Assembly: GCF_900155985.1 (NCBI RefSeq)
Contig: NZ_FTMA01000006.1
Location: 62,001-126,000, forward strand
Reading direction: 5' to 3'
Source of the DNA: Maribacter ulvicola
GTDB taxonomy: Bacteria > Bacteroidota > Bacteroidia > Flavobacteriales > Flavobacteriaceae
Length of the DNA: 64,000 nt
Made by a program: the position numbers and the translations under genes. The notes under the pieces are model-generated. The model ran no database searches, was not told the DNA's origin, and worked only from the letters and a program-made list of their open reading frames with translations. The first letter of the stretch is position 1. The number at the start of each line of letters is the position of its first letter. Shown here piece by piece: positions 1 to 64,000 of this stretch.

Positions 1-116
1 TTACAATGGTTAGAAACTTAAAATTCATTGAGGGCAAAAATAGTTATAAGTACGAAGTACCATATACAAAGTACCAAGTTCTTTCTTACAAATTACTTTA
101 ATTACTAAGGCAACGA

Positions 117-239
117 TGTCACATCGAGTGAATTTAGGAGGCACGAAGAAATTTTTATCGAGAAACTATCATGTTCCAAAGATTCTCGGTACATTTTCAC
201 ATCTCCGTTACTCTTCGATATAAAACACTTGAACTGACA
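117..239. repeat. REPIN-like inverted pair of intergenic repeats (family IV)
   Basis: Two degenerate units face each other in the spacer downstream of metF. The left unit (117-170) begins TGTCACATCGAGTG and ends in ATCGAGAA. The right unit (178-239) reads as its inverse, with TTCTCGGTACATTTT and ending GAACTGACA. The shared ends are TGTCA-n-TTCRAGTG and CGAGAA. Two inverted copies with a short spacer resemble the REPIN arrangement known from proteobacteria. Related units occur at 21561-21920. The first 116 bases of the window show no supportable gene. Confidence 0.55.
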
Positions 240-255
240 ATTTAGCTTCCCAATT

Positions 256-1209
256 CTAGAACAACGCTTGCGCAATAGCCTTAATATTATCAGATTTACC
301 CATAGAATAGTAATGTAACACAGGTACCCCGGCGGCTTTCAGTTCCTTAGATTGTTGAATTGCCCATTCTATACCTACTTTACGCACATCTTTGTTGGTA
401 GCACAACCATCTACAGCTTCAATTAATTCTTGTGGTAAGTCTATTCTAAATACTTGCGGTAATAACTGCATGTGTCTCTTAACTGCAATAGGTTTTATCC
501 CCGGAATAATTGGTACCGTAATTCCAATATTTTTAGCAGCTTCTACAAACTCAAAATACTTCTGATTGTCAAAAAACATTTGTGTGACCACATAATCCGC
601 ACCGGCATCTACTTTTTCTTTCAATCGTTTTAAATCTGATTGTAGAGATGGAGATTCTAAGTGCTTCTCAGGATAACCCGCCACACCTATACAGAAATCA
701 CTGCAGTGTTCACTTTCTATGGTTTCATGCAAATACTTACCACAGTTTAGCTTCTGAATTTGTTTTACCAAATCAATTGCAAAAGGATGTCCGCCATCCG
801 TAGCTTCAAAATACTTCTGCTCACTACGGGCATCGCCACGTAAGGCCATTACATTTTGTATACCTAGATAATGGCAATCTACCAACATGTATTCCGTTTC
901 TTCACGGGTGAATCCGCCACAAATAACATGTGGCACCGTATCCACATTGTACTTATGCTGAATAGAAGCACAAATACCAACAGTACCAGGTCGCATACGT
1001 GTCGTCTTTTTGTCTAACAAGCCTTCTTTCTTTATATAAATGGTCTCTTCTCGAGATGTGGTTACATCAATAAACGGAGGATTAAATTCCATCAACGGAT
1101 CAATATTATTGTACAATTCCTGAATGTTGCGTCCCTTGACAGGTGGAACTATTTCAAATGAAAAAAGCGTTTTTCCTTTTGCGTTGGTTATATGGTCTGT
1201 TACTTTCAT
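256..1209 (-). CDS. metF: methylenetetrahydrofolate reductase
   Basis: This cytosolic flavoenzyme reduces 5,10-methylenetetrahydrofolate to 5-methyltetrahydrofolate, the methyl donor for MetH. The 317-residue protein has the usual MetF length. The N-terminal segment FSFEIVPP matches the family's FSFE-PP strand. The barrel carries the folate/FAD region QNVMALRGD near residue 120 and the conserved DAGADYVVTQMFFD stretch near residue 203. The ATG at 1209 is the natural start. It is the last gene of the minus-strand group metH1, four-helix gene, metH2, metF, so methyl donor and methyl acceptor enzymes sit together. A C5/G5 palindrome repeat lies directly in front of the start codon. Confidence 0.95.
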   Translation of the reverse strand: MKVTDHITNAKGKTLFSFEIVPPVKGRNIQELYNNIDPLMEFNPPFIDVTTSREETIYIKKEGLLDKKTTRMRPGTVGICASIQHKYNVDTVPHVICGGFTREETEYMLVDCHYLGIQNVMALRGDARSEQKYFEATDGGHPFAIDLVKQIQKLNCGKYLHETIESEHCSDFCIGVAGYPEKHLESPSLQSDLKRLKEKVDAGADYVVTQMFFDNQKYFEFVEAAKNIGITVPIIPGIKPIAVKRHMQLLPQVFRIDLPQELIEAVDGCATNKDVRKVGIEWAIQQSKELKAAGVPVLHYYSMGKSDNIKAIAQALF

Positions 1210-1210
1210 A

Positions 1211-1241
1211 AGCCCCCTAGCCCCCCAAGGGGGAACTTTTT
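1211..1241. repeat. C5/G5 palindromic repeat (family III), copy 1
   Basis: The stretch CCCCCTAGCCCCCCAAGGGG followed by GAACTTTTT sits two bases upstream of the metF start codon. An inverted copy lies at 1368-1387, so the 140-bp metH2-metF spacer is bracketed by the pair. It can fold into a CCCCC/GGGGG hairpin. Confidence 0.65.
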
Positions 1242-1367
1242 CTCGGGTATTTTTAATTATCTATAAATCATTTAACAATTTGAGCAACCCAAATTAATAT
1301 TTTTTCAACTTCTTAGTTTCATTTTATGCTTTTCAATATTCTCGAATAGTTTTCCTCCAGAACATAA

Positions 1368-1387
1368 TTCCCCCTTTGGGGGTTAGG
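1368..1387. repeat. C5/G5 palindromic repeat (family III), copy 2, at the metH2 stop
   Basis: On the minus strand the sequence reads CCTAACCCCCAAAGGGGGAA. Its TAA is the metH2 stop codon, so the coding region ends inside the repeat. It is inverted relative to the copy at 1211-1241. Confidence 0.7.
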
Positions 1388-4154
1388 AAGCTTCTACAAT
1401 ATTGGGCGCTAACCATTTTTCAGCCAGTTCAAAAGAAATATCCTTCCGATCAGCAAAATCTTTCACCTGGTCATCTTTAATTTTACCCAATCCAAAATAG
1501 CGCGCTTCGGGATTCCCAAAATAATACCCGCTAACCGATGCTGCCGGCCACATAGCCAAACTATCCGTCAGTTCTACACCAATAGTCTCCTTCACTTTTA
1601 AAATTTCCCAAATGGTCAATTTCTCCAAATGATCCGGACACGCAGGGTAACCCGGTGCTGGGCGAATACCTTTGTATGATTCTTTAATTAAATCTTCATT
1701 GCTCAAATCTTCATTTGCAGCATAACCCCAATGTTTCATACGGACTTCCTTATGCAAATATTCCGCAAAAGCTTCTGCCAACCTATCTGCCAAAGCTTTT
1801 ACCATAATGGAATTATAATCATCTAAATCGGCTTCATATTTTGCCGCTAATTCCGCAGTCCCAAAACCTGTAGACACACAGAAACAACCTATATAATCTT
1901 GTTTCCCGGACTCTTTGGGTGCTATAAAATCTGACAAAGCATAATCGGCAACGCCTTCTCTACGTTCTAATTGTTGACGTAGGGTTCTAAAAGTATAATT
2001 TTTCTTCGCATCGGCTCCGCTAAGCGACCCGGTATTCTCATCTAAATTTAAGCTTGTATGAACTAAAATATCATCATCATTAACAGCGTTTGCCGGGAAT
2101 AAACCGAAAATACCTTTTGCTTTTAATTTCTTCTCAGAAATGATCTTATTTAGCATTTCCTGGGCATCAACAAAAAGATCTGTGGCTTGTTCACCAACAA
2201 CATCATCGGTCAAAATTGCCGGATACTTACCATGCAATTCCCAACTTCTAAAAAACGGTGTCCAGTCAATGTACGGTATCAGTAGATTTAAATCTAAATC
2301 TTCAATAACTTGAACACCCAATTTGTTTGGTTTTACAATTTCAGATGCATTCCAATCGATCTTAAACTTATTCCTCCGTGCCGCTGCAATAGATTTGTAT
2401 GTTTTGCTTGAAGAGCGATTTAAAAACTTTCCACGAAAAACATCGTAATCATCTTTAATGCTTTTCTTGTAGCCAACAGCGGTTTCCTTCTGCAATAAAT
2501 CTCCCACAACGGTAACTGCTCTAGAGGCATCATTTACATGCACAACAGCTTCTTTGTACTGTGGGTCTATCTTAACCGCCGTATGCGCCTTACTAGTTGT
2601 AGCACCACCTATCAACAAAGGAATCTTAAAATCTTTACGTTCCATTTCCTTTGCCAAATGCACCATCTCATCTAATGATGGCGTAATCAATCCGCTAAGT
2701 CCTATAATATCCACATTATGCTCAATAGCGGATGCTATGATTTTTTCTGGCGCTACCATAACCCCTAAATCAACTATCTCATAATTGTTGCAAGCCAGTA
2801 CTACACTCACAATATTTTTACCAATATCATGAACGTCTCCTTTTACCGTTGCCATTAATATTTTACCAACACCCTTTTCATCATTGTCCTGCGGGTTCAA
2901 TAGTTTTTCTTCTTCTATAAATGGTAATAAGTAAGCTACCGCCTTTTTCATTACTCGGGCAGATTTTACAACTTGTGGTAAAAACATTTTTCCACTTCCG
3001 AATAAATCTCCAACCACATTCATACCGGTCATTAAGTTCTCTTCAATGACTTCAATAGGCTTATCTGAAGCCAACCTGGCTTCTTCTACATCTTCAAGTA
3101 TATATTGGTCAATTCCTTTGACCAAGGCACGCGTAATTCTATCCTGCAACGGCTCTTCTCGCCAAGACAAATCAATCTTACTTTCCTTTGTTTTTCCAAC
3201 AACAGAATCTGCAAAGTCAAGCAAACGCTCTGTAGCATCATCTCTTCTATTCAGAATAACATCTTCTACACGCTCCAGTAAATCTTTTGGAATATCATCA
3301 TAAACTTCTAGCATGCTTGGGTTCACGATTCCCATATTCATACCTGCTTTTATAGCATGGTACAAGAATACGGAATGCATTGCTTCACGCACAGGATTAT
3401 TTCCCCTAAACGAAAATGACACATTACTTACACCACCACTAACACTTGCATGTGGTAGATTTTTACGCACCCACCTTGTTGCTTCTATAAAATCTATGGC
3501 ATTAAGCTTATGCTCATCCATACCTGTAGCGACCGGAAAAATATTTAAATCGAAAATAATATCTTCCGGAGCAAAATTTACTTTGTTTACCAAAACGTCA
3601 TAAGAACGTTTGGCGATTTCTATACGGCGTTCATAATTATCTGCCTGCCCTACCTCATCGAACGCCATAACAATTACGGCTGCTCCATAACGTTTTATCA
3701 ACTTTGCATGATGTAAAAATTGCTCTTCACCTTCTTTTAAACTGATGGAATTTACCACACATTTACCTTGAACAACCTGTAGGCCTGCCTCTATGATTTC
3801 CCATTTAGAACTATCGATCATGATGGGCACACGAGAAATATCTGGCTCAGAGATAACAAGATTCAAAAATTTGACCATGGCTTCCTTACCATCGATCAAA
3901 CCATCATCCATGTTAATATCAATGACCTGGGCCCCATTCTCTACCTGCTCTCTAGCAACCGCCAATGCCTCTTCAAACTTCTCTTCTTTTACAAGACGTA
4001 GAAACTTTTTAGAACCAGCTACGTTTGTACGTTCACCAACGTTTATGAAGTTGGTTTCGGGGGTTACGATTAGGGGTTCTAAGCCGCTCAACCGTAGATA
4101 TCTGGTTGTTGGTTGTCGGTTGTTGGTTATTGGTATTTCAGACCTATTGTTCAT
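1383..4154 (-). CDS. metH: cobalamin-dependent methionine synthase, pterin/B12/activation part
   Basis: Together with the separate homocysteine-binding protein at 4565-5554, this makes methionine from homocysteine and 5-methyl-THF. Visible domains are a pterin-binding barrel at about residues 30-320 ([13 protein letters not shown], then IMIDSSKW), a B12 cap and Rossmann part at about 335-580 with DVHDIGKN (cobalt-ligand His442) and GLSGLITPS, and an activation domain at about 590-923 with [12 protein letters not shown]. Splitting MetH into about 330 and 900 residues is common in Flavobacteriia and is not a frameshift. The N-terminus is odd: the only ATG start gives residues 7-17 encoded by the repeat at 4104-4134, and the conserved sequence begins near [11 protein letters not shown]. 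The TAA stop lies inside another repeat. Confidence 0.95.
4104..4134. repeat. GGTTGTYGGTTGTTGG repeat (family I), left copy
   Basis: Iterated GGTTGTTGG/GGTTGTCGG units lie inside the 5' end of metH2. They are inverted relative to the copy at 4537-4565, so the pair flanks the four-helix-bundle gene like terminal inverted repeats. On the minus strand this copy is translated as metH2 residues 7-17. Confidence 0.75.
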
Positions 4155-4164
4155 CTAATCTATA

Positions 4165-4518
4165 TCACTTTTTAAAATAATTGATAAATCCATTTATCAA
4201 TTTCTTACAGCTAATAATTCTCTTATTAATAGCTTCAAAATCATCATTCTCAATATAATTCAAATCAAGGGCTATATAAATTTGAGTTTCCAACTCATAC
4301 AACGAACCTCTTGAAATATGTAAAAACTGTATCGTGTCAGCAGCTGTCCTTCTTCCGCATCCTTCTGCTATGTTAGAAGGAATAGATACAGCACATCGTC
4401 TAAGTTGATTAGTAAGTCCATAAGTCTCTTCTTTTGGAAACGACTTGGTCATAGTATAAATATCCTTCACAAGAATTCTTGACTCCCTCCAAACATCCAA
4501 TTCTGTATAGACTTTCAT
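4165..4518 (-). CDS. four-helix-bundle protein (S23/intervening-sequence family)
   Basis: This is a small protein of 117 residues from the ATG at 4518; a longer reading from 4557 would translate the repeat and is less likely. It carries the family's hallmark pattern: LDVWRESRILVKDIY, FPKEETYGLTNQLRRC, VSIPSNIAEG and GSLYELETQI. The family was first seen in intervening sequences of 23S rRNA genes and is related in fold to the Avd accessory protein of diversity-generating retroelements. Its molecular role is unknown. It sits between metH1 and metH2, ends 10 bases before the metH2 start, and is bracketed by inverted family I repeats. It has no apparent link to methionine synthesis, so I read it as a passenger of an inserted element. 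Confidence 0.85.
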   Translation of the reverse strand: MKVYTELDVWRESRILVKDIYTMTKSFPKEETYGLTNQLRRCAVSIPSNIAEGCGRRTAADTIQFLHISRGSLYELETQIYIALDLNYIENDDFEAINKRIISCKKLINGFINYFKK

Positions 4519-4536
4519 AGTATTACTATTTTTTAT

Positions 4537-4565
4537 CCAACAACTAACAACCGACAACCGACAAC
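4537..4565. repeat. GGTTGTYGGTTGTTGG repeat (family I), right copy, at the metH1 stop
   Basis: On the minus strand this reads GTTGTCGGTTGTCGGTTGTT and onward, starting with the last base of the metH1 TAG stop codon. It faces the copy at 4104-4134 in inverted orientation across the four-helix-bundle gene. Confidence 0.75.
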
Positions 4566-5554
4566 TAAAATTGACGCGGAGCGAAATTTTCCACTACCTC
4601 AGCTATCGCCGTAATATGTTCAGGAGTGGTTCCACAACAGCCACCTACTATATTTACTAGTCTTTTCTCTGCATATTCTTTTATTTGTTCCGCCATTTGC
4701 GCCGGAGTCTCGTCATATTCTCCAAAGGCGTTTGGCAAACCTGCATTGGGGTGTGCAGACACCGCATGCTCACTTTTGACCGACAAGACCTCTAAATGAG
4801 GTACTAACTGATCTGCCCCTAATGCGCAATTAAACCCAACCGATAAAATAGGAATATGAGAAATGGATATTAGAAATGCTTCTGCGGTTTGTCCGGACAA
4901 TGTTCTACCCGAAGCATCTGTAATGGTACCGCTCACCATGATCGGCACATCTATACTACGTTCTTCTTTTACTTCTTCTATTGCAAACAATGCCGCTTTT
5001 GCATTCAAGGTATCAAAAATGGTTTCTACCAATAAAATATCAGACCCACCATCTAACAAAGCTTCTACTTGTTGCTTGTACGCAATACGTAGTTCATCAA
5101 AAGAAATAGCACGAAAACCGGGGTCGTTTACATCTGGCGACATACTCGCCGTTTTGTTTGTAGGCCCTATACTACCCGCAACAAACCTTGGTTTGCTTGG
5201 CTCTTTCTTGGTGAATTCATCAGCTACCATTTTAGCAATACGCGCAGATTCATAATTCAACTCATACACTAAATCTTCCATGTAATAATCTGCCATAGCT
5301 ATCGTGGTACCAGAAAATGTATTGGTTTCTACGATATCTGCCCCCGCCTCAAAATATTTACGGTGTACCTCAGCAATTGCTTCTGGTTGTGTTAATGATA
5401 ATAAATCATTATTACCCTGTAATGGGTGCTCCCAATCTTTAAAACGTTCTCCCCTAAAATCTTCCTCAGTAAATTTATAGCGTTGTAGCATGGTACCCAT
5501 AGCACCATCTAATATGAGAATTCGCTCTTTTAATATTTCCTTTATATCCTTCAT
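4565..5554 (-). CDS. methionine synthase, homocysteine-binding domain protein
   Basis: This is the homocysteine S-methyltransferase barrel that binds and activates homocysteine through zinc and works with the MetH part encoded next to it. The start [15 protein letters not shown] is typical. The three zinc-ligand cysteines are present in VGFNC and in [10 protein letters not shown] (C247, C310 and C311 counted from a TTG at 5566). I prefer the ATG at 5554 over that TTG, which adds four residues. It is the first gene behind the SAM-I riboswitch at 5701-5782, so the metH1-metH2-metF group should be shut down by SAM. The stop codon overlaps a family I repeat. Confidence 0.93.
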
Positions 5555-5673
5555 TTTACGTAGCAAAATTTTATACGTTCAATAAAAAACTAATACGAAA
5601 TCAAGTAAGGAAAGTTCGGCTAGATGCCTTTTCTTAAGTTATCTGTCTTTAAAATGCTATATAGAAAAGCACT

Positions 5674-5693
5674 TTCTGCACAAGTACGCAGAA
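5674..5693 (-). promoter_or_regulatory. hairpin in the metH1 leader, possible riboswitch expression platform
   Basis: TTCTGC and GCAGAA form a short stem eight bases downstream of the SAM-I aptamer on the minus strand. No clear U-tract follows, so I cannot tell whether it acts on transcription or translation. Confidence 0.35.
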
Positions 5694-5700
5694 CAAAGAT

Positions 5701-5782
5701 AGAATGTAGCACCTTCTTTTCCATAACGGAAAGGGTTGCCAAGGTTTCAATGGGTCTAGTCCCTCCACCTTTCTTGATAACG
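5701..5782 (-). promoter_or_regulatory. SAM-I (S-box) riboswitch aptamer upstream of metH1
   Basis: The minus strand shows the S-box consensus in order: TTATCAAGAAAGGTGGAGGG, then GACTAGACCC, TGAAACCTTGGCAACC, a variable TTTCCGTTATGGAAA stem and GGTGCTACATTC. These are the conserved P1-J1/2, kink-turn, P3 and P4 segments of SAM-I. It lies about 150 bases before metH1, so SAM should repress the metH1-metH2-metF group. Confidence 0.93.
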
Positions 5783-5807
5783 TTTCAATCTATTTATGAA
5801 CTATTTG

Positions 5808-5838
5808 CAAAGTAACGGCACAATATACTCTAATCCAA
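5808..5838 (-). promoter_or_regulatory. candidate promoter for the metH1 riboswitch transcript
   Basis: On the minus strand TTG (5836-5838) is followed after 20 bases by TTACTTTG (5808-5815). This matches the Flavobacterium-type -33 TTG and is one mismatch from -7 TAnnTTTG. It would start transcription near 5800, just ahead of the aptamer. Confidence 0.5.
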
Positions 5839-5886
5839 AACTTTAATAGGTTTTTTACCCAACATAGTTTTAGAAAATTGTAATAA

Positions 5887-5921
5887 AAAACCTCTAGAAT
5901 CATAAACAACCTAGAGGTTTT
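5887..5921 (-). terminator. intrinsic terminator after the FNR-type reductase gene
   Basis: The stem AAAACCTCTAG/CTAGAGGTTTT is followed by a T-run on the minus strand, 18 bases after the stop codon at 5940. It ends the cys operon. Confidence 0.75.
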
Positions 5922-5939
5922 ACGGACCAAATTATAACT

Positions 5940-7001
5940 TTATGCGATACTTTGTACTACTTCTTTTTTGGCTTCTTTCTTAGAACCATCAAACCCTTCT
6001 ACTCCCCCTACAGTGGTGTATTTCATAACATAACGCTTACCCGGGTTGATTTGTTGGTATGCATATTGACACATTACCGCTGCTTCATGGAAACCTGAAA
6101 GTATTAATTTCAACTTGCCCTCATAGGTATTAACATCACCAATAGCGTATACGCCCGGTATGTTGGTCTGGTAATCTTTTGCGTTATTTACCTTAATGGC
6201 ATTCTTCTGAATCTCTAAGCCCCAATCACCTATAGGTCCTAATTTTGGTGAAAGACCGAATAACGGAATAAAATTATCTACTTCTAAATAGGTGTCTTCT
6301 TTTTCTTTGTCGGTGTGCTTAATAACCACTGCTTTAAGTTCATTTTCACCGTGTAGCTCTTTTACCTCAGCTTTGGTAATCAGCTTGATTTTACCCAATT
6401 TCGCCAGCTCAGATGCTTTCTCAACAGAATCTAAAGCTCCCCTAAACTCATCTCTTCTGTGTACCAAAGTTACTTCTGAAGCTACGTCGGTTAAGAATAT
6501 AGCCCAGTCTAAAGCTGAATCTCCACCACCGGCAATCACCACTTTTTTGTCACGATATACTTCTGGGTCTTTAATCATATAAGAAACACCGGTATCTTCA
6601 AAATTTACAATATTTGATATAGGTGGTTTTCGTGGTTCAAACGAACCCAGACCTCCTGCAATTACCACTACAGGAGCATTATGTTGTGTTCCTTTATTTG
6701 TCGTTACAACAAATGAACCATCTTCTAATTTATCTAAAGTTTCAGCTCTTTCTCCCAAAGTGAAGCCTGGTTCGAAAGGCTTAATTTGCTCCATTAAATT
6801 ATCTACCAAAGTACCTGCCAAAATTTCTGGAAATGCAGGGATATCGTAAATAGGTTTTTTAGGATATATCTCTGAACATTGACCGCCTGGTTGTGGCAAT
6901 GCGTCTATTAAATGCGTTTTTAACTTTAATAATCCTGCTTCAAACACCGTAAATAATCCGGTTGGTCCCGCTCCTATGATGAGCATATCTGTTTTAATCA
7001 T
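5940..7001 (-). CDS. ferredoxin--NADP+ reductase-like flavoprotein (TrxR-like type)
   Basis: This 353-residue protein has an N-terminal FAD site (IIGAGPTGLFTVFEAG), an NAD(P) site near residue 155 (VVIAGGGDSALDWA) and the C-terminal FAD motif PGVYAIGDVNTY. It has the thioredoxin-reductase fold but lacks the redox-active CxxC, as in the YumC-type ferredoxin/flavodoxin reductases. As the last gene of the sulfate-reduction operon it most likely supplies reduced ferredoxin to the neighbouring sulfite reductase. That role is inferred from context. Family membership alone would also allow other electron acceptors. Confidence 0.85.
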   Translation of the reverse strand: MIKTDMLIIGAGPTGLFTVFEAGLLKLKTHLIDALPQPGGQCSEIYPKKPIYDIPAFPEILAGTLVDNLMEQIKPFEPGFTLGERAETLDKLEDGSFVVTTNKGTQHNAPVVVIAGGLGSFEPRKPPISNIVNFEDTGVSYMIKDPEVYRDKKVVIAGGGDSALDWAIFLTDVASEVTLVHRRDEFRGALDSVEKASELAKLGKIKLITKAEVKELHGENELKAVVIKHTDKEKEDTYLEVDNFIPLFGLSPKLGPIGDWGLEIQKNAIKVNNAKDYQTNIPGVYAIGDVNTYEGKLKLILSGFHEAAVMCQYAYQQINPGKRYVMKYTTVGGVEGFDGSKKEAKKEVVQSIA

Positions 7002-7124
7002 AATTTTCTTTTTACTAAAAAGTAATAAGTACTAAACACAAAGTTACCATTGTACTATACATCACTTTTTAACTTCTTTAATTTCTCTTAATCTATCTAC
7101 TCTTTACTTAGTACTTTGTACTAT

Positions 7125-7973
7125 TTACCCTAAACTTATTTCTACTTCGCTAAACCGAGCATTCTCTTGTGAATACTGATTTTTAGCTGCTTCTAATGCT
7201 TCGCGATGCTTTACTACTTCGCCAATGATAATGATTGCAGGATTAGCAAGATTTTCTTTCTCCACTACATCTACTATTGTATCGATAGTCGCAATGCCTA
7301 CTTTTTCATTCTTACGGGTCCCGTTTTGAATTATAGCGATTGGCATATGCGATTTACCTTCAGTCTTGAATAACGCTACAATTTGTGGCAGTTTAGACAT
7401 CCCCATCAATATGACCACTGTTGCACTACTTTTTGCAGCTAAAGCAACATCGGTAGATAATTTATGCTCTTTTGTAGTTCCTGTAATTACCCAAAAACTT
7501 TCTGATGAACCTCTTTTGGTTACGGGTATGTTTTGATATGCCGGCACACTTAAACTTGAAGAAATACCTGGTACCATTGCCACTTCTAAACCATGTGACG
7601 CTGCGTATTCCATTTCTTCTGAACCACGACCAAATACAAACGGATCACCGCCTTTTAATCGTACCACGTGCCCGTCAGATTTTGCTTTACTAACAATTAG
7701 CTCATTTATTTGCTCTTGTTGATATGCATAGCATCCTTTACGCTTACCTACAAAAATCAATTCAGCATTATCAGCGTACTTTAGCAACTCTTCGTTAACC
7801 AAAGCATCATATAAAACAACATCTGCATTTTCTAGCGTTTTGATTGCTTTTAAAGTGATGAGATCTATATCACCAGGTCCCGCTCCCACAACAGTCAACC
7901 TCCCTTGACTTTGCGTGGGAGTATCAACTATTGAATTGATTGTTTTTTGATTGGATAGATTATTAGTATGCAT
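7125..7973 (-). CDS. cobA: uroporphyrinogen-III C-methyltransferase
   Basis: This SAM-dependent enzyme methylates uroporphyrinogen III to precorrin-2, the first step toward siroheme for sulfite reductase. The 282 residues contain the family motifs VGAGPGDIDLITLKAI near residue 30, VRLKGGDPFVFGRG near 105 and VPGISSSLSVPAYQNIPVT near 135. It stops one base before sulfite reductase ends its own spacer partner: the ATG at 7973 is one base beyond the sulfite reductase stop, so the pair is translationally close. No Met8/CysG dehydrogenase-ferrochelatase gene is present in the operon, so siroheme completion must be encoded elsewhere. Confidence 0.92.
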   Translation of the reverse strand: MHTNNLSNQKTINSIVDTPTQSQGRLTVVGAGPGDIDLITLKAIKTLENADVVLYDALVNEELLKYADNAELIFVGKRKGCYAYQQEQINELIVSKAKSDGHVVRLKGGDPFVFGRGSEEMEYAASHGLEVAMVPGISSSLSVPAYQNIPVTKRGSSESFWVITGTTKEHKLSTDVALAAKSSATVVILMGMSKLPQIVALFKTEGKSHMPIAIIQNGTRKNEKVGIATIDTIVDVVEKENLANPAIIIIGEVVKHREALEAAKNQYSQENARFSEVEISLG

Positions 7974-7974
7974 G

Positions 7975-10065
7975 TTATGCTTCTGCTAATTCTTGTTCTC
8001 TAAACTTTGCAACTGTCTCTAAGAATACTTTGGCATCTTTGATATATGACTGGGCAAATTCTTTTGTTGGTTCGTTCTGATTTAATTGTAGTACCAGTTT
8101 TTCGAATCCGCCTGCAACTTGTATTCTTCCGCCTGTTACAAATTTCTCATCAAAATCCTTAATAATACTGGCATGGGTATTCACCTTAGTGTTCTCTGAG
8201 GTCAACATTGCTTTCGCAGAATTTACCATGGAAGCATATGCGTGATAGATACTTGCAGACCATTTCTCTGCATGGAACATGTCTTGTGCGTTCTGTATTT
8301 TCTCTTCACTCTCAAAAAGAAGGGTTGCAATCAAATCGATAACCACACCCGCACACTCACCTACACCAATTGCTTTCTCATAACGTTCCGTATTTCCCCA
8401 GTCAATGAAATCTTCTGGTGTTAAATCATCTACAGATGAAAGTGGTGTTAGAAAATCGTAGAAATACATTTGCCCTTTTTCAGCGTAGTAATCCGGAAAT
8501 GATAAATCGCCACCATTCGCATCAAAATCATTTAAGATCAAACGCAATGCTTCTGGACCTCTTTTACTGGGCACTTTTACTACTTTATCCGCAAAACGAC
8601 CTTGACCGTTACCATCTGTGCTACCACCTAGCAATACCTGTAATGCCGGCGCAACTAATTTATCTTTTGTACGAACCGACATTCCCTGGAAACCAATATT
8701 TGCCATATTGTGCTGTCCACATGCGTTCATACAACCACTGATTTTTATTACAACATCTTCATTATTGATATAATCAGGATATTCTGTTTTTATTACTCTT
8801 TCTAATTCCTCCGCTATACCTGTACTACTTGCAATACCCAAGTTACAGGTATCTGTACCTGGGCAAGCTGTAATATCTAGCGCTTTGTTGTAACCTGCTT
8901 CCGCAAAACCTAATTTCTTTAATTCCGTATAGAAAAAGGCAACGTTTTCTTCTTTTACAAACGGAATTAATATGTTTTGACGCAATGATAATCTTAATTC
9001 ACCCGCTGCATATTTCTGTACCAAATTCGCTAACAAACGTGCTTTATCCGTATAGAAATCCCCCAGCAACACTTTAATACCCAAAGCCACATAGCCTGGT
9101 TGTTTCTGCGGAACTACATTTGTAGATTTCCACTGCTCAAATTCTATTGAATCTGCTATATCAACTGCAGGAACTTTTAAATCCGATACTTTTGTTTTTG
9201 GATAGTCTTCTGGATCAATAGGAAACGTATCAAAAGGCACAGCCGTTTTCTCAGCAGCCAATAATTCTTTGAATCCGTCCAAACCTAAATCTTTTAACAA
9301 GAATTTCATTCTTGCCTTTGCTCTACTCTTACGTTCACCGTAGCGATCAAAAACACGTATTACGGTTTCCATTAACGGAATAATTTGATCTGCAGGCAAG
9401 AAACTATATAATTCATCTGCATGTCTTGGCTGAGAACCTAATCCGCCACCTAACATCACTTTAAAACCTACTTCTCCATTTTCGATTTTAGCGATAAAAC
9501 CCAAATCGTGCATGTATGATAAACCGGTATCCGCATCACTCGCCGAGAAAGAAACTTTAAACTTACGACCCATTTCTTGAGACACAGGGTTTCTTAAAAA
9601 GTATTGAAACAATGCATGGGCATAAGGCGAAACATCAAAAGGTTCTTCTACATCTATACCGGCAGTTTCACTTGCCGTTACATTTCGTACTGTGTTACCA
9701 CAAGCTTCCCTTAACGTAATATCATCTTTTTCTAATTCTGACCATAACTGGGGAGTCCTATTCAAATCCACATAATGGATCTGAATATCTTGACGTGTAG
9801 TAATATGCAATCTACCTGTAGAATACTCATCGGACACATCGCAAATACGCAGCAATTGCTGAGAAGTCACCTTACCATAAGGCAATTTAATACGGATCAT
9901 TTGAACGCCTTCTTGACGCTGACCGTATACACCACGAGCCAAACGAAGACTTCTAAATTTCTCCTCATCTAATTTGCCGCCATGGAACTCATGAATCTTA
10001 CGTTCCAGTTCTAAAATATCTTTAGCAACTACTTGATTCTCTATTTCTGTTCTAAAACTTTGCAT
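7975..10065 (-). CDS. assimilatory sulfite reductase with C-terminal HEPN domain
   Basis: It reduces sulfite to sulfide with siroheme and a [4Fe-4S] cluster. The body shows the two nitrite/sulfite-reductase repeats, RLHITTRQDIQIH near residue 90 and RLSLRQNILIPF near 362. The four cluster ligands are in ACPGTDTC and SGCMNAC (Cys401, 407, 445 and 449 from the ATG at 10065; a GTG at 10074 would add three residues). About 130 extra C-terminal residues after the reductase core form a helical HEPN-type domain. That domain lacks the RxxxxH ribonuclease motif, so it is unlikely to be a toxin. Homologous fusions are annotated in many Flavobacteriia. The gene follows cysN after a 145-base spacer. Confidence 0.9.
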   Translation of the reverse strand: MQSFRTEIENQVVAKDILELERKIHEFHGGKLDEEKFRSLRLARGVYGQRQEGVQMIRIKLPYGKVTSQQLLRICDVSDEYSTGRLHITTRQDIQIHYVDLNRTPQLWSELEKDDITLREACGNTVRNVTASETAGIDVEEPFDVSPYAHALFQYFLRNPVSQEMGRKFKVSFSASDADTGLSYMHDLGFIAKIENGEVGFKVMLGGGLGSQPRHADELYSFLPADQIIPLMETVIRVFDRYGERKSRAKARMKFLLKDLGLDGFKELLAAEKTAVPFDTFPIDPEDYPKTKVSDLKVPAVDIADSIEFEQWKSTNVVPQKQPGYVALGIKVLLGDFYTDKARLLANLVQKYAAGELRLSLRQNILIPFVKEENVAFFYTELKKLGFAEAGYNKALDITACPGTDTCNLGIASSTGIAEELERVIKTEYPDYINNEDVVIKISGCMNACGQHNMANIGFQGMSVRTKDKLVAPALQVLLGGSTDGNGQGRFADKVVKVPSKRGPEALRLILNDFDANGGDLSFPDYYAEKGQMYFYDFLTPLSSVDDLTPEDFIDWGNTERYEKAIGVGECAGVVIDLIATLLFESEEKIQNAQDMFHAEKWSASIYHAYASMVNSAKAMLTSENTKVNTHASIIKDFDEKFVTGGRIQVAGGFEKLVLQLNQNEPTKEFAQSYIKDAKVFLETVAKFREQELAEA

Positions 10066-10066
10066 A

Positions 10067-10104
10067 ATCCCCACCCGACCTCCACTAAAGGGAGGAGCTT
10101 TTTA
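10067..10104. repeat. C/G-rich palindromic repeat (family III-like) before sulfite reductase
   Basis: AATCCCCACCCGACCTCC followed by ACTAAAGGGAGG and AGCTTTTT lies one base before the sulfite reductase start codon. It resembles the copy in front of metF in position and in its CCCC...AAAGGG layout with a trailing AGCTTTTT. Confidence 0.5.
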
Positions 10105-10136
10105 AAGGTCATTTTTAATTAACATTATTCTATCTA

Positions 10137-10153
10137 CCCTATAGGATATATAG
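10137..10153 (-). promoter_or_regulatory. candidate Rrf2-type operator before sulfite reductase
   Basis: CCCTATAGGATATATAG matches the site CCCTATAGATTTAGTAG at 13560-13576 in 12 of 17 positions. It lies about 70 bases upstream of the sulfite reductase start, in the cysN-sulfite reductase spacer, and may let the Rrf2 protein act on the second half of the operon. Confidence 0.35.
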
Positions 10154-10170
10154 ATTTAAAAGCAACACTT

Positions 10171-10207
10171 AATCCCCAACCTCCCTCTTTTTAGGATGTT
10201 GGGGATT
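10171..10207 (-). promoter_or_regulatory. hairpin directly after cysN
   Basis: AATCCCCAAC and GTTGGGGATT form a 10-bp perfect stem that starts three bases after the cysN stop. No T-run follows on the minus strand, so it is not a standard terminator. It could stabilise the upstream mRNA or be a relic of the family III repeats. Confidence 0.45.
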
Positions 10208-10210
10208 TAT

Positions 10211-11458
10211 TTACTGTATAAAACCAGCCCCTACGGTACTATTTGATTTCGTATCGATCAATATAAAAGAACCGTTTGTTCTATGATTTTTAAACTGATC
10301 AAAGAAAATTGGTTTATTTAAACGGAAACTAACCTGGGCAATATCATTCATACCCAATGCATCTGTTTCTGAATCAATACCTGAATAATCTGGAGCTATC
10401 TTATGATGTACTTGTTCTACCTTTGCCAATACCTTGTTGACTCCGTGTTGTACGATATATTTATTCCCTGCAGCTAACGGCAATGAATCCATCCAAGAGA
10501 TTGTAGCAGTAAATTGCTTATCAACCGTTGGTAAATCATTAGCCTTCACTAACATGTCACCACGACTTAAATTAATTTCATCGTCTAACGTAATCGTAAC
10601 CGAAGAACGTCTTGATGCTGTTTTGTATTTTTTATCGTGGAAATAAATATCCTTTATTTTTGAACGCGTCTGCGATGGAAGCGCTACTACCTCATCACCT
10701 ACACTTAACTCACCGCCGTACACTTTACCAGCAAATCCTCTAAAATCATGATGCTCATCTGTCTTTGGGCGGATAACATATTGCACCGGAAAACGTGGCG
10801 TACCTGCATTGAAAATATCTTTTCTATCCAAAGCCTCAAAATGCTCTAGCAAAGATTGTCCTTTATACCAAGGTGTCTTTTCAGATAAATTTACTACGTT
10901 ATCCCCTTTTAAGGCACTAACCGGAATAAAAGTTATTTTCTGATCTTGATAATCCCTTTTTGCCATCAATGCTTCAAAATCAGCTTTTATAGCATTGTAT
11001 TTTTCCTCGGAATAATCTACCAAGTCCATCTTATTAATAGCCACTACCACATCTTTGATGCGCAATAGATTATTAATAAAAAAGTGTCTGTTTGTTTGCT
11101 CGATTACACCTTTACGTGCATCTATCAATATAATTGCCGCTTGAGATGTAGATGCACCTGTAACCATGTTACGGGTATATTCTACGTGACCCGGGGTATC
11201 TGCTATAATGTAACTTTTCTTTGCCGTAGAAAAATAGATATGAGCCACATCTATGGTAATACCTTGCTCACGCTCTGCTACCAAACCATCTGTTGCCAAA
11301 GAAAAATCTAAATAATCGTATCCCTTTTGCTTACTGGTCTTTTCTATTGCTTCTAACTTATCACTGGTCAAAGATTTTGTATCGTAAAGCATTCTTCCTA
11401 TCAAGGTACTTTTACCATCATCTACACTACCCGCTGTTGCTATTTTTAGTACTTCCAT
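10211..11458 (-). CDS. cysN: sulfate adenylyltransferase subunit 1 (GTPase)
   Basis: The GTPase subunit drives APS formation from ATP and sulfate by CysD. The 415 residues contain G1 AGSVDDGKST, G3 DTPGH and G4 NKMD near residues 8, 87 and 143, followed by elongation-factor-like beta barrels. The length leaves no room for a fused CysC APS-kinase domain. It follows cysD by 102 bases in the same direction. Confidence 0.95.
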   Translation of the reverse strand: MEVLKIATAGSVDDGKSTLIGRMLYDTKSLTSDKLEAIEKTSKQKGYDYLDFSLATDGLVAEREQGITIDVAHIYFSTAKKSYIIADTPGHVEYTRNMVTGASTSQAAIILIDARKGVIEQTNRHFFINNLLRIKDVVVAINKMDLVDYSEEKYNAIKADFEALMAKRDYQDQKITFIPVSALKGDNVVNLSEKTPWYKGQSLLEHFEALDRKDIFNAGTPRFPVQYVIRPKTDEHHDFRGFAGKVYGGELSVGDEVVALPSQTRSKIKDIYFHDKKYKTASRRSSVTITLDDEINLSRGDMLVKANDLPTVDKQFTATISWMDSLPLAAGNKYIVQHGVNKVLAKVEQVHHKIAPDYSGIDSETDALGMNDIAQVSFRLNKPIFFDQFKNHRTNGSFILIDTKSNSTVGAGFIQ

Positions 11459-11560
11459 TTTAAAGCTATTAGCCCTTCGCTATATGCTATTGGCTTTTAA
11501 TATTATTGTTATTGCTAGCGGCTAATCATTTAACTGCCTACTGCGACCGAATACTGTTTT

Positions 11561-12511
11561 CTAGAAGTACCCTTGTTGTTTTCTTTTCTCCATTGCTGCT
11601 TCTGAACGCTTGTCATCTATACGTGCGCCACGCTCTGAAATGGATGAATCCCTAATTTCTTCTACTACTTTGTCAATGGATTCCGCATCTGAAAGTACTG
11701 CTGCCGTACAGGACATATCGCCCACTGTACGAAAACGGACCAATCTTTCTTCTACTACCTCATCTTCTTCCCTAAATACGATACCGTCTTCCGCAGACCA
11801 TATCATACCATCTCTTAAGAACGTCTTACGCTTGTGCGCAAAGTAAATCGACGGAATTTCAATTTGCTCTTCTTTGATATAAGACCACACGTCTAATTCT
11901 GTCCAATTGGATATTGGGAAGACTCTTACATTCTGACCCAATTCTATTTGCCCGTTCAACATATCGAACAACTCTGGGCGCTGGTTACGCTCATCCCATT
12001 GACCGAAATCATCACGAACAGAAAAAATACGTTCTTTAGCACGTGCCTTTTCTTCATCTCTACGTGCACCACCGATACAAGCATCGAACTTAAATTCTTC
12101 GATGGCATCTAATAATGTTGTTGTCTGAAGGCTATTTCTACTGGAATATCTACCTGATTCCTCTTTTACTTTACCTTGATCAATTGAATCTTGCACATTA
12201 CGAACAATGAGTTCCAACCCTAACTCTTCTACCAATCTATCTCTAAATTCGATCGTTTCAGGAAAGTTATGACCTGTATCTATATGCATTAAAGGAAAAG
12301 GAATTTTAGAAGGCCAAAATGCTTTTTGAGCCAACCGAACCAATGTAATTGAATCTTTTCCTCCTGAAAACAAAAGTACCGGCTTCTCAAACTGAGCAGC
12401 AACTTCCCTTATGATATAGATAGCCTCGTTTTCAAGGGCATTTATATGGGCGGTATCTTTTAAAAGTTCTTGAGAAAGTGTTACTTCCAATTCCGTACTT
12501 GTATTACTCAT
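11561..12511 (-). CDS. cysD: sulfate adenylyltransferase subunit 2
   Basis: The catalytic ATP sulfurylase subunit activates sulfate to APS with CysN. The 316 residues contain the PP-loop LLFSGGKDSITL near residue 47, then IDTGHNFPETIEFRD and the C-terminal RARID/KQQGYF end typical of CysD. It follows cysH in the same direction with a 47-base spacer. Confidence 0.95.
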   Translation of the reverse strand: MSNTSTELEVTLSQELLKDTAHINALENEAIYIIREVAAQFEKPVLLFSGGKDSITLVRLAQKAFWPSKIPFPLMHIDTGHNFPETIEFRDRLVEELGLELIVRNVQDSIDQGKVKEESGRYSSRNSLQTTTLLDAIEEFKFDACIGGARRDEEKARAKERIFSVRDDFGQWDERNQRPELFDMLNGQIELGQNVRVFPISNWTELDVWSYIKEEQIEIPSIYFAHKRKTFLRDGMIWSAEDGIVFREEDEVVEERLVRFRTVGDMSCTAAVLSDAESIDKVVEEIRDSSISERGARIDDKRSEAAMEKRKQQGYF

Positions 12512-12558
12512 TCTATATTTCTTAGATAAATTATCTTATTCTTTTCTTCGACCACAGA

Positions 12559-13182
12559 TCAACTATGCAAACCGCATTCTCTGTTCTCCAACACTTTTGT
12601 AGGATCAAAATAGTTATGCTCGTTCGGTAGATTATATTTTTTTAAATAGGCATCTAGCTGTGTATCGTTCCAGTGGTAAAACGGACTCACTTTTAACACA
12701 CCATCTTTGCTTAAGCTTAAGATATCCAAACTATCTCTTAAAGCTGTTTGTCCTTTTCTCAAATTCGTAAACCAAACATCTGGCTTAAAATCTGCCATGG
12801 CTCTTTTAAAAGGTTCCAATTTTACTTGTTCCGTAAACTTAGCATGCCTAGGATCATCTATTTGAGGTATACCCATTATGGCATCTCTATGTGCAGTAGT
12901 TTGTTTTGGAACATATAACTTAATGTTCAAACTCAATCTATCAGTCAACTCTTCTGCATGTTTATAGGTCTTTGGTGTGTTATACCCAGTATCACACCAC
13001 ACTACAGGAATATCTTTTCGCACTCCAGAAACAGCATGTAGAATGGCCACTTCATAAGGTCTGAAATTTGTAGTTACCACCGGAATCTGTGCATGTTTTA
13101 CTGCCCAAGAAATAATTTCTTCTGGAGGAATACCTTTAAACTGAATGTTCAATTTCTGAACTTGTTCTTCTGTCAATGCCAT
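12559..13182 (-). CDS. cysH: phosphoadenylyl/adenylyl-sulfate reductase
   Basis: It reduces activated sulfate to sulfite using thioredoxin. The 207-residue protein has the PAPS-reductase fold motifs VVWCDTGYNTPKTY and the C-terminal catalytic segment RECGLHS with its redox cysteine. It has only two cysteines and lacks the CC...CxxC pairs that hold the [4Fe-4S] cluster of bacterial APS reductases, which points to the PAPS-using type. No APS kinase is present in the operon, so either cysC is elsewhere or this enzyme accepts APS without a cluster. Confidence 0.88.
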   Translation of the reverse strand: MALTEEQVQKLNIQFKGIPPEEIISWAVKHAQIPVVTTNFRPYEVAILHAVSGVRKDIPVVWCDTGYNTPKTYKHAEELTDRLSLNIKLYVPKQTTAHRDAIMGIPQIDDPRHAKFTEQVKLEPFKRAMADFKPDVWFTNLRKGQTALRDSLDILSLSKDGVLKVSPFYHWNDTQLDAYLKKYNLPNEHNYFDPTKVLENRECGLHS

Positions 13183-13196
13183 AATCCTTTTCTTTA

Positions 13197-13460
13197 TTAT
13201 TTACCCCACTTAATTAAATTCCAAAAACGTTCGTGAAAAAAATACAAAATCATTTTTGTTACAAAATCTATAGATGCTATTGAAGCTGCAAGAGACATCT
13301 TACCCGTAAGTAAATATGAAATAACCAAAGTGTCTAACGTACCAATAATTCTCCAGCTAAAAGCTTTTGCTATACTACGTAAGGGTTTCTCTGACGTCTT
13401 ATCCTTTTTATAGGTCGTTTTTGACTCTTTTTTATTTAAAATAAGTTGATCCGCAATCAT
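13197..13460 (-). CDS. DUF2061 membrane protein
   Basis: A small 87-residue protein with a Lys-rich N-terminus and two hydrophobic segments (about 33-50 and 58-73). The core RSIAKAFSWRIIGTLDTLVISYLLTG type start is the DUF2061 signature (RSxxKaxsWRxxGTxdT). Function is unknown. It is the first gene of the cys operon, 14 bases before cysH, and follows the presumed Rrf2 operator region. A role in sulfate or sulfite movement or as a membrane partner of the pathway is only suggested by position. Confidence 0.8.
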   Translation of the reverse strand: MIADQLILNKKESKTTYKKDKTSEKPLRSIAKAFSWRIIGTLDTLVISYLLTGKMSLAASIASIDFVTKMILYFFHERFWNLIKWGK

Positions 13461-13480
13461 CTTTTACTCAATTTTTATTA

Positions 13481-13576
13481 CCCTACTAAATTAATAGAGT
13501 TTTCAAAAATAGTATTATTTTTTTAAGTAGTCGCCCTTATTTTAAATAAATTTCTTTTACCCTATAGATTTAGTAG
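13481..13576 (-). promoter_or_regulatory. cys operon control region: two Rrf2-type operators and a -7 element
   Basis: Two copies of a 17-base motif lie in opposite orientation between the Rrf2 gene and DUF2061. One is CTACTAAATTAATAGAG at 13483-13499 on the plus strand. The other is CTACTAAATCTATAGGG on the minus strand of 13560-13576. They agree at 14 of 17 positions. A perfect -7 element TATTTTTG is on the minus strand at 13504-13511, so the near copy would cover the transcription start and the far copy would lie at about -63 to -79. No -33 TTG is visible at the right distance. Confidence 0.55.
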
Positions 13577-13660
13577 ATTATCAGCAAATAGGTGTTAAAA
13601 ATTAATAATTCGCAATGTATTGATATACCGCAAATTATAAAATAAATGAAATGATGGAAT

Positions 13661-14071
13661 TTATGAGATGATATCCTTTAGTGTATTGTTTCGATATACA
13701 TCTAAAGCGCTATCACGAACTTGAAGCATCAATTTATGAACGGAACAGGTATTTTCATCCGGACAATCATTACAGGTTTCATAAAAATTTAAACTCACAC
13801 AAGGCACCATGGCTATTGGTCCTTCTAGCACCCGCATGACATCGGTCATTGAAATATCTTCTGGTGACTTTATTAAATAATATCCACCACCCTTACCTTT
13901 TTTAGAACCCAAAAAACCTGTTTTTCTTAAACTTAGGAGTATACTTTCTAAAAATTTCTGAGAGATGTTTTCCTTCTCGGCTATTTCTGAAATTTGAACA
14001 GGTTGCTTATCTGGTTGTCCTGCCAAATAGGCAAGTGCTTTTAAACCGTATTTTGTCTTTTTCGAGAGCAT
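13661..14071 (-). CDS. Rrf2 family transcriptional regulator
   Basis: The protein has an N-terminal winged helix (MLSKKTKYGLKALAYLA, IAEKENISQKFLESIL, GFLGSKKGKGGGYYL) and a C-terminal cysteine cluster CVSLNFYETCNDCPDENTC typical of the IscR/CymR/NsrR family, which can hold an Fe-S cluster. I place the start at the ATG before LSKKTKYG; a TTG 48 bases upstream would add a hydrophobic stretch foreign to the family. It sits just upstream of the sulfate-assimilation operon in the same direction, so it probably senses cysteine, sulfide or Fe-S status and controls that operon. This is inference. Confidence 0.88.
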   Translation of the reverse strand: MLSKKTKYGLKALAYLAGQPDKQPVQISEIAEKENISQKFLESILLSLRKTGFLGSKKGKGGGYYLIKSPEDISMTDVMRVLEGPIAMVPCVSLNFYETCNDCPDENTCSVHKLMLQVRDSALDVYRNNTLKDIIS

Positions 14072-14119
14072 GATGCTAAGATAGCCAAATATTAAAATAT
14101 GAATTAAATACTTGATCAA

Positions 14120-14724
14120 ACAATTTAAAGGTTAGTCTTCTCTAGCTATGAAGTTCACCACACTAAATCTTCTTTAAGCGTTATTTTTTCAACAGCTTTT
14201 TATTGTCCCAAACTCCATTGAACAATATACCCTAACTAAAGCTAGTGTTTTAGAAATTATCGGTTTATGAAATTCTATCGCTAAACACTTACAATGGTGA
14301 ACCAAAAACTACTGTTGCCCAAAACCTGATTGTTACGAGCTTGAAAGCAGTGGAAAAAAAATTCGTTATTATTAGCTTTCTCCAAGGGTTTATATACTTA
14401 CCTACCAAGATTCTTATACCATGGTTGAACCACAATCCTTAAAAGAAAAAATAGTTAGGACAGAAGAAGCTGCTGCGGAATTTATAGAAAATGATGTTTA
14501 AGGATTAGAAACCTATCATTTATATGGATTACAAACGAAGACAGCTTCACTATAATCGAATTATAGATTCAAAAATGTGGTATTGATATTGTGCTAAGGA
14601 AAAAGCCGATTTATTTTGTACAACTACAAGCACTCGCGTCACTTATAACCTCCCTTAGGTAGGTAACTACAACTTACATTACTTTAAATACAAAAGCACA
14701 CTAGGTATTTTTATATTTATTATT
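14120..14724. other. 600-base spacer with no intact gene; possible gene remnants
   Basis: Only short open stretches are visible. One plus-strand run of about 32 codons from 14341 ends at a stop near 14440. An overlapping run begins ATG at 14421 (MVEPQSLKEKIVRTEEAAAE) and stops after 26 codons. A third, near 14524, carries RRQLHYNRIIDSK before a stop. They look like eroded coding sequence, but I do not recognise a family. No tRNA or strong hairpin was seen. Confidence 0.4.
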
Positions 14725-15900
14725 TTAATTACCCAAAGCCTGAGCAATATCCGCTACAATATCATCTATATGTTCTAGACCTACTGAAATGCGGACCGTA
14801 CCATCAGATATACCAACATCAGCACGCTCTTCAACACTTAACTTACTATGCGTTGTAGATGCCGGGTGCGTTACTATGGTTCTTGAATCTCCCAAATTGG
14901 CTGAAAGTGACAACAACTTGATAGCGTCAAAAAACGCTCTTCCAGCATTAAGACCACCTTTTACTTCAAAGGCTACCACACAACCCCCTGCTTTCATTTG
15001 TTTTTTGGCAATCTCATACTTTGGGTGCGATTTTAAGAACGGGTATTTCACCCAATTTATATTGTCATGAGCTTCTAAATACTCCGCCAGTTTCAGAGCA
15101 TTTTCACAATGCCTATCTACGCGTATTGCCAATGTCTCCAAACTCTTAGAAAGCACCCATGCATTAAATGGTGATAAAGCCGGTCCCGTAATGCGTGAAA
15201 ACCGATATACCTTATCCATTAGTGCTGCGCTACCCACGGTAATACCTGCCAATACCCTTCCCTGACCATCCATCAATTTTGTACCGGAATGAATCACTAA
15301 ATCTGCACCAAACTTAATAGGCTGTTGTAAATAGGGTGATGCAAAGCAGTTATCAATGACCAAAATCAAATTATTCTTTTTCGCAATCTTACCCAACTCT
15401 TCTAAATCCAGGACATCTACACCAGGATTCGTGGGAGTTTCTGCATATAAAATCTTTGTTTTCGGAGTAATTAATTGCTCTATTTCCTCTAATTCATCTA
15501 TCTTAAAATACGTGTGATCAATATTCCACTTAGGAAAGAAGTTCGTGAACAATGAATGCGTAGATCCAAAAATGCTTCTTGCCGATAATACATGATCACC
15601 ACTATCCAATAATGCCGCCAATGTAGAAAAAACTGCCGCCATACCCGATGCAAATGCAAAACCGCTTTCCGCACCTTCCATTTGACAAACTTTCTCTATA
15701 AACTCAGAAGAATTAGGATTAGAATATCTAGAATAGATATTACGTTCTTTCTCCTCTGCAAAGGACGCACGCATATCTTCCGCATCTTCAAATACAAAAC
15801 TAGAAGTCAAATACAAGGGAACAGAATGCTCCAAGTTCTCACTTCGCTTCAGTTGTGTGCGTATAGCGTTCGTTTCAAATTTATTGTTGTGCTTTTTCAT
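14725..15900 (-). CDS. metZ: O-succinylhomoserine sulfhydrylase-like PLP enzyme
   Basis: A Cys/Met-metabolism PLP enzyme of 391 residues that would make homocysteine from an activated homoserine and sulfide. It has the fold motifs YSRYSNPN near residue 56, FASGMAAVFSTLAALL near 82, AETPTNPGVDVLDL and the PLP-lysine region IHSGTKLMDGQGR near 205. The GQGR form resembles MetZ, while the second homologue metY lies 4 kb upstream. It is the last gene of the metY-metX fusion-GIY-YIG-metZ series. Substrate choice between acetyl- and succinyl-homoserine cannot be settled from sequence, but the neighbouring acyltransferase suggests either activity may overlap. Confidence 0.85.
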   Translation of the reverse strand: MKKHNNKFETNAIRTQLKRSENLEHSVPLYLTSSFVFEDAEDMRASFAEEKERNIYSRYSNPNSSEFIEKVCQMEGAESGFAFASGMAAVFSTLAALLDSGDHVLSARSIFGSTHSLFTNFFPKWNIDHTYFKIDELEEIEQLITPKTKILYAETPTNPGVDVLDLEELGKIAKKNNLILVIDNCFASPYLQQPIKFGADLVIHSGTKLMDGQGRVLAGITVGSAALMDKVYRFSRITGPALSPFNAWVLSKSLETLAIRVDRHCENALKLAEYLEAHDNINWVKYPFLKSHPKYEIAKKQMKAGGCVVAFEVKGGLNAGRAFFDAIKLLSLSANLGDSRTIVTHPASTTHSKLSVEERADVGISDGTVRISVGLEHIDDIVADIAQALGN

Positions 15901-15913
15901 TTCTTTACTTTTT

Positions 15914-16004
15914 GACTTCGGATATGCTCAGCCACCTAATTTCAATTTATTTAACCTTTTGGCTTCGGCTACGCTCAAATACCTTATTTCGGCTACGCAC
16001 TACC
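15914..16004. repeat. TTCGGCTACGCTCAGCCACC repeats (family II), three copies
   Basis: Copies lie at 15914-15936 (GACTTCGGATATGCTCAGCC plus ACC), 15961-15983 (GGCTTCGGCTACGCTCAAAT plus ACC) and 15987-16004 (TTTCGGCTACGCACTACC), all in the same orientation between metZ and the GIY-YIG gene. They form the downstream flank of the GIY-YIG gene. Confidence 0.7.
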
Positions 16005-16064
16005 ATCTATTTTAAACTTACTACATTTTTCATGGAGATAGATAAATTTAGTCGAATTGACATC

Positions 16065-16376
16065 TTACTTTTCTTTAAAATAGCTATAATGTGTTTCGTT
16101 TAAACATTCTCCTAAACTAGGTAACTTCTCTAATTTGCTATTTATTAAGGCTTCTTTCTTTTCTCTTCTCCTACCTTTTATTTGCTTCTCTCTGTAAAAT
16201 GCAGAATTAATTCTTAAATACTCTTCTACATAAACCAACTTCACAGGTAATCTTTTTCTTGTATGATTAGCTACTTTACATTCTTGGTGTTCTACTATTC
16301 TTTTATCTAGGTATTTTGTACTACCCGTATAATAACTTCCGTCTGAACATTCCAAAATATACATGAATTCTGACAT
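16065..16376 (-). CDS. GIY-YIG nuclease family protein
   Basis: A 103-residue single-domain protein from the ATG at 16376; an upstream ATG at 16397 would begin inside a repeat. The N-terminus MYILECSDGSYYTGST is the GIY-YIG core, followed by the catalytic arginine strand DKRIVEHQ and RLPVKLVYVEEY. The later AFYREKQIKGRRREKK segment carries the conserved Glu. The family includes UvrC-type and homing endonucleases; small stand-alone members like this have unknown roles. It is surrounded by family II repeats and inserted between two methionine-pathway genes, so I read it as part of a repeat element and not as a methionine gene. Confidence 0.85.
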   Translation of the reverse strand: MSEFMYILECSDGSYYTGSTKYLDKRIVEHQECKVANHTRKRLPVKLVYVEEYLRINSAFYREKQIKGRRREKKEALINSKLEKLPSLGECLNETHYSYFKEK

Positions 16377-16392
16377 ACAATCATCATTTATC

Positions 16393-16468
16393 GGCATCGG
16401 CTACGCTCCGCCACCAGCCTTTTAACTAACAAATCATTTGAACGCGGTGACTGAGCGGAGCCAAAGTC
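16393..16468. repeat. family II repeats upstream of the GIY-YIG gene, one at a stop codon
   Basis: One copy at 16393-16415 (GGCATCGGCTACGCTCCGCC plus ACC) has the same orientation as the copies at 15914-16004. A second at 16446-16468 is inverted and reads TGACTTTGGCTCCGCTCAGT plus CACC on the minus strand. Its TGA is the stop codon of the metX-thrA fusion. Confidence 0.7.
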
Positions 16469-19400
16469 ATCCTTTCTCCGCAATCCTTAATATATCTCCA
16501 AACACACCTCTTGCCGTAACTGCTGCTCCTGCTCCTGCGCCTTGTATTACTAGCGGATTTTCTCCGTAAGACTCCGTATATATTTCTATGATAGAATCCG
16601 AACCTTTTACCTGACCCAATGCACTTTCTTTTGGTACGGAAATTAATTTTACATCTAATATTCCTTTTTCTCTTTGAAGATTTCCATGTAAATCGCCCAC
16701 ATAACGCAATACGTGGTTTGGCTTTTGATTCTTTTTTATTTCATCAAACTTGGCATCCAATACATCTAAATGCTCTAAAAAGTAAGCTACCTCTCCATCT
16801 TGTAATTGCTCTGGTATAAGGTTATCTATATTGATATCCGTAAACTCATTATGCAGATCTAATTCTCTTGCTAAAATCAACAACTTACGCCCTACATCAT
16901 TTCCTGATAAATCTTCACGAGGATCTGGCTCTGTAAATCCTTGCTGCATTGCATCTTTTAAAATGGACGAAAACGGCACATCTGCCTCAGAGAAGGTATT
17001 GAATATATAACTTAATGATCCTGAGAATACTCCTTTTATTCTGGTAATATTTTCTCCGGATAAATGCAATAACTTAATGGTATCTATCAACGGTAAACCT
17101 GCTCCCACATTGGTTTCGTACAAATACTGCTTTTGGTTTTTCTGCAGCTCTTCGCGTAGCAGTTGATAAAAATCGTATCGTAAGGTATTGGCAATTTTGT
17201 TCGATGAAACAATATCAAACCCGCGTTCTACAAATTCAAAATAATTCGCTACAAAATCTTTACTTGCCGTATTATCAATTACAATCAGGTTTTCTAAATG
17301 ATGACGTTTGGCAAAGTCAAAAACATCTTCAATCTTATAAGGCTTTCCTTTTTGCTTTAGATTCGTTTTCCAAGTCTGGGTAATTCCCTTCTCATTCAAC
17401 AAAATCTTTTTAGAATTGGCGATACCAAATACGCGCAAATCTAATTTTTTACGATCCTTAATTGTTTTTGCTGATTTAAGAATTTGATCGATCAACGTTC
17501 CACCAACATTTCCATGCCCAAAAACAAGAATATTTATCTTTTTGCTAATACCGAATACTTGTCCGTGCATGACGTTTACCGCCTTATGCAAATCTGCTTT
17601 CTTAACCACCAAACTCACGTTCTTACCAGATACCGTGTTATTGAACAGCAAAGGCACAATCTGGTTCTTGATCAACGCATTAAAAGGATTGTGGAACGTA
17701 CTTAAATCTTGACCTACAATAGAGATGATAGATACATCATCTATCACCGTAATCATATTTACATCTTTAGATTCAAAATCATTACTGAATTCATTCTCCA
17801 AAGCCAATTTTGCTCTTTTAGCCTTGTCTTTCTTCACTACCAACCCGATACCTCTTTCCGATGAACCTTGAGATATAATACTTACACTAATATTACTTGA
17901 CTGTAAGGCCTTAAATATTCTTGCATCTACACCTACTTTACCCAATAATCCGCGACCTTCAATATTGATCATGGCAACATCTTCTATCACAGAAAGCGAT
18001 TTAATACCTTCTTTACTAGATTTTGCACTGATCAACGTTCCTTCATTATCATCATTGTACGTATTTAAAATACGCAGCGGAATGTTCTTTTCAATTAGCG
18101 GAATTATCGTTTTTGCATGTAATATGGTTGCCCCAAAATTTGCCAACTCGTTTGCCTCTTCATAAGACAGATTTTCCAGCTTTTTAGCCTCGGGCACATA
18201 GTCAGGATTTGCGGTATATATTCCATCAACATGGGTATAATTCTGTAATTCTTCAGCATCTAAAAAATTGGCTAATAATGCTGCGGAATAATTACTGCCG
18301 TTTCTACCCAAAGTAGTGGTTTCTCCATCTAAGGTAGATGAAATAAAACCGGTTACTACCGCTACGGTATCTTTAGGGATTTCAGCAAACTTCAATAGCA
18401 CCTGCTCTTTGGATTCCGCCTCTAACACCTTGGCATCACCAAAGGAATTATCGGTTCTAATTACATCGCGGGTGTCTACCAATTTTGCTTTAATACCTTT
18501 ACCTATCAATAATTTAGTGACCAATTTCGCAGAAATCAACTCGCCATACGCAAGTACCTCATCTTTAATTTTTGCACTGTAATCTCCCAATAAAGAAACA
18601 CCTTCATACAACTTTGCCAAGCCTTTAAATTCTGCGGACAAGCTGATATTTTTATACGTATGCCTCTGATATTTCTCTAGAGCCTCAAAGTCCGACTTAT
18701 AGTCTTTTCCCTTTGCTGCTTTCTCCAACATTTCCTCTAACTGATCTGTAGCCTTTTCCCTAGCGGATAAAACAATGGCAATGTTCTCATCATGCTTCAC
18801 CCTATTGGCAACAATATCCAATACGCGCTCCAGCCCTTCGCCATTACTTAGCGACTTACCACCAAACTTCAAGATTTTAATTTTCTTGATATTGCCATTG
18901 GTATTAAAAATGCCCGTTAGCAATTTCTCCATTTGATCAAACTCTATCAAAAAGGCATCATGTCCGTGTAATGATTGCACCTCACCATAGGTTACGTTGC
19001 TTTTAGCCTGTGCCAATTGCTTAAACGTATCCTTGTTTTCCTGTGCGGTAAAGAACATATCAGAATCTACCCCTATAATATGTATGTTGGTATCACTATT
19101 TTGTAGTTTGATGAAATTTTCATCTCCACCTCTAGTAACATCAATGGTCTTCAATAACTGGTTCATGAGCTTGTAAGCCGATAATTGAAAACGCTCTTGT
19201 AGCTTATCGCCATGATGCATTAACCAGCTTTCTACATTAAAAACCTTTAGCTCTTCATTAGTACTTCTTTTAAAACGTTCTTTAAAGGAAGCGGGAGTTC
19301 TATAACATAGCATGGCATGCATACGCGCATCATGTACTGGCTGTTTTGAATTCACCAAAAATTGTTCTTGAATCTGGCAATTGGCAATTAACCAATCGGT

Positions 19401-19853
19401 AGATTTCCAATCAGATGCCACCGGTATTAAATGTTCTGTCAATTCTGGTTGCAATGCTGCCATTTCCCAAGCAATACCACCACCTAAGGATCCACCGATC
19501 AGAGCAAACAAACGGTCTACTTTCAATTGCTGCAATCCTAACAAGAACATTCTAGCTACATCTCCGGCTACAAAATCTTTATAGTTTTCAATCACGAATT
19601 TATCATGACCGTTCCCCGGAATATTGAATGCCAAAATGGTATACTTCTGGGTATCTATACATTTCTCATCACCTATAAGTGCAGACCACCAACCGTCTTC
19701 ACCGGTAACATTAGAGTTTCCGGTTAGGGCATGGTTTACTAAAATTATGGGTGCTGTATGCAATTCTTTCCCAAATACCTGATATGACAATTGAATGTCC
19801 TGTTCGGTTCCGCTTAGGGTTTTGTATTTTTTAATCTGTAATTGATGTAACAT
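16467..19853 (-). CDS. trifunctional homoserine O-acyltransferase / aspartokinase / homoserine dehydrogenase
   Basis: Three enzymes of the aspartate pathway are fused in 1128 residues. Residues 1-322 are a MetX-type alpha/beta hydrolase with nucleophile GGSLGGG (Ser122), Asp265 in GVDSD and His298 in LHGHD. Residues 324-620 are an aspartokinase with KFGGKS and TTLGRNGSNYSA. Two ACT regulatory repeats follow at about 624-765. Residues 771-1128 are a homoserine dehydrogenase with NILVFGHGNVGG and FTEPDPREDLSGNDVGRK. The chain would take aspartate to O-acyl-homoserine apart from the aspartate-semialdehyde dehydrogenase step. It follows metY after 127 bases that contain family II repeats, and its TGA stop is inside a repeat. 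Confidence 0.93.
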   Translation of the reverse strand: MLHQLQIKKYKTLSGTEQDIQLSYQVFGKELHTAPIILVNHALTGNSNVTGEDGWWSALIGDEKCIDTQKYTILAFNIPGNGHDKFVIENYKDFVAGDVARMFLLGLQQLKVDRLFALIGGSLGGGIAWEMAALQPELTEHLIPVASDWKSTDWLIANCQIQEQFLVNSKQPVHDARMHAMLCYRTPASFKERFKRSTNEELKVFNVESWLMHHGDKLQERFQLSAYKLMNQLLKTIDVTRGGDENFIKLQNSDTNIHIIGVDSDMFFTAQENKDTFKQLAQAKSNVTYGEVQSLHGHDAFLIEFDQMEKLLTGIFNTNGNIKKIKILKFGGKSLSNGEGLERVLDIVANRVKHDENIAIVLSAREKATDQLEEMLEKAAKGKDYKSDFEALEKYQRHTYKNISLSAEFKGLAKLYEGVSLLGDYSAKIKDEVLAYGELISAKLVTKLLIGKGIKAKLVDTRDVIRTDNSFGDAKVLEAESKEQVLLKFAEIPKDTVAVVTGFISSTLDGETTTLGRNGSNYSAALLANFLDAEELQNYTHVDGIYTANPDYVPEAKKLENLSYEEANELANFGATILHAKTIIPLIEKNIPLRILNTYNDDNEGTLISAKSSKEGIKSLSVIEDVAMINIEGRGLLGKVGVDARIFKALQSSNISVSIISQGSSERGIGLVVKKDKAKRAKLALENEFSNDFESKDVNMITVIDDVSIISIVGQDLSTFHNPFNALIKNQIVPLLFNNTVSGKNVSLVVKKADLHKAVNVMHGQVFGISKKINILVFGHGNVGGTLIDQILKSAKTIKDRKKLDLRVFGIANSKKILLNEKGITQTWKTNLKQKGKPYKIEDVFDFAKRHHLENLIVIDNTASKDFVANYFEFVERGFDIVSSNKIANTLRYDFYQLLREELQKNQKQYLYETNVGAGLPLIDTIKLLHLSGENITRIKGVFSGSLSYIFNTFSEADVPFSSILKDAMQQGFTEPDPREDLSGNDVGRKLLILARELDLHNEFTDINIDNLIPEQLQDGEVAYFLEHLDVLDAKFDEIKKNQKPNHVLRYVGDLHGNLQREKGILDVKLISVPKESALGQVKGSDSIIEIYTESYGENPLVIQGAGAGAAVTARGVFGDILRIAEKG

Positions 19854-19873
19854 CTATTTCAAAATCAATTTAT

Positions 19874-19950
19874 GGTTTCGGCTAGGCTCAGCCACCACAT
19901 GTAACTATTATGTTTTTGAACAATAGGCGACTTTGACTATGCCCAGTTCC
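19874..19950. repeat. family II repeats between metY and the metX fusion
   Basis: GGTTTCGGCTAGGCTCAGCC plus ACC at 19874-19896 and the more decayed GACTTTGACTATGCCCAGTT plus CC at 19929-19950 fill most of the 127-base spacer. Both have the plus-strand orientation of the copies beside the GIY-YIG gene. Confidence 0.6.
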
Positions 19951-19980
19951 CAATTGTTTCAACTTTGCTCTGCTATCTTT

Positions 19981-21255
19981 CTAAAGACTTGCAAATGCCT
20001 GCTCTAAATCTGCTTTTAAATCTTCAATATCTTCTAGACCAACGGACAAACGAATTAAATCCTGACCTACACCTGCGCTATCTTGTTGTTCTGCAGTTAA
20101 TTGTTGGTGCGTTGTACTTGCCGGGTGAATGATCAATGATTTTGTATCTCCAATATTCGCCAACAACGAGAATAATTTGGTAGCATCTGTAACTTTTTTA
20201 GCAGCTTCAAATCCACCTTTAACTCCAAAGGTAACTAAACCACTTTGTCCTTTTGGCAAGTATTCTTTTGCTAATTCATTGTACTTATTACTTTTAAGTC
20301 CTGGATAGTTTACCCATTCCACTTCTGCTCTACCTTCTAACCAAGTTGCTAATTCTAATGCATTTGCACTATGCTGTTTAATACGTACCGGTAATGTTTC
20401 TAAACCTTGAATGATTTGGAAGGCGTTGAACGGGCTCAATGCTCCACCAAAATCACGTAAGCCTTCCAATATTAATTTAAAGGTAAAAGCAGCAGCACCT
20501 AATGCTTCACTATACACCAAACCATGGTATCCGGCAGATGGCTCCGTGAATTCAGGGAATTTTCCGTTGGTCCAATCAAATGTACCGGCATCAATGATTG
20601 CTCCACCTAATGACGTTCCTTGTCCGCCAATATATTTTGTCAATGAATGAATTACCAAATTTGCTCCGTGCTCAATTGGGTTTAGCAATGATGGCGTAGC
20701 CACGGTGTTATCTACTATAAACGGAACACCCGCTGCTTTAGATTCTTTTGAAATTCCTTTCAAGTCCAACACATCTAACTTTGGATTCCCTAAAGATTCT
20801 ACAAAAAATGCCCTTGTATTATCTTGTACCGCTTTGCCAAAATTCTCTGGATCAGAGGCATCAACGAATGTTGTTGTTATACCTAATCTTGGTAGAGTAA
20901 CATTCAACAAATTAAACGTACCACCATATAAACTACTAGATGCTACAATATGATCGCCTGCTTTCAATAGTGTTAATAAGCCAGTAGAGATCGCTGCTGT
21001 ACCAGATGCAAAAACTACTGCTCCTATACCACCTTCTACCGCAGCTAATCTGTCCTGTAGAATTTGATTGGTAGGGTTGTTCAATCTTGTATATATAAAA
21101 CCTAATTCACCAAGTGAAAATAAGTTTGCCGCATGGTCCGTATCATTAAAAACATACGAGGATGTTTGATAAATGGGTACTGCACGTGTTCCCCCGTTTG
21201 TAGTTGTGTCGTGACCTGCGTGTAATGCGTTTGTTGCTAATTTGTGATTACTCAT
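19981..21255 (-). CDS. metY: O-acetylhomoserine sulfhydrylase
   Basis: This PLP enzyme condenses O-acetylhomoserine with sulfide to give homocysteine. The 424 residues begin MSNHKLATNALHAGHD at the ATG at 21255. An open reading through 21429 would translate the SAM-I aptamer and is rejected. Family motifs are YTRLNNPTNQILQDRLAA, FASGTAAISTGLLTLL and the PLP-lysine segment VIHSLTKYIGGQG. The length and the SLTKYIGGQGTSLGG form fit MetY better than MetZ. It leads the series metY-metX fusion-GIY-YIG-metZ and is controlled by the riboswitch at 21401-21480. Confidence 0.95.
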   Translation of the reverse strand: MSNHKLATNALHAGHDTTTNGGTRAVPIYQTSSYVFNDTDHAANLFSLGELGFIYTRLNNPTNQILQDRLAAVEGGIGAVVFASGTAAISTGLLTLLKAGDHIVASSSLYGGTFNLLNVTLPRLGITTTFVDASDPENFGKAVQDNTRAFFVESLGNPKLDVLDLKGISKESKAAGVPFIVDNTVATPSLLNPIEHGANLVIHSLTKYIGGQGTSLGGAIIDAGTFDWTNGKFPEFTEPSAGYHGLVYSEALGAAAFTFKLILEGLRDFGGALSPFNAFQIIQGLETLPVRIKQHSANALELATWLEGRAEVEWVNYPGLKSNKYNELAKEYLPKGQSGLVTFGVKGGFEAAKKVTDATKLFSLLANIGDTKSLIIHPASTTHQQLTAEQQDSAGVGQDLIRLSVGLEDIEDLKADLEQAFASL

Positions 21256-21351
21256 GATTTTGTTGTTTTTAATTTTTATTTGATAAATTAAAAAGCCCAT
21301 CCTTTGACCTACACATAACGTAGGGTAGGGAAAAATTAAAAAGTTATAAGA

Positions 21352-21379
21352 AAGTAATATCGAAAAAAATTCGATTACT
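21352..21379 (-). promoter_or_regulatory. hairpin downstream of the metY SAM-I aptamer
   Basis: AGTAAT-CGAA pairs with TTCG-ATTACT around an A-rich loop, with a two-base bulge. On the minus strand it is followed by TTTCTTATAACTTTTTAATT. It may be the expression platform as a weak terminator. Confidence 0.4.
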
Positions 21380-21400
21380 GTTATCCATCCCCTAAGGGTA

Positions 21401-21480
21401 GAATGTAGCACCTTCTTTGTATGGAACAAAGGGTTGCTAAGGTTTCAAAGGGTCTAATCCCTCCACCTTTCTTGATAACT
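21401..21480 (-). promoter_or_regulatory. SAM-I (S-box) riboswitch aptamer upstream of metY
   Basis: The minus strand reads TTATCAAGAAAGGTGGAGGG, ATTAGACCC, TTTGAAACCTTAGCAACCC, a short variable stem and GGTGCTACATTC. This is the same layout as the aptamer before metH1 with compensating changes in the variable stem. It lies about 145 bases ahead of metY. Confidence 0.92.
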
Positions 21481-21560
21481 ATTCAATAAGTGTTTGAACT
21501 TTGAGTTACAAATATTGGACAGAAGTTTTGAATAACCTAGTATTTTACGAAAAAAATATA

Positions 21561-21683
21561 ATTCAAGTGCTTGTTGTTATTTTTCTATGGGCTTCAAAAC
21601 AACTGGAAACCTCATCAACCACAAGGTTTCCAATACATTTTTGAGTCTCCGTTGCACTACACTCTAAAATACTAGAACTGACC
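21561..21683. repeat. REPIN-like repeat (family IV), second site
   Basis: The left end is ATTCAAGTGC and the right end is CTAGAACTGACC, with TCTCCGTTGCACTA matching the TCTCCGTTACTCTT part of the copy at 178-239. A TGGAAACCT/AGGTTTCCA stem joins the two halves. Confidence 0.5.
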
Positions 21684-21734
21684 ATACGGTTTTTTTGAAT
21701 TTTAAACCTTTGTTGAACCAACTAAGAATGTAGC

Positions 21735-21920
21735 TTCTAGTGATTTTTACGACCTTTTTAGGAGGAAAAATTGCCCGCCTTCAGGCCGGACAAGTATTTA
21801 GGAACTTGGTTGCTATAGGTTATTTTTTGAACAAAGAAAATTCATAATCATGCTTACCTTAAAGGTTCTCGATACATTTTTGTCCTAATTAAAAATTAGA
21901 TCAAAAGCACATGAACTTTC
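21735..21920. repeat. REPIN-like repeat (family IV), third site, interrupted
   Basis: The left half (TTCTAGTGATTTTTACG with TTTAGGAGG) and the right half (GGTTCTCGATACATTTTTGT, ending ATGAACTTTCA) match the two halves at 117-239. They are separated by about 90 bases that include a GCCCGCCTTCAGGCCGG inverted stretch. With the second site this fills most of the 705-base metY-sulfatase spacer. Confidence 0.45.
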
Positions 21921-21927
21921 ATTTTTT

Positions 21928-21950
21928 CCAACAACCGACAACCGTCAACG
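21928..21950. repeat. family I repeat after the sulfatase gene
   Basis: CCAACAACCGACAACCGTCA plus ACG is a solo copy of the repeat that flanks the four-helix-bundle gene at 4.1-4.6 kb. It begins 10 bases beyond the sulfatase stop codon. No four-helix gene accompanies it. Confidence 0.65.
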
Positions 21951-21960
21951 ATTAGCGAAT

Positions 21961-23583
21961 CTACTTAATCATCCCAGCACTCTTATATTTATCAATGTAC
22001 TTCTGATCTTGCTCTGGGGAGTCTTTATAGTACTTTCTCATCTCCACTAAATCTTTCTTCAGTTTTTTTACGGTAGCTGCGTATGCTGGATCATTATACA
22101 CATTGTTCATTTCGTTTGGGTCATTCAACCTATCATACAACTCCCATTCGTCTACGTCATAATAGAAGTGCACTAATTTAAATTCTTTGTTTACAATTCC
22201 GTAATGGCGTTTTACCATATGTACCGATGGATATTCATAATACTGATAATACACGGCATCGCGTGTCCATTTATCTTTTTCGCCTTTTAATAACGGGATC
22301 AAACTCTCCCCTTGCATATCACTTGGCGGAGTAATGCCTACCGCTTCTAACATGGTCTGTGCAAAATCTAAATTTTGAACCATTTCATTCTCTACAGAAC
22401 CCGGCTTTACCACATTTGGCCAACGTACCAATAACGGAGTTTTGAACGACTCATCATAAATAAATCGCTTATCGAACCAACCGTGTTCTCCTAAATAAAA
22501 CCCTTGATCAGAGGTATAAATTACGATGGTATTTTCTGCCAATCCGCTTTCGTCCAAGTAGTCCAATAATCTACCTACATTATCATCAACCGAAGAAATA
22601 CTACCCAAATAGTCCTGCATATATCTTTGGTATTTCCATTTCATTTTTTCGGTATCGTTCATCTTTGGCCAGTTATTATAGAAGAAGTCATTGATGGAAT
22701 CTAACACAGGATCATACAATGCTTTTTGCGCTGCCGTAGCACGGTTATATGAAGCATAGAAACTATTTGGAAATTCTTTTACTACAGGAAAAACTTTACC
22801 CTTCATTTTTACCATGGTTTCTGGGCGTATTTTACTATCATGACTATACATCAAGTGCGTTAGCAAATTCATTTCTGCCGTTTTAGCAGCAGAGCCTCTA
22901 TTCTTATAATCATCAAAAAGAGTTTCTGGCTCTGGGAATGTTTTCTTTGTAAATTCCTTGAATTTGTCCGGTCTTGGCCACCATGGTCTATGCGGTGCTT
23001 TATGCAAATACATCATCATAAAAGGCTCGTCATCTGCCGCTTCTTCTTTTAACCAATCTAAAGACACTTCTGTAATAATATCGGTTACATACCCTTGTTT
23101 ATTAATGGTATCGCCATTGGTTACGATAAAATCGGGATTAATATAATGCCCCTGACCTGGAAGGATCATAAACTCATCTACCCCCTTAGGGTTATTACCA
23201 AAGTGGAGTTTTCCGAACATGGCGGTCTTATAGCCGTTCTCTTTAAATATCTGCGGAAAGGTGACTTGCGTAGTATCGAACGGAAAGTAATTATCTACTT
23301 TTCCATTAATATGTGTATGCTTACCCGTCAATATGGTTGCCCTTGATGGTGCACAGATAGAGTTGGTAACACTTGCATTTGTAAACAACATGCCTTCTTT
23401 TGCCAAACGATCAATATTGGGCGTATTCAGCAATTTATCATCATACGCACTAATGGCTTGGTAGGCATGATCATCTGACATGATGAAAATGATATTGGGC
23501 TTTTTCTTTTTGTTTTTTTGTGCTTCGGAGTTAGTAGGTACTAGGAAGAGTATACCTGCTACGACTAGGATTAAATTTTTCAT
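21961..23583 (-). CDS. secreted sulfatase (family S1, formylglycine type)
   Basis: A 540-residue sulfatase with a signal peptide (MKNLILVVAGILFLVPTNSE then AQ). The mature part starts with the metal site PNIIFIMSDDHAY and has the activation motif CAPSRATILTGK at Cys77, the cysteine that is oxidised to formylglycine. Later motifs are HKAPHRPWWPR, YTSDQGFYLGEHGWFDKR and a C-terminal ELYDRLNDPNE typical of exported sulfatases. It likely acts in the periplasm or at the surface on sulfated glycans; the substrate is not visible. No maturase, glycan hydrolase or SusCD pair is nearby, so it is not in a classic polysaccharide locus. It may feed sulfate to the neighbouring assimilation genes. Confidence 0.9.
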   Translation of the reverse strand: MKNLILVVAGILFLVPTNSEAQKNKKKKPNIIFIMSDDHAYQAISAYDDKLLNTPNIDRLAKEGMLFTNASVTNSICAPSRATILTGKHTHINGKVDNYFPFDTTQVTFPQIFKENGYKTAMFGKLHFGNNPKGVDEFMILPGQGHYINPDFIVTNGDTINKQGYVTDIITEVSLDWLKEEAADDEPFMMMYLHKAPHRPWWPRPDKFKEFTKKTFPEPETLFDDYKNRGSAAKTAEMNLLTHLMYSHDSKIRPETMVKMKGKVFPVVKEFPNSFYASYNRATAAQKALYDPVLDSINDFFYNNWPKMNDTEKMKWKYQRYMQDYLGSISSVDDNVGRLLDYLDESGLAENTIVIYTSDQGFYLGEHGWFDKRFIYDESFKTPLLVRWPNVVKPGSVENEMVQNLDFAQTMLEAVGITPPSDMQGESLIPLLKGEKDKWTRDAVYYQYYEYPSVHMVKRHYGIVNKEFKLVHFYYDVDEWELYDRLNDPNEMNNVYNDPAYAATVKKLKKDLVEMRKYYKDSPEQDQKYIDKYKSAGMIK

Positions 23584-23667
23584 TTTGGTTGTTGTTTGAT
23601 AGTTATTAAAAATAGGTAAAATTTAACGATAGACTATAGAAGGACATCAAATTAAAAGCGAATGAAT

Positions 23668-24063
23668 TCAATTAAAATAAATCAACCAAAAAACAGTACT
23701 CAAATACAACCACAGAATAGAAAATATAACATGTATAATTGTTTCAAAGGTTTTCCCTTTCCACAAGGAAGTAGAATACCCAAAAAATTGAATAAATAAG
23801 CGTATCGTCCAAAAAATTGCAAACCCGAATGAAATGGTACTACCCAAATTAGTTTCTATTAATTCTCTGGAAGAAGTAACGCATAATAAACCCATCAATA
23901 ACACTGTCAATGCTATGAAAATGGTATGAACCGACATTATTTGTTTATTAATAAGACTTAATTTATTTAACTCTTCTTTCCAATTAAAGTATTTGGGAAA
24001 TATTATATGAAATAATGCTAAGAGAATTAATACTCCTCCTATTATCTTAATTTGTATCTCCAT
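23668..24063 (-). CDS. small integral membrane protein, unknown function
   Basis: The 131-residue product from the ATG at 24063 (MEIQIKIIGGVLILLALFHI) has four hydrophobic segments at about 5-20, 40-58, 68-85 and 108-128. I do not recognise a named family. The start overlaps the end of the upstream methyltransferase gene by 17 bases, so the two are translated together. Alternatives with longer N-termini from 24090 would add a short non-conserved lead. Confidence 0.75.
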   Translation of the reverse strand: MEIQIKIIGGVLILLALFHIIFPKYFNWKEELNKLSLINKQIMSVHTIFIALTVLLMGLLCVTSSRELIETNLGSTISFGFAIFWTIRLFIQFFGYSTSLWKGKTFETIIHVIFSILWLYLSTVFWLIYFN

Positions 24064-24802
24064 TTTCTTGCAATATAAAAGTTGAAACAAAAGGCGTATT
24101 TTTCTTCTCCTTTATAAGGCTTAAACCAGCATTTTTAAAGGTTTGCAACCAACTAGATTTAGAATAAAAATGAAAAAAACCAATGGTATATGCCATAAAG
24201 TTAAATGAATCTCTAAGATGCTCCGTAACAAAAATTTGACCATCTTCTTTCATAACCCTTACAAGCTCTTTAAAAAAAAGTTCTCTTTCCTCTGTATTTC
24301 TTATTTCGTGAGCAGAAAACATTACTATCACTACCGAAAAAGTATTATCCTTAAATGGTAATTTGTGTGTATTAACCTTTATCGTATCCCTACTTGGCGG
24401 ATATAGTAATCTAGCTCTTTCAATAGATACTTCTGTATGCTTTTTACTATCATAAAAATCACATTTTGTTAATTCAATATTTGTAAAGTCACCTCTAATA
24501 ATTTCACTTGTTTCATCAAAACCTGCATTTATATTTAATACTTTTTTGTCATTTAAATTAGGCAACCAACTTAATTGATATAATGAAGAATAATCATAGA
24601 TATAATAAGAAACCAATAATGAAATTATTATAGTTATAGTTCCTAATAAAGTTGACCAAAACAAAATTCTCTGCAGATAAAAAGGGGCTATAATTTGCAA
24701 ACCAAGTGCAAAAAGCAAAAGCAGTACAGCTATGACATAAAAATGCCAATTGAAGCGAATAATATTTATCACCCCTTGAAAGGGTGCTCTTTTTAGTTCC
24801 AT
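24047..24802 (-). CDS. membrane-anchored SAM-dependent methyltransferase
   Basis: The 251 residues begin with two hydrophobic helices (about 20-40 and 47-67) and continue into a class I methyltransferase fold. SAM motif I is altered to VLNINAGFDETSEII where most relatives have a VLDxGxGxG loop. The later VNTHKLPFKDNTFSVVIVMF and KELVRVMKEDGQIFVTEH segments are typical post-motif regions. The substrate is unknown. It overlaps the upstream DUF2071 gene by 10 bases and the downstream membrane-protein gene by 17 bases, so the three form one tightly coupled operon with the DoxX-like gene. Confidence 0.82.
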   Translation of the reverse strand: MELKRAPFQGVINIIRFNWHFYVIAVLLLLFALGLQIIAPFYLQRILFWSTLLGTITIIISLLVSYYIYDYSSLYQLSWLPNLNDKKVLNINAGFDETSEIIRGDFTNIELTKCDFYDSKKHTEVSIERARLLYPPSRDTIKVNTHKLPFKDNTFSVVIVMFSAHEIRNTEERELFFKELVRVMKEDGQIFVTEHLRDSFNFMAYTIGFFHFYSKSSWLQTFKNAGLSLIKEKKNTPFVSTFILQENGDTN

Positions 24803-25527
24803 GCTTCAACCTTGCCTTTTTTCCAATAATATGGAATATTAGTAATTTCAAAAGCACTGGCCAAAACCACTTTTGAAAACTGAAATTTTCTCAAAAACTC
24901 AAAATTATAATCGGCTATTATAATTGGCTTTGGCTTCCAGTTCTGACGAACACCTTGAATAATTAACATGGATTTTTTTCTCTTATCATACACAAAAGTA
25001 TGCGGTAAGGGTCCAGCAAATTTTCGAGCATCTTCCCAATTTTTAAAAGATGAATTCATTGGAATTAAAACTTCATCTTTAGTATTTTTAATGACGACCT
25101 TAAATTCAGATTTTTTAGAATATATAGTTCTAACATCGTCTTTTAGGTCATTTTTAATATCTGTGGTTGTGTACTTATAATGTGTGAAGATATTACCTAG
25201 CAGTTCCATTTTTACCTTATCAGTCTCCGACTTAATAATATAAAGTCCGCGCAGAGTTTTTCCTGCCTTATTTCTGTAGCGAACAAAAATTCGATAACCG
25301 GTTAAGAAGAAATTATTCCCCATAAATTTAGGAAAACCTTTTGGACGAAGTGCTGATGTTTGTACCATTGCAACAGCTATAAATGCCCATTTATCTTCAA
25401 AGGTATCTAATTCTAATTTGTCTGGAATAATTGATTTTAATTCTTCCTTTGGCACTGCAAATGTCAATACAATTGAGCTGTCAAAAAATGCCTCTACGGC
25501 AAAAGGGTGATTTTTTAAAAAGCTCAT
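24793..25527 (-). CDS. DUF2071-like protein
   Basis: The 244-residue soluble protein opens with NHPFAVEAFFDSSIVLTFAV and has KEELKSIIPDKLELD followed by FIAVAMVQTSALRPKGFP and FFLTGYRIFVRY. This is the acetoacetate-decarboxylase-like DUF2071 (YqjF) pattern. Its activity is unknown. It lies between the DoxX-like gene (14-base gap) and the membrane methyltransferase gene (10-base overlap). Confidence 0.75.
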   Translation of the reverse strand: MSFLKNHPFAVEAFFDSSIVLTFAVPKEELKSIIPDKLELDTFEDKWAFIAVAMVQTSALRPKGFPKFMGNNFFLTGYRIFVRYRNKAGKTLRGLYIIKSETDKVKMELLGNIFTHYKYTTTDIKNDLKDDVRTIYSKKSEFKVVIKNTKDEVLIPMNSSFKNWEDARKFAGPLPHTFVYDKRKKSMLIIQGVRQNWKPKPIIIADYNFEFLRKFQFSKVVLASAFEITNIPYYWKKGKVEAWN

Positions 25528-25541
25528 ATCAAAATTTCAAA

Positions 25542-25916
25542 TTACAATTGTTGCTTCAAGATAAATTCATTGTAATAAACTACACCAACAAACAACAAAG
25601 CAAAAACACTATTCATTTTACCCCATAACAATAGGTCTGGAACTAAAAAATACTCTAGCATATTCATGACCGACACAACACTAATTTGCAGCAAAGCATT
25701 AATTCTAGAATTAGATTTGGATACAACCCAAACGGCCATTATAATTTCTGAGCCCCCTATTAAAACTGTAATTGGTCTAGCATAATTTTCACCTAAAATA
25801 CTGCCTACGATTTCTTGATGCCTCGGAACCAAATTAAGCACTTTACAAACTAATCCATTTAACAACCAAACTAATGCTAATAAAAAACTTAAAACTAAGT
25901 GTAATCTTTTTTTAAT
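25542..25916 (-). CDS. DoxX-like membrane protein, probable ATT start
   Basis: The conserved core LNGLVCKVLNLVPRHQEIVG, GENYARPITVLIGG and the final EFILKQQL mark a four-helix DoxX-like membrane protein. No ATG or GTG precedes the core. A TTG at 25865 would cut off the first membrane helix, but the frame is open upstream and encodes KKRLHLVLSFLLALVWLLNG, a proper first helix. The best upstream start is ATT at 25914-25916, a rare initiator. The open frame runs back to the stop codon of the upstream gene. Activity is unknown. Confidence 0.65.
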   Translation of the reverse strand: MKKRLHLVLSFLLALVWLLNGLVCKVLNLVPRHQEIVGSILGENYARPITVLIGGSEIIMAVWVVSKSNSRINALLQISVVSVMNMLEYFLVPDLLLWGKMNSVFALLFVGVVYYNEFILKQQL

Positions 25917-25937
25917 GGTATTTTTTTTTAGCGCGTT

Positions 25938-27881
25938 TTACTCCAACAAAGAAAATTCAATACTAGAATCTGTAAATACCGTATGTGTTTGGGTTTTAAA
26001 ATCGGACTCATCTGCCTTAAAGATGTTATCTACATAGGTCTGCGGATTTAAATCTATTAGCGGGAACCAGGTACTTTGTACTTGCACTTGCAGCTTATGC
26101 CCTTTTTTAATGGTATGGAACACATCTTGCAACTTAATTGTAACGTTAGTCTTTTGGTTCGCTACAAATGGCTCTGGGTTGGCAAAGCTATTTCTAAATC
26201 GACCCCTCAACACCTCACTACGTACCATTAAATGATAATTGCTCATTTTCAAATGGTCTTGCATGCCTTCATATGCCGGTTCATCCGCTGGGTGTACGTC
26301 AATGATTTTAACGATCCAATCTGCCGCAGTTCCGGTAGTGGCTACTTTTAGTTTTGCTAGAATATCGCCTGCCAAGGTCATATCATTTTCCATCACTTCA
26401 GTTTCAAATACCAACACATCACCACGACGTGCTGCAAAACGCTGATCGTCTGTCATGTATTTCCTTGGTGTAAACACCGTTTTAATATCTTCTGAATAAG
26501 GCACCGGTTTTTTAATATCGCTGATAAACTTTACCTCTTCTACTTCTTTTGGGTCAACAGTTAATTCTTGGTCTGAAGATAAGTACATGTCTTTTTTCAC
26601 TACTCCTGCTGGTGGCCAAGTATCATAGGTTTTCCATTCTTTACGTCCGGTATCAAAAACATAGGCTTCCGGCAGTCCACTATTTTTATCTCCGTTTCCT
26701 TTTAAGAAATGGTCGAAGAATTTAGTTTCAATATTTTCCTGATAAAATTCTGAAATTCCGTCACCAAAATAGTAGTTACCTACCGTATTTTGACCTTTTC
26801 TTCGTGCCCATCCGCCATGATCCCATGGTCCAAAAACCAAGGTGTTGTAATTATCGGCATTGTACTTTTCTATATTCTTGTAGGTTTCTAACGGTCCGTA
26901 TAAATCTTCGGCATCAAACTCGCCTGCCACTACCATGGTTGCCACGGTTGGTTTTACATTTTTCAAATGCTGAATCAGGCCCTTACTCTGCCACATTTCA
27001 TCATAATTTGGGTGCTCTTTTAATTCGTTCCAGAAATAATCATCGGTAACCCCTTCTTTTGCCATGCGTGGTGTATCTGTAGTTTCATACTCAAAGAAGC
27101 GATCTAAGTTCTTTAGGGGACCTTCATCTAAAAAGAACTGGTACTGATCTTCTGTCGGTAATTCTGGCAGCGTATACCATGCCGTGTCTATAGGCTTATC
27201 ACCATCTGGTCTTGGCGTACCAAATAAAGAAGTTGCTCTAAAATAACTCAGTAAATACGCTCCGTTATGGTGAAAATCATCAAAAAAGAAATCGGCAATA
27301 CTTGCCTGCGGCGATGCTGCCTTTAACGCAGGGTGTGCATCTACAACCGCATAGGTAGAGTAATAACCAGGGTATGAAATACCCCATATACCCACATTAC
27401 CATTATTGTTTTCTACATTGTTAACCAGCCAATCTATAGTGTCATAGGTATCTGAACTTTCATCGATATCTTTCTCCGTTTTTTTATTTGGATTAAAAGC
27501 ACGCATGTTCTCAAAATGACCTTCGCTTAACCAACGGCCACGAACATCTTGATATACGACTATATAGCCATCTTGCATCATGTGAATATTAGGGGCGATC
27601 TTCGTTTTAAAATTACCTTCTCCGTAGGGTTGCGAACTATACGGCGTTCGTTGCATGATAATAGGATATTTTTTTGAATTATCCTTAGGCGAATAAATGG
27701 TAGTGTGAAGTTTAATACCATCTCGCATGGTAATATCTACTTCTTTTTTGGTGTAGTTATCTTCTACATAGGTTTCAGACACCTCAGCATTAGCTACTTT
27801 AGGGGCTGTTTTTCTACAGGAAATAAACACTGTAGTTAATAAAATAAGGGTAAAAAGGTGTTTGATGGTACTCTTTGGCAT
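25938..27881 (-). CDS. secreted CocE/NonD-family (S15-type) hydrolase lipoprotein
   Basis: A 647-residue protein with a lipoprotein signal (LFTLILLTTVFISC, lipobox Cys near residue 22). The alpha/beta hydrolase domain has TMRDGIKLHTTIYSP, then YVVVYQDVRGRWLSEG and the nucleophile motif GIWGISYPGYYS (Ser in GISYPG). A jelly-roll X-Pro-dipeptidase C-terminal domain follows from about residue 440. This matches cocaine-esterase and X-Pro-dipeptidase related acylases. The natural substrate, a peptide or ester, is not visible. A 20-bp palindrome lies four bases upstream of the start. Confidence 0.88.
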   Translation of the reverse strand: MPKSTIKHLFTLILLTTVFISCRKTAPKVANAEVSETYVEDNYTKKEVDITMRDGIKLHTTIYSPKDNSKKYPIIMQRTPYSSQPYGEGNFKTKIAPNIHMMQDGYIVVYQDVRGRWLSEGHFENMRAFNPNKKTEKDIDESSDTYDTIDWLVNNVENNNGNVGIWGISYPGYYSTYAVVDAHPALKAASPQASIADFFFDDFHHNGAYLLSYFRATSLFGTPRPDGDKPIDTAWYTLPELPTEDQYQFFLDEGPLKNLDRFFEYETTDTPRMAKEGVTDDYFWNELKEHPNYDEMWQSKGLIQHLKNVKPTVATMVVAGEFDAEDLYGPLETYKNIEKYNADNYNTLVFGPWDHGGWARRKGQNTVGNYYFGDGISEFYQENIETKFFDHFLKGNGDKNSGLPEAYVFDTGRKEWKTYDTWPPAGVVKKDMYLSSDQELTVDPKEVEEVKFISDIKKPVPYSEDIKTVFTPRKYMTDDQRFAARRGDVLVFETEVMENDMTLAGDILAKLKVATTGTAADWIVKIIDVHPADEPAYEGMQDHLKMSNYHLMVRSEVLRGRFRNSFANPEPFVANQKTNVTIKLQDVFHTIKKGHKLQVQVQSTWFPLIDLNPQTYVDNIFKADESDFKTQTHTVFTDSSIEFSLLE

Positions 27882-27884
27882 GTC

Positions 27885-27904
27885 TTAAGAATTTAAATTC
27901 TTAA
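27885..27904. promoter_or_regulatory. perfect 20-bp palindrome in front of the S15-type hydrolase
   Basis: TTAAGAATTT followed by AAATTCTTAA is a perfect inverted repeat ending four bases before the start codon. It could be an operator or an mRNA structure that affects initiation. Low sequence complexity makes chance plausible. Confidence 0.4.
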
Positions 27905-28221
27905 AGCTAAGAAAGTTTAGCCGATTATTGCCAAAGTAATACTGATGAGATGACCGAAAAATTTAAACTTTTCAGTATGCCGGTACATAGATAGCTTCTA
28001 CCGATAACTAATGGGGGGAAGTAACCTGTTGATTTTAAAACTAAAATAGAAAACTACTACTCCCAATGGTTATAGGAATTGCTATTCTATAAAAAATTAT
28101 ATCATGAACAACTTTCTCATTAGCATAAGTATGCCAGAGAAAAAATCGCTTTTGTATTCTTGAACAGTAGGCTCTTGGTGTAATTGATTTTTCATTACAT
28201 AAATGTTTTACGGGTTGGAAA
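27905..28221. other. spacer without a supportable gene
   Basis: About 317 bases between the S15-type hydrolase start and the end of the small lipoprotein gene. I see no conserved motif, no strong hairpin and no coding stretch longer than about 20 codons with a start. Confidence 0.5.
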
Positions 28222-28419
28222 TTAATCAGAAAATGGAATTAATGCAACTGTTTTTTCAGATTTTTCAATTTCAAAATCTGAACTTACTTTTACAGAACGA
28301 TATTCGGTTTTTGCTGCATCTAAAACAACAAATTCAGAAATTATATCTGTATCTTTTGAACAAGATTGCATTGCAACACAAGCCAAAATGGCTAAGATTA
28401 TTCTTTGGGGTATAGACAT
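28222..28419 (-). CDS. small putative lipoprotein
   Basis: The 65-residue open frame starts MSIPQRIILAILACVAMQSC, a convincing lipoprotein signal with the lipobox Cys at residue 20, followed by SKDTDIISEF and a short polar tail. No family is recognised. A perfect -7 element TATATTTG is at 28610-28617 on the minus strand with a TTG 16 bases further upstream, so a transcript with a leader of about 190 bases is plausible. It could equally be a decayed gene. Confidence 0.5.
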   Translation of the reverse strand: MSIPQRIILAILACVAMQSCSKDTDIISEFVVLDAAKTEYRSVKVSSDFEIEKSEKTVALIPFSD

Positions 28420-28956
28420 GACATACGTAGGTTAAGTTATTATTTAAATAGGTTTTTAAAAGATGCGATACCTTTATTCAGCATTAAAAACAAGCTAACT
28501 TTTGGGGCTTTAACCTGCATTGAACGCTGTCCGTTTTTCGTTTGCACTAGTACTATATATTTCATCTTTTGTAGGTGGCGAGATTTGGGATTCTCTAATT
28601 ATTACACTTCAAATATATGTAATCTTTTTCCTACAAATTTATTTTTTGTGGTCAACGCGCACTAATTTGTTGTGAAGGGGTGTTAATTGGCTCATGAAGA
28701 ATATTGTTAGGTGTATTTAAGAGAGGTAAGTTGCTTCTTTATTGCTAACTGACAATAACCTTATTTCCTAAGACGCTAAATACAAAACAAAAAAAATGCT
28801 CCGTAAAACACGGAGCATTTTTATACTTAATTCTAAATTCTAATTGAGATACTCTTATAAGTAAACTATGCCGCTACAAGACCCATTCATATTATTACCA
28901 TAAAGGCATAATTATGCTATTAACGTACAGTTTACTTTGTTTTGCCCATAATGACG
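28420..28956. other. 537-base spacer holding a candidate promoter and a terminator
   Basis: The spacer between the small lipoprotein gene and metK contains the -7-like TATATTTG (28610-28617, minus) and the terminator at 28797-28817. A short plus-strand open frame at 28405-28665 has biased, unlikely composition and no start context. I do not call it a gene. Confidence 0.5.
28797..28817 (-). terminator. intrinsic terminator downstream of metK
   Basis: TGCTCCGT and ACGGAGCA pair around AAAAC and are followed on the minus strand by at least six T residues. It lies about 140 bases after the metK stop. The flanking A-run also makes it usable from the other strand. Confidence 0.75.
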
Positions 28957-30213
28957 TTACAGGCTAAACGCCGCTTTTATCTCTGCCACTTTATCTAACT
29001 TTTCCCAAGTGAACAATTCCACTTCTTTTTCGATACGACCGTTATAGGGCGATTCAAAAACCTTGGTAATTGTAGTTGGTTGTTTACCCATGTGGCCGTA
29101 TGCCGCAGTTTCCAAATAAATTGGGTTTCTTAACTTTAATCTATCTTCAATTGCAAAAGGTCTCATATCAAACAACTGAGCAACTTTTTTTGCAATATCG
29201 CCATCACTTAATCCTACTTTAGAGGTACCATAAGTATCCACAAAAATAGAAGTAGGTTCTACCACACCAATAGCATAACTTACTTGCACTAAAATCTCAG
29301 CTGCTACACCTGCTGCCACTAAATTCTTTGCTGCATGCCGCGCTGCATATGCCGCACTACGATCTACCTTACTGGGGTCTTTACCGCTAAAAGCACCACC
29401 ACCATGAGCACCCTTGCCACCATACGTATCAACAATAATCTTACGTCCTGTTAAACCGGTATCTCCATGGGGACCACCAATTACAAACTTACCTGTTGGG
29501 TTAATATGATACTTAATTTGATCGTCAAACAACTTCTGAGTTTCTACAGGTAATTGAGCCTTTACTTTTGGAATTAAAATTGAAATAATGTCCGACTTAA
29601 TTTTTTCCAGCATTTTTTCATCATCGGCATCAAAAGCATCGTGCTGTGTAGAGATTACAATAGTATCTATACGTATTGGTTCATTTGCATCTGAATATTC
29701 TATAGTTACCTGTGCCTTAGCATCTGGTCTTAAATAAGAAATCTCTTTATTCTCTCTGCGCAGTCCTGCCAATGTATGCAGAATTTTGTGCGAGATATCT
29801 AAAGCTAAAGGCATATAATTTTCAGTCTCACTAGTTGCGTAACCAAACATCATACCTTGATCACCGGCTCCTTGCTCTTCTTTTGAACCCCGGTCCACAC
29901 CTTGGCTAATGTCTTGGGATTGCTCGTGTATCAATGATATAACTCCACAAGAATCTCCACTAAATTGGTATTCTCCTTTTGTATATCCAATTTTATTAAT
30001 GACTTCACGGGCAATGTTCTGTACATCTAAATAAGTATTGCTTTTTACCTCTCCCGCTAATACCACTTGACCGGTAGTTACCAAAGTTTCACAAGCAACC
30101 TTACTCTCTTGATCAAAAGCAAGAAAATTATCTAACAACGCATCACTTATCTGATCCGCAACTTTATCCGGATGTCCTTCACTAACAGATTCTGATGTAA
30201 ATAAATATGGCAT
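28957..30213 (-). CDS. metK: S-adenosylmethionine synthetase
   Basis: MetK makes SAM from methionine and ATP, with release of PPi and Pi. The 418 residues include the N-terminal [20 protein letters not shown], the hexapeptide GAGDQG near residue 117 and [19 protein letters not shown] near 265. It completes the methionine cycle of the window. A SAM-II riboswitch candidate precedes it, which would give direct product feedback. Confidence 0.97.
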
Positions 30214-30289
30214 AACACTCTTTTTTATTCTTAAAAGGATTTGAACGAATGCCGAAAAGAAGTATGATGCGATGGGATACCAACATCAA

Positions 30290-30359
30290 CTGCTTTAGCA
30301 TTTTTTTGTTTTCAACTCTTAGTTTAAACAGAGGTTGCAATCAGTCAAATCCCTCCTCT
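30290..30359 (-). promoter_or_regulatory. probable SAM-II riboswitch upstream of metK
   Basis: On the minus strand the order is AGAGG (P1 5'), AGGGATTTGACTGATTGCAA, CCTCT (P1 3'), GTTTAAA, then an A-rich loop and ATGCTAAAGCAG. The same order of P1, GATTT...ATTGCAA, TAAA and GCTAAA defines SAM-II. CTG in the first loop can pair with the terminal CAG to close the pseudoknot. The loop before GCTAAA is longer than in classical examples. It ends about 75 bases before metK. Confidence 0.68.
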
Positions 30360-30470
30360 TTATTTAATATAACCACAAAAATATGAAAAATGTTCTGTTC
30401 CATATCTTAATACCGGTTATTTATTAACGCAAATAAAAGATTTTATAATTAGCCATATGTATTTTCTAGA

Positions 30471-33149
30471 TTAAAGATCATATTTCACCGACAATAACAC
30501 GTATCTAGGTTGTACAAAATAAGCTTGCGTGCTAAAATATAATTCATTGGTACTATCTCTATTTAATGTAGTCGTATTCAATAAATTAGTGCCTTTTACT
30601 CCATATTCCCAATGACTATCTTTTTTCTGATACGTTAAATAAGATTCCAAAAAACTATAGGTATTAGATATCGTATCTGCATCATCTGTATAATTATAAT
30701 AATCATAGTCTACCGTAAAAATGAAATTCTTTAAGAAACTGGCATCAAAACGGGCATAGGGCCTGCTGGTATAAAACGTGGTTTCTAAATTGCCATTTTC
30801 ATAATTGTTTACCGTATACCTGTACCCCAGCTCTAAATTAGGGGCATTTTTAAAATTAGTAGATAACGCCCCTCTATAGTTTTGCGTTAATGAATTTGAA
30901 GTTCGTTGGGCATTGTCTACCAAATTATTGGTTGTAGACCACCCCAAACTACCTTGTACAGATGCTTTTATCTTCCCTAAGGTACGTTCGTATTTTCCAC
31001 TTGCCGACAATGATTCATCATCAAAATTAGAATTGATTATACTACTTACCCTATTAATACCATTGATATTCACTCCACTTTTTAAAGCATCTATTCTCTT
31101 GGTATATGCCACATTTGCGAAAATATTGGTAAAATTGAACATATTAAAGCTGAAAAAATTAAGCGATACATTATGGTTCAGCGCACTTTCTAAATCACGA
31201 TTACCGCTGTAGAGCGAGTTATAGTTATTAAGTACATACCCTTGAGCAAAATTACTGACATCTGTAAACGATCTAGTTACCCGATAATTAAAACGCAGAT
31301 TTTCTGATTTTTTCAGTTGTGCATTAATATAAACATCTGGAAGCAATGACGTTAAATTATCTTCTACCACAGTACCTAGCTGCTCATTTTTTAAATTGAA
31401 CTGATGTAAAGTTACTCCGGGATTAAAAGTGAAAATTCCAGAAATAACCTTATAATGTATGCCTGCGTAGATATCAGAAACATGAAAGGCAACTTCATTA
31501 TTGAACTCATTTTCGTCCATATTTAAAATATCTTCATTATCTAAAATCTGAAATATGTTCGAATTAAAATTTTGATTGCTTTGCGTAGTACCTAAAGTTA
31601 GATTGATATTACTTTTACTACCTAACACCCTATAATAATCTACTTTGGCATCCACCTTATTGGTTACTACGGATTTTGCCTGATTGAAATTATATACATC
31701 TTGATCCTCATCTACCGGAAAAATATCTAAAAAAGCAAACTCGTTTCGTATCGATTCATAAAAAGGATCTTCATCTTGATATAGGTACTGTGCTTCTACC
31801 GCAAAAATGTTGTTCTCATTTGAAGTATAGTAAATATTTAAATTCTGATTTACAGATAGCGGCTTCTGTTTTTTCTCTTCAACAATCTGATCGGTAATAG
31901 ACGAAATAGAAAGTACATCTATTTCCTCATTATCGTCTGACTGTTTTAAAAGCGCATCATAATCTAGCTGAAAATCTTCATTAGGTTTGTATTTAACACT
32001 AAATTTCGCCAAACCTAAATGTACGGTCTGATCTGTATTAGAGGTGGTGCTTTCTACTTCATCACTGATTATATATGAAGTGGTCCTCTCAGATTTCATA
32101 AGCGTACCGGTGTAGGAATATATTCCAAACCCGCTTAGATCCAACCCTTCTATTGGTGCATAACTAAAATTAGCCGCAGCAAATTTGGTGTCAATTTCGT
32201 TTGCCCTATTATTCTGTGCCGAAGAAAGCCCTAAACCATCAGCCCCTGTAGAAATGGAGCTGCCTCCTCTTGAATTTATATTTCTAAAACCGCCCGTAAA
32301 GTTTCTATAATCGCTTCTTCCAAAAGGAACCTCCCCAATATTATTTAAGTCCGTGATGATGTTTATGCTGTATTTAGGACTGTAATAAAACAATTTTGGA
32401 TGCGCCAAATACCTGTCATCAGGACCATAACCTGCCGTTAATTCCCCAAACCAAAAGTTCTTTTTTCCTTCTTTAAGCTTTATATTCAACGCAACGTTAT
32501 CATCATCATTGGTAAGCCCTTTCATTTGGGAAACTTCATTGAAATTTCGCAACACCTCCACTTTATTTAAGGCATTTGCAGGAATGTTCTCTACCGCCAA
32601 TTTGGTATCTCCATCAAAAAAATCTTTACCCTCTACCATCACCTTGCTCACAGTTTTACCTTCTACCTCTATTTGACCGTCATCGTTGATTTCAATTCCC
32701 GGAAGGTTTTCCAACACATCTTTCAACTTCTTTTCCGTACCGGATACAAAGGCATCTGTATCATACACTATAGTATCTCCCTTTACCGAAACCGGCATTT
32801 CATAAGTAACGTCTACCTCATCTAATTGTGCCGCCTGCTCTTGCATGACAATATCTTTTACGGCATCTTGCGTACCAGCAGTAAATGTGAACGATTCTGG
32901 TTTAAAACCTAGGTAACTCACTTTTACCGTATACTGTTCCCCTGTTTTCAATTTCAATTTAAAGAGCCCGGCATGGTTGGTTATTCCGTAAGATTCCAAT
33001 CCTTGCGTAGCAGTATTTATAGCAATTACATTTGCCATATCTACACCAACGCCCAAGCTATCTTTAACGGTACCTGACAATGACATTTCTTGAGCTGATC
33101 CAATGGTAGCTAACAATAGCATAAGGATAAAAAGCACTTTATTTTTCAT
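30471..33149 (-). CDS. outer-membrane beta-barrel protein with regulatory-like N-domain
   Basis: An 892-residue exported protein with a signal peptide (ILMLLLATIGSAQ). A carboxypeptidase-regulatory-like domain follows (about 22-100, SLSGTVKDSLGVGVDMANVI), then a plug-like segment with LENLPGIEINDDGQIEVEGK near residue 145. The remainder is a barrel of alternating aromatic strands ending VLLSVKYDL. This is a TonB-receptor-like family common in Flavobacteriia. It is the second gene behind the GLPGLI gene, 41 bases apart, a pairing seen often. The cargo is unknown. Confidence 0.85.
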   Translation of the reverse strand: MKNKVLFILMLLLATIGSAQEMSLSGTVKDSLGVGVDMANVIAINTATQGLESYGITNHAGLFKLKLKTGEQYTVKVSYLGFKPESFTFTAGTQDAVKDIVMQEQAAQLDEVDVTYEMPVSVKGDTIVYDTDAFVSGTEKKLKDVLENLPGIEINDDGQIEVEGKTVSKVMVEGKDFFDGDTKLAVENIPANALNKVEVLRNFNEVSQMKGLTNDDDNVALNIKLKEGKKNFWFGELTAGYGPDDRYLAHPKLFYYSPKYSINIITDLNNIGEVPFGRSDYRNFTGGFRNINSRGGSSISTGADGLGLSSAQNNRANEIDTKFAAANFSYAPIEGLDLSGFGIYSYTGTLMKSERTTSYIISDEVESTTSNTDQTVHLGLAKFSVKYKPNEDFQLDYDALLKQSDDNEEIDVLSISSITDQIVEEKKQKPLSVNQNLNIYYTSNENNIFAVEAQYLYQDEDPFYESIRNEFAFLDIFPVDEDQDVYNFNQAKSVVTNKVDAKVDYYRVLGSKSNINLTLGTTQSNQNFNSNIFQILDNEDILNMDENEFNNEVAFHVSDIYAGIHYKVISGIFTFNPGVTLHQFNLKNEQLGTVVEDNLTSLLPDVYINAQLKKSENLRFNYRVTRSFTDVSNFAQGYVLNNYNSLYSGNRDLESALNHNVSLNFFSFNMFNFTNIFANVAYTKRIDALKSGVNINGINRVSSIINSNFDDESLSASGKYERTLGKIKASVQGSLGWSTTNNLVDNAQRTSNSLTQNYRGALSTNFKNAPNLELGYRYTVNNYENGNLETTFYTSRPYARFDASFLKNFIFTVDYDYYNYTDDADTISNTYSFLESYLTYQKKDSHWEYGVKGTNLLNTTTLNRDSTNELYFSTQAYFVQPRYVLLSVKYDL

Positions 33150-33190
33150 GTGATGGCTATATAAAAAAAATGGATTATGAAGTATTAATT

Positions 33191-34045
33191 TTAGTTTCGT
33201 CTACCTCCACGACCACCACGATTTCTAAAATTTTCTCGCATTTCTTTCATTTTCTCTTGGGAAATTTCATCGTACTTGGCCTGAGTAACCTTTTTACCTT
33301 TATTAGGGGCTTTTATTTCCATTTTCTCAGAAGGGTTCAGAGTAATTTCTGAACAAACAATTGTAGTAATATCATCATTTACCGCTAAAATTAAACCCGG
33401 AAGCCCCCAGTACAGGCCAGGACCTTGATTTATTGGAATTTCTGGAGTATACCATGCTACAATTTCCACTTTTTTAATACTGAATTCCTCTTCTTTTTTC
33501 TCCTCATCTTTATTTTCATCTCCCCTACCCGGTCTTCTGAAGATTGCACTCATATTTGGTCTTTTAATAGTCTTTGTTGCTGTTGCCTTAAAGGCAGTGT
33601 AGTTGCCAATTTTCTTAGATTCGCTACCCATTTTCCACTCTAAGGTTTCTAATTCATCATCAATCAAAAATATTTTACCCAATAATTCATTTTTTATCAA
33701 ATACCGCTGATCTTTAATATTCTTATACAAATCTCCATCAGTACCGGTCATAGCTCCAAAGCGCGGACCACGACCACCTCCTCTCCCATCTGGGATCCCA
33801 AGCTTTTTTTCTTCTTTATACATAGAAGCTGTTTTATCAAAATTGAGCACAAATGTTTTTTCATTTGCTTCTTTTATACGCTTCATTATAGCTTTCTTTC
33901 TATCTTCTGGTATATTTCTATTACCAAAATCAAAGTTTACCTGAGTTTTACTCTGGTAAACTGCCTTACCTTGAAAATCTTGAGCCTGTGCACAAATACA
34001 TAATAAAATAGCAACCAATACTATAAACCACTTAAATCTTATCAT
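33191..34045 (-). CDS. GLPGLI family protein
   Basis: A secreted protein of 284 residues from the ATG at 34045, with a signal peptide (WFIVLVAILLCICAQA). The family name motif is present as GPGLYWGLPGLILAVND near residue 215. The C-terminus is Arg/Gly-rich (NFRNRGGRGGRR). Its function is unknown. It is the first gene of the pair with the beta-barrel protein downstream, suggesting a shared envelope role. Confidence 0.88.
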   Translation of the reverse strand: MIRFKWFIVLVAILLCICAQAQDFQGKAVYQSKTQVNFDFGNRNIPEDRKKAIMKRIKEANEKTFVLNFDKTASMYKEEKKLGIPDGRGGGRGPRFGAMTGTDGDLYKNIKDQRYLIKNELLGKIFLIDDELETLEWKMGSESKKIGNYTAFKATATKTIKRPNMSAIFRRPGRGDENKDEEKKEEEFSIKKVEIVAWYTPEIPINQGPGLYWGLPGLILAVNDDITTIVCSEITLNPSEKMEIKAPNKGKKVTQAKYDEISQEKMKEMRENFRNRGGRGGRRN

Positions 34046-34238
34046 CTCTACCAATTAAATTCCATAGTATGACATTCTCCATTACGTTTGGTTTAATCAA
34101 TTTCTGTTAATAAATGTTTTAAGACCATTATTTTCACGCCATATAGCAAATTTGTTTTTACTTCCTATAGTTATCTTGTATCTTGTACCGTCTAATATTA
34201 TTTGAGAATAGGAACACACCATTAATTAATTTAATTCT

Positions 34239-34853
34239 ATGCACATAGCAGTTGCCGGAAATATCGGTGCAGGAAAAACAACCCTTACCAGATTACTTGC
34301 AAAACATTATAAATGGGAAGCTCATTTTGAAGATGTAGTTGAAAACCCCTATTTAGATGATTTTTACAATCAAATGGAACGCTGGAGCTTTAATCTTCAG
34401 ATTTACTTTTTAAACAGTAGGTACCGCCAAATTCTATCTATAAAAGAAAGCGGTAAAGAAATTATACAGGATAGAACAATTTATGAGGATGCGCATATTT
34501 TTGCACCCAACTTACATGCTATGGGTCTTATGACCAATAGAGATTTTCAAAATTATTCTAGTTTGTTCGAGCTGATGGAGACTTTGGTTGACCCACCAGA
34601 TCTATTAATATACCTACGCAGCTCTATTCCTAATTTGGTAAAGCAAATACACAAAAGAGGTAGGGAATATGAAAACACCATTTCAATTGACTATCTAAGC
34701 CGGTTGAACGAACGTTATGAAGCTTGGATTCATGGGTATGAAAAAGGAAACTTATTGGTCATCGATGTTGACGATTTAGATTTCGTGGACAATCCTGAGG
34801 ATTTAGGAAGTATACTCAATAAAATTGACGCTCAAATTAACGGTTTATTTTAG
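34239..34853 (+). CDS. deoxynucleoside kinase
   Basis: The 204 residues begin with a P-loop (AVAGNIGAGKTTLTRLLAKH), carry the DRTIYEDAHIFA substrate motif near residue 84 and LIYLRSSIPNLVKQI with a later RGREYE lid. This is the dNK/dGK family that phosphorylates deoxynucleosides for nucleotide salvage. The exact base preference cannot be read. It is divergent from the GLPGLI gene and leads the plus-strand pabB-pabC pair after 26 bases. Confidence 0.92.
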   Translation: MHIAVAGNIGAGKTTLTRLLAKHYKWEAHFEDVVENPYLDDFYNQMERWSFNLQIYFLNSRYRQILSIKESGKEIIQDRTIYEDAHIFAPNLHAMGLMTNRDFQNYSSLFELMETLVDPPDLLIYLRSSIPNLVKQIHKRGREYENTISIDYLSRLNERYEAWIHGYEKGNLLVIDVDDLDFVDNPEDLGSILNKIDAQINGLF

Positions 34854-34879
34854 GTTCATTTTTACAACGCACGAAACCA

Positions 34880-35854
34880 TTGGAAGATTTTGAAAATAAA
34901 GTAACACGCTTTCTTCAAGATGAAATTCCGTTTTTATTCGTTATCGATTTTGATAAATCGGTACAACAGGTTTTTACTTTTGACGAAGCTGCCAACCAAA
35001 ACATCTATTTTAACATTAGAGGCAAGGGCAACGATGAACACCTTACATCAACAACGCTTAAAAGTCCAAGTCTTGATTTAAAACCAACACTTGTTTCTAA
35101 AGAAGTTTATAACAAAGCGTTCAATACCGTAAAACAAGAACTAAACAACGGTAATAGTTTTTTATTAAACCTGACCTTTCCTACAGTACTTGACACAACA
35201 GTAGGTTTAGAGGAGATTTACAAAAAAGCACATGCCCCATACAAACTTTTATATAAAGATAAATTTGTTGTTTTTTCTCCAGAATGTTATCTAAAAATCA
35301 AGGACGAAAGCATTTTTTCTTATCCCATGAAAGGTACGATCAATAGCCACATTCCCCATGCGGAAGAATTATTACTCTCTAACAAAAAGGAACTGTATGA
35401 GCATAATACCATTGTAGACCTTATACGCAACGATCTTTCCATGATCGCTAAAAAAGTAAGGGTCAATAAATTTAGATTTGTAGATAAAATTAAAAAAGGA
35501 AATCAAGAACTACTACAGACCAGCACTGAAATACAGGGAGAATTACCTAAAAACTGGAAAGATAAATTTGCCTCTTTATTGCTTAAAACATTACCTGCCG
35601 GATCTATTAGCGGGGCACCAAAAAAGAAAACACTAGAAATTATTTCTAATGCGGAAATTTCACCAAGAGGATTCTATACCGGGATCTTTGGCGTATTTGA
35701 CGGACAACAAATTGATAGCGCAGTAAGCATCCGTTTCATAGAAAAAATAAACGATAAACTTGTTTACAAAAGTGGCGGCGGAATTACCCACCTAAGCGAG
35801 ATGGAAGAAGAATACCAAGAACTTTTAGAAAAAATATATGTACCCATTATTTGA
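34880..35854 (+). CDS. pabB: aminodeoxychorismate synthase component I
   Basis: This chorismate-binding enzyme makes 4-amino-4-deoxychorismate for folate. The 324 residues are the short form. It has FLLNLTFPT, the chorismate-site segments FSYPMKGTI and LLKTLPAGSISGAPKKKT, and ends with ESxYQ-like LSEMEEEYQELLEKIY. The start is a TTG at 34880; there is no upstream ATG in frame. It overlaps pabC by 17 bases, so the two enzymes of p-aminobenzoate synthesis are co-translated. Component II (glutaminase) is not in the window. Confidence 0.9.
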   Translation: MEDFENKVTRFLQDEIPFLFVIDFDKSVQQVFTFDEAANQNIYFNIRGKGNDEHLTSTTLKSPSLDLKPTLVSKEVYNKAFNTVKQELNNGNSFLLNLTFPTVLDTTVGLEEIYKKAHAPYKLLYKDKFVVFSPECYLKIKDESIFSYPMKGTINSHIPHAEELLLSNKKELYEHNTIVDLIRNDLSMIAKKVRVNKFRFVDKIKKGNQELLQTSTEIQGELPKNWKDKFASLLLKTLPAGSISGAPKKKTLEIISNAEISPRGFYTGIFGVFDGQQIDSAVSIRFIEKINDKLVYKSGGGITHLSEMEEEYQELLEKIYVPII

Positions 35855-36440
35855 ATCTGTTTGTATTGAAAATAGTCAAATTAAAAATGCTGACTATCAC
35901 GAAGCTAGATTTAGGAGATCTTATATGCGACAATATAAAACCCATCCTACCTATTCTTTATTCGATGGTATACTCTTGACAAATTTAGAGCACGACCTAA
36001 AATATAAATTGCGCATTGGCTACAAACAAAACGGTACGCGATTCTCCTTTTCTGAATACGAAAATAACATACCCACATCACTTCAACTACTCAGTGATGA
36101 CACCATATCATACCCCGTAAAAAGGAACAACCGCAAAAAATTAAACCAACTTTTTAAACAACGCGGAAATCTCCATGACGTCTTGATCGTTAAAAACGGA
36201 TTAATTACCGATGCTTCTTATTCTAATATTTTATTTAGTGATGGAAGGCAAATTGTTACTCCCTCTACCCCTTTACTTGAAGGTACTTGCAGAGCACGAT
36301 TATTAGACGAAAACAAGGTGACGGAAAAAAGAATTGCAGCGGCAGACTTGTCAAACTTTGAAAGCTTTCAATTGATCAATGCCCTCAATGATTTTGATGC
36401 CAATAGATGGGTACCAGTTTCAAACATACAACGGGAATAA
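35838..36440 (+). CDS. pabC: aminodeoxychorismate lyase (class IV aminotransferase fold)
   Basis: It releases pyruvate from aminodeoxychorismate to give p-aminobenzoate. The 200 residues match a short class-IV PLP protein: the N-terminal LFESVCIENSQIKNADYHEARFR, then DVLIVKNGLITDASYSNILF and STPLLEGTCRARLL. The Lys that binds PLP lies in the N-terminal half. It overlaps pabB by 17 bases and ends three bases before the convergent App1 gene. Confidence 0.85.
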   Translation: MYPLFESVCIENSQIKNADYHEARFRRSYMRQYKTHPTYSLFDGILLTNLEHDLKYKLRIGYKQNGTRFSFSEYENNIPTSLQLLSDDTISYPVKRNNRKKLNQLFKQRGNLHDVLIVKNGLITDASYSNILFSDGRQIVTPSTPLLEGTCRARLLDENKVTEKRIAAADLSNFESFQLINALNDFDANRWVPVSNIQRE

Positions 36441-36443
36441 TTC

Positions 36444-37445
36444 TTAAATAAATCCGTTTTCCTTAGCGTGTGCTATAGCTTCCTCTGTCTTATTGACCAT
36501 TAAGAAAGGAATATCTTTAAAATCTGAAAATAACTGTTCAATACGCGCCATACGTTTAGAGTGATTGACACTACGTAGGTAAATAGCTTTTATTCTACCC
36601 GGAAAAAGTGTAGAAATTTCTTGGTAAATATCGCCATCTTTCTCCCCACTATCACCTATTAATATAAATGGTAAATCTGGATATGATTTTAACAAATTAC
36701 TGATCTCTTTTTGTTTTTGTGGCTTTTCATCACTTTTCTTCCTCATTTTAAAACTTGCCATGCTACGTAGCAAAACAGGACCTTTTGGGAAATTATTAGT
36801 CTTTAAAAATAGTTCAAGGTATCTGTACAAGTTCCACGGGCTATGACTAACGTAGAAAATAGGATTTGCCTCTTCCCCTGTTTTTCCTTGATGAAGTTTC
36901 GTATAAAAATCAGACGCACCTTCTAACTGTAAACGCTTTGTTGCTCTTTTGAACATGGTATTCAAAATCACTTTCCATTTTAAGGAAGACACCACGCCTG
37001 TATGCAAGATGGTATCATCTATATCACTTATGACACCAAATTTGGCGTGCTCGCTTGGTATCAACATCTCTCCCGGGAATCGATTCTTCAGAAGTATCTC
37101 CCTTTTTAAATTAGCGTCGTTAAATGATAGTTCAAAATTAACCCAACCTTCTTCATTGGCTAGCTTTTGAAGTCCGGCTATATTTTCATCAATGAGATAA
37201 TAACCATCATTATCCGTAACTCCTTCAACGGTTTCACCGTTAGAAAAAGTAATTTTTAAAGGGGCTTGTTTGATTTCATCGGTTTCAAAGCGTTTCCAGG
37301 AATTCTTCATTAGATTAAATATACCCTTCTGATCCAAATCGATATTTTCATCTTCAATAGCTCTACCTCTTACATATAAGCGAGTAGCACTACCGTAAGA
37401 CTGAAAATTGATAATCTGAAGTTTATCTTTCTTAAAAATACCCAT
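36444..37445 (-). CDS. App1-family phosphatase
   Basis: The 333 residues from the ATG at 37445 contain the DUF2183 domain with the HAD-type catalytic motif GVISDIDDTILHTGV near residue 137, and later FYVSHSPWNLY and LIGDSGEKDGDIY. In yeast App1 this fold is a Mg2+-dependent phosphatidate phosphatase. An N-terminal beta domain (about 10-115) is typical of bacterial relatives. I infer a lipid phosphatase role, but the physiological substrate is unproven. Confidence 0.85.
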   Translation of the reverse strand: MGIFKKDKLQIINFQSYGSATRLYVRGRAIEDENIDLDQKGIFNLMKNSWKRFETDEIKQAPLKITFSNGETVEGVTDNDGYYLIDENIAGLQKLANEEGWVNFELSFNDANLKREILLKNRFPGEMLIPSEHAKFGVISDIDDTILHTGVVSSLKWKVILNTMFKRATKRLQLEGASDFYTKLHQGKTGEEANPIFYVSHSPWNLYRYLELFLKTNNFPKGPVLLRSMASFKMRKKSDEKPQKQKEISNLLKSYPDLPFILIGDSGEKDGDIYQEISTLFPGRIKAIYLRSVNHSKRMARIEQLFSDFKDIPFLMVNKTEEAIAHAKENGFI

Positions 37446-37681
37446 GGCGTTAAAATTACGCTCTTTCAACAACCTTTAAAATTTTTATTTCAAGAATTAT
37501 CCAATTAACCCTTCATAACCATCCATTCTCTGCCGTTGTTTTAAATAAAAATCACTTTCGCTCACCCAAAAGCAGCGTTAACTCATCACCTATTTTACAA
37601 CCTATAGTATTACCATAGTTTTAGACAAACAGAAATGAATACGAACCCTACTTGTTTACGCAAGTTTAAAATTTAAACATT

Positions 37682-38386
37682 ATGAGACCAAAAAAGAATC
37701 CACAAAAAGACCTGAACAAAAAGAGCGGAATGTTCTTCGTAATTGGACTACTATTAGTATTAGGCATGGTATACACCGCCTTAGAATGGAAAACATTCGA
37801 CCCTATTTACAATATAGATGTAGCCATGAACGATATTGATCCTTCAATTGAAGAAGAAGCCCCTATTTTTCAATTAGAAGTTACCCCTCCTCCAAAACCA
37901 CCAGTTCTACCAACTGAAATAGAAATTATTGAAGATGATGACCCTTTTGAAGAAACTGAAATTATCGCCATTGAAGTAACACCAGACACCGAAGTTGTAG
38001 ACCCAACAGATTTTGAGGTCATAGAAGAGCCCGAAGAGGTAAAAGTAAATTGGATTACTATTGAAGAAGTGCCGGTATTCCCAGGCTGTGAAAATGAAAA
38101 AGATAAAAGGGCTTGTTTTAATGACATGATGCAAAAACATATTCGCAAAAACTTTCGTTACCCGGAAATAGCTCAAGAAATGAACATTCAAGGTAGAGTG
38201 AATACAACATTCATGATTAACAACGATGGCACCATCGGTACTATAAAAAAAAGAGGTCCGCATGATGTACTAGAAAAAGAAGCGGCAAGAATCTTATCTA
38301 AACTACCAAAAATGACTCCCGGAAAACAAAGAGGATCTGCCGTAAAAGTCTCTTTCGCTATTCCAATCACATTCAAACTACAATAG
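37682..38386 (+). CDS. energy transducer TonB-like protein
   Basis: The 234 residues have one N-terminal membrane helix (about 17-35), a long periplasmic acidic/proline-rich stretch with PPPKPPVLP near residue 75, and a C-terminal TonB domain (about 150-234, RYPEIAQEMNIQGRVNTTF and VKVSFAIPITFKLQ). Two cysteines (GCENEKDKRAC) precede the domain. It would link the ExbB/ExbD motor to outer-membrane receptors such as the barrel at 30471-33149. It ends next to a terminator at 38401-38423. Confidence 0.9.
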   Translation: MRPKKNPQKDLNKKSGMFFVIGLLLVLGMVYTALEWKTFDPIYNIDVAMNDIDPSIEEEAPIFQLEVTPPPKPPVLPTEIEIIEDDDPFEETEIIAIEVTPDTEVVDPTDFEVIEEPEEVKVNWITIEEVPVFPGCENEKDKRACFNDMMQKHIRKNFRYPEIAQEMNIQGRVNTTFMINNDGTIGTIKKRGPHDVLEKEAARILSKLPKMTPGKQRGSAVKVSFAIPITFKLQ

Positions 38387-38400
38387 TTATAAAACAAAAA

Positions 38401-38423
38401 AACCATCAGCAAAGCTGATGGTT
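38401..38423 (-). terminator. bidirectional terminator between tonB and hppA
   Basis: AACCATCAGC and GCTGATGGTT form a 10-bp stem with a 3-base loop. On the minus strand it is followed by seven T residues, so it serves hppA (stop at 38444). The plus-strand side has few T residues after the stem. Confidence 0.8.
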
Positions 38424-38443
38424 TCCATATATTAAAAGAGCAA

Positions 38444-40870
38444 TTACTGTTTATTGATTTCCACTTTTTCTATCGTTATTTCGGTAGCAGTCCCTTTCTT
38501 TACATTAGTAGCGTTTTCAAATGCTGTTAATTGAGCTTCCACTTCTGCCTTTTTACCAGTATAAACTACTTGCTCAACAACAGATTCACCATTAACGGTA
38601 GTAGAATAGGTCACAATAGCCTCCGCTAAATCTACATTTTCCACGTTCATTTCAATAGAAACTTTCTGCTGATCATTCAGCATAGCAACACCTTCTTCAA
38701 CATGACCACCTAATATTGGTGCAATTACCAAACCGATCAAACACGTTAATTTAATTAAGATGTTCATTGAAGGTCCAGAGGTATCTTTAAACGGATCACC
38801 CACGGTATCACCGGTTACAGCTGCCTTATGTGCTTCAGAACCTTTATAAGTCATCTCACCATTAATTTCAACTCCTGCCTCAAATGATTTCTTAGCATTA
38901 TCCCAAGCACCTCCAGCATTGTTTTGAAAAATTGCCCATAATACTCCAGATACCGTTACACCTGCCATATAACCACCTAGCATTTCTGCAATAGCTAATT
39001 TGTTCATTCCGAATAACATTGGAACGAAAGCAATTACCAACGGAAAACCGATAGTCAATAACCCCGGCAACATCATTTCTTTTAAGGAAGCTTGGGTAGA
39101 TATTGCCACACATTTATCATACTCCGGTTTACCTGTGCCCTCCATAATACCGGGAATCTCTTTAAACTGACGTCTAACCTCCTGTACCATTTCCATTGCA
39201 GCTTTACCAACAGCATTCATTGCCAAGGCTGAGAATACAACCGGCACCATACCACCAACAAATAACATTGCCAATACCGGAGCTTTGAAAATGTTGATTC
39301 CATCAATTCCCGTAAATGTTACATAAGCTGCAAATAAAGCCAAAGAAGTTAATGCTGCAGAAGCAATAGCAAAACCTTTACCTGTTGCCGCAGTGGTATT
39401 ACCTACTGAATCTAAAATATCTGTACGTTCTCTTACTATAGGCTCTTGCTCACTCATCTCTGCAATACCACCTGCATTATCAGAAATTGGCCCAAACGCA
39501 TCAATAGCCAATTGCATAGCAGTCGTTGCCATCATTGCCGATGCAGCCAAAGCTACGCCGTAAAAACCTGCAAATGCATAAGATGCCCAAATAGCACCTG
39601 CAAATAATAATACAGACGGGAATGTAGAAATCATACCTGTAGCCAAGCCTGCAATAATATTTGTACCGGCCCCTGTACTAGATTGTTGTACTATTTTTAA
39701 AATAGGAGATTTCCCTAAACCTGTATAATATTCCGTCACCGAAGAAATTACGGCGCCTACTACTAAACCAACCAAAGTGGCATAGAAAACACGCATTGAA
39801 GATATTTCCAAAAGCCCCTCTCCAAAGAATTCCATTTTCATGGTTTCAGGCAACATCCAAGTTACCAAAGCAAAACATGAAATAGCAACCAAAACAATAG
39901 ATGTCCAGTTGCCTATATTTAAAGCGCCCATAACCTGAGCTTCTTTTGCATCGTTACTTTTGATTTTTACCAACATGGTACCTATAATAGATATGATAAT
40001 ACCAGCACCTGCAATTGCCATAGGCAATAAAATAGGTCCAATACCTCCAAAGGCATCGGTTATACTACCTCCCATATCCTTTATAACATAGTTACCCAGA
40101 ACCATTGCCGCTAGAACGGTGGCTACATAAGAACCAAATAAATCTGCTCCCATACCTGCAACATCACCTACATTATCACCTACGTTATCAGCAATTGTAG
40201 CTGGATTTCTAGGATCATCCTCTGGAATACCAGCCTCTACCTTACCCACCAAATCTGCACCTACATCTGCCGCTTTTGTATAGATACCGCCACCTACACG
40301 TGCAAAAAGTGCAATTGATTCAGCTCCTAAAGAGAATCCTGCAAGTGTCTCTAGAACTATAGTCATATCCATAGTCGATGTCCAAATACCGCCCATGAAA
40401 AATTGAAAAAATATGATAAAAAAGATGGTGAGCCCCAATACTGCCAAACCAGCAACGCCTAACCCCATTACAGTACCCCCACCAAAAGATATTTTTAAGG
40501 CATTAGGTAAACTGGTACGTGCAGCTTGCGTTGTTCTTACATTTGTTTTTGTGGCTATTTTCATTCCTATGTTTCCTGCAAAAGCAGAAAAAATAGCTCC
40601 AAAAACAAAAGCCACAACTATTAACATATGTGTTGTAGGCACTATAAAAGAAACGATAGCAAGCAAAACACTTACGATGACCACGAATACAGCCAAAAGC
40701 TTATACTCTGCACTTAAAAAGGCTAAGGCGCCCTCATAAATATAATCTGATATTTCTTTCATTTTTCCATCTCCGGCATGTTGTTTCATTACCCAAGATC
40801 TTTTAATGCCCATATAAATTAGGCCTAATAATGCCATAAGAATTGGCATGTAAATCATCATTGACTCCAT
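38444..40870 (-). CDS. hppA: K+-dependent membrane-bound pyrophosphatase
   Basis: An 808-residue integral membrane ion pump that hydrolyses PPi to move H+ or Na+. The signature GGIYTKAADVGADLVGKVE holds the PPi site, followed by DDPRNPATIADNVGDNVGD. GNTTAATGKG has Ala where K+-independent enzymes have Lys, so it is the K+-dependent type. The final 60 residues form an extra hydrophilic tail with MNVENVDLAEAIVTY. Ion choice, Na+ or H+ or both, cannot be decided by eye. The ppa gene lies upstream in the same direction but a terminator separates the two, so they are separate transcripts. Confidence 0.95.
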   Translation of the reverse strand: MESMMIYMPILMALLGLIYMGIKRSWVMKQHAGDGKMKEISDYIYEGALAFLSAEYKLLAVFVVIVSVLLAIVSFIVPTTHMLIVVAFVFGAIFSAFAGNIGMKIATKTNVRTTQAARTSLPNALKISFGGGTVMGLGVAGLAVLGLTIFFIIFFQFFMGGIWTSTMDMTIVLETLAGFSLGAESIALFARVGGGIYTKAADVGADLVGKVEAGIPEDDPRNPATIADNVGDNVGDVAGMGADLFGSYVATVLAAMVLGNYVIKDMGGSITDAFGGIGPILLPMAIAGAGIIISIIGTMLVKIKSNDAKEAQVMGALNIGNWTSIVLVAISCFALVTWMLPETMKMEFFGEGLLEISSMRVFYATLVGLVVGAVISSVTEYYTGLGKSPILKIVQQSSTGAGTNIIAGLATGMISTFPSVLLFAGAIWASYAFAGFYGVALAASAMMATTAMQLAIDAFGPISDNAGGIAEMSEQEPIVRERTDILDSVGNTTAATGKGFAIASAALTSLALFAAYVTFTGIDGINIFKAPVLAMLFVGGMVPVVFSALAMNAVGKAAMEMVQEVRRQFKEIPGIMEGTGKPEYDKCVAISTQASLKEMMLPGLLTIGFPLVIAFVPMLFGMNKLAIAEMLGGYMAGVTVSGVLWAIFQNNAGGAWDNAKKSFEAGVEINGEMTYKGSEAHKAAVTGDTVGDPFKDTSGPSMNILIKLTCLIGLVIAPILGGHVEEGVAMLNDQQKVSIEMNVENVDLAEAIVTYSTTVNGESVVEQVVYTGKKAEVEAQLTAFENATNVKKGTATEITIEKVEINKQ

Positions 40871-40936
40871 TTAATCAGTTGTTTGTTAGTTATTAAATTA
40901 GCCCGACTAAAGTAGTAAATTAGAATAGAATAAAAA

Positions 40937-40966
40937 AAGCCACTTTTTATTAAAAAAAAGTGGCTT
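40937..40966 (-). terminator. terminator after ppa
   Basis: AGCCACTTTTT/AAAAAGTGGCT form a stem followed by a T-run on the minus strand. It ends transcription after ppa (stop at 40986) and before hppA. Confidence 0.75.
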
Positions 40967-40985
40967 AAATAAAGGTAAAAATTAT

Positions 40986-41513
40986 TTATATCTTAAAAGT
41001 GTTCTTTGCTTTATGCTCGCTATCATCATATCTCTTAACACATTCATGGTAGATTTCTACCGCTTTAGCAGCATCGCTCCACCCACCTGTATCTACTTTT
41101 TTCTCTTCTAAATCTTTATACACTTGAAAGAAATGTTCTATTTCTTTTAGCCTATGCGGATTTAGATCACTGATATCATTATTATTACTCCAAATAGGAT
41201 CAGAAACCGGTACACAAATAATTTTTTCATCTGGTCCTTTTTCATCTGTCATATGAAATACGCCAATAGGTTTCACCTCCATTACCGTCATAGGGTATGT
41301 AGGTTCAGTCCCCATTACCAAAACATCTAACGGATCTTTGTCTAACGCTAAAGTTTCAGGTATAAATCCATAATCACCGGGATACATCATTGAAGAAAAT
41401 AACATACGATCAAAACGAATTTTATGTAAATCGAAATCATATTCGTATTTATTCCTGCTTCCTTTCGGAATTTCTATTAAAACATCAAAGGTCAATCCTT
41501 TTGCTGCAGCCAT
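40986..41513 (-). CDS. ppa: soluble inorganic pyrophosphatase (family I)
   Basis: The 175-residue family I enzyme hydrolyses PPi to two Pi in the cytosol. It has IEIPKGSRNKYEYD, the metal-binding DKDPLDVLVMG near residue 65 and KRYDDSEHK-like end. It pairs with the membrane pump hppA encoded downstream, both acting on the pyrophosphate left by biosynthesis, including SAM and sulfate activation in this window. Confidence 0.95.
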   Translation of the reverse strand: MAAAKGLTFDVLIEIPKGSRNKYEYDFDLHKIRFDRMLFSSMMYPGDYGFIPETLALDKDPLDVLVMGTEPTYPMTVMEVKPIGVFHMTDEKGPDEKIICVPVSDPIWSNNNDISDLNPHRLKEIEHFFQVYKDLEEKKVDTGGWSDAAKAVEIYHECVKRYDDSEHKAKNTFKI

Positions 41514-41585
41514 ATTAAAAGTTGTTTAATTTATAGTTTGTTATGAAATGTAACTTAGTTGTTATAATTGTAAAATTTAATCGAA

Positions 41586-44087
41586 TTAAAAGACAAATCC
41601 AAACGTACCGGTTACACCGAATTTTCGTGCATCGGGATTTTCTAAATAATTTCCTCTAAAATTGAAATCTAATCTAAATATTTTAAAGATGTTTCCTATT
41701 CCAAAGGAGTATTCATAGTATATTTTTTCTGAAGGTGCACGTAACGGTGTATTCAGTGTTGCCGGTGCACTTAAAGCTATATTTTCATCAGACAAATCTC
41801 CCCATACACCACGTATAGCGACAATTTCCCTTAAATTATATTTTCTTAAAAACGGGATTCTAGAGAAAAAGCGACCATTGAAATTATGCTGTAAATGAAC
41901 TGCCGCATAAGTATCGGTCACAAACTCATAGAAATCTAAATTTGGAAATGTACCATAGTTAGAGAAAAATGTCTGGTTTCCGGGCACTACGCTCAACAAT
42001 CCCAAAGGTACCTCTCCAAATGTTTTACCGAGTTCTACCGTACTTAACAATCTACCAAAACCACCTAATTGCCATGGTTGGCTATAAGAAAATTGGAGTT
42101 TACTGTAATCGAAATCACTATTCATTACTCCCTTCGTTCCCTTGGTATAATTCAATAATATAGTACTGTAGGTATCATTCACATCTCTGCGTTCTACACC
42201 AAATCCAATTGTTTTTTTACCAGGAGTATACAGCATCAATGCATTAAAATCGAACTGACGTATTTCTGAAGACACCCCTGTTGGAGATTCTGGATCTACA
42301 TAGTCTAAACTAAAATCATTAGGCAAGGCAGAACTTAATGTTCTAAAAGTGCCTCCTACCGATAGTTTTAAATTGGTCAATGGTTCTATTTCAAAATTGA
42401 GGGCACTTAAATTTATATTCGTTAACCTATTGTTCGCTCCTACCGTTAATAATGATGAGGAAGCTATACTACGCCCCAAAACGTCATTAGTTGCCGTTAA
42501 ACTAACACCAAGCTGCTCTATGTCTCTACGGTTACCACCAGACACTATTAACCTACTGTTCTTATCTAACAACATCTTACCGGCTAAACCGTGTTTGAAT
42601 TTGTGGTCTTTGAACCCGTAAGCGGTATAACCCTCTATGCGCCATAGGTCATTTTGATCATAGTATGTTCTTGCCCCGAGCCGAACTCTTGCACCTTCTG
42701 CAGTGTTATATCCAAAGAAATCATAAACAGAACCTAAATCTAAATTCCATTTATCTACCTCTACATATCCAGAACCCAATATGCTGACAAAATTGTAATA
42801 GGTTTTAAATTTGGGTACAGTTTTAAGGGTATCCAGTAAGGTATATATTCCCTGTTCATCCTTATTTAAGCTTTCTAATCTATTCTTTTCCCAAAAGGCA
42901 TCATCTTTAATAATCTGAGTGACATCTAATGGGTTTCTGTCTTTTTTATAAACCTCTCTTGGTTTTACTTTATTAAACTCGTAATTATCATATACCGTTG
43001 TTCGCTTACCATATAGCCCGCGAGATTCCTCCTTTTTATTGAAACTGAAGTCACTCAACATATAATCGCGTTTTAAAAGAAACACGGAATCGTTCATTAC
43101 ATCGAAATCTTGCTCAATATAAATTTCTTTTACCCAGTTAATATTGGCGCTTTTGGTAACTTGTAGATTAATATTTTTTACCGCCCAAGTAGAATCATTC
43201 ACCCAAAAATCTCCTTTAAAGGTGAGTTCATTTTTACGGCGTGGATAGTAGACAATATTGTAGCACCATTTATTGTCTATAAAAGCACTGTCCCTAAGTG
43301 CGTAGTTATAAACATCTACCCCTGTTTTAGATAGCGGGCTAGTAAAACTTTTATCAAAGAATTTCAGGTAATTATTATAGACATCGTACTCTTGGTACAA
43401 GTCTTTTACAAAGGCAATAATAGCCTGGTTATTTTCAAAGCCTGAATTCTTATTTCCTAAAACTTCCTCTTTCTCTTCCTTAAGCTTATTATCACCATAA
43501 ACTTTAGAAAAAGTCTCGTTCAAGAAAATTGGCAAATAAGTCTTACCTGTTATACGAGACGTATCCAAATCTTGAAAAACAAACTCCAATCCTTTAAAAA
43601 TTTTACTTTTTATCAGAGCACTATCAATGGTATTTAAATCAAATTCTACTTTTTCATATTTATCAAAAGCATACTGATTAAACTGCCTAACGCCGTTCTG
43701 ACGTTTCTTTGCCCAAATTTTTCGTAGAATATCTACTGCCGGATTGTTCTTTTTAGATTGTTTACCCGCTATCAATACCACCTCATTCAACTGCTCTGCA
43801 GCCTCTACCATGGTTATCTTTAAATTATAAACAACTTTAGCATCTAACTGAAGTTCATAGTCCGTATAGCCAATAAATGAAATAATAACAGTGGCGTAGT
43901 CATTTTCAGATTCTAAATAGAACCTACCATCATCATTGGTAATGGTACCTTCAGTAGAACTTTTAAAGAATACATTGGCAAAGGATACAGGCTCACCTTG
44001 CTCGTCAACGACAATACCACCTATTTTGGTCTGACCTTGAGCTATGAAAAAACATAGACTTAAGAATGTGAAAATTATCCCTTTCAT
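41586..44087 (-). CDS. DUF5686 / carboxypeptidase-regulatory-like outer-membrane protein
   Basis: A large 833-residue exported protein from the ATG at 44087; a TTG at 44093 would add two residues. It has a signal peptide (IIFTFLSLCFFIAQG), a beta-sandwich CarboxypepD-reg-like domain (about 22-105, IGGIVVDEQGEPVSFANV), a helical middle and a C-terminal barrel-like region ending KFGVTGTFGFVF. This is the DUF5686 family of unknown function common in Bacteroidota. No partner gene is adjacent. Confidence 0.85.
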   Translation of the reverse strand: MKGIIFTFLSLCFFIAQGQTKIGGIVVDEQGEPVSFANVFFKSSTEGTITNDDGRFYLESENDYATVIISFIGYTDYELQLDAKVVYNLKITMVEAAEQLNEVVLIAGKQSKKNNPAVDILRKIWAKKRQNGVRQFNQYAFDKYEKVEFDLNTIDSALIKSKIFKGLEFVFQDLDTSRITGKTYLPIFLNETFSKVYGDNKLKEEKEEVLGNKNSGFENNQAIIAFVKDLYQEYDVYNNYLKFFDKSFTSPLSKTGVDVYNYALRDSAFIDNKWCYNIVYYPRRKNELTFKGDFWVNDSTWAVKNINLQVTKSANINWVKEIYIEQDFDVMNDSVFLLKRDYMLSDFSFNKKEESRGLYGKRTTVYDNYEFNKVKPREVYKKDRNPLDVTQIIKDDAFWEKNRLESLNKDEQGIYTLLDTLKTVPKFKTYYNFVSILGSGYVEVDKWNLDLGSVYDFFGYNTAEGARVRLGARTYYDQNDLWRIEGYTAYGFKDHKFKHGLAGKMLLDKNSRLIVSGGNRRDIEQLGVSLTATNDVLGRSIASSSLLTVGANNRLTNINLSALNFEIEPLTNLKLSVGGTFRTLSSALPNDFSLDYVDPESPTGVSSEIRQFDFNALMLYTPGKKTIGFGVERRDVNDTYSTILLNYTKGTKGVMNSDFDYSKLQFSYSQPWQLGGFGRLLSTVELGKTFGEVPLGLLSVVPGNQTFFSNYGTFPNLDFYEFVTDTYAAVHLQHNFNGRFFSRIPFLRKYNLREIVAIRGVWGDLSDENIALSAPATLNTPLRAPSEKIYYEYSFGIGNIFKIFRLDFNFRGNYLENPDARKFGVTGTFGFVF

Positions 44088-44142
44088 TAACAATCATCGT
44101 TCAATAAAAATTCTACTTGCAAATAACATACCAATAAAAAAA

Positions 44143-44170
44143 GCTTCTCCAGACTTGGTCGGAGAAGCTA
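44143..44170 (-). terminator. terminator after pdhB
   Basis: AGCTTCTCC and GGAGAAGCT pair around a 10-base loop with a T-run on the minus strand. It lies 24 bases after the pdhB stop and upstream of the DUF5686 gene. Confidence 0.8.
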
Positions 44171-44193
44171 AGGTACTTTACAAAAGTATATTC

Positions 44194-45171
44194 TTATTTG
44201 TATAAAACCTTTTTAACAGCATCAATCACATCTTTATGATTTGGCAACCACTCTTCTAATAACACAGGAGAATAGGGAGCTGGCGTATCTGCAGTGTTTA
44301 TCTTAACAACAGGAGCATCTAAATAATCAAACGCATGGGCTTGTATATGATAGGTAATTTCAGTTGCTACGTTACCAAACGGCCAAGCTTCTTCTAAAAC
44401 TACTAAACGGTTTGTCTTCTTTACAGATTTTAATATAGCCTCATAGTCCAAAGGCTTTACCGTACGCAAATCAATGACCTCACAACTAATTCCTTCTTTC
44501 TCTAATTCATCTGCAGCTTTATCCGCTTCTTTAATAATCTTACCAAAAGAAACGATGGTAACATCTTTACCTTCTCTACGAATATCTGCAACACCTAGCG
44601 GAATGGTGTAGTCACCCTCTGGCACTTCTCCTTTGTCACCATACATTTGTTCAGACTCCATGAAAATTACAGGGTCATTATCACGTATAGCCGCTTTTAA
44701 CAATCCTTTTGCATCTGCCGGGTTAGATGGTACAACCACTTTTAATCCCGGACAGTTAGCATACCAACTCTCAAAAGCTTGTGAGTGCGTTGCCGCCAAT
44801 TGACCTGCTGATGCGGTAGGACCTCTAAATACAATAGGACAAGGAAATTGCCCACCAGACATCTGTCTGATCTTCGCTGCATTATTTATAATTTGATCTA
44901 TACCTACCAATGCAAAGTTGAAGGTCATAAATTCTATAATAGGTCTATTACCGGTCATAGTTGAACCAACACCAATTCCTGCAAAACCAAGTTCTGATAT
45001 TGGAGTGTCAATAACTCTCTTAGGACCAAACTCGTCCAACATCCCTTTAGAAGCCTTATATGCGCCATTGTATTCCGCTACCTCTTCACCCATCAAATAG
45101 ATAGATTCATCCTTCCTCATTTCTTCGGACATGGCCTCGGCTATTGCTTGCCTAAATTGTAGTGTTTTCAT
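44194..45171 (-). CDS. pdhB: pyruvate dehydrogenase E1 component, beta subunit
   Basis: The 325-residue thiamine-diphosphate E1 beta chain forms the alpha2beta2 E1 that decarboxylates pyruvate. It has AIAEAMSEEMRKDESIYLMG, the GIGVGSTMTGNRPIIEFMT stretch and ATHSQAFESWYANCPGLKV. The alpha subunit and E2 are not in the window, so pdhB is on its own here. It is divergent from etfBA, and the 174-base spacer carries the etf palindrome. Confidence 0.93.
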   Translation of the reverse strand: MKTLQFRQAIAEAMSEEMRKDESIYLMGEEVAEYNGAYKASKGMLDEFGPKRVIDTPISELGFAGIGVGSTMTGNRPIIEFMTFNFALVGIDQIINNAAKIRQMSGGQFPCPIVFRGPTASAGQLAATHSQAFESWYANCPGLKVVVPSNPADAKGLLKAAIRDNDPVIFMESEQMYGDKGEVPEGDYTIPLGVADIRREGKDVTIVSFGKIIKEADKAADELEKEGISCEVIDLRTVKPLDYEAILKSVKKTNRLVVLEEAWPFGNVATEITYHIQAHAFDYLDAPVVKINTADTPAPYSPVLLEEWLPNHKDVIDAVKKVLYK

Positions 45172-45269
45172 GTTATGGTAAATATTATTCTTTGTTATAT
45201 GCTAGAAAGCAAGCAAAAATAGGAAATATAATGTCAAAAAATAGAATGCCCTATTTAAAAAAAGTTATA

Positions 45270-45298
45270 AAATTTACTATGCATGCATAGTAAATTTG
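45270..45298 (+). promoter_or_regulatory. 28-bp palindromic operator overlapping the etfB -7 element
   Basis: Bases 45270-45297 are a perfect palindrome whose core reads TACTATGCATGCATAGTA. Its right end TAAATTTG (45291-45298) is a perfect match to the -7 consensus TAnnTTTG. Transcription would start near 45305, giving a 40-base leader before etfB. A repressor bound here would block the polymerase. The site resembles MarR-type operators found near fatty-acid oxidation genes in this phylum, which fits etf as the partner of acyl-CoA dehydrogenase. Confidence 0.6.
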
Positions 45299-45345
45299 AA
45301 TTTTATTAGCTATCTTCGTAACCATTGATATAAAGTTTTTTACTC

Positions 45346-46086
45346 ATGAAGATATTAGTTTGTATAAGTAATGTTCCAGATACCACATCCAAAATAAACT
45401 TTACGGATGGCGACACCAAATTTGACACCAATGGTGTACAGTTTGTAATTAACCCGAACGACGAATTTGGATTAACAAGAGCTATGTGGTTTAAAGAAAA
45501 ACAAGGTGCCATAGTACATATTGCTACTGTTGGCGGCCCAAGTGTTGAACCTACAATGCGTAAAGCACTTGCCATTGGCGCTGATGAAGCTTTTAGAATT
45601 AATACGGAACCTACAGACGGATTTTCCGTTGCCAAACAATTGGCAGAAGTTGTTAAAAACGGTAGTTACGATTTAGTTATTGGCGGTAGAGAATCTATTG
45701 ATTACAACGGCGGAATGGTACCAGGAATCTTAGCTTCTTTGACAAATATGAATTTTATCAATTCTTGTATTAATCTTGAAATTGACGGAAATAATGTTAC
45801 TGCGGTCAGAGAAATTGATGGCGGAAAAGAAAAATTGAGCAGCGCCCTACCCTTAGTAGTAGGCGGTCAAAAAGGTCTTGTAGAAGAAAGTGATCTTCGT
45901 ATTCCCAATATGCGAGGTATTATGATGGCGAGAAAGAAAGCGCTAACAGTTGTTGAACCTATAGACGCTATAAAAGCTACCGAAGACAAGAAATTCGACA
46001 AACCGGCTCCAAAAGGTCAAGTTAAACTTGCCGACAGTGTAGACCAATTGGTTGATCTATTGCATAATGAAGCCAAAGTCATTTAA
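45346..46086 (+). CDS. etfB: electron transfer flavoprotein subunit beta
   Basis: Together with EtfA this FAD/AMP protein takes electrons from acyl-CoA dehydrogenases. The 246 residues include the start ILVCISNVPDTTSKINF, then GGRESIDYNGGMVPGILA and the C-terminal ALPLVVGGQKGLVEESDLRI typical of this subunit. It is followed by etfA after 37 bases. Confidence 0.95.
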   Translation: MKILVCISNVPDTTSKINFTDGDTKFDTNGVQFVINPNDEFGLTRAMWFKEKQGAIVHIATVGGPSVEPTMRKALAIGADEAFRINTEPTDGFSVAKQLAEVVKNGSYDLVIGGRESIDYNGGMVPGILASLTNMNFINSCINLEIDGNNVTAVREIDGGKEKLSSALPLVVGGQKGLVEESDLRIPNMRGIMMARKKALTVVEPIDAIKATEDKKFDKPAPKGQVKLADSVDQLVDLLHNEAKVI

Positions 46087-46123
46087 TAACCTAAATAATA
46101 GGTAATCATTAAAAACAAAAAAA

Positions 46124-47092
46124 ATGTCAGTTTTAGTATATACAGAATCAGAACAAGGAAAATTTAAAAAGAATGCGTACGAGGTTGCCTCTTACGCTTC
46201 TGCAGTTGCCCAAATGATGGGTACCACAGTTACCGCTATTGCTTTCAATAGTACTGAAAACGAATCGCTTGGTGAATACGGAGTTTCAAAAGTAATCAAC
46301 GTAAAAGATGATGCCCTAGCAACTTTTAATGCTGGATCATATGCCTCTTCCATTGCCGAAGCCGTTAAGAGCACAGAAGCAAAAGTGATTATTTTAAGCT
46401 CTAGCACGGATACGAAGTATTTAGCACCATTATTATCTGCAAAATTATCTGCAGGTTACGCACCTAACGTAGTGCAGGCTCCAGATAGCACTTCGCCGTT
46501 TACGGTAAAAAGAACCGTTTTCAGTAACAAAGGTTTTGCACACACCCAAATAGATACCGATATTAAAATAGTAGGAGTATCCAATAATGCTTTTGGTGCT
46601 CATGAAAACAAAACAGCTATTTCTGTTGATGAAATAGACGCCACGACAGACGCTACGACCAACGACACCAAATCTCTTGAAATAGATAAAGTTGTTGGCA
46701 AGGCTACTATTGCAGATGCCGATATCGTTGTTTCCGCAGGTAGAGGAATGAAAGGTCCAGAAAACTGGGGAATGATTGAAGAGTTAGCCGATGTATTAGG
46801 TGCTGCAACTGCTTGTTCCAAACCGGTATCCGACCTAGGGTGGAGACCTCATGGTGAGCACGTAGGACAAACAGGTAAACCTGTAGCAAGCAATCTTTAC
46901 ATTGCAATAGGCATTTCTGGTGCCATTCAACATTTAGCAGGTGTGAGTGCGTCAAAAACCAAAGTTGTTATTAATAATGACCCAGAAGCACCATTTTTTA
47001 AGGCAGCAGATTACGGAATTGTTGGAGACGCCTTTGAAGTAGTTCCTCAATTGATTGAAAAATTAAAGGCTTTTAAGGCACAAAACGGTTAA
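46124..47092 (+). CDS. etfA: electron transfer flavoprotein subunit alpha
   Basis: The 322-residue FAD-binding subunit. The C-terminal FAD motifs are GRGMKGPENWGMIEELADVL, CSKPVSDLGWRPHGEHVG and IGISGAIQHLAGV. Coupled with etfB, it is probably expressed with fatty-acid oxidation functions and quinone-linked oxidoreductase activity. A terminator follows at 47120-47165. Confidence 0.95.
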   Translation: MSVLVYTESEQGKFKKNAYEVASYASAVAQMMGTTVTAIAFNSTENESLGEYGVSKVINVKDDALATFNAGSYASSIAEAVKSTEAKVIILSSSTDTKYLAPLLSAKLSAGYAPNVVQAPDSTSPFTVKRTVFSNKGFAHTQIDTDIKIVGVSNNAFGAHENKTAISVDEIDATTDATTNDTKSLEIDKVVGKATIADADIVVSAGRGMKGPENWGMIEELADVLGAATACSKPVSDLGWRPHGEHVGQTGKPVASNLYIAIGISGAIQHLAGVSASKTKVVINNDPEAPFFKAADYGIVGDAFEVVPQLIEKLKAFKAQNG

Positions 47093-47119
47093 ATTTTTGT
47101 TATTTTGTGCCCCTTAAAG

Positions 47120-47165
47120 GGCTGTTCGGATAGTTGTAGCCCAAGTATTCGAACAGCCTTTTTTT
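47120..47165 (+). terminator. terminator after etfA
   Basis: GGCTGTTCG and CGAACAGCC form a 9-bp stem with a 21-base loop followed by seven T residues on the plus strand. It ends 13 bases before the next coding start. Confidence 0.8.
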
Positions 47166-47177
47166 AGTTGAAAATCT

Positions 47178-47807
47178 ATGAGTCTAGTACGATTAAAAAT
47201 AAAAGGTATCTCTTACAGCCAAACCCAGAATGGTGCATATGCACTTATTTTGAACGAAGTTGAAGGCGATAGAAAGTTACCTATTGTAATTGGCGCTTTT
47301 GAAGCTCAATCTATTGCTATTGCCTTAGAGAAAGAGATTAAACCGCCAAGACCACTTACACATGACCTCTTTAAAAACTTTGCCGATAGGTTTGATATTG
47401 TTATCAAACAGGTGATTATACACAAATTGGTAGATGGTGTTTTCTATTCTAGTATCATTTGCGAGAGAGATGGAATTGAAGAGATCATAGACGCAAGAAC
47501 TAGTGATGCCATTGCCTTGGCCCTGCGTTTCAACGCTCCTATTTTTACGTATAAAACCATACTGGACAAAGCTGGTATTTTTTTAAAGTTTTCATCTAAA
47601 GAGAAAGACCAAAAGGACAGTGATGACAGTATTATGGTCGATGAAATATTACAAGAAGGTGAAACCATAGAAATAGATTCAGGCGCTACAGACGGATATA
47701 AAGAACTCACTTTAAGCGAACTAGAAGCAGAATTAAAAAAAGCAGTCAGCAACGAGGACTACGAAAAAGCGGCAAAACTGAGAGATGAAATCTCTAAACG
47801 CAACTAA
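47178..47807 (+). CDS. bifunctional nuclease family protein with UVR motif
   Basis: The 209 residues have the DUF151 nuclease domain at about 1-130 (RLKIKGISYSQTQNGAYALI, LPIVIGAFEAQSIAIALE, ARTSDAIALALRF) and a C-terminal UVR helix (LEAELKKAVSNEDYEKAAKL). In plants the fold has been reported to cut RNA and DNA. A role in RNA or DNA handling is inferred. It is upstream of the nucleoside transporter in the same direction with an 18-base spacer, so the two may form one operon. Confidence 0.88.
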   Translation: MSLVRLKIKGISYSQTQNGAYALILNEVEGDRKLPIVIGAFEAQSIAIALEKEIKPPRPLTHDLFKNFADRFDIVIKQVIIHKLVDGVFYSSIICERDGIEEIIDARTSDAIALALRFNAPIFTYKTILDKAGIFLKFSSKEKDQKDSDDSIMVDEILQEGETIEIDSGATDGYKELTLSELEAELKKAVSNEDYEKAAKLRDEISKRN

Positions 47808-47825
47808 ACATTAAATTTACAGTTT

Positions 47826-49286
47826 ATGAAAAAGGGCAAATGGTTGCTATTTTTTGCACTAATTCTTACCTCATTTACTTTTGCTCAAAACGTAGACGTA
47901 TCTCAACCTTTAGAAAATACAGTTGACACCACTTTAGTCGATGCTGCCGCAACTGCTAGTGTTATGGGGATGGAAGCTAACGAAGGTTTTTCTTTCAATA
48001 GTCTTGGGAGAGGTATTCTAGGTATGGCAGTCTTACTTTTTTTAGCATTTCTATTCAGTTCTAACAGAAGAGCCATTAACTGGAAAACAGTGGGCATAGG
48101 TCTCGCTCTTCAATTAGTAATTGCCATCGGTGTACTTAAAGTTCCTTTTGTACAATTGGTTTTTGAGCAAATAGGAAAAATATTTGTCAGTATTTTAGAG
48201 TTTACACGTGCAGGCAGTAAATTCCTTTTTGAAGGTCTAGTGGTCGACACAAGTACTTTTGGTTATATTTTTGCCTTTCAAGTGCTACCAACCATTATAT
48301 TCTTCTCTGCCCTAACCTCTTTATTGTTTTATTTAGGGTTAATTCAAAAAGTAGTAAAATGGTTAGCTTGGGCGCTTTCTAAAACATTAGGAATTTCAGG
48401 ACCAGAAAGCCTTTCTGTTGCCGGGAACATCTTTCTTGGACAAACAGAAGCCCCCCTGTTAATTAAAGCATACTTAGAAAAAATGACCAAGTCAGAAATC
48501 CTTTTGGTCATGATCGGTGGTATGGCAACAGTTGCCGGTGCCGTGCTGGCTGCCTATATAGGATTCTTAGGAGGTGAGGACGAATTGTTACAATTGGTAT
48601 TTGCAAAACATCTTTTAGCGGCATCTGTCATGGCTGCTCCCGGCGCAATTGTTATCTCTAAAATATTATATCCACAAACCGAAGAAGTAAATAGCGACGT
48701 TCACGTTTCTTCCGAAAAAATTGGAGCTAATGTATTGGACGCTATATCAAACGGTACCACAGAAGGTTTAAAACTTGCCGTTAATGTTGGCGCCATGCTT
48801 TTGGTATTTGTTGCCATTATTGCCATGGTTAACGGTATTTTAGAATGGGCAGGAGATTTAACTCACTTAAATAATTGGATAGCCGAAAACACCTCTTACT
48901 CCAAATTCTCACTAGAAGCAATTTTAGGAACAATTTTCGCTCCTTTAATGTGGTTAATTGGCGTAGCAAATGATGACATTATGCTCATGGGACAATTACT
49001 AGGCATTAAGCTGGTTGCTAGTGAATTTGTTGGCTACATACAGCTAGCAGAACTCAAAGACCTAAGTACATTACCACATCTAAAGTTTAACAAGTCGGTA
49101 ATTATGGCAACTTATATGTTATGCGGTTTTGCAAACTTTGCATCTATAGGTATTCAAATTGGTGGTATTGGATCACTTGCCCCAGGTCAAAGAAAAACCT
49201 TATCTGAATTTGGAATGAAAGCGGTATTAGGCGGGTCATTAGCCTCATTACTTTCGGCTACTATTGCCGGTATGATTTTAGGGTAA
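47826..49286 (+). CDS. concentrative nucleoside transporter with signal-like N-terminus
   Basis: The 486 residues contain a CNT core from about residue 60 with PESLSVAGNIFLGQTEAPLL, GMATVAGAVLAAY and GFANFASIGIQIGGIGSL. It imports nucleosides by sodium or proton symport. The N-terminus is extended: a signal-like helix (LLFFALILTSFTFAQ) and a polar stretch of about 40 residues precede the first transporter helix. Nearby deoxynucleoside kinase and thyA fit nucleoside salvage. A family III repeat follows the stop. Confidence 0.9.
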   Translation: MKKGKWLLFFALILTSFTFAQNVDVSQPLENTVDTTLVDAAATASVMGMEANEGFSFNSLGRGILGMAVLLFLAFLFSSNRRAINWKTVGIGLALQLVIAIGVLKVPFVQLVFEQIGKIFVSILEFTRAGSKFLFEGLVVDTSTFGYIFAFQVLPTIIFFSALTSLLFYLGLIQKVVKWLAWALSKTLGISGPESLSVAGNIFLGQTEAPLLIKAYLEKMTKSEILLVMIGGMATVAGAVLAAYIGFLGGEDELLQLVFAKHLLAASVMAAPGAIVISKILYPQTEEVNSDVHVSSEKIGANVLDAISNGTTEGLKLAVNVGAMLLVFVAIIAMVNGILEWAGDLTHLNNWIAENTSYSKFSLEAILGTIFAPLMWLIGVANDDIMLMGQLLGIKLVASEFVGYIQLAELKDLSTLPHLKFNKSVIMATYMLCGFANFASIGIQIGGIGSLAPGQRKTLSEFGMKAVLGGSLASLLSATIAGMILG

Positions 49287-49288
49287 AC

Positions 49289-49312
49289 GCCCCCTAGTCT
49301 CCTAAGGGAGAA
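49289..49312. repeat. family III repeat after the nucleoside transporter
   Basis: GCCCCCTAGTCTCCTAAGGG plus AGAA starts two bases after the transporter stop codon and resembles the metF copy (CCCCCTAG...AAGGG.GAA). The rest of the spacer before thyA (49313-49452) shows only a weak TGCTG/CAGCA hairpin at 49358-49374. Confidence 0.5.
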
Positions 49313-49452
49313 TTCTAGGTACTACGTTAATAATTATTGATAACTGAGAAGTTATTCTGCTGTTTAAAACAGCATCTTTCTTTATTTTTGTTCTAACATA
49401 AATAATTACTCCGTAAGAGCACTACGCAAAGGACTCAGGGAACTCTATTCAT

Positions 49453-50277
49453 ATGAAACAATACCACGACTTACTTCATCACGTATTAGCTGAAGGAAAC
49501 CAAAAAGGTGACCGTACAGGAACAGGAACCAAAAGTGTTTTTGGTTATCAAATGCGTTTTGACCTCAGTGAAGGTTTCCCCATGGTAACCACCAAAAAAT
49601 TACATTTAAAATCTATAGTTCATGAACTACTTTGGTTTTTAAAAGGGGATACCAATATTAAGTATTTACAGGAGAACGGTGTTCGTATTTGGAATGAATG
49701 GGCAGATGAAAATGGAGATCTTGGCCCGGTTTATGGTCATCAATGGCGTAACTGGAACAATGATGAAATTGACCAGATCAAGGAGGTTATTCATTCTTTA
49801 AAAACAAATCCTAACAGTAGACGAATGTTAGTTTCCGCATGGAACCCTAGCGTTTTGCCAGATACTTCAATGTCTTTCTCTGAGAATGTAGCTAACGGTA
49901 AAGCGGCTTTACCACCCTGCCATGCATTCTTTCAATTTTATGTTGCAGACGGTAAACTATCTTGCCAGCTATACCAACGTAGCGCAGATATCTTTCTAGG
50001 CGTACCATTTAATATTGCATCTTACGCTTTGTTTACCATGATGATGGCTCAAGTTTGTGGTTATAAAGTTGGTGATTTTATTCATACTTTCGGTGATGCA
50101 CATATTTACAACAATCATTTGGAGCAGGTTGAACTACAGTTAAGCAGAGAACCTAGAGCACTGCCAAAAATGAAAATAAATCCTGACGTGAAAGATATTT
50201 TTGATTTTAAATTCGAAGATTTTTCGCTGGAAGATTATAATCCGCATCCTCATATAAAAGGGAAAGTAGCCGTATAG
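49453..50277 (+). CDS. thyA: thymidylate synthase
   Basis: It makes dTMP from dUMP with methylene-THF. The 274 residues have [32 protein letters not shown], the catalytic [12 protein letters not shown] (Cys) and [18 protein letters not shown]. Its folate product is recycled by FolA encoded 4 kb downstream. It shares direction with egtB after 71 bases. Confidence 0.97.
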
Positions 50278-50348
50278 TATCAATTTCTTAATTTATTGAA
50301 TTAAATGCTATTGCTCAATTTTATTTATCTTACAATAAAATTGTTTTC

Positions 50349-51509
50349 ATGGTTAGTACTGATACGCTCATAGATTTCTTTTTAGAAACCAGAGAGCATA
50401 CCGAGGCTATTTGCAGTCCTCTAGAAATTGAAGATTATGTGGTACAACCTATCATTGACGTCTCTCCTCCTAAATGGCACTTAGGCCATACTACTTGGTT
50501 TTTTGAAGAATTTATTCTAAAAACATATGATAAGTCCTATCAAATTTTTGACGAAGATTTCTCTTTTGTGTTCAATAGTTACTATGAAACCGTTGGCAAA
50601 CGTGTTGTACGTTCCGATCGTGGTAATCTATCAAGACCATCGGTAAAAAAGGTATATGAATACCGTAATTACGTGACCCAAGCAATGAACAAATTGCTAG
50701 AATCCAACAATGAACAAACTCTATTAGAAGTTCTTGAAATAGGAATTCATCACGAGAAACAACATCAAGAATTATTACTAACAGATATTAAATATATTCT
50801 TGGCAACAACCCGCTATTACCTAAATACTCAGACACTTTTGAAGAATTTACCATTGAGAAAGATGCCCAACAATGGATTGGTATGAGTGAAGGCATATAT
50901 GAAATAGGCCATGATTCTGCAGACTTTTGTTTTGACAATGAATTAGGAAAACACAAAGTATACCTTCATAAATATCAAATATCAAACAAACTTATTACCA
51001 ATGCCGAATATATTGAGTTTATAAAAGCAGAGGGTTACAAACGTTTTGATCTTTGGCATGCCGCAGGTTGGGATTGGGTGCAGCAAAATAATGTAAACGC
51101 GCCATTATATTGGCATGAAATTGATGGAATTTGGCATTACTATAACCTTAATGGGTTATCCGAAGTTGACCTACAAGCTCCTGTTACCCATATTTCTTAT
51201 TTTGAAGCATTCGCCTTTGCCCAATATAAAGAATGCCGTCTACCCACTGAATTTGAATGGGAAGCTGCGCAAAACCTATTTAATTGGGGCCAACGCTGGG
51301 AATGGACAGAAAGTGCCTATTTGCCCTACCCAAACTATAAAAAAGCGGATGGTGCATTAGGCGAATACAACGGCAAGTTCATGGTCAACCAGAAAGTACT
51401 TAGAGGAAGTTCCGTAGCTACACCTATTAATCATGCCAGGCACACCTATCGTAATTTTTTTCCAACAGATTTAAAATGGCAATTTACAGGAATAAGATTA
51501 GCTAAATAA
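50349..51509 (+). CDS. egtB: ergothioneine biosynthesis protein EgtB-like sulfoxide synthase
   Basis: The N-terminal DinB-like domain has iron-binding histidines at H47 (KWHLGHTTWFFEEF), H135 and H139 (IHHEKQHQELLL). The C-terminal formylglycine-generating-enzyme-like domain carries CRLPTEFEWEAAQ near residue 300 and GSSVATPINHARHTYRNF. EgtB joins hercynine to a thiol with oxygen. The 386-residue length, without an OvoA-type methyltransferase tail, favours EgtB. EgtD follows 16 bases downstream. No egtA or egtC is visible, so the thiol partner is uncertain. Confidence 0.85.
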   Translation: MVSTDTLIDFFLETREHTEAICSPLEIEDYVVQPIIDVSPPKWHLGHTTWFFEEFILKTYDKSYQIFDEDFSFVFNSYYETVGKRVVRSDRGNLSRPSVKKVYEYRNYVTQAMNKLLESNNEQTLLEVLEIGIHHEKQHQELLLTDIKYILGNNPLLPKYSDTFEEFTIEKDAQQWIGMSEGIYEIGHDSADFCFDNELGKHKVYLHKYQISNKLITNAEYIEFIKAEGYKRFDLWHAAGWDWVQQNNVNAPLYWHEIDGIWHYYNLNGLSEVDLQAPVTHISYFEAFAFAQYKECRLPTEFEWEAAQNLFNWGQRWEWTESAYLPYPNYKKADGALGEYNGKFMVNQKVLRGSSVATPINHARHTYRNFFPTDLKWQFTGIRLAK

Positions 51510-51525
51510 CAACGACATACTGATT

Positions 51526-52494
51526 ATGCAAGACACTAAAACAGCACCAGTTGTTTCAACTGAATTTGAAAAAGAAGTTTATTCCGGTTTAACCGACTTT
51601 CCTAAACATCTATCTTCTAAATATTTCTACGATAAAAAAGGCGATAAGCTCTTTCAAGACATTATGGCAATGCCAACCTATTATCTTACTGATTGTGAGT
51701 ATGAAATTCTTGAAACCAATAAAAAGGAAATTACCGAATTATTTACAGGTTTTGGCTCTTTTGATTTAATAGAACTTGGTGCAGGAGATGGCAAAAAGAC
51801 CAAAATCTTGCTAAAAGAATTCAGTGACAAGAAGATTGATTTTACATATGTCCCAATTGACATTAGCGACAATGCGCTAAACCAACTTCACAACTCTATT
51901 GAAAAAGAACTACCAAAAATTAATATTCAACCCGTTCAAGGCACTTACTTTAACGCGTTAAAAAAAATAAACAACCGTAAGAACAGAAAAATAATTTTGT
52001 TCTTAGGGTCCAATATTGGCAATTTAGAACACGACCAAGCTGTTGATTTTATGACTAACATTCAAAAATTAATGCAACCGAACGACTTGCTTTTTATGGG
52101 ATTTGATCAGAAGAAAAACCCGCAAACCATATTGGATGCATATAATGATCAAGAAGGTGTCACGGCAGCATTCAACAAAAACGTACTCGCAAGAATAAAT
52201 ACAGAACTTAATGCAAATTTTGACTTAGATCAATTTTTACATTGGGAAGTATACAATCCAGAAACAGGATCTGCAAAGAGCTACTTGGTATCAAAAATTG
52301 AACAAACGGTAAGAGTTGACAGACTTGACCTAACGGTTAATTTCAATCAATGGGAAACCATACACACTGAAATTTCTCAGAAATACGATGACAAAATTAT
52401 TACTTGGTTAGCCGAACAATCTGGGTTAAAAATGATGACCGAATACAAATCTCAAGAATATGGCTATAAAAACTGTGTTTTTAAAAAAGCCTAA
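51526..52494 (+). CDS. egtD: histidine N-alpha-trimethyltransferase
   Basis: It methylates histidine to hercynine with three SAM. The 322 residues have YFYDKKGDKLFQDIMAMPTY YLTDCEYEIL near the N-terminus, the SAM motif DLIELGAGDGKKTKILL and LFLGSNIGNLEHDQAVDFM, all hallmark EgtD segments. It is 16 bases behind egtB and ends before the bidirectional terminator at 52517. Confidence 0.92.
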   Translation: MQDTKTAPVVSTEFEKEVYSGLTDFPKHLSSKYFYDKKGDKLFQDIMAMPTYYLTDCEYEILETNKKEITELFTGFGSFDLIELGAGDGKKTKILLKEFSDKKIDFTYVPIDISDNALNQLHNSIEKELPKINIQPVQGTYFNALKKINNRKNRKIILFLGSNIGNLEHDQAVDFMTNIQKLMQPNDLLFMGFDQKKNPQTILDAYNDQEGVTAAFNKNVLARINTELNANFDLDQFLHWEVYNPETGSAKSYLVSKIEQTVRVDRLDLTVNFNQWETIHTEISQKYDDKIITWLAEQSGLKMMTEYKSQEYGYKNCVFKKA

Positions 52495-52516
52495 TACGTA
52501 AACCTAAAAAAGGAAA

Positions 52517-52545
52517 GCCTGCATTGAAAAATTGCAGGCCCTTTT
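52517..52545. terminator. bidirectional terminator between egtD and the CBM48 gene
   Basis: GCCTGCA and TGCAGGC pair around an A-rich loop, with T residues on both sides. It serves egtD on the plus strand and the small gene at 52567-52863 on the minus strand. Confidence 0.75.
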
Positions 52546-52566
52546 AGTATATCTAAAAGTTATTTT

Positions 52567-52863
52567 TTACAACTCTAAAACTGCATTTTCAGAACCAGCA
52601 AAATCATTCCACTGGTAACGATCAGCTTCTCCTTCATTTACATATTCTCCGTCAACAATATATTTGAACTCAAAAGTAGTCTCTTTTGGAAGATCAAATG
52701 TTCCTTTAAAAGAACCGTTCTTCTGCTTCTTAAGTGCGCTTTTTTTAGCGTTCCAATTGTTAAAATCACCTACTACAGCTACTTTTTTTGCATCGTCTGT
52801 AGGCACCGTAAAAGTAACCTTACATACTGGCTTAGTTTTTAAATATTTTTTCGCAATTGCCAT
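52567..52863 (-). CDS. CBM48 / early-set glycogen-binding domain protein
   Basis: A 98-residue stand-alone domain with VTFTVPTDDAKKVAVVGDFN, NWNAKKSALKK, GSFKGTFDLP and FEFKYIVDGEYVNEGEADR, the carbohydrate-binding fold found in AMPK-beta and branching enzymes. It probably binds glycogen or alpha-glucan or acts as a regulatory partner. No catalytic domain is attached. Confidence 0.88.
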   Translation of the reverse strand: MAIAKKYLKTKPVCKVTFTVPTDDAKKVAVVGDFNNWNAKKSALKKQKNGSFKGTFDLPKETTFEFKYIVDGEYVNEGEADRYQWNDFAGSENAVLEL

Positions 52864-53011
52864 GATATTAAGTTTAATATTTAAGACAAAACTAGTATAA
52901 TAAAATACTCATTTCCAATACTTAAGAAATTTTTATCAAATCCTTAATATTTATCCTATTTATAGATGTACCACAAAATTTAACCCTACAAAATTGTCTT
53001 ATTATGAAAAG

Positions 53012-54097
53012 TTACCTACTTGTTTTCAAGATTTTAACGATGCTATCTATCTCTGCTTCCGTATTATAGAAATGAAAACTTAACCGCACACCTTCTCCTC
53101 GTTGCGCACAGAAGACATCGTTTTCCTTTAATTTGTGAAAAGTTGCATCATCTGCTTTAATATTAAAAATGGTACTATGATTTTTTCGCTGCACTATTTC
53201 ATCAGATAACAATCCCAACTTTTGAAATTCCGCTTTTGCTTTTTCTGATAATTTACGGTTCTGTGCCGTTATGTTATCCATCCCTATTCTTTCGAAAAAA
53301 TCTATCGAATATTTTAAACTTCCAAAAATCAACGATGATAGATGACCAGGCTCAAACTTCTTGGCAAACCTTATATTATTCTTTTTATCAAAATCTCCAT
53401 CAGCAGCATTGAACCCTATAGTATTTACAGTAAACTCATTTTTAACTTGGTCAGAAAACAACATAAATCCGTTACCATACCCAGCCAGTAGCCATTTGTA
53501 GGCACTAGCCCCTAAAACATCTATCCCAGAATTATCAAAATCAAACTTAGTACTACCACTAAACTGAGTACCATCTACCATGATAATTAAACTAGGATGC
53601 TGCTTTTTCAATTCCTTTAAAAAATCAAGATCAATTGCTAATCCGTTTAACCACTGCACCAAACTCAATGCAAGAACATCTACATTATCACTGGCCACTG
53701 CTTCTTGTATACGTTGTTCTAGGTCTGCAGTCATTGAAATATAGGCTACCTCAAAATCTCTATTCTCAAAACTCCAATTAAGAGAAGGATAATCATTCTC
53801 CACAAGCAACACCTTTTTTTTCGCACCCAACCCTTCTAGCAGAATATTGAGTCCTGATGAAAAATTACTGACCAGCGCCACATTATCCCGTTTACAATTA
53901 AAGAATTTACCAACGGCAGAACGAGTTTCTGAGATTATTTTTAAAGATTGTTCGCGCATATCGCTACCATCTATTAAAAAGTCTAAGTCGTGCTCTTGTC
54001 GCCATTCCAATAACGAATCGTATAGCAAACCATATACTGCGGTGTTGGCATAAATACCTTTTCGTAAAACAGGGAATTCTTTTCTAATTTTTTCCAT
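53012..54097 (-). CDS. PLP enzyme of aminotransferase class V
   Basis: The 361 residues look like a cysteine-desulfurase/kynureninase-type fold: VALVSNFSSGLNILLEGLG, ALSLVQWLNGLAIDLDFL, MVDGTQFSGS and the PLP-lysine segment GASAYKWLLAGYGNG. It lacks the cysteine-rich catalytic loop of group I IscS. Ergothioneine synthesis ends with a PLP C-S lyase (EgtE) of this class, and this gene lies 0.5 kb from egtBD on the other strand, so it is a candidate. The family includes many other lyases, and the link rests on position alone. Confidence 0.75.
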   Translation of the reverse strand: MEKIRKEFPVLRKGIYANTAVYGLLYDSLLEWRQEHDLDFLIDGSDMREQSLKIISETRSAVGKFFNCKRDNVALVSNFSSGLNILLEGLGAKKKVLLVENDYPSLNWSFENRDFEVAYISMTADLEQRIQEAVASDNVDVLALSLVQWLNGLAIDLDFLKELKKQHPSLIIMVDGTQFSGSTKFDFDNSGIDVLGASAYKWLLAGYGNGFMLFSDQVKNEFTVNTIGFNAADGDFDKKNNIRFAKKFEPGHLSSLIFGSLKYSIDFFERIGMDNITAQNRKLSEKAKAEFQKLGLLSDEIVQRKNHSTIFNIKADDATFHKLKENDVFCAQRGEGVRLSFHFYNTEAEIDSIVKILKTSR

Positions 54098-54151
54098 TGG
54101 TTATAGGGTATACTACAATTGCTGTATCTTTATACCAAAGATAGGAAGAGT

Positions 54152-54553
54152 ATGTTTTCTAGAAATAAAAATACCTCCAAATTAGATTTAGAACAGCATG
54201 AGCTGTTAGAGAACGCTCAAAAAAGGGTGAAACAAAAGAAGCGTCTTTACACGCATTTTGTAGTCTTTTTAGTGGGCAGTGTTTTCTTAGTACTAATCAA
54301 TAAAATATTAAAATACGGTCAAGAATATAATTGGTTCGTTTGGGCAATTACTTTTTGGGGCTTTTTGTTTGTTCTACATATTTTCAACGTTTTCATTACT
54401 AATAAATTTATGGGTAATGACTGGGAACGGACTCAACGAGAAAAACTTGTAGAAAAGCAAAAAAAACGAATTGCAGAAATGGAGAAAGAAATTGAACAGG
54501 AAATAATACTACCCACCACAATTGAACCTGAACCTAAAAAAAAACTGCTTTGA
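54152..54553 (+). CDS. 2TM-domain membrane protein
   Basis: The 133 residues from the ATG at 54152 begin with a polar, Lys-rich helix and have two membrane segments (about 40-57 and 68-88), then a charged coiled tail ending PKKKLL. This is the 2TM-domain family of unknown function. It overlaps folA by four bases (TTGA), so the two are co-translated. Confidence 0.8.
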   Translation: MFSRNKNTSKLDLEQHELLENAQKRVKQKKRLYTHFVVFLVGSVFLVLINKILKYGQEYNWFVWAITFWGFLFVLHIFNVFITNKFMGNDWERTQREKLVEKQKKRIAEMEKEIEQEIILPTTIEPEPKKKLL

Positions 54554-55065
54554 AAACATTAATAATGATAGCTGCCGCTGCAGAGAATAATGCTCTAGGT
54601 AAAGACAACGATTTACTTTGGCATTTGCCGGATGATTTTAAAAGATTTAAAAAATTAACATCTGGGCATAAAATTATAATGGGTAGAAAAACTTATGAAA
54701 GTTTCCCTAAGCCTTTACCCAACAGAACCCACATCATCATTACTAGAGACAAAAACTACACTGTAAATTATGATGAATGCTTAGTTGTTCATTCTCTTGA
54801 AGAAGCTATAGATTTAGTTGAAAATGAAATTGCATTTATTATTGGCGGAGGAGAAATATACAAGCAAGGCGAAAAAGCATCTGATAAAATTGAGCTAACC
54901 AGAGTGCATGGTACTTTTGAAGATGCCGATACTTACTTCCCCGAAATAGATGAGAATTATTGGATGCTGACAAAACAAGAGTTTCATCCTACAGATGAAA
55001 AACATAAGTTATCATTTACCTACTTAACTTATGTAAAAAAAGAAGACACCCTTAAAAGTCTTTAA
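54550..55065 (+). CDS. folA: dihydrofolate reductase
   Basis: The 171 residues have MIAAAAENNALGKDNDLLWH, LPDDFKRFKKLTSGHKIIMG and AFIIGGGEIYKQ, the DHFR active-site blocks. The start is the TTG at 54550 that overlaps the preceding stop, or an ATG 15 bases later. It restores tetrahydrofolate consumed by ThyA. The 3' end overlaps murI convergently by 14 bases. Confidence 0.95.
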   Translation: MKTLIMIAAAAENNALGKDNDLLWHLPDDFKRFKKLTSGHKIIMGRKTYESFPKPLPNRTHIIITRDKNYTVNYDECLVVHSLEEAIDLVENEIAFIIGGGEIYKQGEKASDKIELTRVHGTFEDADTYFPEIDENYWMLTKQEFHPTDEKHKLSFTYLTYVKKEDTLKSL

Positions 55066-55840
55066 AAAAAACAGAATGTTTGGCTTTTGCCGAACTTAAG
55101 ATTGAAGCAAGTACCTTCTCATCTCCATTAGTAAAAAATTGATGCGTTCCGATCACTGTGGAACTGGTTAATAAGTCATTATGCTCTAATACTGATTTAG
55201 TCTGCCTTGCCACTGCCTGACCAGAATCAATTATGGTAACATTTTCTGGCAATATTCTTTTCAATAACGGAATAAGATACGGGTAATGCGTACAACCCAA
55301 CACAAGATAATCCATTCCTTTTTCAAGCATGGGTATAATGTAACTTTTTAAAAGATGGTACATTTCTTCACTTCCAAGATTACCATTTTCAATCATTTCT
55401 ACCAAACCTGTACCTCGCTGTTCCAATATGGTAATACCTGCTGCATGATTTTTAGAGGTACTATGAAACAAACTACTCGACAAGGTTCCTTTGGTAGCCA
55501 ACACCCCTACAATCTTAGACTTTGAGTTTATTGCTGCTGGTTTTATTGCCGGTTCTATACCTATTAAAGGTACATTATAGTTCTTTCTTAAATAATCTAT
55601 TGCATTTGTCGTTGCCGTATTACAGGCAACGACTATTAATTTACAACCTTGACCCAACAAGAATTCTGTATTCTTTATACTGAGCGCTAGAATTTTTTCT
55701 TCAGGTTTGTCTCCATAAGGTGCATTTATACTATCTGCCAAATAGATGCATTTTTCATAGGGTAAAAGTTCTTGAATTTCTCCCCAAATAGATGTCCCTC
55801 CAATACCGGAATCAAAAATGCCTATATGCCTATCATCCAT
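55052..55840 (-). CDS. murI: glutamate racemase
   Basis: The 262 residues catalyse D-glutamate formation for peptidoglycan. Both catalytic cysteines are in place in VVACNTATTNAIDYL and LVLGCTHYPYL, and GIFDSGIGGTSIW is the N-terminal motif. It starts one base after the PafA-like gene on the same strand. Confidence 0.95.
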   Translation of the reverse strand: MDDRHIGIFDSGIGGTSIWGEIQELLPYEKCIYLADSINAPYGDKPEEKILALSIKNTEFLLGQGCKLIVVACNTATTNAIDYLRKNYNVPLIGIEPAIKPAAINSKSKIVGVLATKGTLSSSLFHSTSKNHAAGITILEQRGTGLVEMIENGNLGSEEMYHLLKSYIIPMLEKGMDYLVLGCTHYPYLIPLLKRILPENVTIIDSGQAVARQTKSVLEHNDLLTSSTVIGTHQFFTNGDEKVLASILSSAKAKHSVFFKDF

Positions 55841-55841
55841 A

Positions 55842-57509
55842 TTATTTTATCACCTCGGTTATAGGTTTACCCGTTGTTCCGTTAGGAAAAGATATGCCCA
55901 GCAAAGCAGAAATAGTTGGTGCAATATCAGGAATCTCTGTTCTATTGCTTGTGGATCCCTGCTTAACCCCCTTACCATAGAACAATAATGGCGCATGTGT
56001 ATCATAGATTTGAGGTGATCCGTGCGTAGACCCCGTTGTACTATAAGAAACATACCCGGGCTTTAAAACCACCAATACGTCTCCAGACCTTTTTTGGTTG
56101 TAGCCATTCTGTAAGATATAAGGCACACCAGACGTATAGTTGTTACTCCACATTTGGTTTGCGGTATAAACTCTATCTACAGCATCATAAGCTAAAAACT
56201 CTTGCGCTATTTCAATTTGAACCTCTGCCAAACTAAGGTCAAGGTTTTTTATAATTTTATGATCTAGGAATATTTGATCATTAGAATAGTTTTTTATGAT
56301 ATCCTCCGTTCCATACTTATACTGCAAAAATTCAGTCAATCTTTTCTTATTTGCAGCCTTGTCCACATAACCAGATGGTATCTTCTCACTTTTTAAATAA
56401 GTGGGCACCTCTACGGCCCCATGATCAGCAGTTAAGAACAACGTGTACTCCCCTTCACCTACTTGTTTATCCAATGCTTTGAAAAATCTCTCTAAATCTT
56501 TATCTAACCTCAAATAGGTGTCTTGAACCTCTTTAGAGTTTACCCCGTACATATGCCCAACATAGTCAGTACTAGAAAAACTTACCGCAAGGAAGTCTGT
56601 TATATTATCTTGCCCCAATCCTTCTTGTTGTAACGCCTCTATAGCAAAATCAGCTGTTAGAGAGTTTCCATAAGGTGTAGCTTTAATAATATCAAAACTT
56701 TTGTTCTGGTCTAAAAGTTCTGCCGGGGAATGAGGGAATGAGGTCGTTGTTTCTCCTTTGAATTTACCTTCAAATAAATTGTCATCAATTCCACTCTCTT
56801 TATACGTCTCAATATTTTTTAAAGTATTCCATACTTTTTTATAAGATTGGGCCGCACCAGATGAATTAAAATCATTTACCCAATTAGGCAATTGCTCCAT
56901 GTAATATGAACTTGTGATCCATTTACCCTCATCTGCACCATGAAACCAATAAGCTGCATTGGCCGTATGACCGCCTGGCAATATAGCTCCCCTATCTTTT
57001 AAAGCCACTGCTATGGTTTTTCCTTGCATTTGTGTATGCAATCGTAATTCATCTGTTATACTCGTTACACCCATACGATGTGGAGACATTTTACCTGTAT
57101 TTGCAGTGGTACCCACAGAAATATAGCTGTCGTCACCTGCACAATATACACTTGCATCAATTTCTTTATCGTACCAGTTATTCCCTATTATACCATGTAC
57201 AGAAGGAGATGTACCCGTATAAACCGAAGCATGCCCAGGACCCGTACTTGTAGGGGCATAATTAAAATGATTATTCTTACAATTAAAACCTTTTTCGATC
57301 AATCTTTTAAATCCGTCTTCGCCAAATTGCTCATAAAACCTGGTCAGATAATCATAACGCATTTGATCTACAACAATACCTACAACCAATTTTGGCTTTG
57401 CCCTTAATTGATCAATACTCCAATTATCCTTATTTTTCTTTTGTGCAGTTAAACCACTAAATATCAGCAATGTTCCCGCAAACAACGTAGAAATAAACCA
57501 TTTTTTCAT
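55842..57509 (-). CDS. PafA-like alkaline phosphatase
   Basis: The 555-residue secreted protein has a signal peptide (FISTLFAGTLLIFSGLTA) and the alkaline-phosphatase-superfamily metal sites VVDQMRYDYLTRF, NYAPTSTGPGHASVYTG (nucleophile Thr) and LFLTADHGAVEVP. It resembles the phosphate-irrepressible PafA of Flavobacteria that releases phosphate from monoesters. Substrate range is inferred. It leads murI on the same strand, with no functional link known. Confidence 0.85.
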   Translation of the reverse strand: MKKWFISTLFAGTLLIFSGLTAQKKNKDNWSIDQLRAKPKLVVGIVVDQMRYDYLTRFYEQFGEDGFKRLIEKGFNCKNNHFNYAPTSTGPGHASVYTGTSPSVHGIIGNNWYDKEIDASVYCAGDDSYISVGTTANTGKMSPHRMGVTSITDELRLHTQMQGKTIAVALKDRGAILPGGHTANAAYWFHGADEGKWITSSYYMEQLPNWVNDFNSSGAAQSYKKVWNTLKNIETYKESGIDDNLFEGKFKGETTTSFPHSPAELLDQNKSFDIIKATPYGNSLTADFAIEALQQEGLGQDNITDFLAVSFSSTDYVGHMYGVNSKEVQDTYLRLDKDLERFFKALDKQVGEGEYTLFLTADHGAVEVPTYLKSEKIPSGYVDKAANKKRLTEFLQYKYGTEDIIKNYSNDQIFLDHKIIKNLDLSLAEVQIEIAQEFLAYDAVDRVYTANQMWSNNYTSGVPYILQNGYNQKRSGDVLVVLKPGYVSYSTTGSTHGSPQIYDTHAPLLFYGKGVKQGSTSNRTEIPDIAPTISALLGISFPNGTTGKPITEVIK

Positions 57510-57627
57510 TTTTATATATAATAAGATTAAAACACAAATGTAAATAATTTACACCTTTAAAGATTAAACGAGGGTTAAATGAAGCCCTTTATTGTTATTT
57601 TTACGGTAAGATTTTTATTTTTAATAA

Positions 57628-58365
57628 ATGAACTATTTAGCATCTGTTGGAAGCTATGCAATTATGATCCGTGAGGTTTTTAAAAAACCGACAAAATGGA
57701 GAATAATGAAGTCACTTATATACAAGGAAATAGACGAGTTGATTTTTAGCTCATTGGGCATCATCATTTTTATTTCCTTTTTTATTGGTGCCGTTGTAGC
57801 TATACAAACAGCACTTAACCTTACCAATCCTTTAATTCCAAGAAACCTAATTGGTTTTGCTACTAGACAATCTGTCATTTTAGAGTTTGCACCAACTTTC
57901 GTCTCTATTATAATGGCAGGTAAAGTAGGGTCATACATTACATCAAGTATTGGCACAATGCGTGTAACGGAGCAAATAGACGCGCTAGAGGTAATGGGAG
58001 TGAACTCCTTAAACTATTTAGTATTTCCCAAGATAATTGCAATGCTTTTTTATCCCTTTGCAATTGCTATTTCTATGTATGTTGGAATATTTGGTGGATG
58101 GATGGCCGGCGTTTTCGGCGGATTTTTAACTAGTGAAGATTTTGTCACCGGGTTACAATCAGACTTTGTTCCCTTTCACATTACATATGCATTTGTAAAA
58201 ACATTGATTTTTGCTTTTGTCATAGCAACAATTCCTTCCTTTCATGGTTTTTATATGAAAGGTGGAGCATTAGAGGTAGGTAAAGCCAGTACCACTTCAT
58301 TTGTTTGGACCAGTGTTGTTATTATCATACTTAATTATATTTTAACCCAACTTTTACTAGGATAA
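57628..58365 (+). CDS. mlaE: MlaE-type ABC transporter permease
   Basis: The 245 residues form a Mla/Tgd-type permease for phospholipid transport: five or six hydrophobic helices with GFATRQSVILEFAPTFVSIIMAGKVGS and LEVMGVNSLNYLVFPK, the conserved MlaE signature. It overlaps mlaF by one base. The periplasmic MlaD partner is not adjacent. Confidence 0.92.
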   Translation: MNYLASVGSYAIMIREVFKKPTKWRIMKSLIYKEIDELIFSSLGIIIFISFFIGAVVAIQTALNLTNPLIPRNLIGFATRQSVILEFAPTFVSIIMAGKVGSYITSSIGTMRVTEQIDALEVMGVNSLNYLVFPKIIAMLFYPFAIAISMYVGIFGGWMAGVFGGFLTSEDFVTGLQSDFVPFHITYAFVKTLIFAFVIATIPSFHGFYMKGGALEVGKASTTSFVWTSVVIIILNYILTQLLLG

Positions 58366-59132
58366 TGATAGACGTACAAGACATACACAAATCTTTTGGC
58401 GAGGCTCATATCCTTAAAGGTATTTCTACCACTTTTGAGAAGGGAAAAACTAATCTGATTATTGGACAAAGTGGATCTGGTAAAACCGTTTTCCTTAAAT
58501 GTCTTCTAGGTCTTTTTGAACCTGAAGAAGGAAGTATTGCCTATGATGGCAAACTATATTCTGAACATACTGATGATGAGAAGCGTGACTTAAGACAAGA
58601 AATGGGTATGGTATTTCAGGGTAGCGCCCTTTTCGATAGTATGACGGTTGAAGGCAATGTAATGTTTCCGTTAGAAATGTTTACCAAACAGTCTAAATCT
58701 GAAATGAAAGAACGCGTAGATGCTGTTCTTAAAAGAGTAAACCTAATTGACGCTCATCATAAATTTCCTTCGGAGATTTCAGGTGGAATGCAGAAACGGG
58801 TAGCCATAGCAAGGGCTATAGTTATGAATCCGAAATACCTTTTTTGTGATGAGCCAAACTCTGGCTTAGATCCTAAAACGGCAATTCTAATTGATGATCT
58901 AATTAAAGAAATTACTGAAGAATATGACATTACTACAGTCATAAACACTCATGACATGAACTCTGTTATGCAAATTGGAGAAAAAATAATTTTTCTTAAA
59001 GACGGACTTTTAGAATGGGAAGGTACTAAGAACGAAATCTTTAAAACCGACAATGAAGCCGTAACTAATTTTGTGTATTCTTCTGATCTTTTTAAGAAAG
59101 TACGCCAAATGTACATTCAAGAACAAAACTAA
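58365..59132 (+). CDS. mlaF: MlaF-type ABC transporter ATPase
   Basis: The 255 residues carry Walker A GQSGSGKTVF, the signature EISGGMQKRVAIARAIV, Walker B KYLFCDEPNSGLDP and NTHDMNSVMQIGEKI. It powers the MlaE permease for lipid exchange between membranes. The end overlaps the convergent DUF389 gene by four bases. Confidence 0.93.
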   Translation: MIDVQDIHKSFGEAHILKGISTTFEKGKTNLIIGQSGSGKTVFLKCLLGLFEPEEGSIAYDGKLYSEHTDDEKRDLRQEMGMVFQGSALFDSMTVEGNVMFPLEMFTKQSKSEMKERVDAVLKRVNLIDAHHKFPSEISGGMQKRVAIARAIVMNPKYLFCDEPNSGLDPKTAILIDDLIKEITEEYDITTVINTHDMNSVMQIGEKIIFLKDGLLEWEGTKNEIFKTDNEAVTNFVYSSDLFKKVRQMYIQEQN

Positions 59133-60598
59133 TCTTTAGGCATTTCCTTTAGCTGGATATTTTTATTATTCAACCTAAGTTTCAACCATTCTTGGAGTTT
59201 ACCCATGTCCTTAACGGTTTCTGCTCTGTTAGCTTCCTTTTTCCAGGTTACCTCAAATAACGGAATACTATCTGTCTTTGTAAAATCTGTAGAAATTAAA
59301 TAGGCATATCCTAATCTATCTAAATTTTCGTAATTGGTTTTTGCCTCAAGACTAATCTCCTTAAATGGAATCTGATTTGAAGAAATTTGATTTAAGCGCA
59401 TCAATTCTGTCTCTAGAACCTGTATTTTCTCATCTTTACTGGTCAAAATACTCTTCTGGGACTCATACAGTTCATTTACATACTTAAGTTCATTCGCTTC
59501 TTCACTCCTAGAACCTTGCACTACAGCTAACTCAGTGCCTTTTAACTGCTTGTATTCTGCCATTTGCGTACGCCAAGTGGCAATAACGTTTTCAGGTATA
59601 CCCTCATTCCCCATAAAGAACAGTTCAATTTTAGAATTACCTTCATCATCATAAGCCACCTCGCTAAAATCACTCAAAAATTTACCTTCTCCAGTAAATT
59701 GATATGGTTCTATTTTTTCTGTAATAAAAGCTTCTGCATCCCTATTGAATAATGATTTTTTAAATACATTGTAAAAAGTAAAGCCCGCAGGTATCATTAC
59801 CAGTATAGCTAATAAGGAGGCCAATCTAGCAATTAATTTTCGTCGTTGGGAATTTACGTAACGAACCATCGGAAATTTCAAGAGCTTTATAACCAAGAAA
59901 GTTGCTAATGCAATAAAAATAGTATTGATTATGAACAAATACATTGCGCCACTAGCATACTCCCAATTTCCAATAGCCAAACCAAACCCTACCGTACATA
60001 AAGGCGGCATTAATGCTGTTGCAATGGCCACACCAAAAATAACACTAGCTATGGTACCTTTCTTAGCACGTGCAATCACCAAAGCTAAACCACCAAAAAA
60101 TGCTATCAAAACATCTCTAATATCAGGTTCGGTCCTAGCTAAAAGTTCTGAAGATTCATCTCTAAGCGGAAAGAAGCGGTAGAATAAATATGCGGTAATT
60201 ACACTTAAAACTACCATTACAGCAAAGTTCTTTAAAGACCTTTTTAAAGTGTCAATGTCATTAATGGCTACAGACATACCTATACCCAATATAGGTCCCA
60301 TTAAGGGTGAAATTAACATGGCTCCGATTACAACTGCAGTAGAATTGGCATTTAAACCAATGGATGCTATAAATATGGAACAAATCAAAATCCACGAAGT
60401 ATGCCCTTTAAAAGGAATATCGGCAATAATAGCTTCTTTAGTTGCTTGCTGATCGGTATTTGTCCTAATATCCAATAGCTCAGAAAGAAACCTTTTAATG
60501 CTACCTAAAAGACCCTGAAAATCTTTTTTCACTTCCTCACCACCATTACCTTCATCACTGGTAGGGGTTATATTATCTTGATTAAGATTGTTCTCCAT
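59129..60598 (-). CDS. DUF389 membrane protein
   Basis: The 489 residues have a cytoplasmic N-terminus, then a DUF389 membrane domain of about six helices (about 65-270; GLNANSTAVVIGAMLISPLMGPILGIG and VFGVAIATALMPPLCTVGFG) followed by a long soluble C-terminal region with a coiled segment. Function is unknown. It is the last gene of a tight five-gene minus-strand operon. Confidence 0.85.
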   Translation of the reverse strand: MENNLNQDNITPTSDEGNGGEEVKKDFQGLLGSIKRFLSELLDIRTNTDQQATKEAIIADIPFKGHTSWILICSIFIASIGLNANSTAVVIGAMLISPLMGPILGIGMSVAINDIDTLKRSLKNFAVMVVLSVITAYLFYRFFPLRDESSELLARTEPDIRDVLIAFFGGLALVIARAKKGTIASVIFGVAIATALMPPLCTVGFGLAIGNWEYASGAMYLFIINTIFIALATFLVIKLLKFPMVRYVNSQRRKLIARLASLLAILVMIPAGFTFYNVFKKSLFNRDAEAFITEKIEPYQFTGEGKFLSDFSEVAYDDEGNSKIELFFMGNEGIPENVIATWRTQMAEYKQLKGTELAVVQGSRSEEANELKYVNELYESQKSILTSKDEKIQVLETELMRLNQISSNQIPFKEISLEAKTNYENLDRLGYAYLISTDFTKTDSIPLFEVTWKKEANRAETVKDMGKLQEWLKLRLNNKNIQLKEMPKD

Positions 60599-60600
60599 AT

Positions 60601-61680
60601 TTAAGCGAATTCATCACCAAAGGCTTCTTTTACCTTATTTAATACTTGTTTAATATCTTGTTCTTTTGTCTTAGGATAAATCAAAAGAACTTCATCTTTA
60701 TCTACAATGATATAATCATTAAGTCCATCTACAACTACAACTTTACCAGCTTTAGACCTGATCATATTTCCGCTAGCATCTTCCACCATCACCTTAGAGT
60801 TGACTACTGCATTTTTATTTACGTCTTTTTCCAATTTATCATATAAAGACCCCCACGTACCTAAATCATTCCAATCAAATGTAGCTTCTTTTACGTAAAT
60901 AGCTTCAGAATTTTCTAAAATAGCATAATCTATAGAAATATTTTCAGCCTTGGGATAATTCTCAGAAATAAATTTCTTTTCATCATCCGTATTATAGCAT
61001 ACCAACCCATCCCTAAACAATGCATATTGCTTTGGCTGGAATTGTTGAAAAGCATTAACAATAGTTTTTGCACTCCACATAAAAATTCCGGCATTCCACA
61101 AAAAGTTTCCTTGTGCCAAAAATTCCTTTGCAGTTTCATAATCAGGCTTCTCCCTAAACTGGTTCACCTTTTTTAATGCTGAAATATCTTCCTTATTATA
61201 CTCTATATACCCAAATCCTGTATTAGGAAATGAAGGTTTTATACCTAACGTACATAAAACATCTTCGGTTTCGCACTTTTTAAAACATGCCGTTACATCT
61301 TTTGCAAAGGCATCTTCATCTTCGATCCAATGATCACTTGGTGCCACGATCATCACTGCATCTTCATTCATTTTCTGAATTTTCATTGCAGCATACAAAA
61401 TACATGGTGCTGTATTTCTCATGGCGGGCTCAAGAACTACTTGTTCTTGCTTCACCATTGGTAATTGCTCTAAAACTAAATCATTGTAACGCTCATTGGT
61501 AAGAATCAAAATATTTGCGGTAGGTACAAACTTATTTAACCTTTGAAACGTTTTCTGAATTAGGGTATCACCTGTACCCAACATATCATGAAATTGTTTT
61601 GGATTTTCACTTGTACTTATTGGCCAAAATCTTGATCCTACTCCTCCTGCCATTAATACGGCATAATAATTTTTATTCAT
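60601..61680 (-). CDS. manC: mannose-1-phosphate guanylyltransferase
   Basis: The 359 residues make GDP-mannose for polysaccharide and glycoprotein synthesis. Signature blocks are AVLMAGGVGSRFWPISTSEN, KQFHDMLGTGDTLIQ, PSDHWIEDEDAF and TFDWNDLGTWGSLY. It lacks the fused isomerase domain of longer ManC. Two bases separate it from DUF389. Confidence 0.93.
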   Translation of the reverse strand: MNKNYYAVLMAGGVGSRFWPISTSENPKQFHDMLGTGDTLIQKTFQRLNKFVPTANILILTNERYNDLVLEQLPMVKQEQVVLEPAMRNTAPCILYAAMKIQKMNEDAVMIVAPSDHWIEDEDAFAKDVTACFKKCETEDVLCTLGIKPSFPNTGFGYIEYNKEDISALKKVNQFREKPDYETAKEFLAQGNFLWNAGIFMWSAKTIVNAFQQFQPKQYALFRDGLVCYNTDDEKKFISENYPKAENISIDYAILENSEAIYVKEATFDWNDLGTWGSLYDKLEKDVNKNAVVNSKVMVEDASGNMIRSKAGKVVVVDGLNDYIIVDKDEVLLIYPKTKEQDIKQVLNKVKEAFGDEFA

Positions 61681-61681
61681 C

Positions 61682-62284
61682 TTAGCTTTTTATTAATTCT
61701 ACCTCAGCATTGGGTTGAAATAAAAACATTCTTCCTGTAGATATTTCTATACACTCATACCTTTTGGTTCGTTTATTGCCTCTTTTAAAAAGTTTACCAT
61801 TGTAAATACGAAATACACAACCCATTGGTAACTCGTAAACGTAAGATTTTTCTGATTGTTGTTCATCAAACTGTTTTAATGCTATAGACAACTGAGCATC
61901 AGTACTACTACTTGCTTTTGGGTTTTTAAAATGTCTTGCCAATAACGGTAATAATTGCGATGGAAAAATCTCTGGTCTTATAAACGGAAGCATTAAATAT
62001 TGAAACGTTTTTTTCCACTCCACGCCATGGGGTTTAATGTTGCGCCCATATTTTTCAAAGGCTATTAAATGCGCTATTTCATGAATAAGCGTAATTAAAA
62101 AGCTATACTTATTTAAAGAAGCATTAACGGTAATCTGATGATTACCATCTTTTCTTTTTCTGTAATCTCCATGCCTGGTTACCCGCTCATTTACAATTTT
62201 CAAATGAACCTGACTATCCTTAATTAGTTCAAAACAAGGACTAACCGCTAACTCTGGCAGGTATTTGGCTAATGTTTGCTGCAT
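61682..62284 (-). CDS. SprT-like domain protein
   Basis: The 200 residues have the zinc-protease motif LITLIHEIAHLIAFEKYG (HExxH) and a later HGVEWKKTFQYL, the SprT-like pattern related to Spartan proteases. Function in bacteria is not defined. It is one base from manC and two from the SDR gene, so they are co-transcribed. Confidence 0.88.
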   Translation of the reverse strand: MQQTLAKYLPELAVSPCFELIKDSQVHLKIVNERVTRHGDYRKRKDGNHQITVNASLNKYSFLITLIHEIAHLIAFEKYGRNIKPHGVEWKKTFQYLMLPFIRPEIFPSQLLPLLARHFKNPKASSSTDAQLSIALKQFDEQQSEKSYVYELPMGCVFRIYNGKLFKRGNKRTKRYECIEISTGRMFLFQPNAEVELIKS

Positions 62285-62286
62285 TA

Positions 62287-62967
62287 CTATGGCGTACTAC
62301 TACTAACCTGCAAAATTTTACCGTTATACATTTTGTGTCCTTTCAATGCAAAATCCAATATATATTCTGCCATTTCTTTTGCACTTACAGGGGCTTTATA
62401 ACCGGGGAAAGCCTCTTCTAACATTTCTGTTTGTACTGCTCCCAAGGCTAATGCATTAAATGATGGACCAGTTTCTTTAAATTCTTCTGCCAATAATTCT
62501 GTTAAGGTAAGTACTGCTCCTTTACTTGAACTGTAAGCCGATAGCCCTGGAAATTTAGCACTACCTTGAATACCTCCCATAGAACTTATAGTTAAAACGT
62601 GCCCACTTTTATCCATGAACGGAATAATAAGCCTTGTCATGGCCGCCACACCAAAGACATTAACTTCATATACCGCCTTAAACTCATCTTCAGATAATTC
62701 TAGAAATGGCTTATTTATTAGTTTGCCTGCATTATTGATCAGAGCTACAACACTAGCATTTTTATCTTTCAAATAATTGGACAACGTATCCCTATCTTTT
62801 GCAGAGGAAACATCAAAAGAAAATGCTTCAATATTATAGTGACCAAGAGTTTTAATCGGTTTTTCATTCCTAGAAAGGGCTAAAACTTTATAACCAGCTT
62901 CAGCAAATAATTTACTTAGCTCAAATCCTATTCCCCTACTAGTACCCGTTACAATAATATACTTCAT
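62287..62967 (-). CDS. short-chain dehydrogenase/reductase
   Basis: The 226 residues have the NAD(P) site IVTGTSRGIGFELSKL, the NNAGKLIN segment and catalytic Ser-Tyr-Lys in ISSMG and YSSSKGAVL. Substrate is unknown. The start overlaps the stop of the M28 peptidase gene by one base. Confidence 0.88.
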   Translation of the reverse strand: MKYIIVTGTSRGIGFELSKLFAEAGYKVLALSRNEKPIKTLGHYNIEAFSFDVSSAKDRDTLSNYLKDKNASVVALINNAGKLINKPFLELSEDEFKAVYEVNVFGVAAMTRLIIPFMDKSGHVLTISSMGGIQGSAKFPGLSAYSSSKGAVLTLTELLAEEFKETGPSFNALALGAVQTEMLEEAFPGYKAPVSAKEMAEYILDFALKGHKMYNGKILQVSSSTP

Positions 62968-64000
62968 TAGTTATACTTTACTTCTTTTACCGGTGCATTA
63001 ATTACACCTTCTAACATCGGCAACGTTTCATTTACTACTGTAGCCATAAATTCATAATCCATTAACGAGGCTTCATCACCTACCTTATGATATTCACCAA
63101 AATTGGTAAAATCAAAAGAACTATAAGTTTGCGAGGGTACATTAAACTCATCATGGAAAGGGGCATTATCCGATCTTCTGAACAAATTAAATTCTTTTGC
63201 CTTTGGAAGAAATCCTGCTAATTTTTTATTGGCGTAACCATTACCTATGTCGGCTAAATTCGACAACTCAAAACCTGTTAAATAAAGACTATGATCTTTA
63301 CCAACCATTGGTACACCAACCATTTCAAAATTCAGCATAACATACAGATCAATGTTTTCATTTTTTAACTTTTTAGCTAAATATTTAGATCCTACCAATC
63401 CTTTTTCCTCTGCCGTAAAAAAGGCAAAAATTATACTTCGTTTGTTGTTTTTATGTTTACCAAAATACTTAGCAAATTCTAAGACAGTGGTTGTACCAGA
63501 TGCATTATCGTTGGCCCCGTTGGCTATTTTATCATCTACGTTTCCGCTAATTATGCCAATATGATCATAATGTGCACCAATTATCACAAACTCATTCTTT
63601 AAGTCCTTATCAGTGCCGGGCAGAAAACCTACTACGTTATACGCCACATCATCACTATAATTTTCTAAAGTATCTCTATATGTTGTAAAATAAGGTTCTA
63701 TGCTACTATTCTCGAATACATTCTCGATATAATCTGCCGCTTTTGAAATTCCTTCACTACCAGTATCCCTTCCTTGCAATTCATCTGACGTCAAGAAAGT
63801 CATGGTTGCTTCAATAGCTTTAGATGATGTGTTGGAAGCTACTTTTGACCGCACTCCTTCTAAACTATTTTCCGTCTGAATATCTTTCGCTTCTGACAAA
63901 ACTGAACCTTTTACTCCTTTTGGATTTGTGGGATTCAAGACAGTTGATTGGTCAACTTTATTACTACCACAACCAACCATTAAACAACAAAGGAGAACTA
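62967..64000 (-). CDS. M28-family zinc peptidase lipoprotein, 5' end outside the window
   Basis: The M28 domain has GAHYDHIG, NDNASGTTTVLEFAKYF, FAFFTAEEKGLVGSKYL and the late DNAPFH metal site. Reading upstream of the first in-window ATG (63980) gives VLLCCLMVGCGSN in frame, a lipoprotein signal with the lipobox Cys in VGC. The true start therefore lies beyond position 64000 and the gene is partial here. It is a secreted aminopeptidase; the substrate is unknown. It is the first visible gene of the DUF389-manC-SprT-SDR-M28 operon. Confidence 0.88.
   Translation of the reverse strand, partial: VLLCCLMVGCGSNKVDQSTVLNPTNPKGVKGSVLSEAKDIQTENSLEGVRSKVASNTSSKAIEATMTFLTSDELQGRDTGSEGISKAADYIENVFENSSIEPYFTTYRDTLENYSDDVAYNVVGFLPGTDKDLKNEFVIIGAHYDHIGIISGNVDDKIANGANDNASGTTTVLEFAKYFGKHKNNKRSIIFAFFTAEEKGLVGSKYLAKKLKNENIDLYVMLNFEMVGVPMVGKDHSLYLTGFELSNLADIGNGYANKKLAGFLPKAKEFNLFRRSDNAPFHDEFNVPSQTYSSFDFTNFGEYHKVGDEASLMDYEFMATVVNETLPMLEGVINAPVKEVKYN

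Follow-up and report, generated by a model that had tools for sequence, protein, structure and literature searches.

A palindrome upstream of etfBA in Maribacter ulvicola as the probable operator of a MarR-type regulator of fatty-acid oxidation

Described systems and the candidate regulator

FabT of Streptococcus, a member of the MarR family, deals with fatty-acid metabolism in that it controls fatty-acid synthesis with acyl-ACP as co-repressor, and FadR of Escherichia coli belongs to the GntR family. Studies of regulation in Bacteroidota have mostly dealt with the use of polysaccharides. As summarized in PMC9594313, CouR of Rhodopseudomonas palustris and Rhodococcus jostii is a MarR homodimer that recognizes a palindromic operator (its two binding sequences measure 29 and 31 bp) and represses p-coumarate catabolism until a CoA thioester, p-coumaroyl-CoA, releases it. 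FadR of Sulfolobus acidocaldarius, as outlined in PMC6449355, regulates fatty acid metabolism and is not of the E. coli type; it is an archaeal protein of the TetR family. The regulon proposed here would work in the manner of E. coli FadR as presented in PMC9329746, although both the protein family and the operator differ; moreover, it would include etfBA, and the gene for its regulator lies inside a fad cluster. Among the literature matches listed from openly licensed papers (CC0, CC BY, CC BY-SA), no description of the motif or of the regulon was found, and a search of the openly licensed literature with four forms of the motif letters returned only an unrelated nematode match. The predicted regulator and operator would be a new pair of a known kind, and the comparative support for them is broad.

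The bacterium is probably marine. The proposed regulator is encoded by a marR gene on the minus strand of the M. ulvicola genome (G000, contig C12:34725-35159), where it heads marR-fadB-fadA-fadE. The protein has about 145 aa and carries a MarR winged-helix domain recognized by profiles above the Pfam cut-offs (PF01047, 42 bits, cut-off 24.6; PF12802, 29 bits, cut-off 27). All nine listed NCBIfam equivalogs of named MarR proteins (HpaR, OhrR, BilQ, SlyA, Saro_0803 and others) stayed under their cut-offs, the best reaching 42.9 bits against 200, and neither a GntR winged helix nor a FadR effector domain was matched at E 0.001, where only MarR, SarA/Rot and general winged-helix profiles appeared. 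On the structure model (pLDDT 90.8, pTM 0.80), we are confident that the predicted protein has the MarR fold. The fold comparison listed 50 entries with Z from 16.6 to 14.8, such as MepR, MarR, SlyA, HpaR, CouR and FabT, the scores being tied over many rows and the ligand not being identifiable from the fold. Among solved structures, the closest in sequence is a regulator of organic hydroperoxide resistance (6.8e-8). As is proposed for the M. ulvicola protein, CouR combines a winged-helix MarR fold with a palindromic operator (R. jostii CouR, 5cyv: Z 15.0, rmsd 3.3, 141 residues aligned), but its sequence similarity to the regulator is weak and no better than that of other MarR proteins (5cyv, E 3.6e-5; 6c28, E 0.0067). 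The same fold is found in FabT (6jbx: Z 15.0, rmsd 2.7, 140 aligned). Since the model resembles both CouR and FabT, which respond to CoA or ACP thioesters, among many tied others, an acyl-CoA inducer is plausible by analogy.

The palindrome and the promoters around it

Direct reading of the window (the whole stretch of M. ulvicola DNA analyzed here, 64,000 nucleotides) identified AAATTTACTATGCATGCATAGTAAATTT at 45270-45297 as a perfect 28-bp palindrome without a spacer, all 14 pairs matching; base 45298 (G) lies outside it. The preliminary description had reported such a palindrome in the upstream region of etfB, which is hereby confirmed. The site is intergenic. On one side lies a divergent pdhB-like gene for pyruvate dehydrogenase E1 beta (44194..45171, minus strand, ATG at 45171; NF006667, 492 bits, cut-off 321); on the other, 48 bp past the end of the palindrome, begins etfB for the 246-aa beta subunit of electron transfer flavoprotein (45346..46086, plus strand, ATG at 45346; Pfam ETF PF01012, 1.7e-24). 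The presumed second gene of the etfB operon is etfA (46124..47092, plus strand; Pfam ETF_alpha PF00766 and ETF PF01012), which encodes the 322-aa alpha subunit.

Symmetry, a chance test and conservation mark the palindrome as the proposed operator of the MarR regulator. Its 18-base core, TACTATGCATGCATAGTA (45275-45292), occurs only once in the window at up to three mismatches (0.05 expected). The inner 12 bases, TATGCATGCATA (45278..45289), form the near-invariant heart of the putative operator: in 104 sites (80 before marR and 24 before etfB), all positions are invariant but the central two, which are A or G and T or C. A palindrome arising by chance was rejected, with only 6e-4 perfect palindromes of at least 28 bp expected per 64 kb and 0.04 per 4.51 Mb; in 100 first-order Markov simulations of the window, palindromes reached 22 bp at most, and the runner-up in the real window has 20 bp. 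Perfect self-complementarity would also be expected of a structural element, such as a terminator, a cruciform or an RNA hairpin, but this palindrome sits between divergent genes, has no loop and is A+T-rich, and it is the letters, not symmetry alone, that are conserved before unrelated genes. With this conservation pattern, and with expectation and simulation both speaking against chance, we consider a structural or accidental origin scarcely credible.

The flavobacterial -7 consensus is given as TAnnTTTG in PMC9723704. The preliminary description had the palindrome lying over the -7 element of etfB, namely TAAATTTG (45291..45298, plus strand), which starts 7 bases past the palindrome centre (+7). 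This placement is probably wrong. Only 7 of the 24 genus genomes keep TAAATTTG intact, whereas TATCTTCG (45311..45318, plus strand), 20 bases further downstream, starts at +27 and is identical in all 24, with five of the six fixed letters of TAnnTTTG. Because of this difference in conservation, TATCTTCG is most likely the better -7 box of etfB, and the operator would cover the -33/spacer region, a position that still suits a repressor; TAAATTTG is probably in the main the right outer arm of the operator. It is quite unlikely that TAAATTTG is the etfB -7 box after all, with the operator directly over it. TAAATTTG does fit TAnnTTTG perfectly in the window, keeps five or six of the six fixed letters in 20 of the 24 genus genomes (a fraction of 0.83), and has a counterpart in another genus (L293), where a perfect TATTTTTG stands at +7 as well as a perfect box at +27. 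However, six other genomes of the same family place TAnnTTTG upstream of etfB at +27 to +30 (five perfect, one a one-letter variant), and the 80 marR promoters described below have a perfect box at +17 or +18 without exception. In two etfB loci of other families (L177, L182), only TATATTAG at +20/+21 or other one-letter variants nearer the centre were seen, and neither place fits well.

TATTTTTG is also the candidate -7 element of the divergent pdhB-like gene (45214..45221, minus strand). It was found in all 24 genus genomes, 69 or 70 bases ahead of the palindrome centre, and in the window 48 bp separate it from the palindrome. As pdhB thus has a conserved -7 candidate of its own (45221-45214), its direct control by the palindrome is thought unlikely.

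Conservation before marR and etfB and the proposed mechanism

A named-species scan was carried out with the MarR protein, and the best 80 of 544 loci were kept; they include Maribacter (the closest), Cellulophaga, Zobellia, Arenibacter, Eudoraea, Muricauda and Robiginitalea. The motif is present upstream of marR in all of these best 80 of 544 loci, 24-41 bases before the start of the match, with 0-4 mismatches to the 18-base core (two mismatches in 68 loci) and with the exact inner 12-mer in 73. A perfect TAnnTTTG follows in every case, starting 17 (68 loci) or 18 (12 loci) bases past the centre. The gene order is fadD-marR-fadB-fadA-fadE in 74 of the 80, fadD-marR-fadB in four and marR-fadB-fadA-fadE in two.

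The site was also found in more distant genomes. Fifteen genomes from other families of the order yielded 13 MarR matches, and the seven strongest have an upstream site (six with 1-4 mismatches to an 18-base form, one an exact 12-mer 120 bases away); for the six weaker matches in these families, no upstream site was found. In a class-wide set of 148 genomes, 73 have a marR match at a profile E of 1e-15 or better. Of these 73, 67 belong to other orders, and the best-scoring 24 of the 67 loci were read. When 200 bases upstream were scanned (shuffled control, 1.9%), the motif appeared at up to two mismatches in 23 of these best 24, seven times exactly, 0-47 bases upstream of marR. Moreover, fadB adjoins marR in 23 of the 24, and the only locus without fadB is the only one without the motif. 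It is very likely, as judged from these comparisons, that the MarR regulon extends past the genus to other orders of Bacteroidia.

An order-wide set of 118 genomes was further divided by the presence of a marR orthologue (E 1e-20 or better), which was found in 78. The exact 12-mer occurs in 66 of these 78 genomes, 12 being without it, vs 3 of the 40 without marR (Fisher p 1e-16, a value inflated by relatedness and small genomes: many of the 40 have 0.6 Mb, and differences in genome size and relatedness make up part of the contrast). These data bear on whether a different regulator, for instance of the TetR type, binds the site and marR is merely another of its targets. In favor of this idea, three genomes (G034, G035 and G065) carry one 12-mer each and no marR match. 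However, the site goes with marR even outside the order, the 12-mer tracks the presence of marR, and MarR proteins usually have a site in front of their own gene; accordingly, we give another regulator little chance.

Before etfB, the site is well conserved at close range. EtfB matches were obtained in 37 of 40 genomes, that of M. ulvicola included, and 30 loci were kept and read. The 25 genus genomes gave 24 etfB loci, the remaining genome (83% complete) having no EtfB match. All 24 contain the site, with its core 52-55 bases from the ATG; compared with the 18-base core, 18 sites are identical, four have one change and two have two. Exact 12-mers were also seen 55-66 bases before etfB in six further genomes of the same family, and 50 and 69 bases before etfB in two genomes of other families (G026 and G028). 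Since only one of six other-family etfB loci has a site at up to three mismatches (L049, three mismatches, 225 bases away), the predicted control of etfB by the regulator is not universal.

Taken with these conservation patterns, the palindrome is very probably the operator through which a MarR repressor would control fatty-acid oxidation along with its own gene. It would be bound by a MarR dimer whose gene lies in a beta-oxidation cluster at another place in the genome, and one and the same regulator would occupy every motif site, so that acyl-CoA dehydrogenase and its electron acceptor ETF would be switched together. The palindrome centre lies 17 bases before the -7 box at marR and 27 at etfB; these distances differ by 10 bases, roughly a turn of the helix, which would put the regulator on the same face of the DNA at both promoters. 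Seated just upstream of the -7 box, the dimer may block RNA polymerase. FadD would convert fatty acids to acyl-CoA, which would bind the regulator and release it, and the pathway and its regulator would both be on when fat is present. The preliminary description had spoken of a repressor site for etfBA; the distribution of the motif supports an operator, and the repressive effect is what we infer. An activator, or a dual-acting protein, in place of a plain repressor seems unlikely, though less so than the other alternatives considered here. The etfB operator, centred 27 bases upstream of the proposed -7 box, is in a position open to an activator, and no clear TTG -33 element could be seen by eye at etfB. 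On the other hand, the site stands right beside the -7 box in all of the best 80 of 544 marR loci, and in most loci of the thioesterase gene only 15-19 bases lie between the end of the core and the start codon; both positions suit blocking.

Candidate regulon members in M. ulvicola and its genus

The 18-base core was searched at up to three mismatches in the M. ulvicola genome, and eight places were found vs one for the reversed control. Five of the eight are in target promoters: those of etfBA; of marR in the cluster fadD, then marR-fadB-fadA-fadE; of a fadH-like gene of the 2,4-dienoyl-CoA reductase/OYE type; of a divergent pair with the motif between its members, one for a 4HBT thioesterase and the other nitronate monooxygenase-like; and of a TonB-dependent receptor (929 aa) with a GDSL-type protein after it, next to glmS (L012 2970-7406, contig C5, operator at L012 7484). 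The sixth copy has an inner 12-mer with one mismatch and precedes a FabH-like KASIII gene adjoining a gcvP-like gene, labelled by eye (L019, C5:1374519). Targets were named by Pfam and NCBIfam profiles: FadE reaches the NCBIfam cut-off and the thiolase FadA a subfamily cut-off, and FadB and FadH were named by domain, their best NCBIfam equivalogs being under cut-off. The motif thus stands before core beta-oxidation genes (marR-fadB-fadA-fadE, fadH-like, etfBA and thioesterase).

The exact 12-mer is present in all 26 genus genomes in 3-7 copies each, 128 in total vs 2 for the control. With these counts, the eight places against one and the recurrence of the targets, a motif unique to etfB or scattered at random was rejected. 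In M. ulvicola and in its relatives alike, copies precede genes of acyl-CoA oxidation and the gene of a MarR-type regulator. This bears out the suggestion made at the outset that etfBA belongs to a fatty-acid-oxidation regulon, and comparative genomics supports this predicted membership well.

Looser searches were not useful as genome-wide tools. The 12-mer at up to one mismatch gave 11 places in the M. ulvicola genome vs 13 in the control (six are the listed targets and five are not before listed lipid genes), and TATGCNNGCATA, the 12-mer with a free centre, gave 8 vs 7. Because such counts are close to the control, weak single sites are untrustworthy and context matters; the weak matches L006-L008, L017 and L020-L023 were left out of the regulon members. 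In one of them (L023 1501-1512, C12:407252), the one-mismatch TATGCATGTATA lies at the start of an ORF that resembles an ECF sigma factor by eye, and this may be chance.

The four exact 12-mer sites of M. ulvicola were read separately from those of its relatives. Fifteen other genus genomes have 69 sites, and 60 regions with 61 sites were read; the eight left out are six etfB sites, covered in the comparison above, and two of one genome (G013). A gene follows 60 of the 61 sites, and 58 of these 60 fall into seven recurrent targets: marR (14), TonB receptor (13), thioesterase/nitronate monooxygenase (10), KASIII (8), etfB (6), fadH (4) and pyruvate carboxylase (3). The remaining three are before a GDSL homologue, before another TonB-type receptor and inside a gene (L240). 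Four sites (L203, L207, L216 and L224) overlap a program-listed open frame yet precede the assigned target gene. For KASIII and pyruvate carboxylase, one copy each was profiled and the others were assigned from their first residues.

Of the 61 sites read, 13 precede that receptor, which makes the TonB receptor/GDSL pair a candidate for lipid uptake. Enzymes of the KASIII type usually serve in synthesis. Neither KASIII nor pyruvate carboxylase is an obvious beta-oxidation gene, which counts against reading the targets as one regulon. The FabH-like KASIII gene beside the gcvP-like gene carries the putative operator in L019 and in eight genus loci. The exact 12-mer lies 116-118 bases upstream of pyruvate carboxylase genes in three genus genomes (L193, L206 and L226), and this target was not found among the M. 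ulvicola sites examined.

The chances are slightly better than even that MarR with its TATGCATGCATA operator is a class-wide switch of fatty-acid oxidation in Bacteroidia, a lineage for which the openly licensed papers listed named no regulator of this sort; in the genus, the switch would also control the TonB receptor/GDSL-lipase pair, KASIII and some pyruvate carboxylase genes. If so, the receptor/lipase pair of the genus would be an uptake system for fatty acids or lipids. A regulator with its operator for the breakdown of fat, recognizable by sequence in many Bacteroidia genomes, would provide a directly testable regulon, and it suggests lipid roles for poorly annotated neighbours, including the TonB receptor/GDSL pair, KASIII and the nitronate monooxygenase-like protein. 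In addition, an acyl-CoA-responsive promoter part would become available if the inducer is confirmed.

Motif contexts in more distant genomes are mixed. Some fit the lipid theme: L179 has an OmpP1/FadL-like protein (Pfam Toluene_X at 28.0 bits, slightly below its cut-off of 29.7), L285 an enoyl-reductase-like SDR and L272 an esterase. For others (L173, L176 and L275), no connection with lipids is evident. In family f11, two genomes (L172 and L272) have the motif directly before an esterase-like gene, profiled for L272 and judged similar by eye for L172; one of these genomes is G034, which has no marR match.

Tandem sites were also observed before the TonB receptor or marR, at 2989/3016 in L242, 1501/1584 in L178 and 1501/1529 in L271, with spacings of 27-28 or 83 bases. 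Such tandem operators hint at cooperative binding of the regulator in some genomes.
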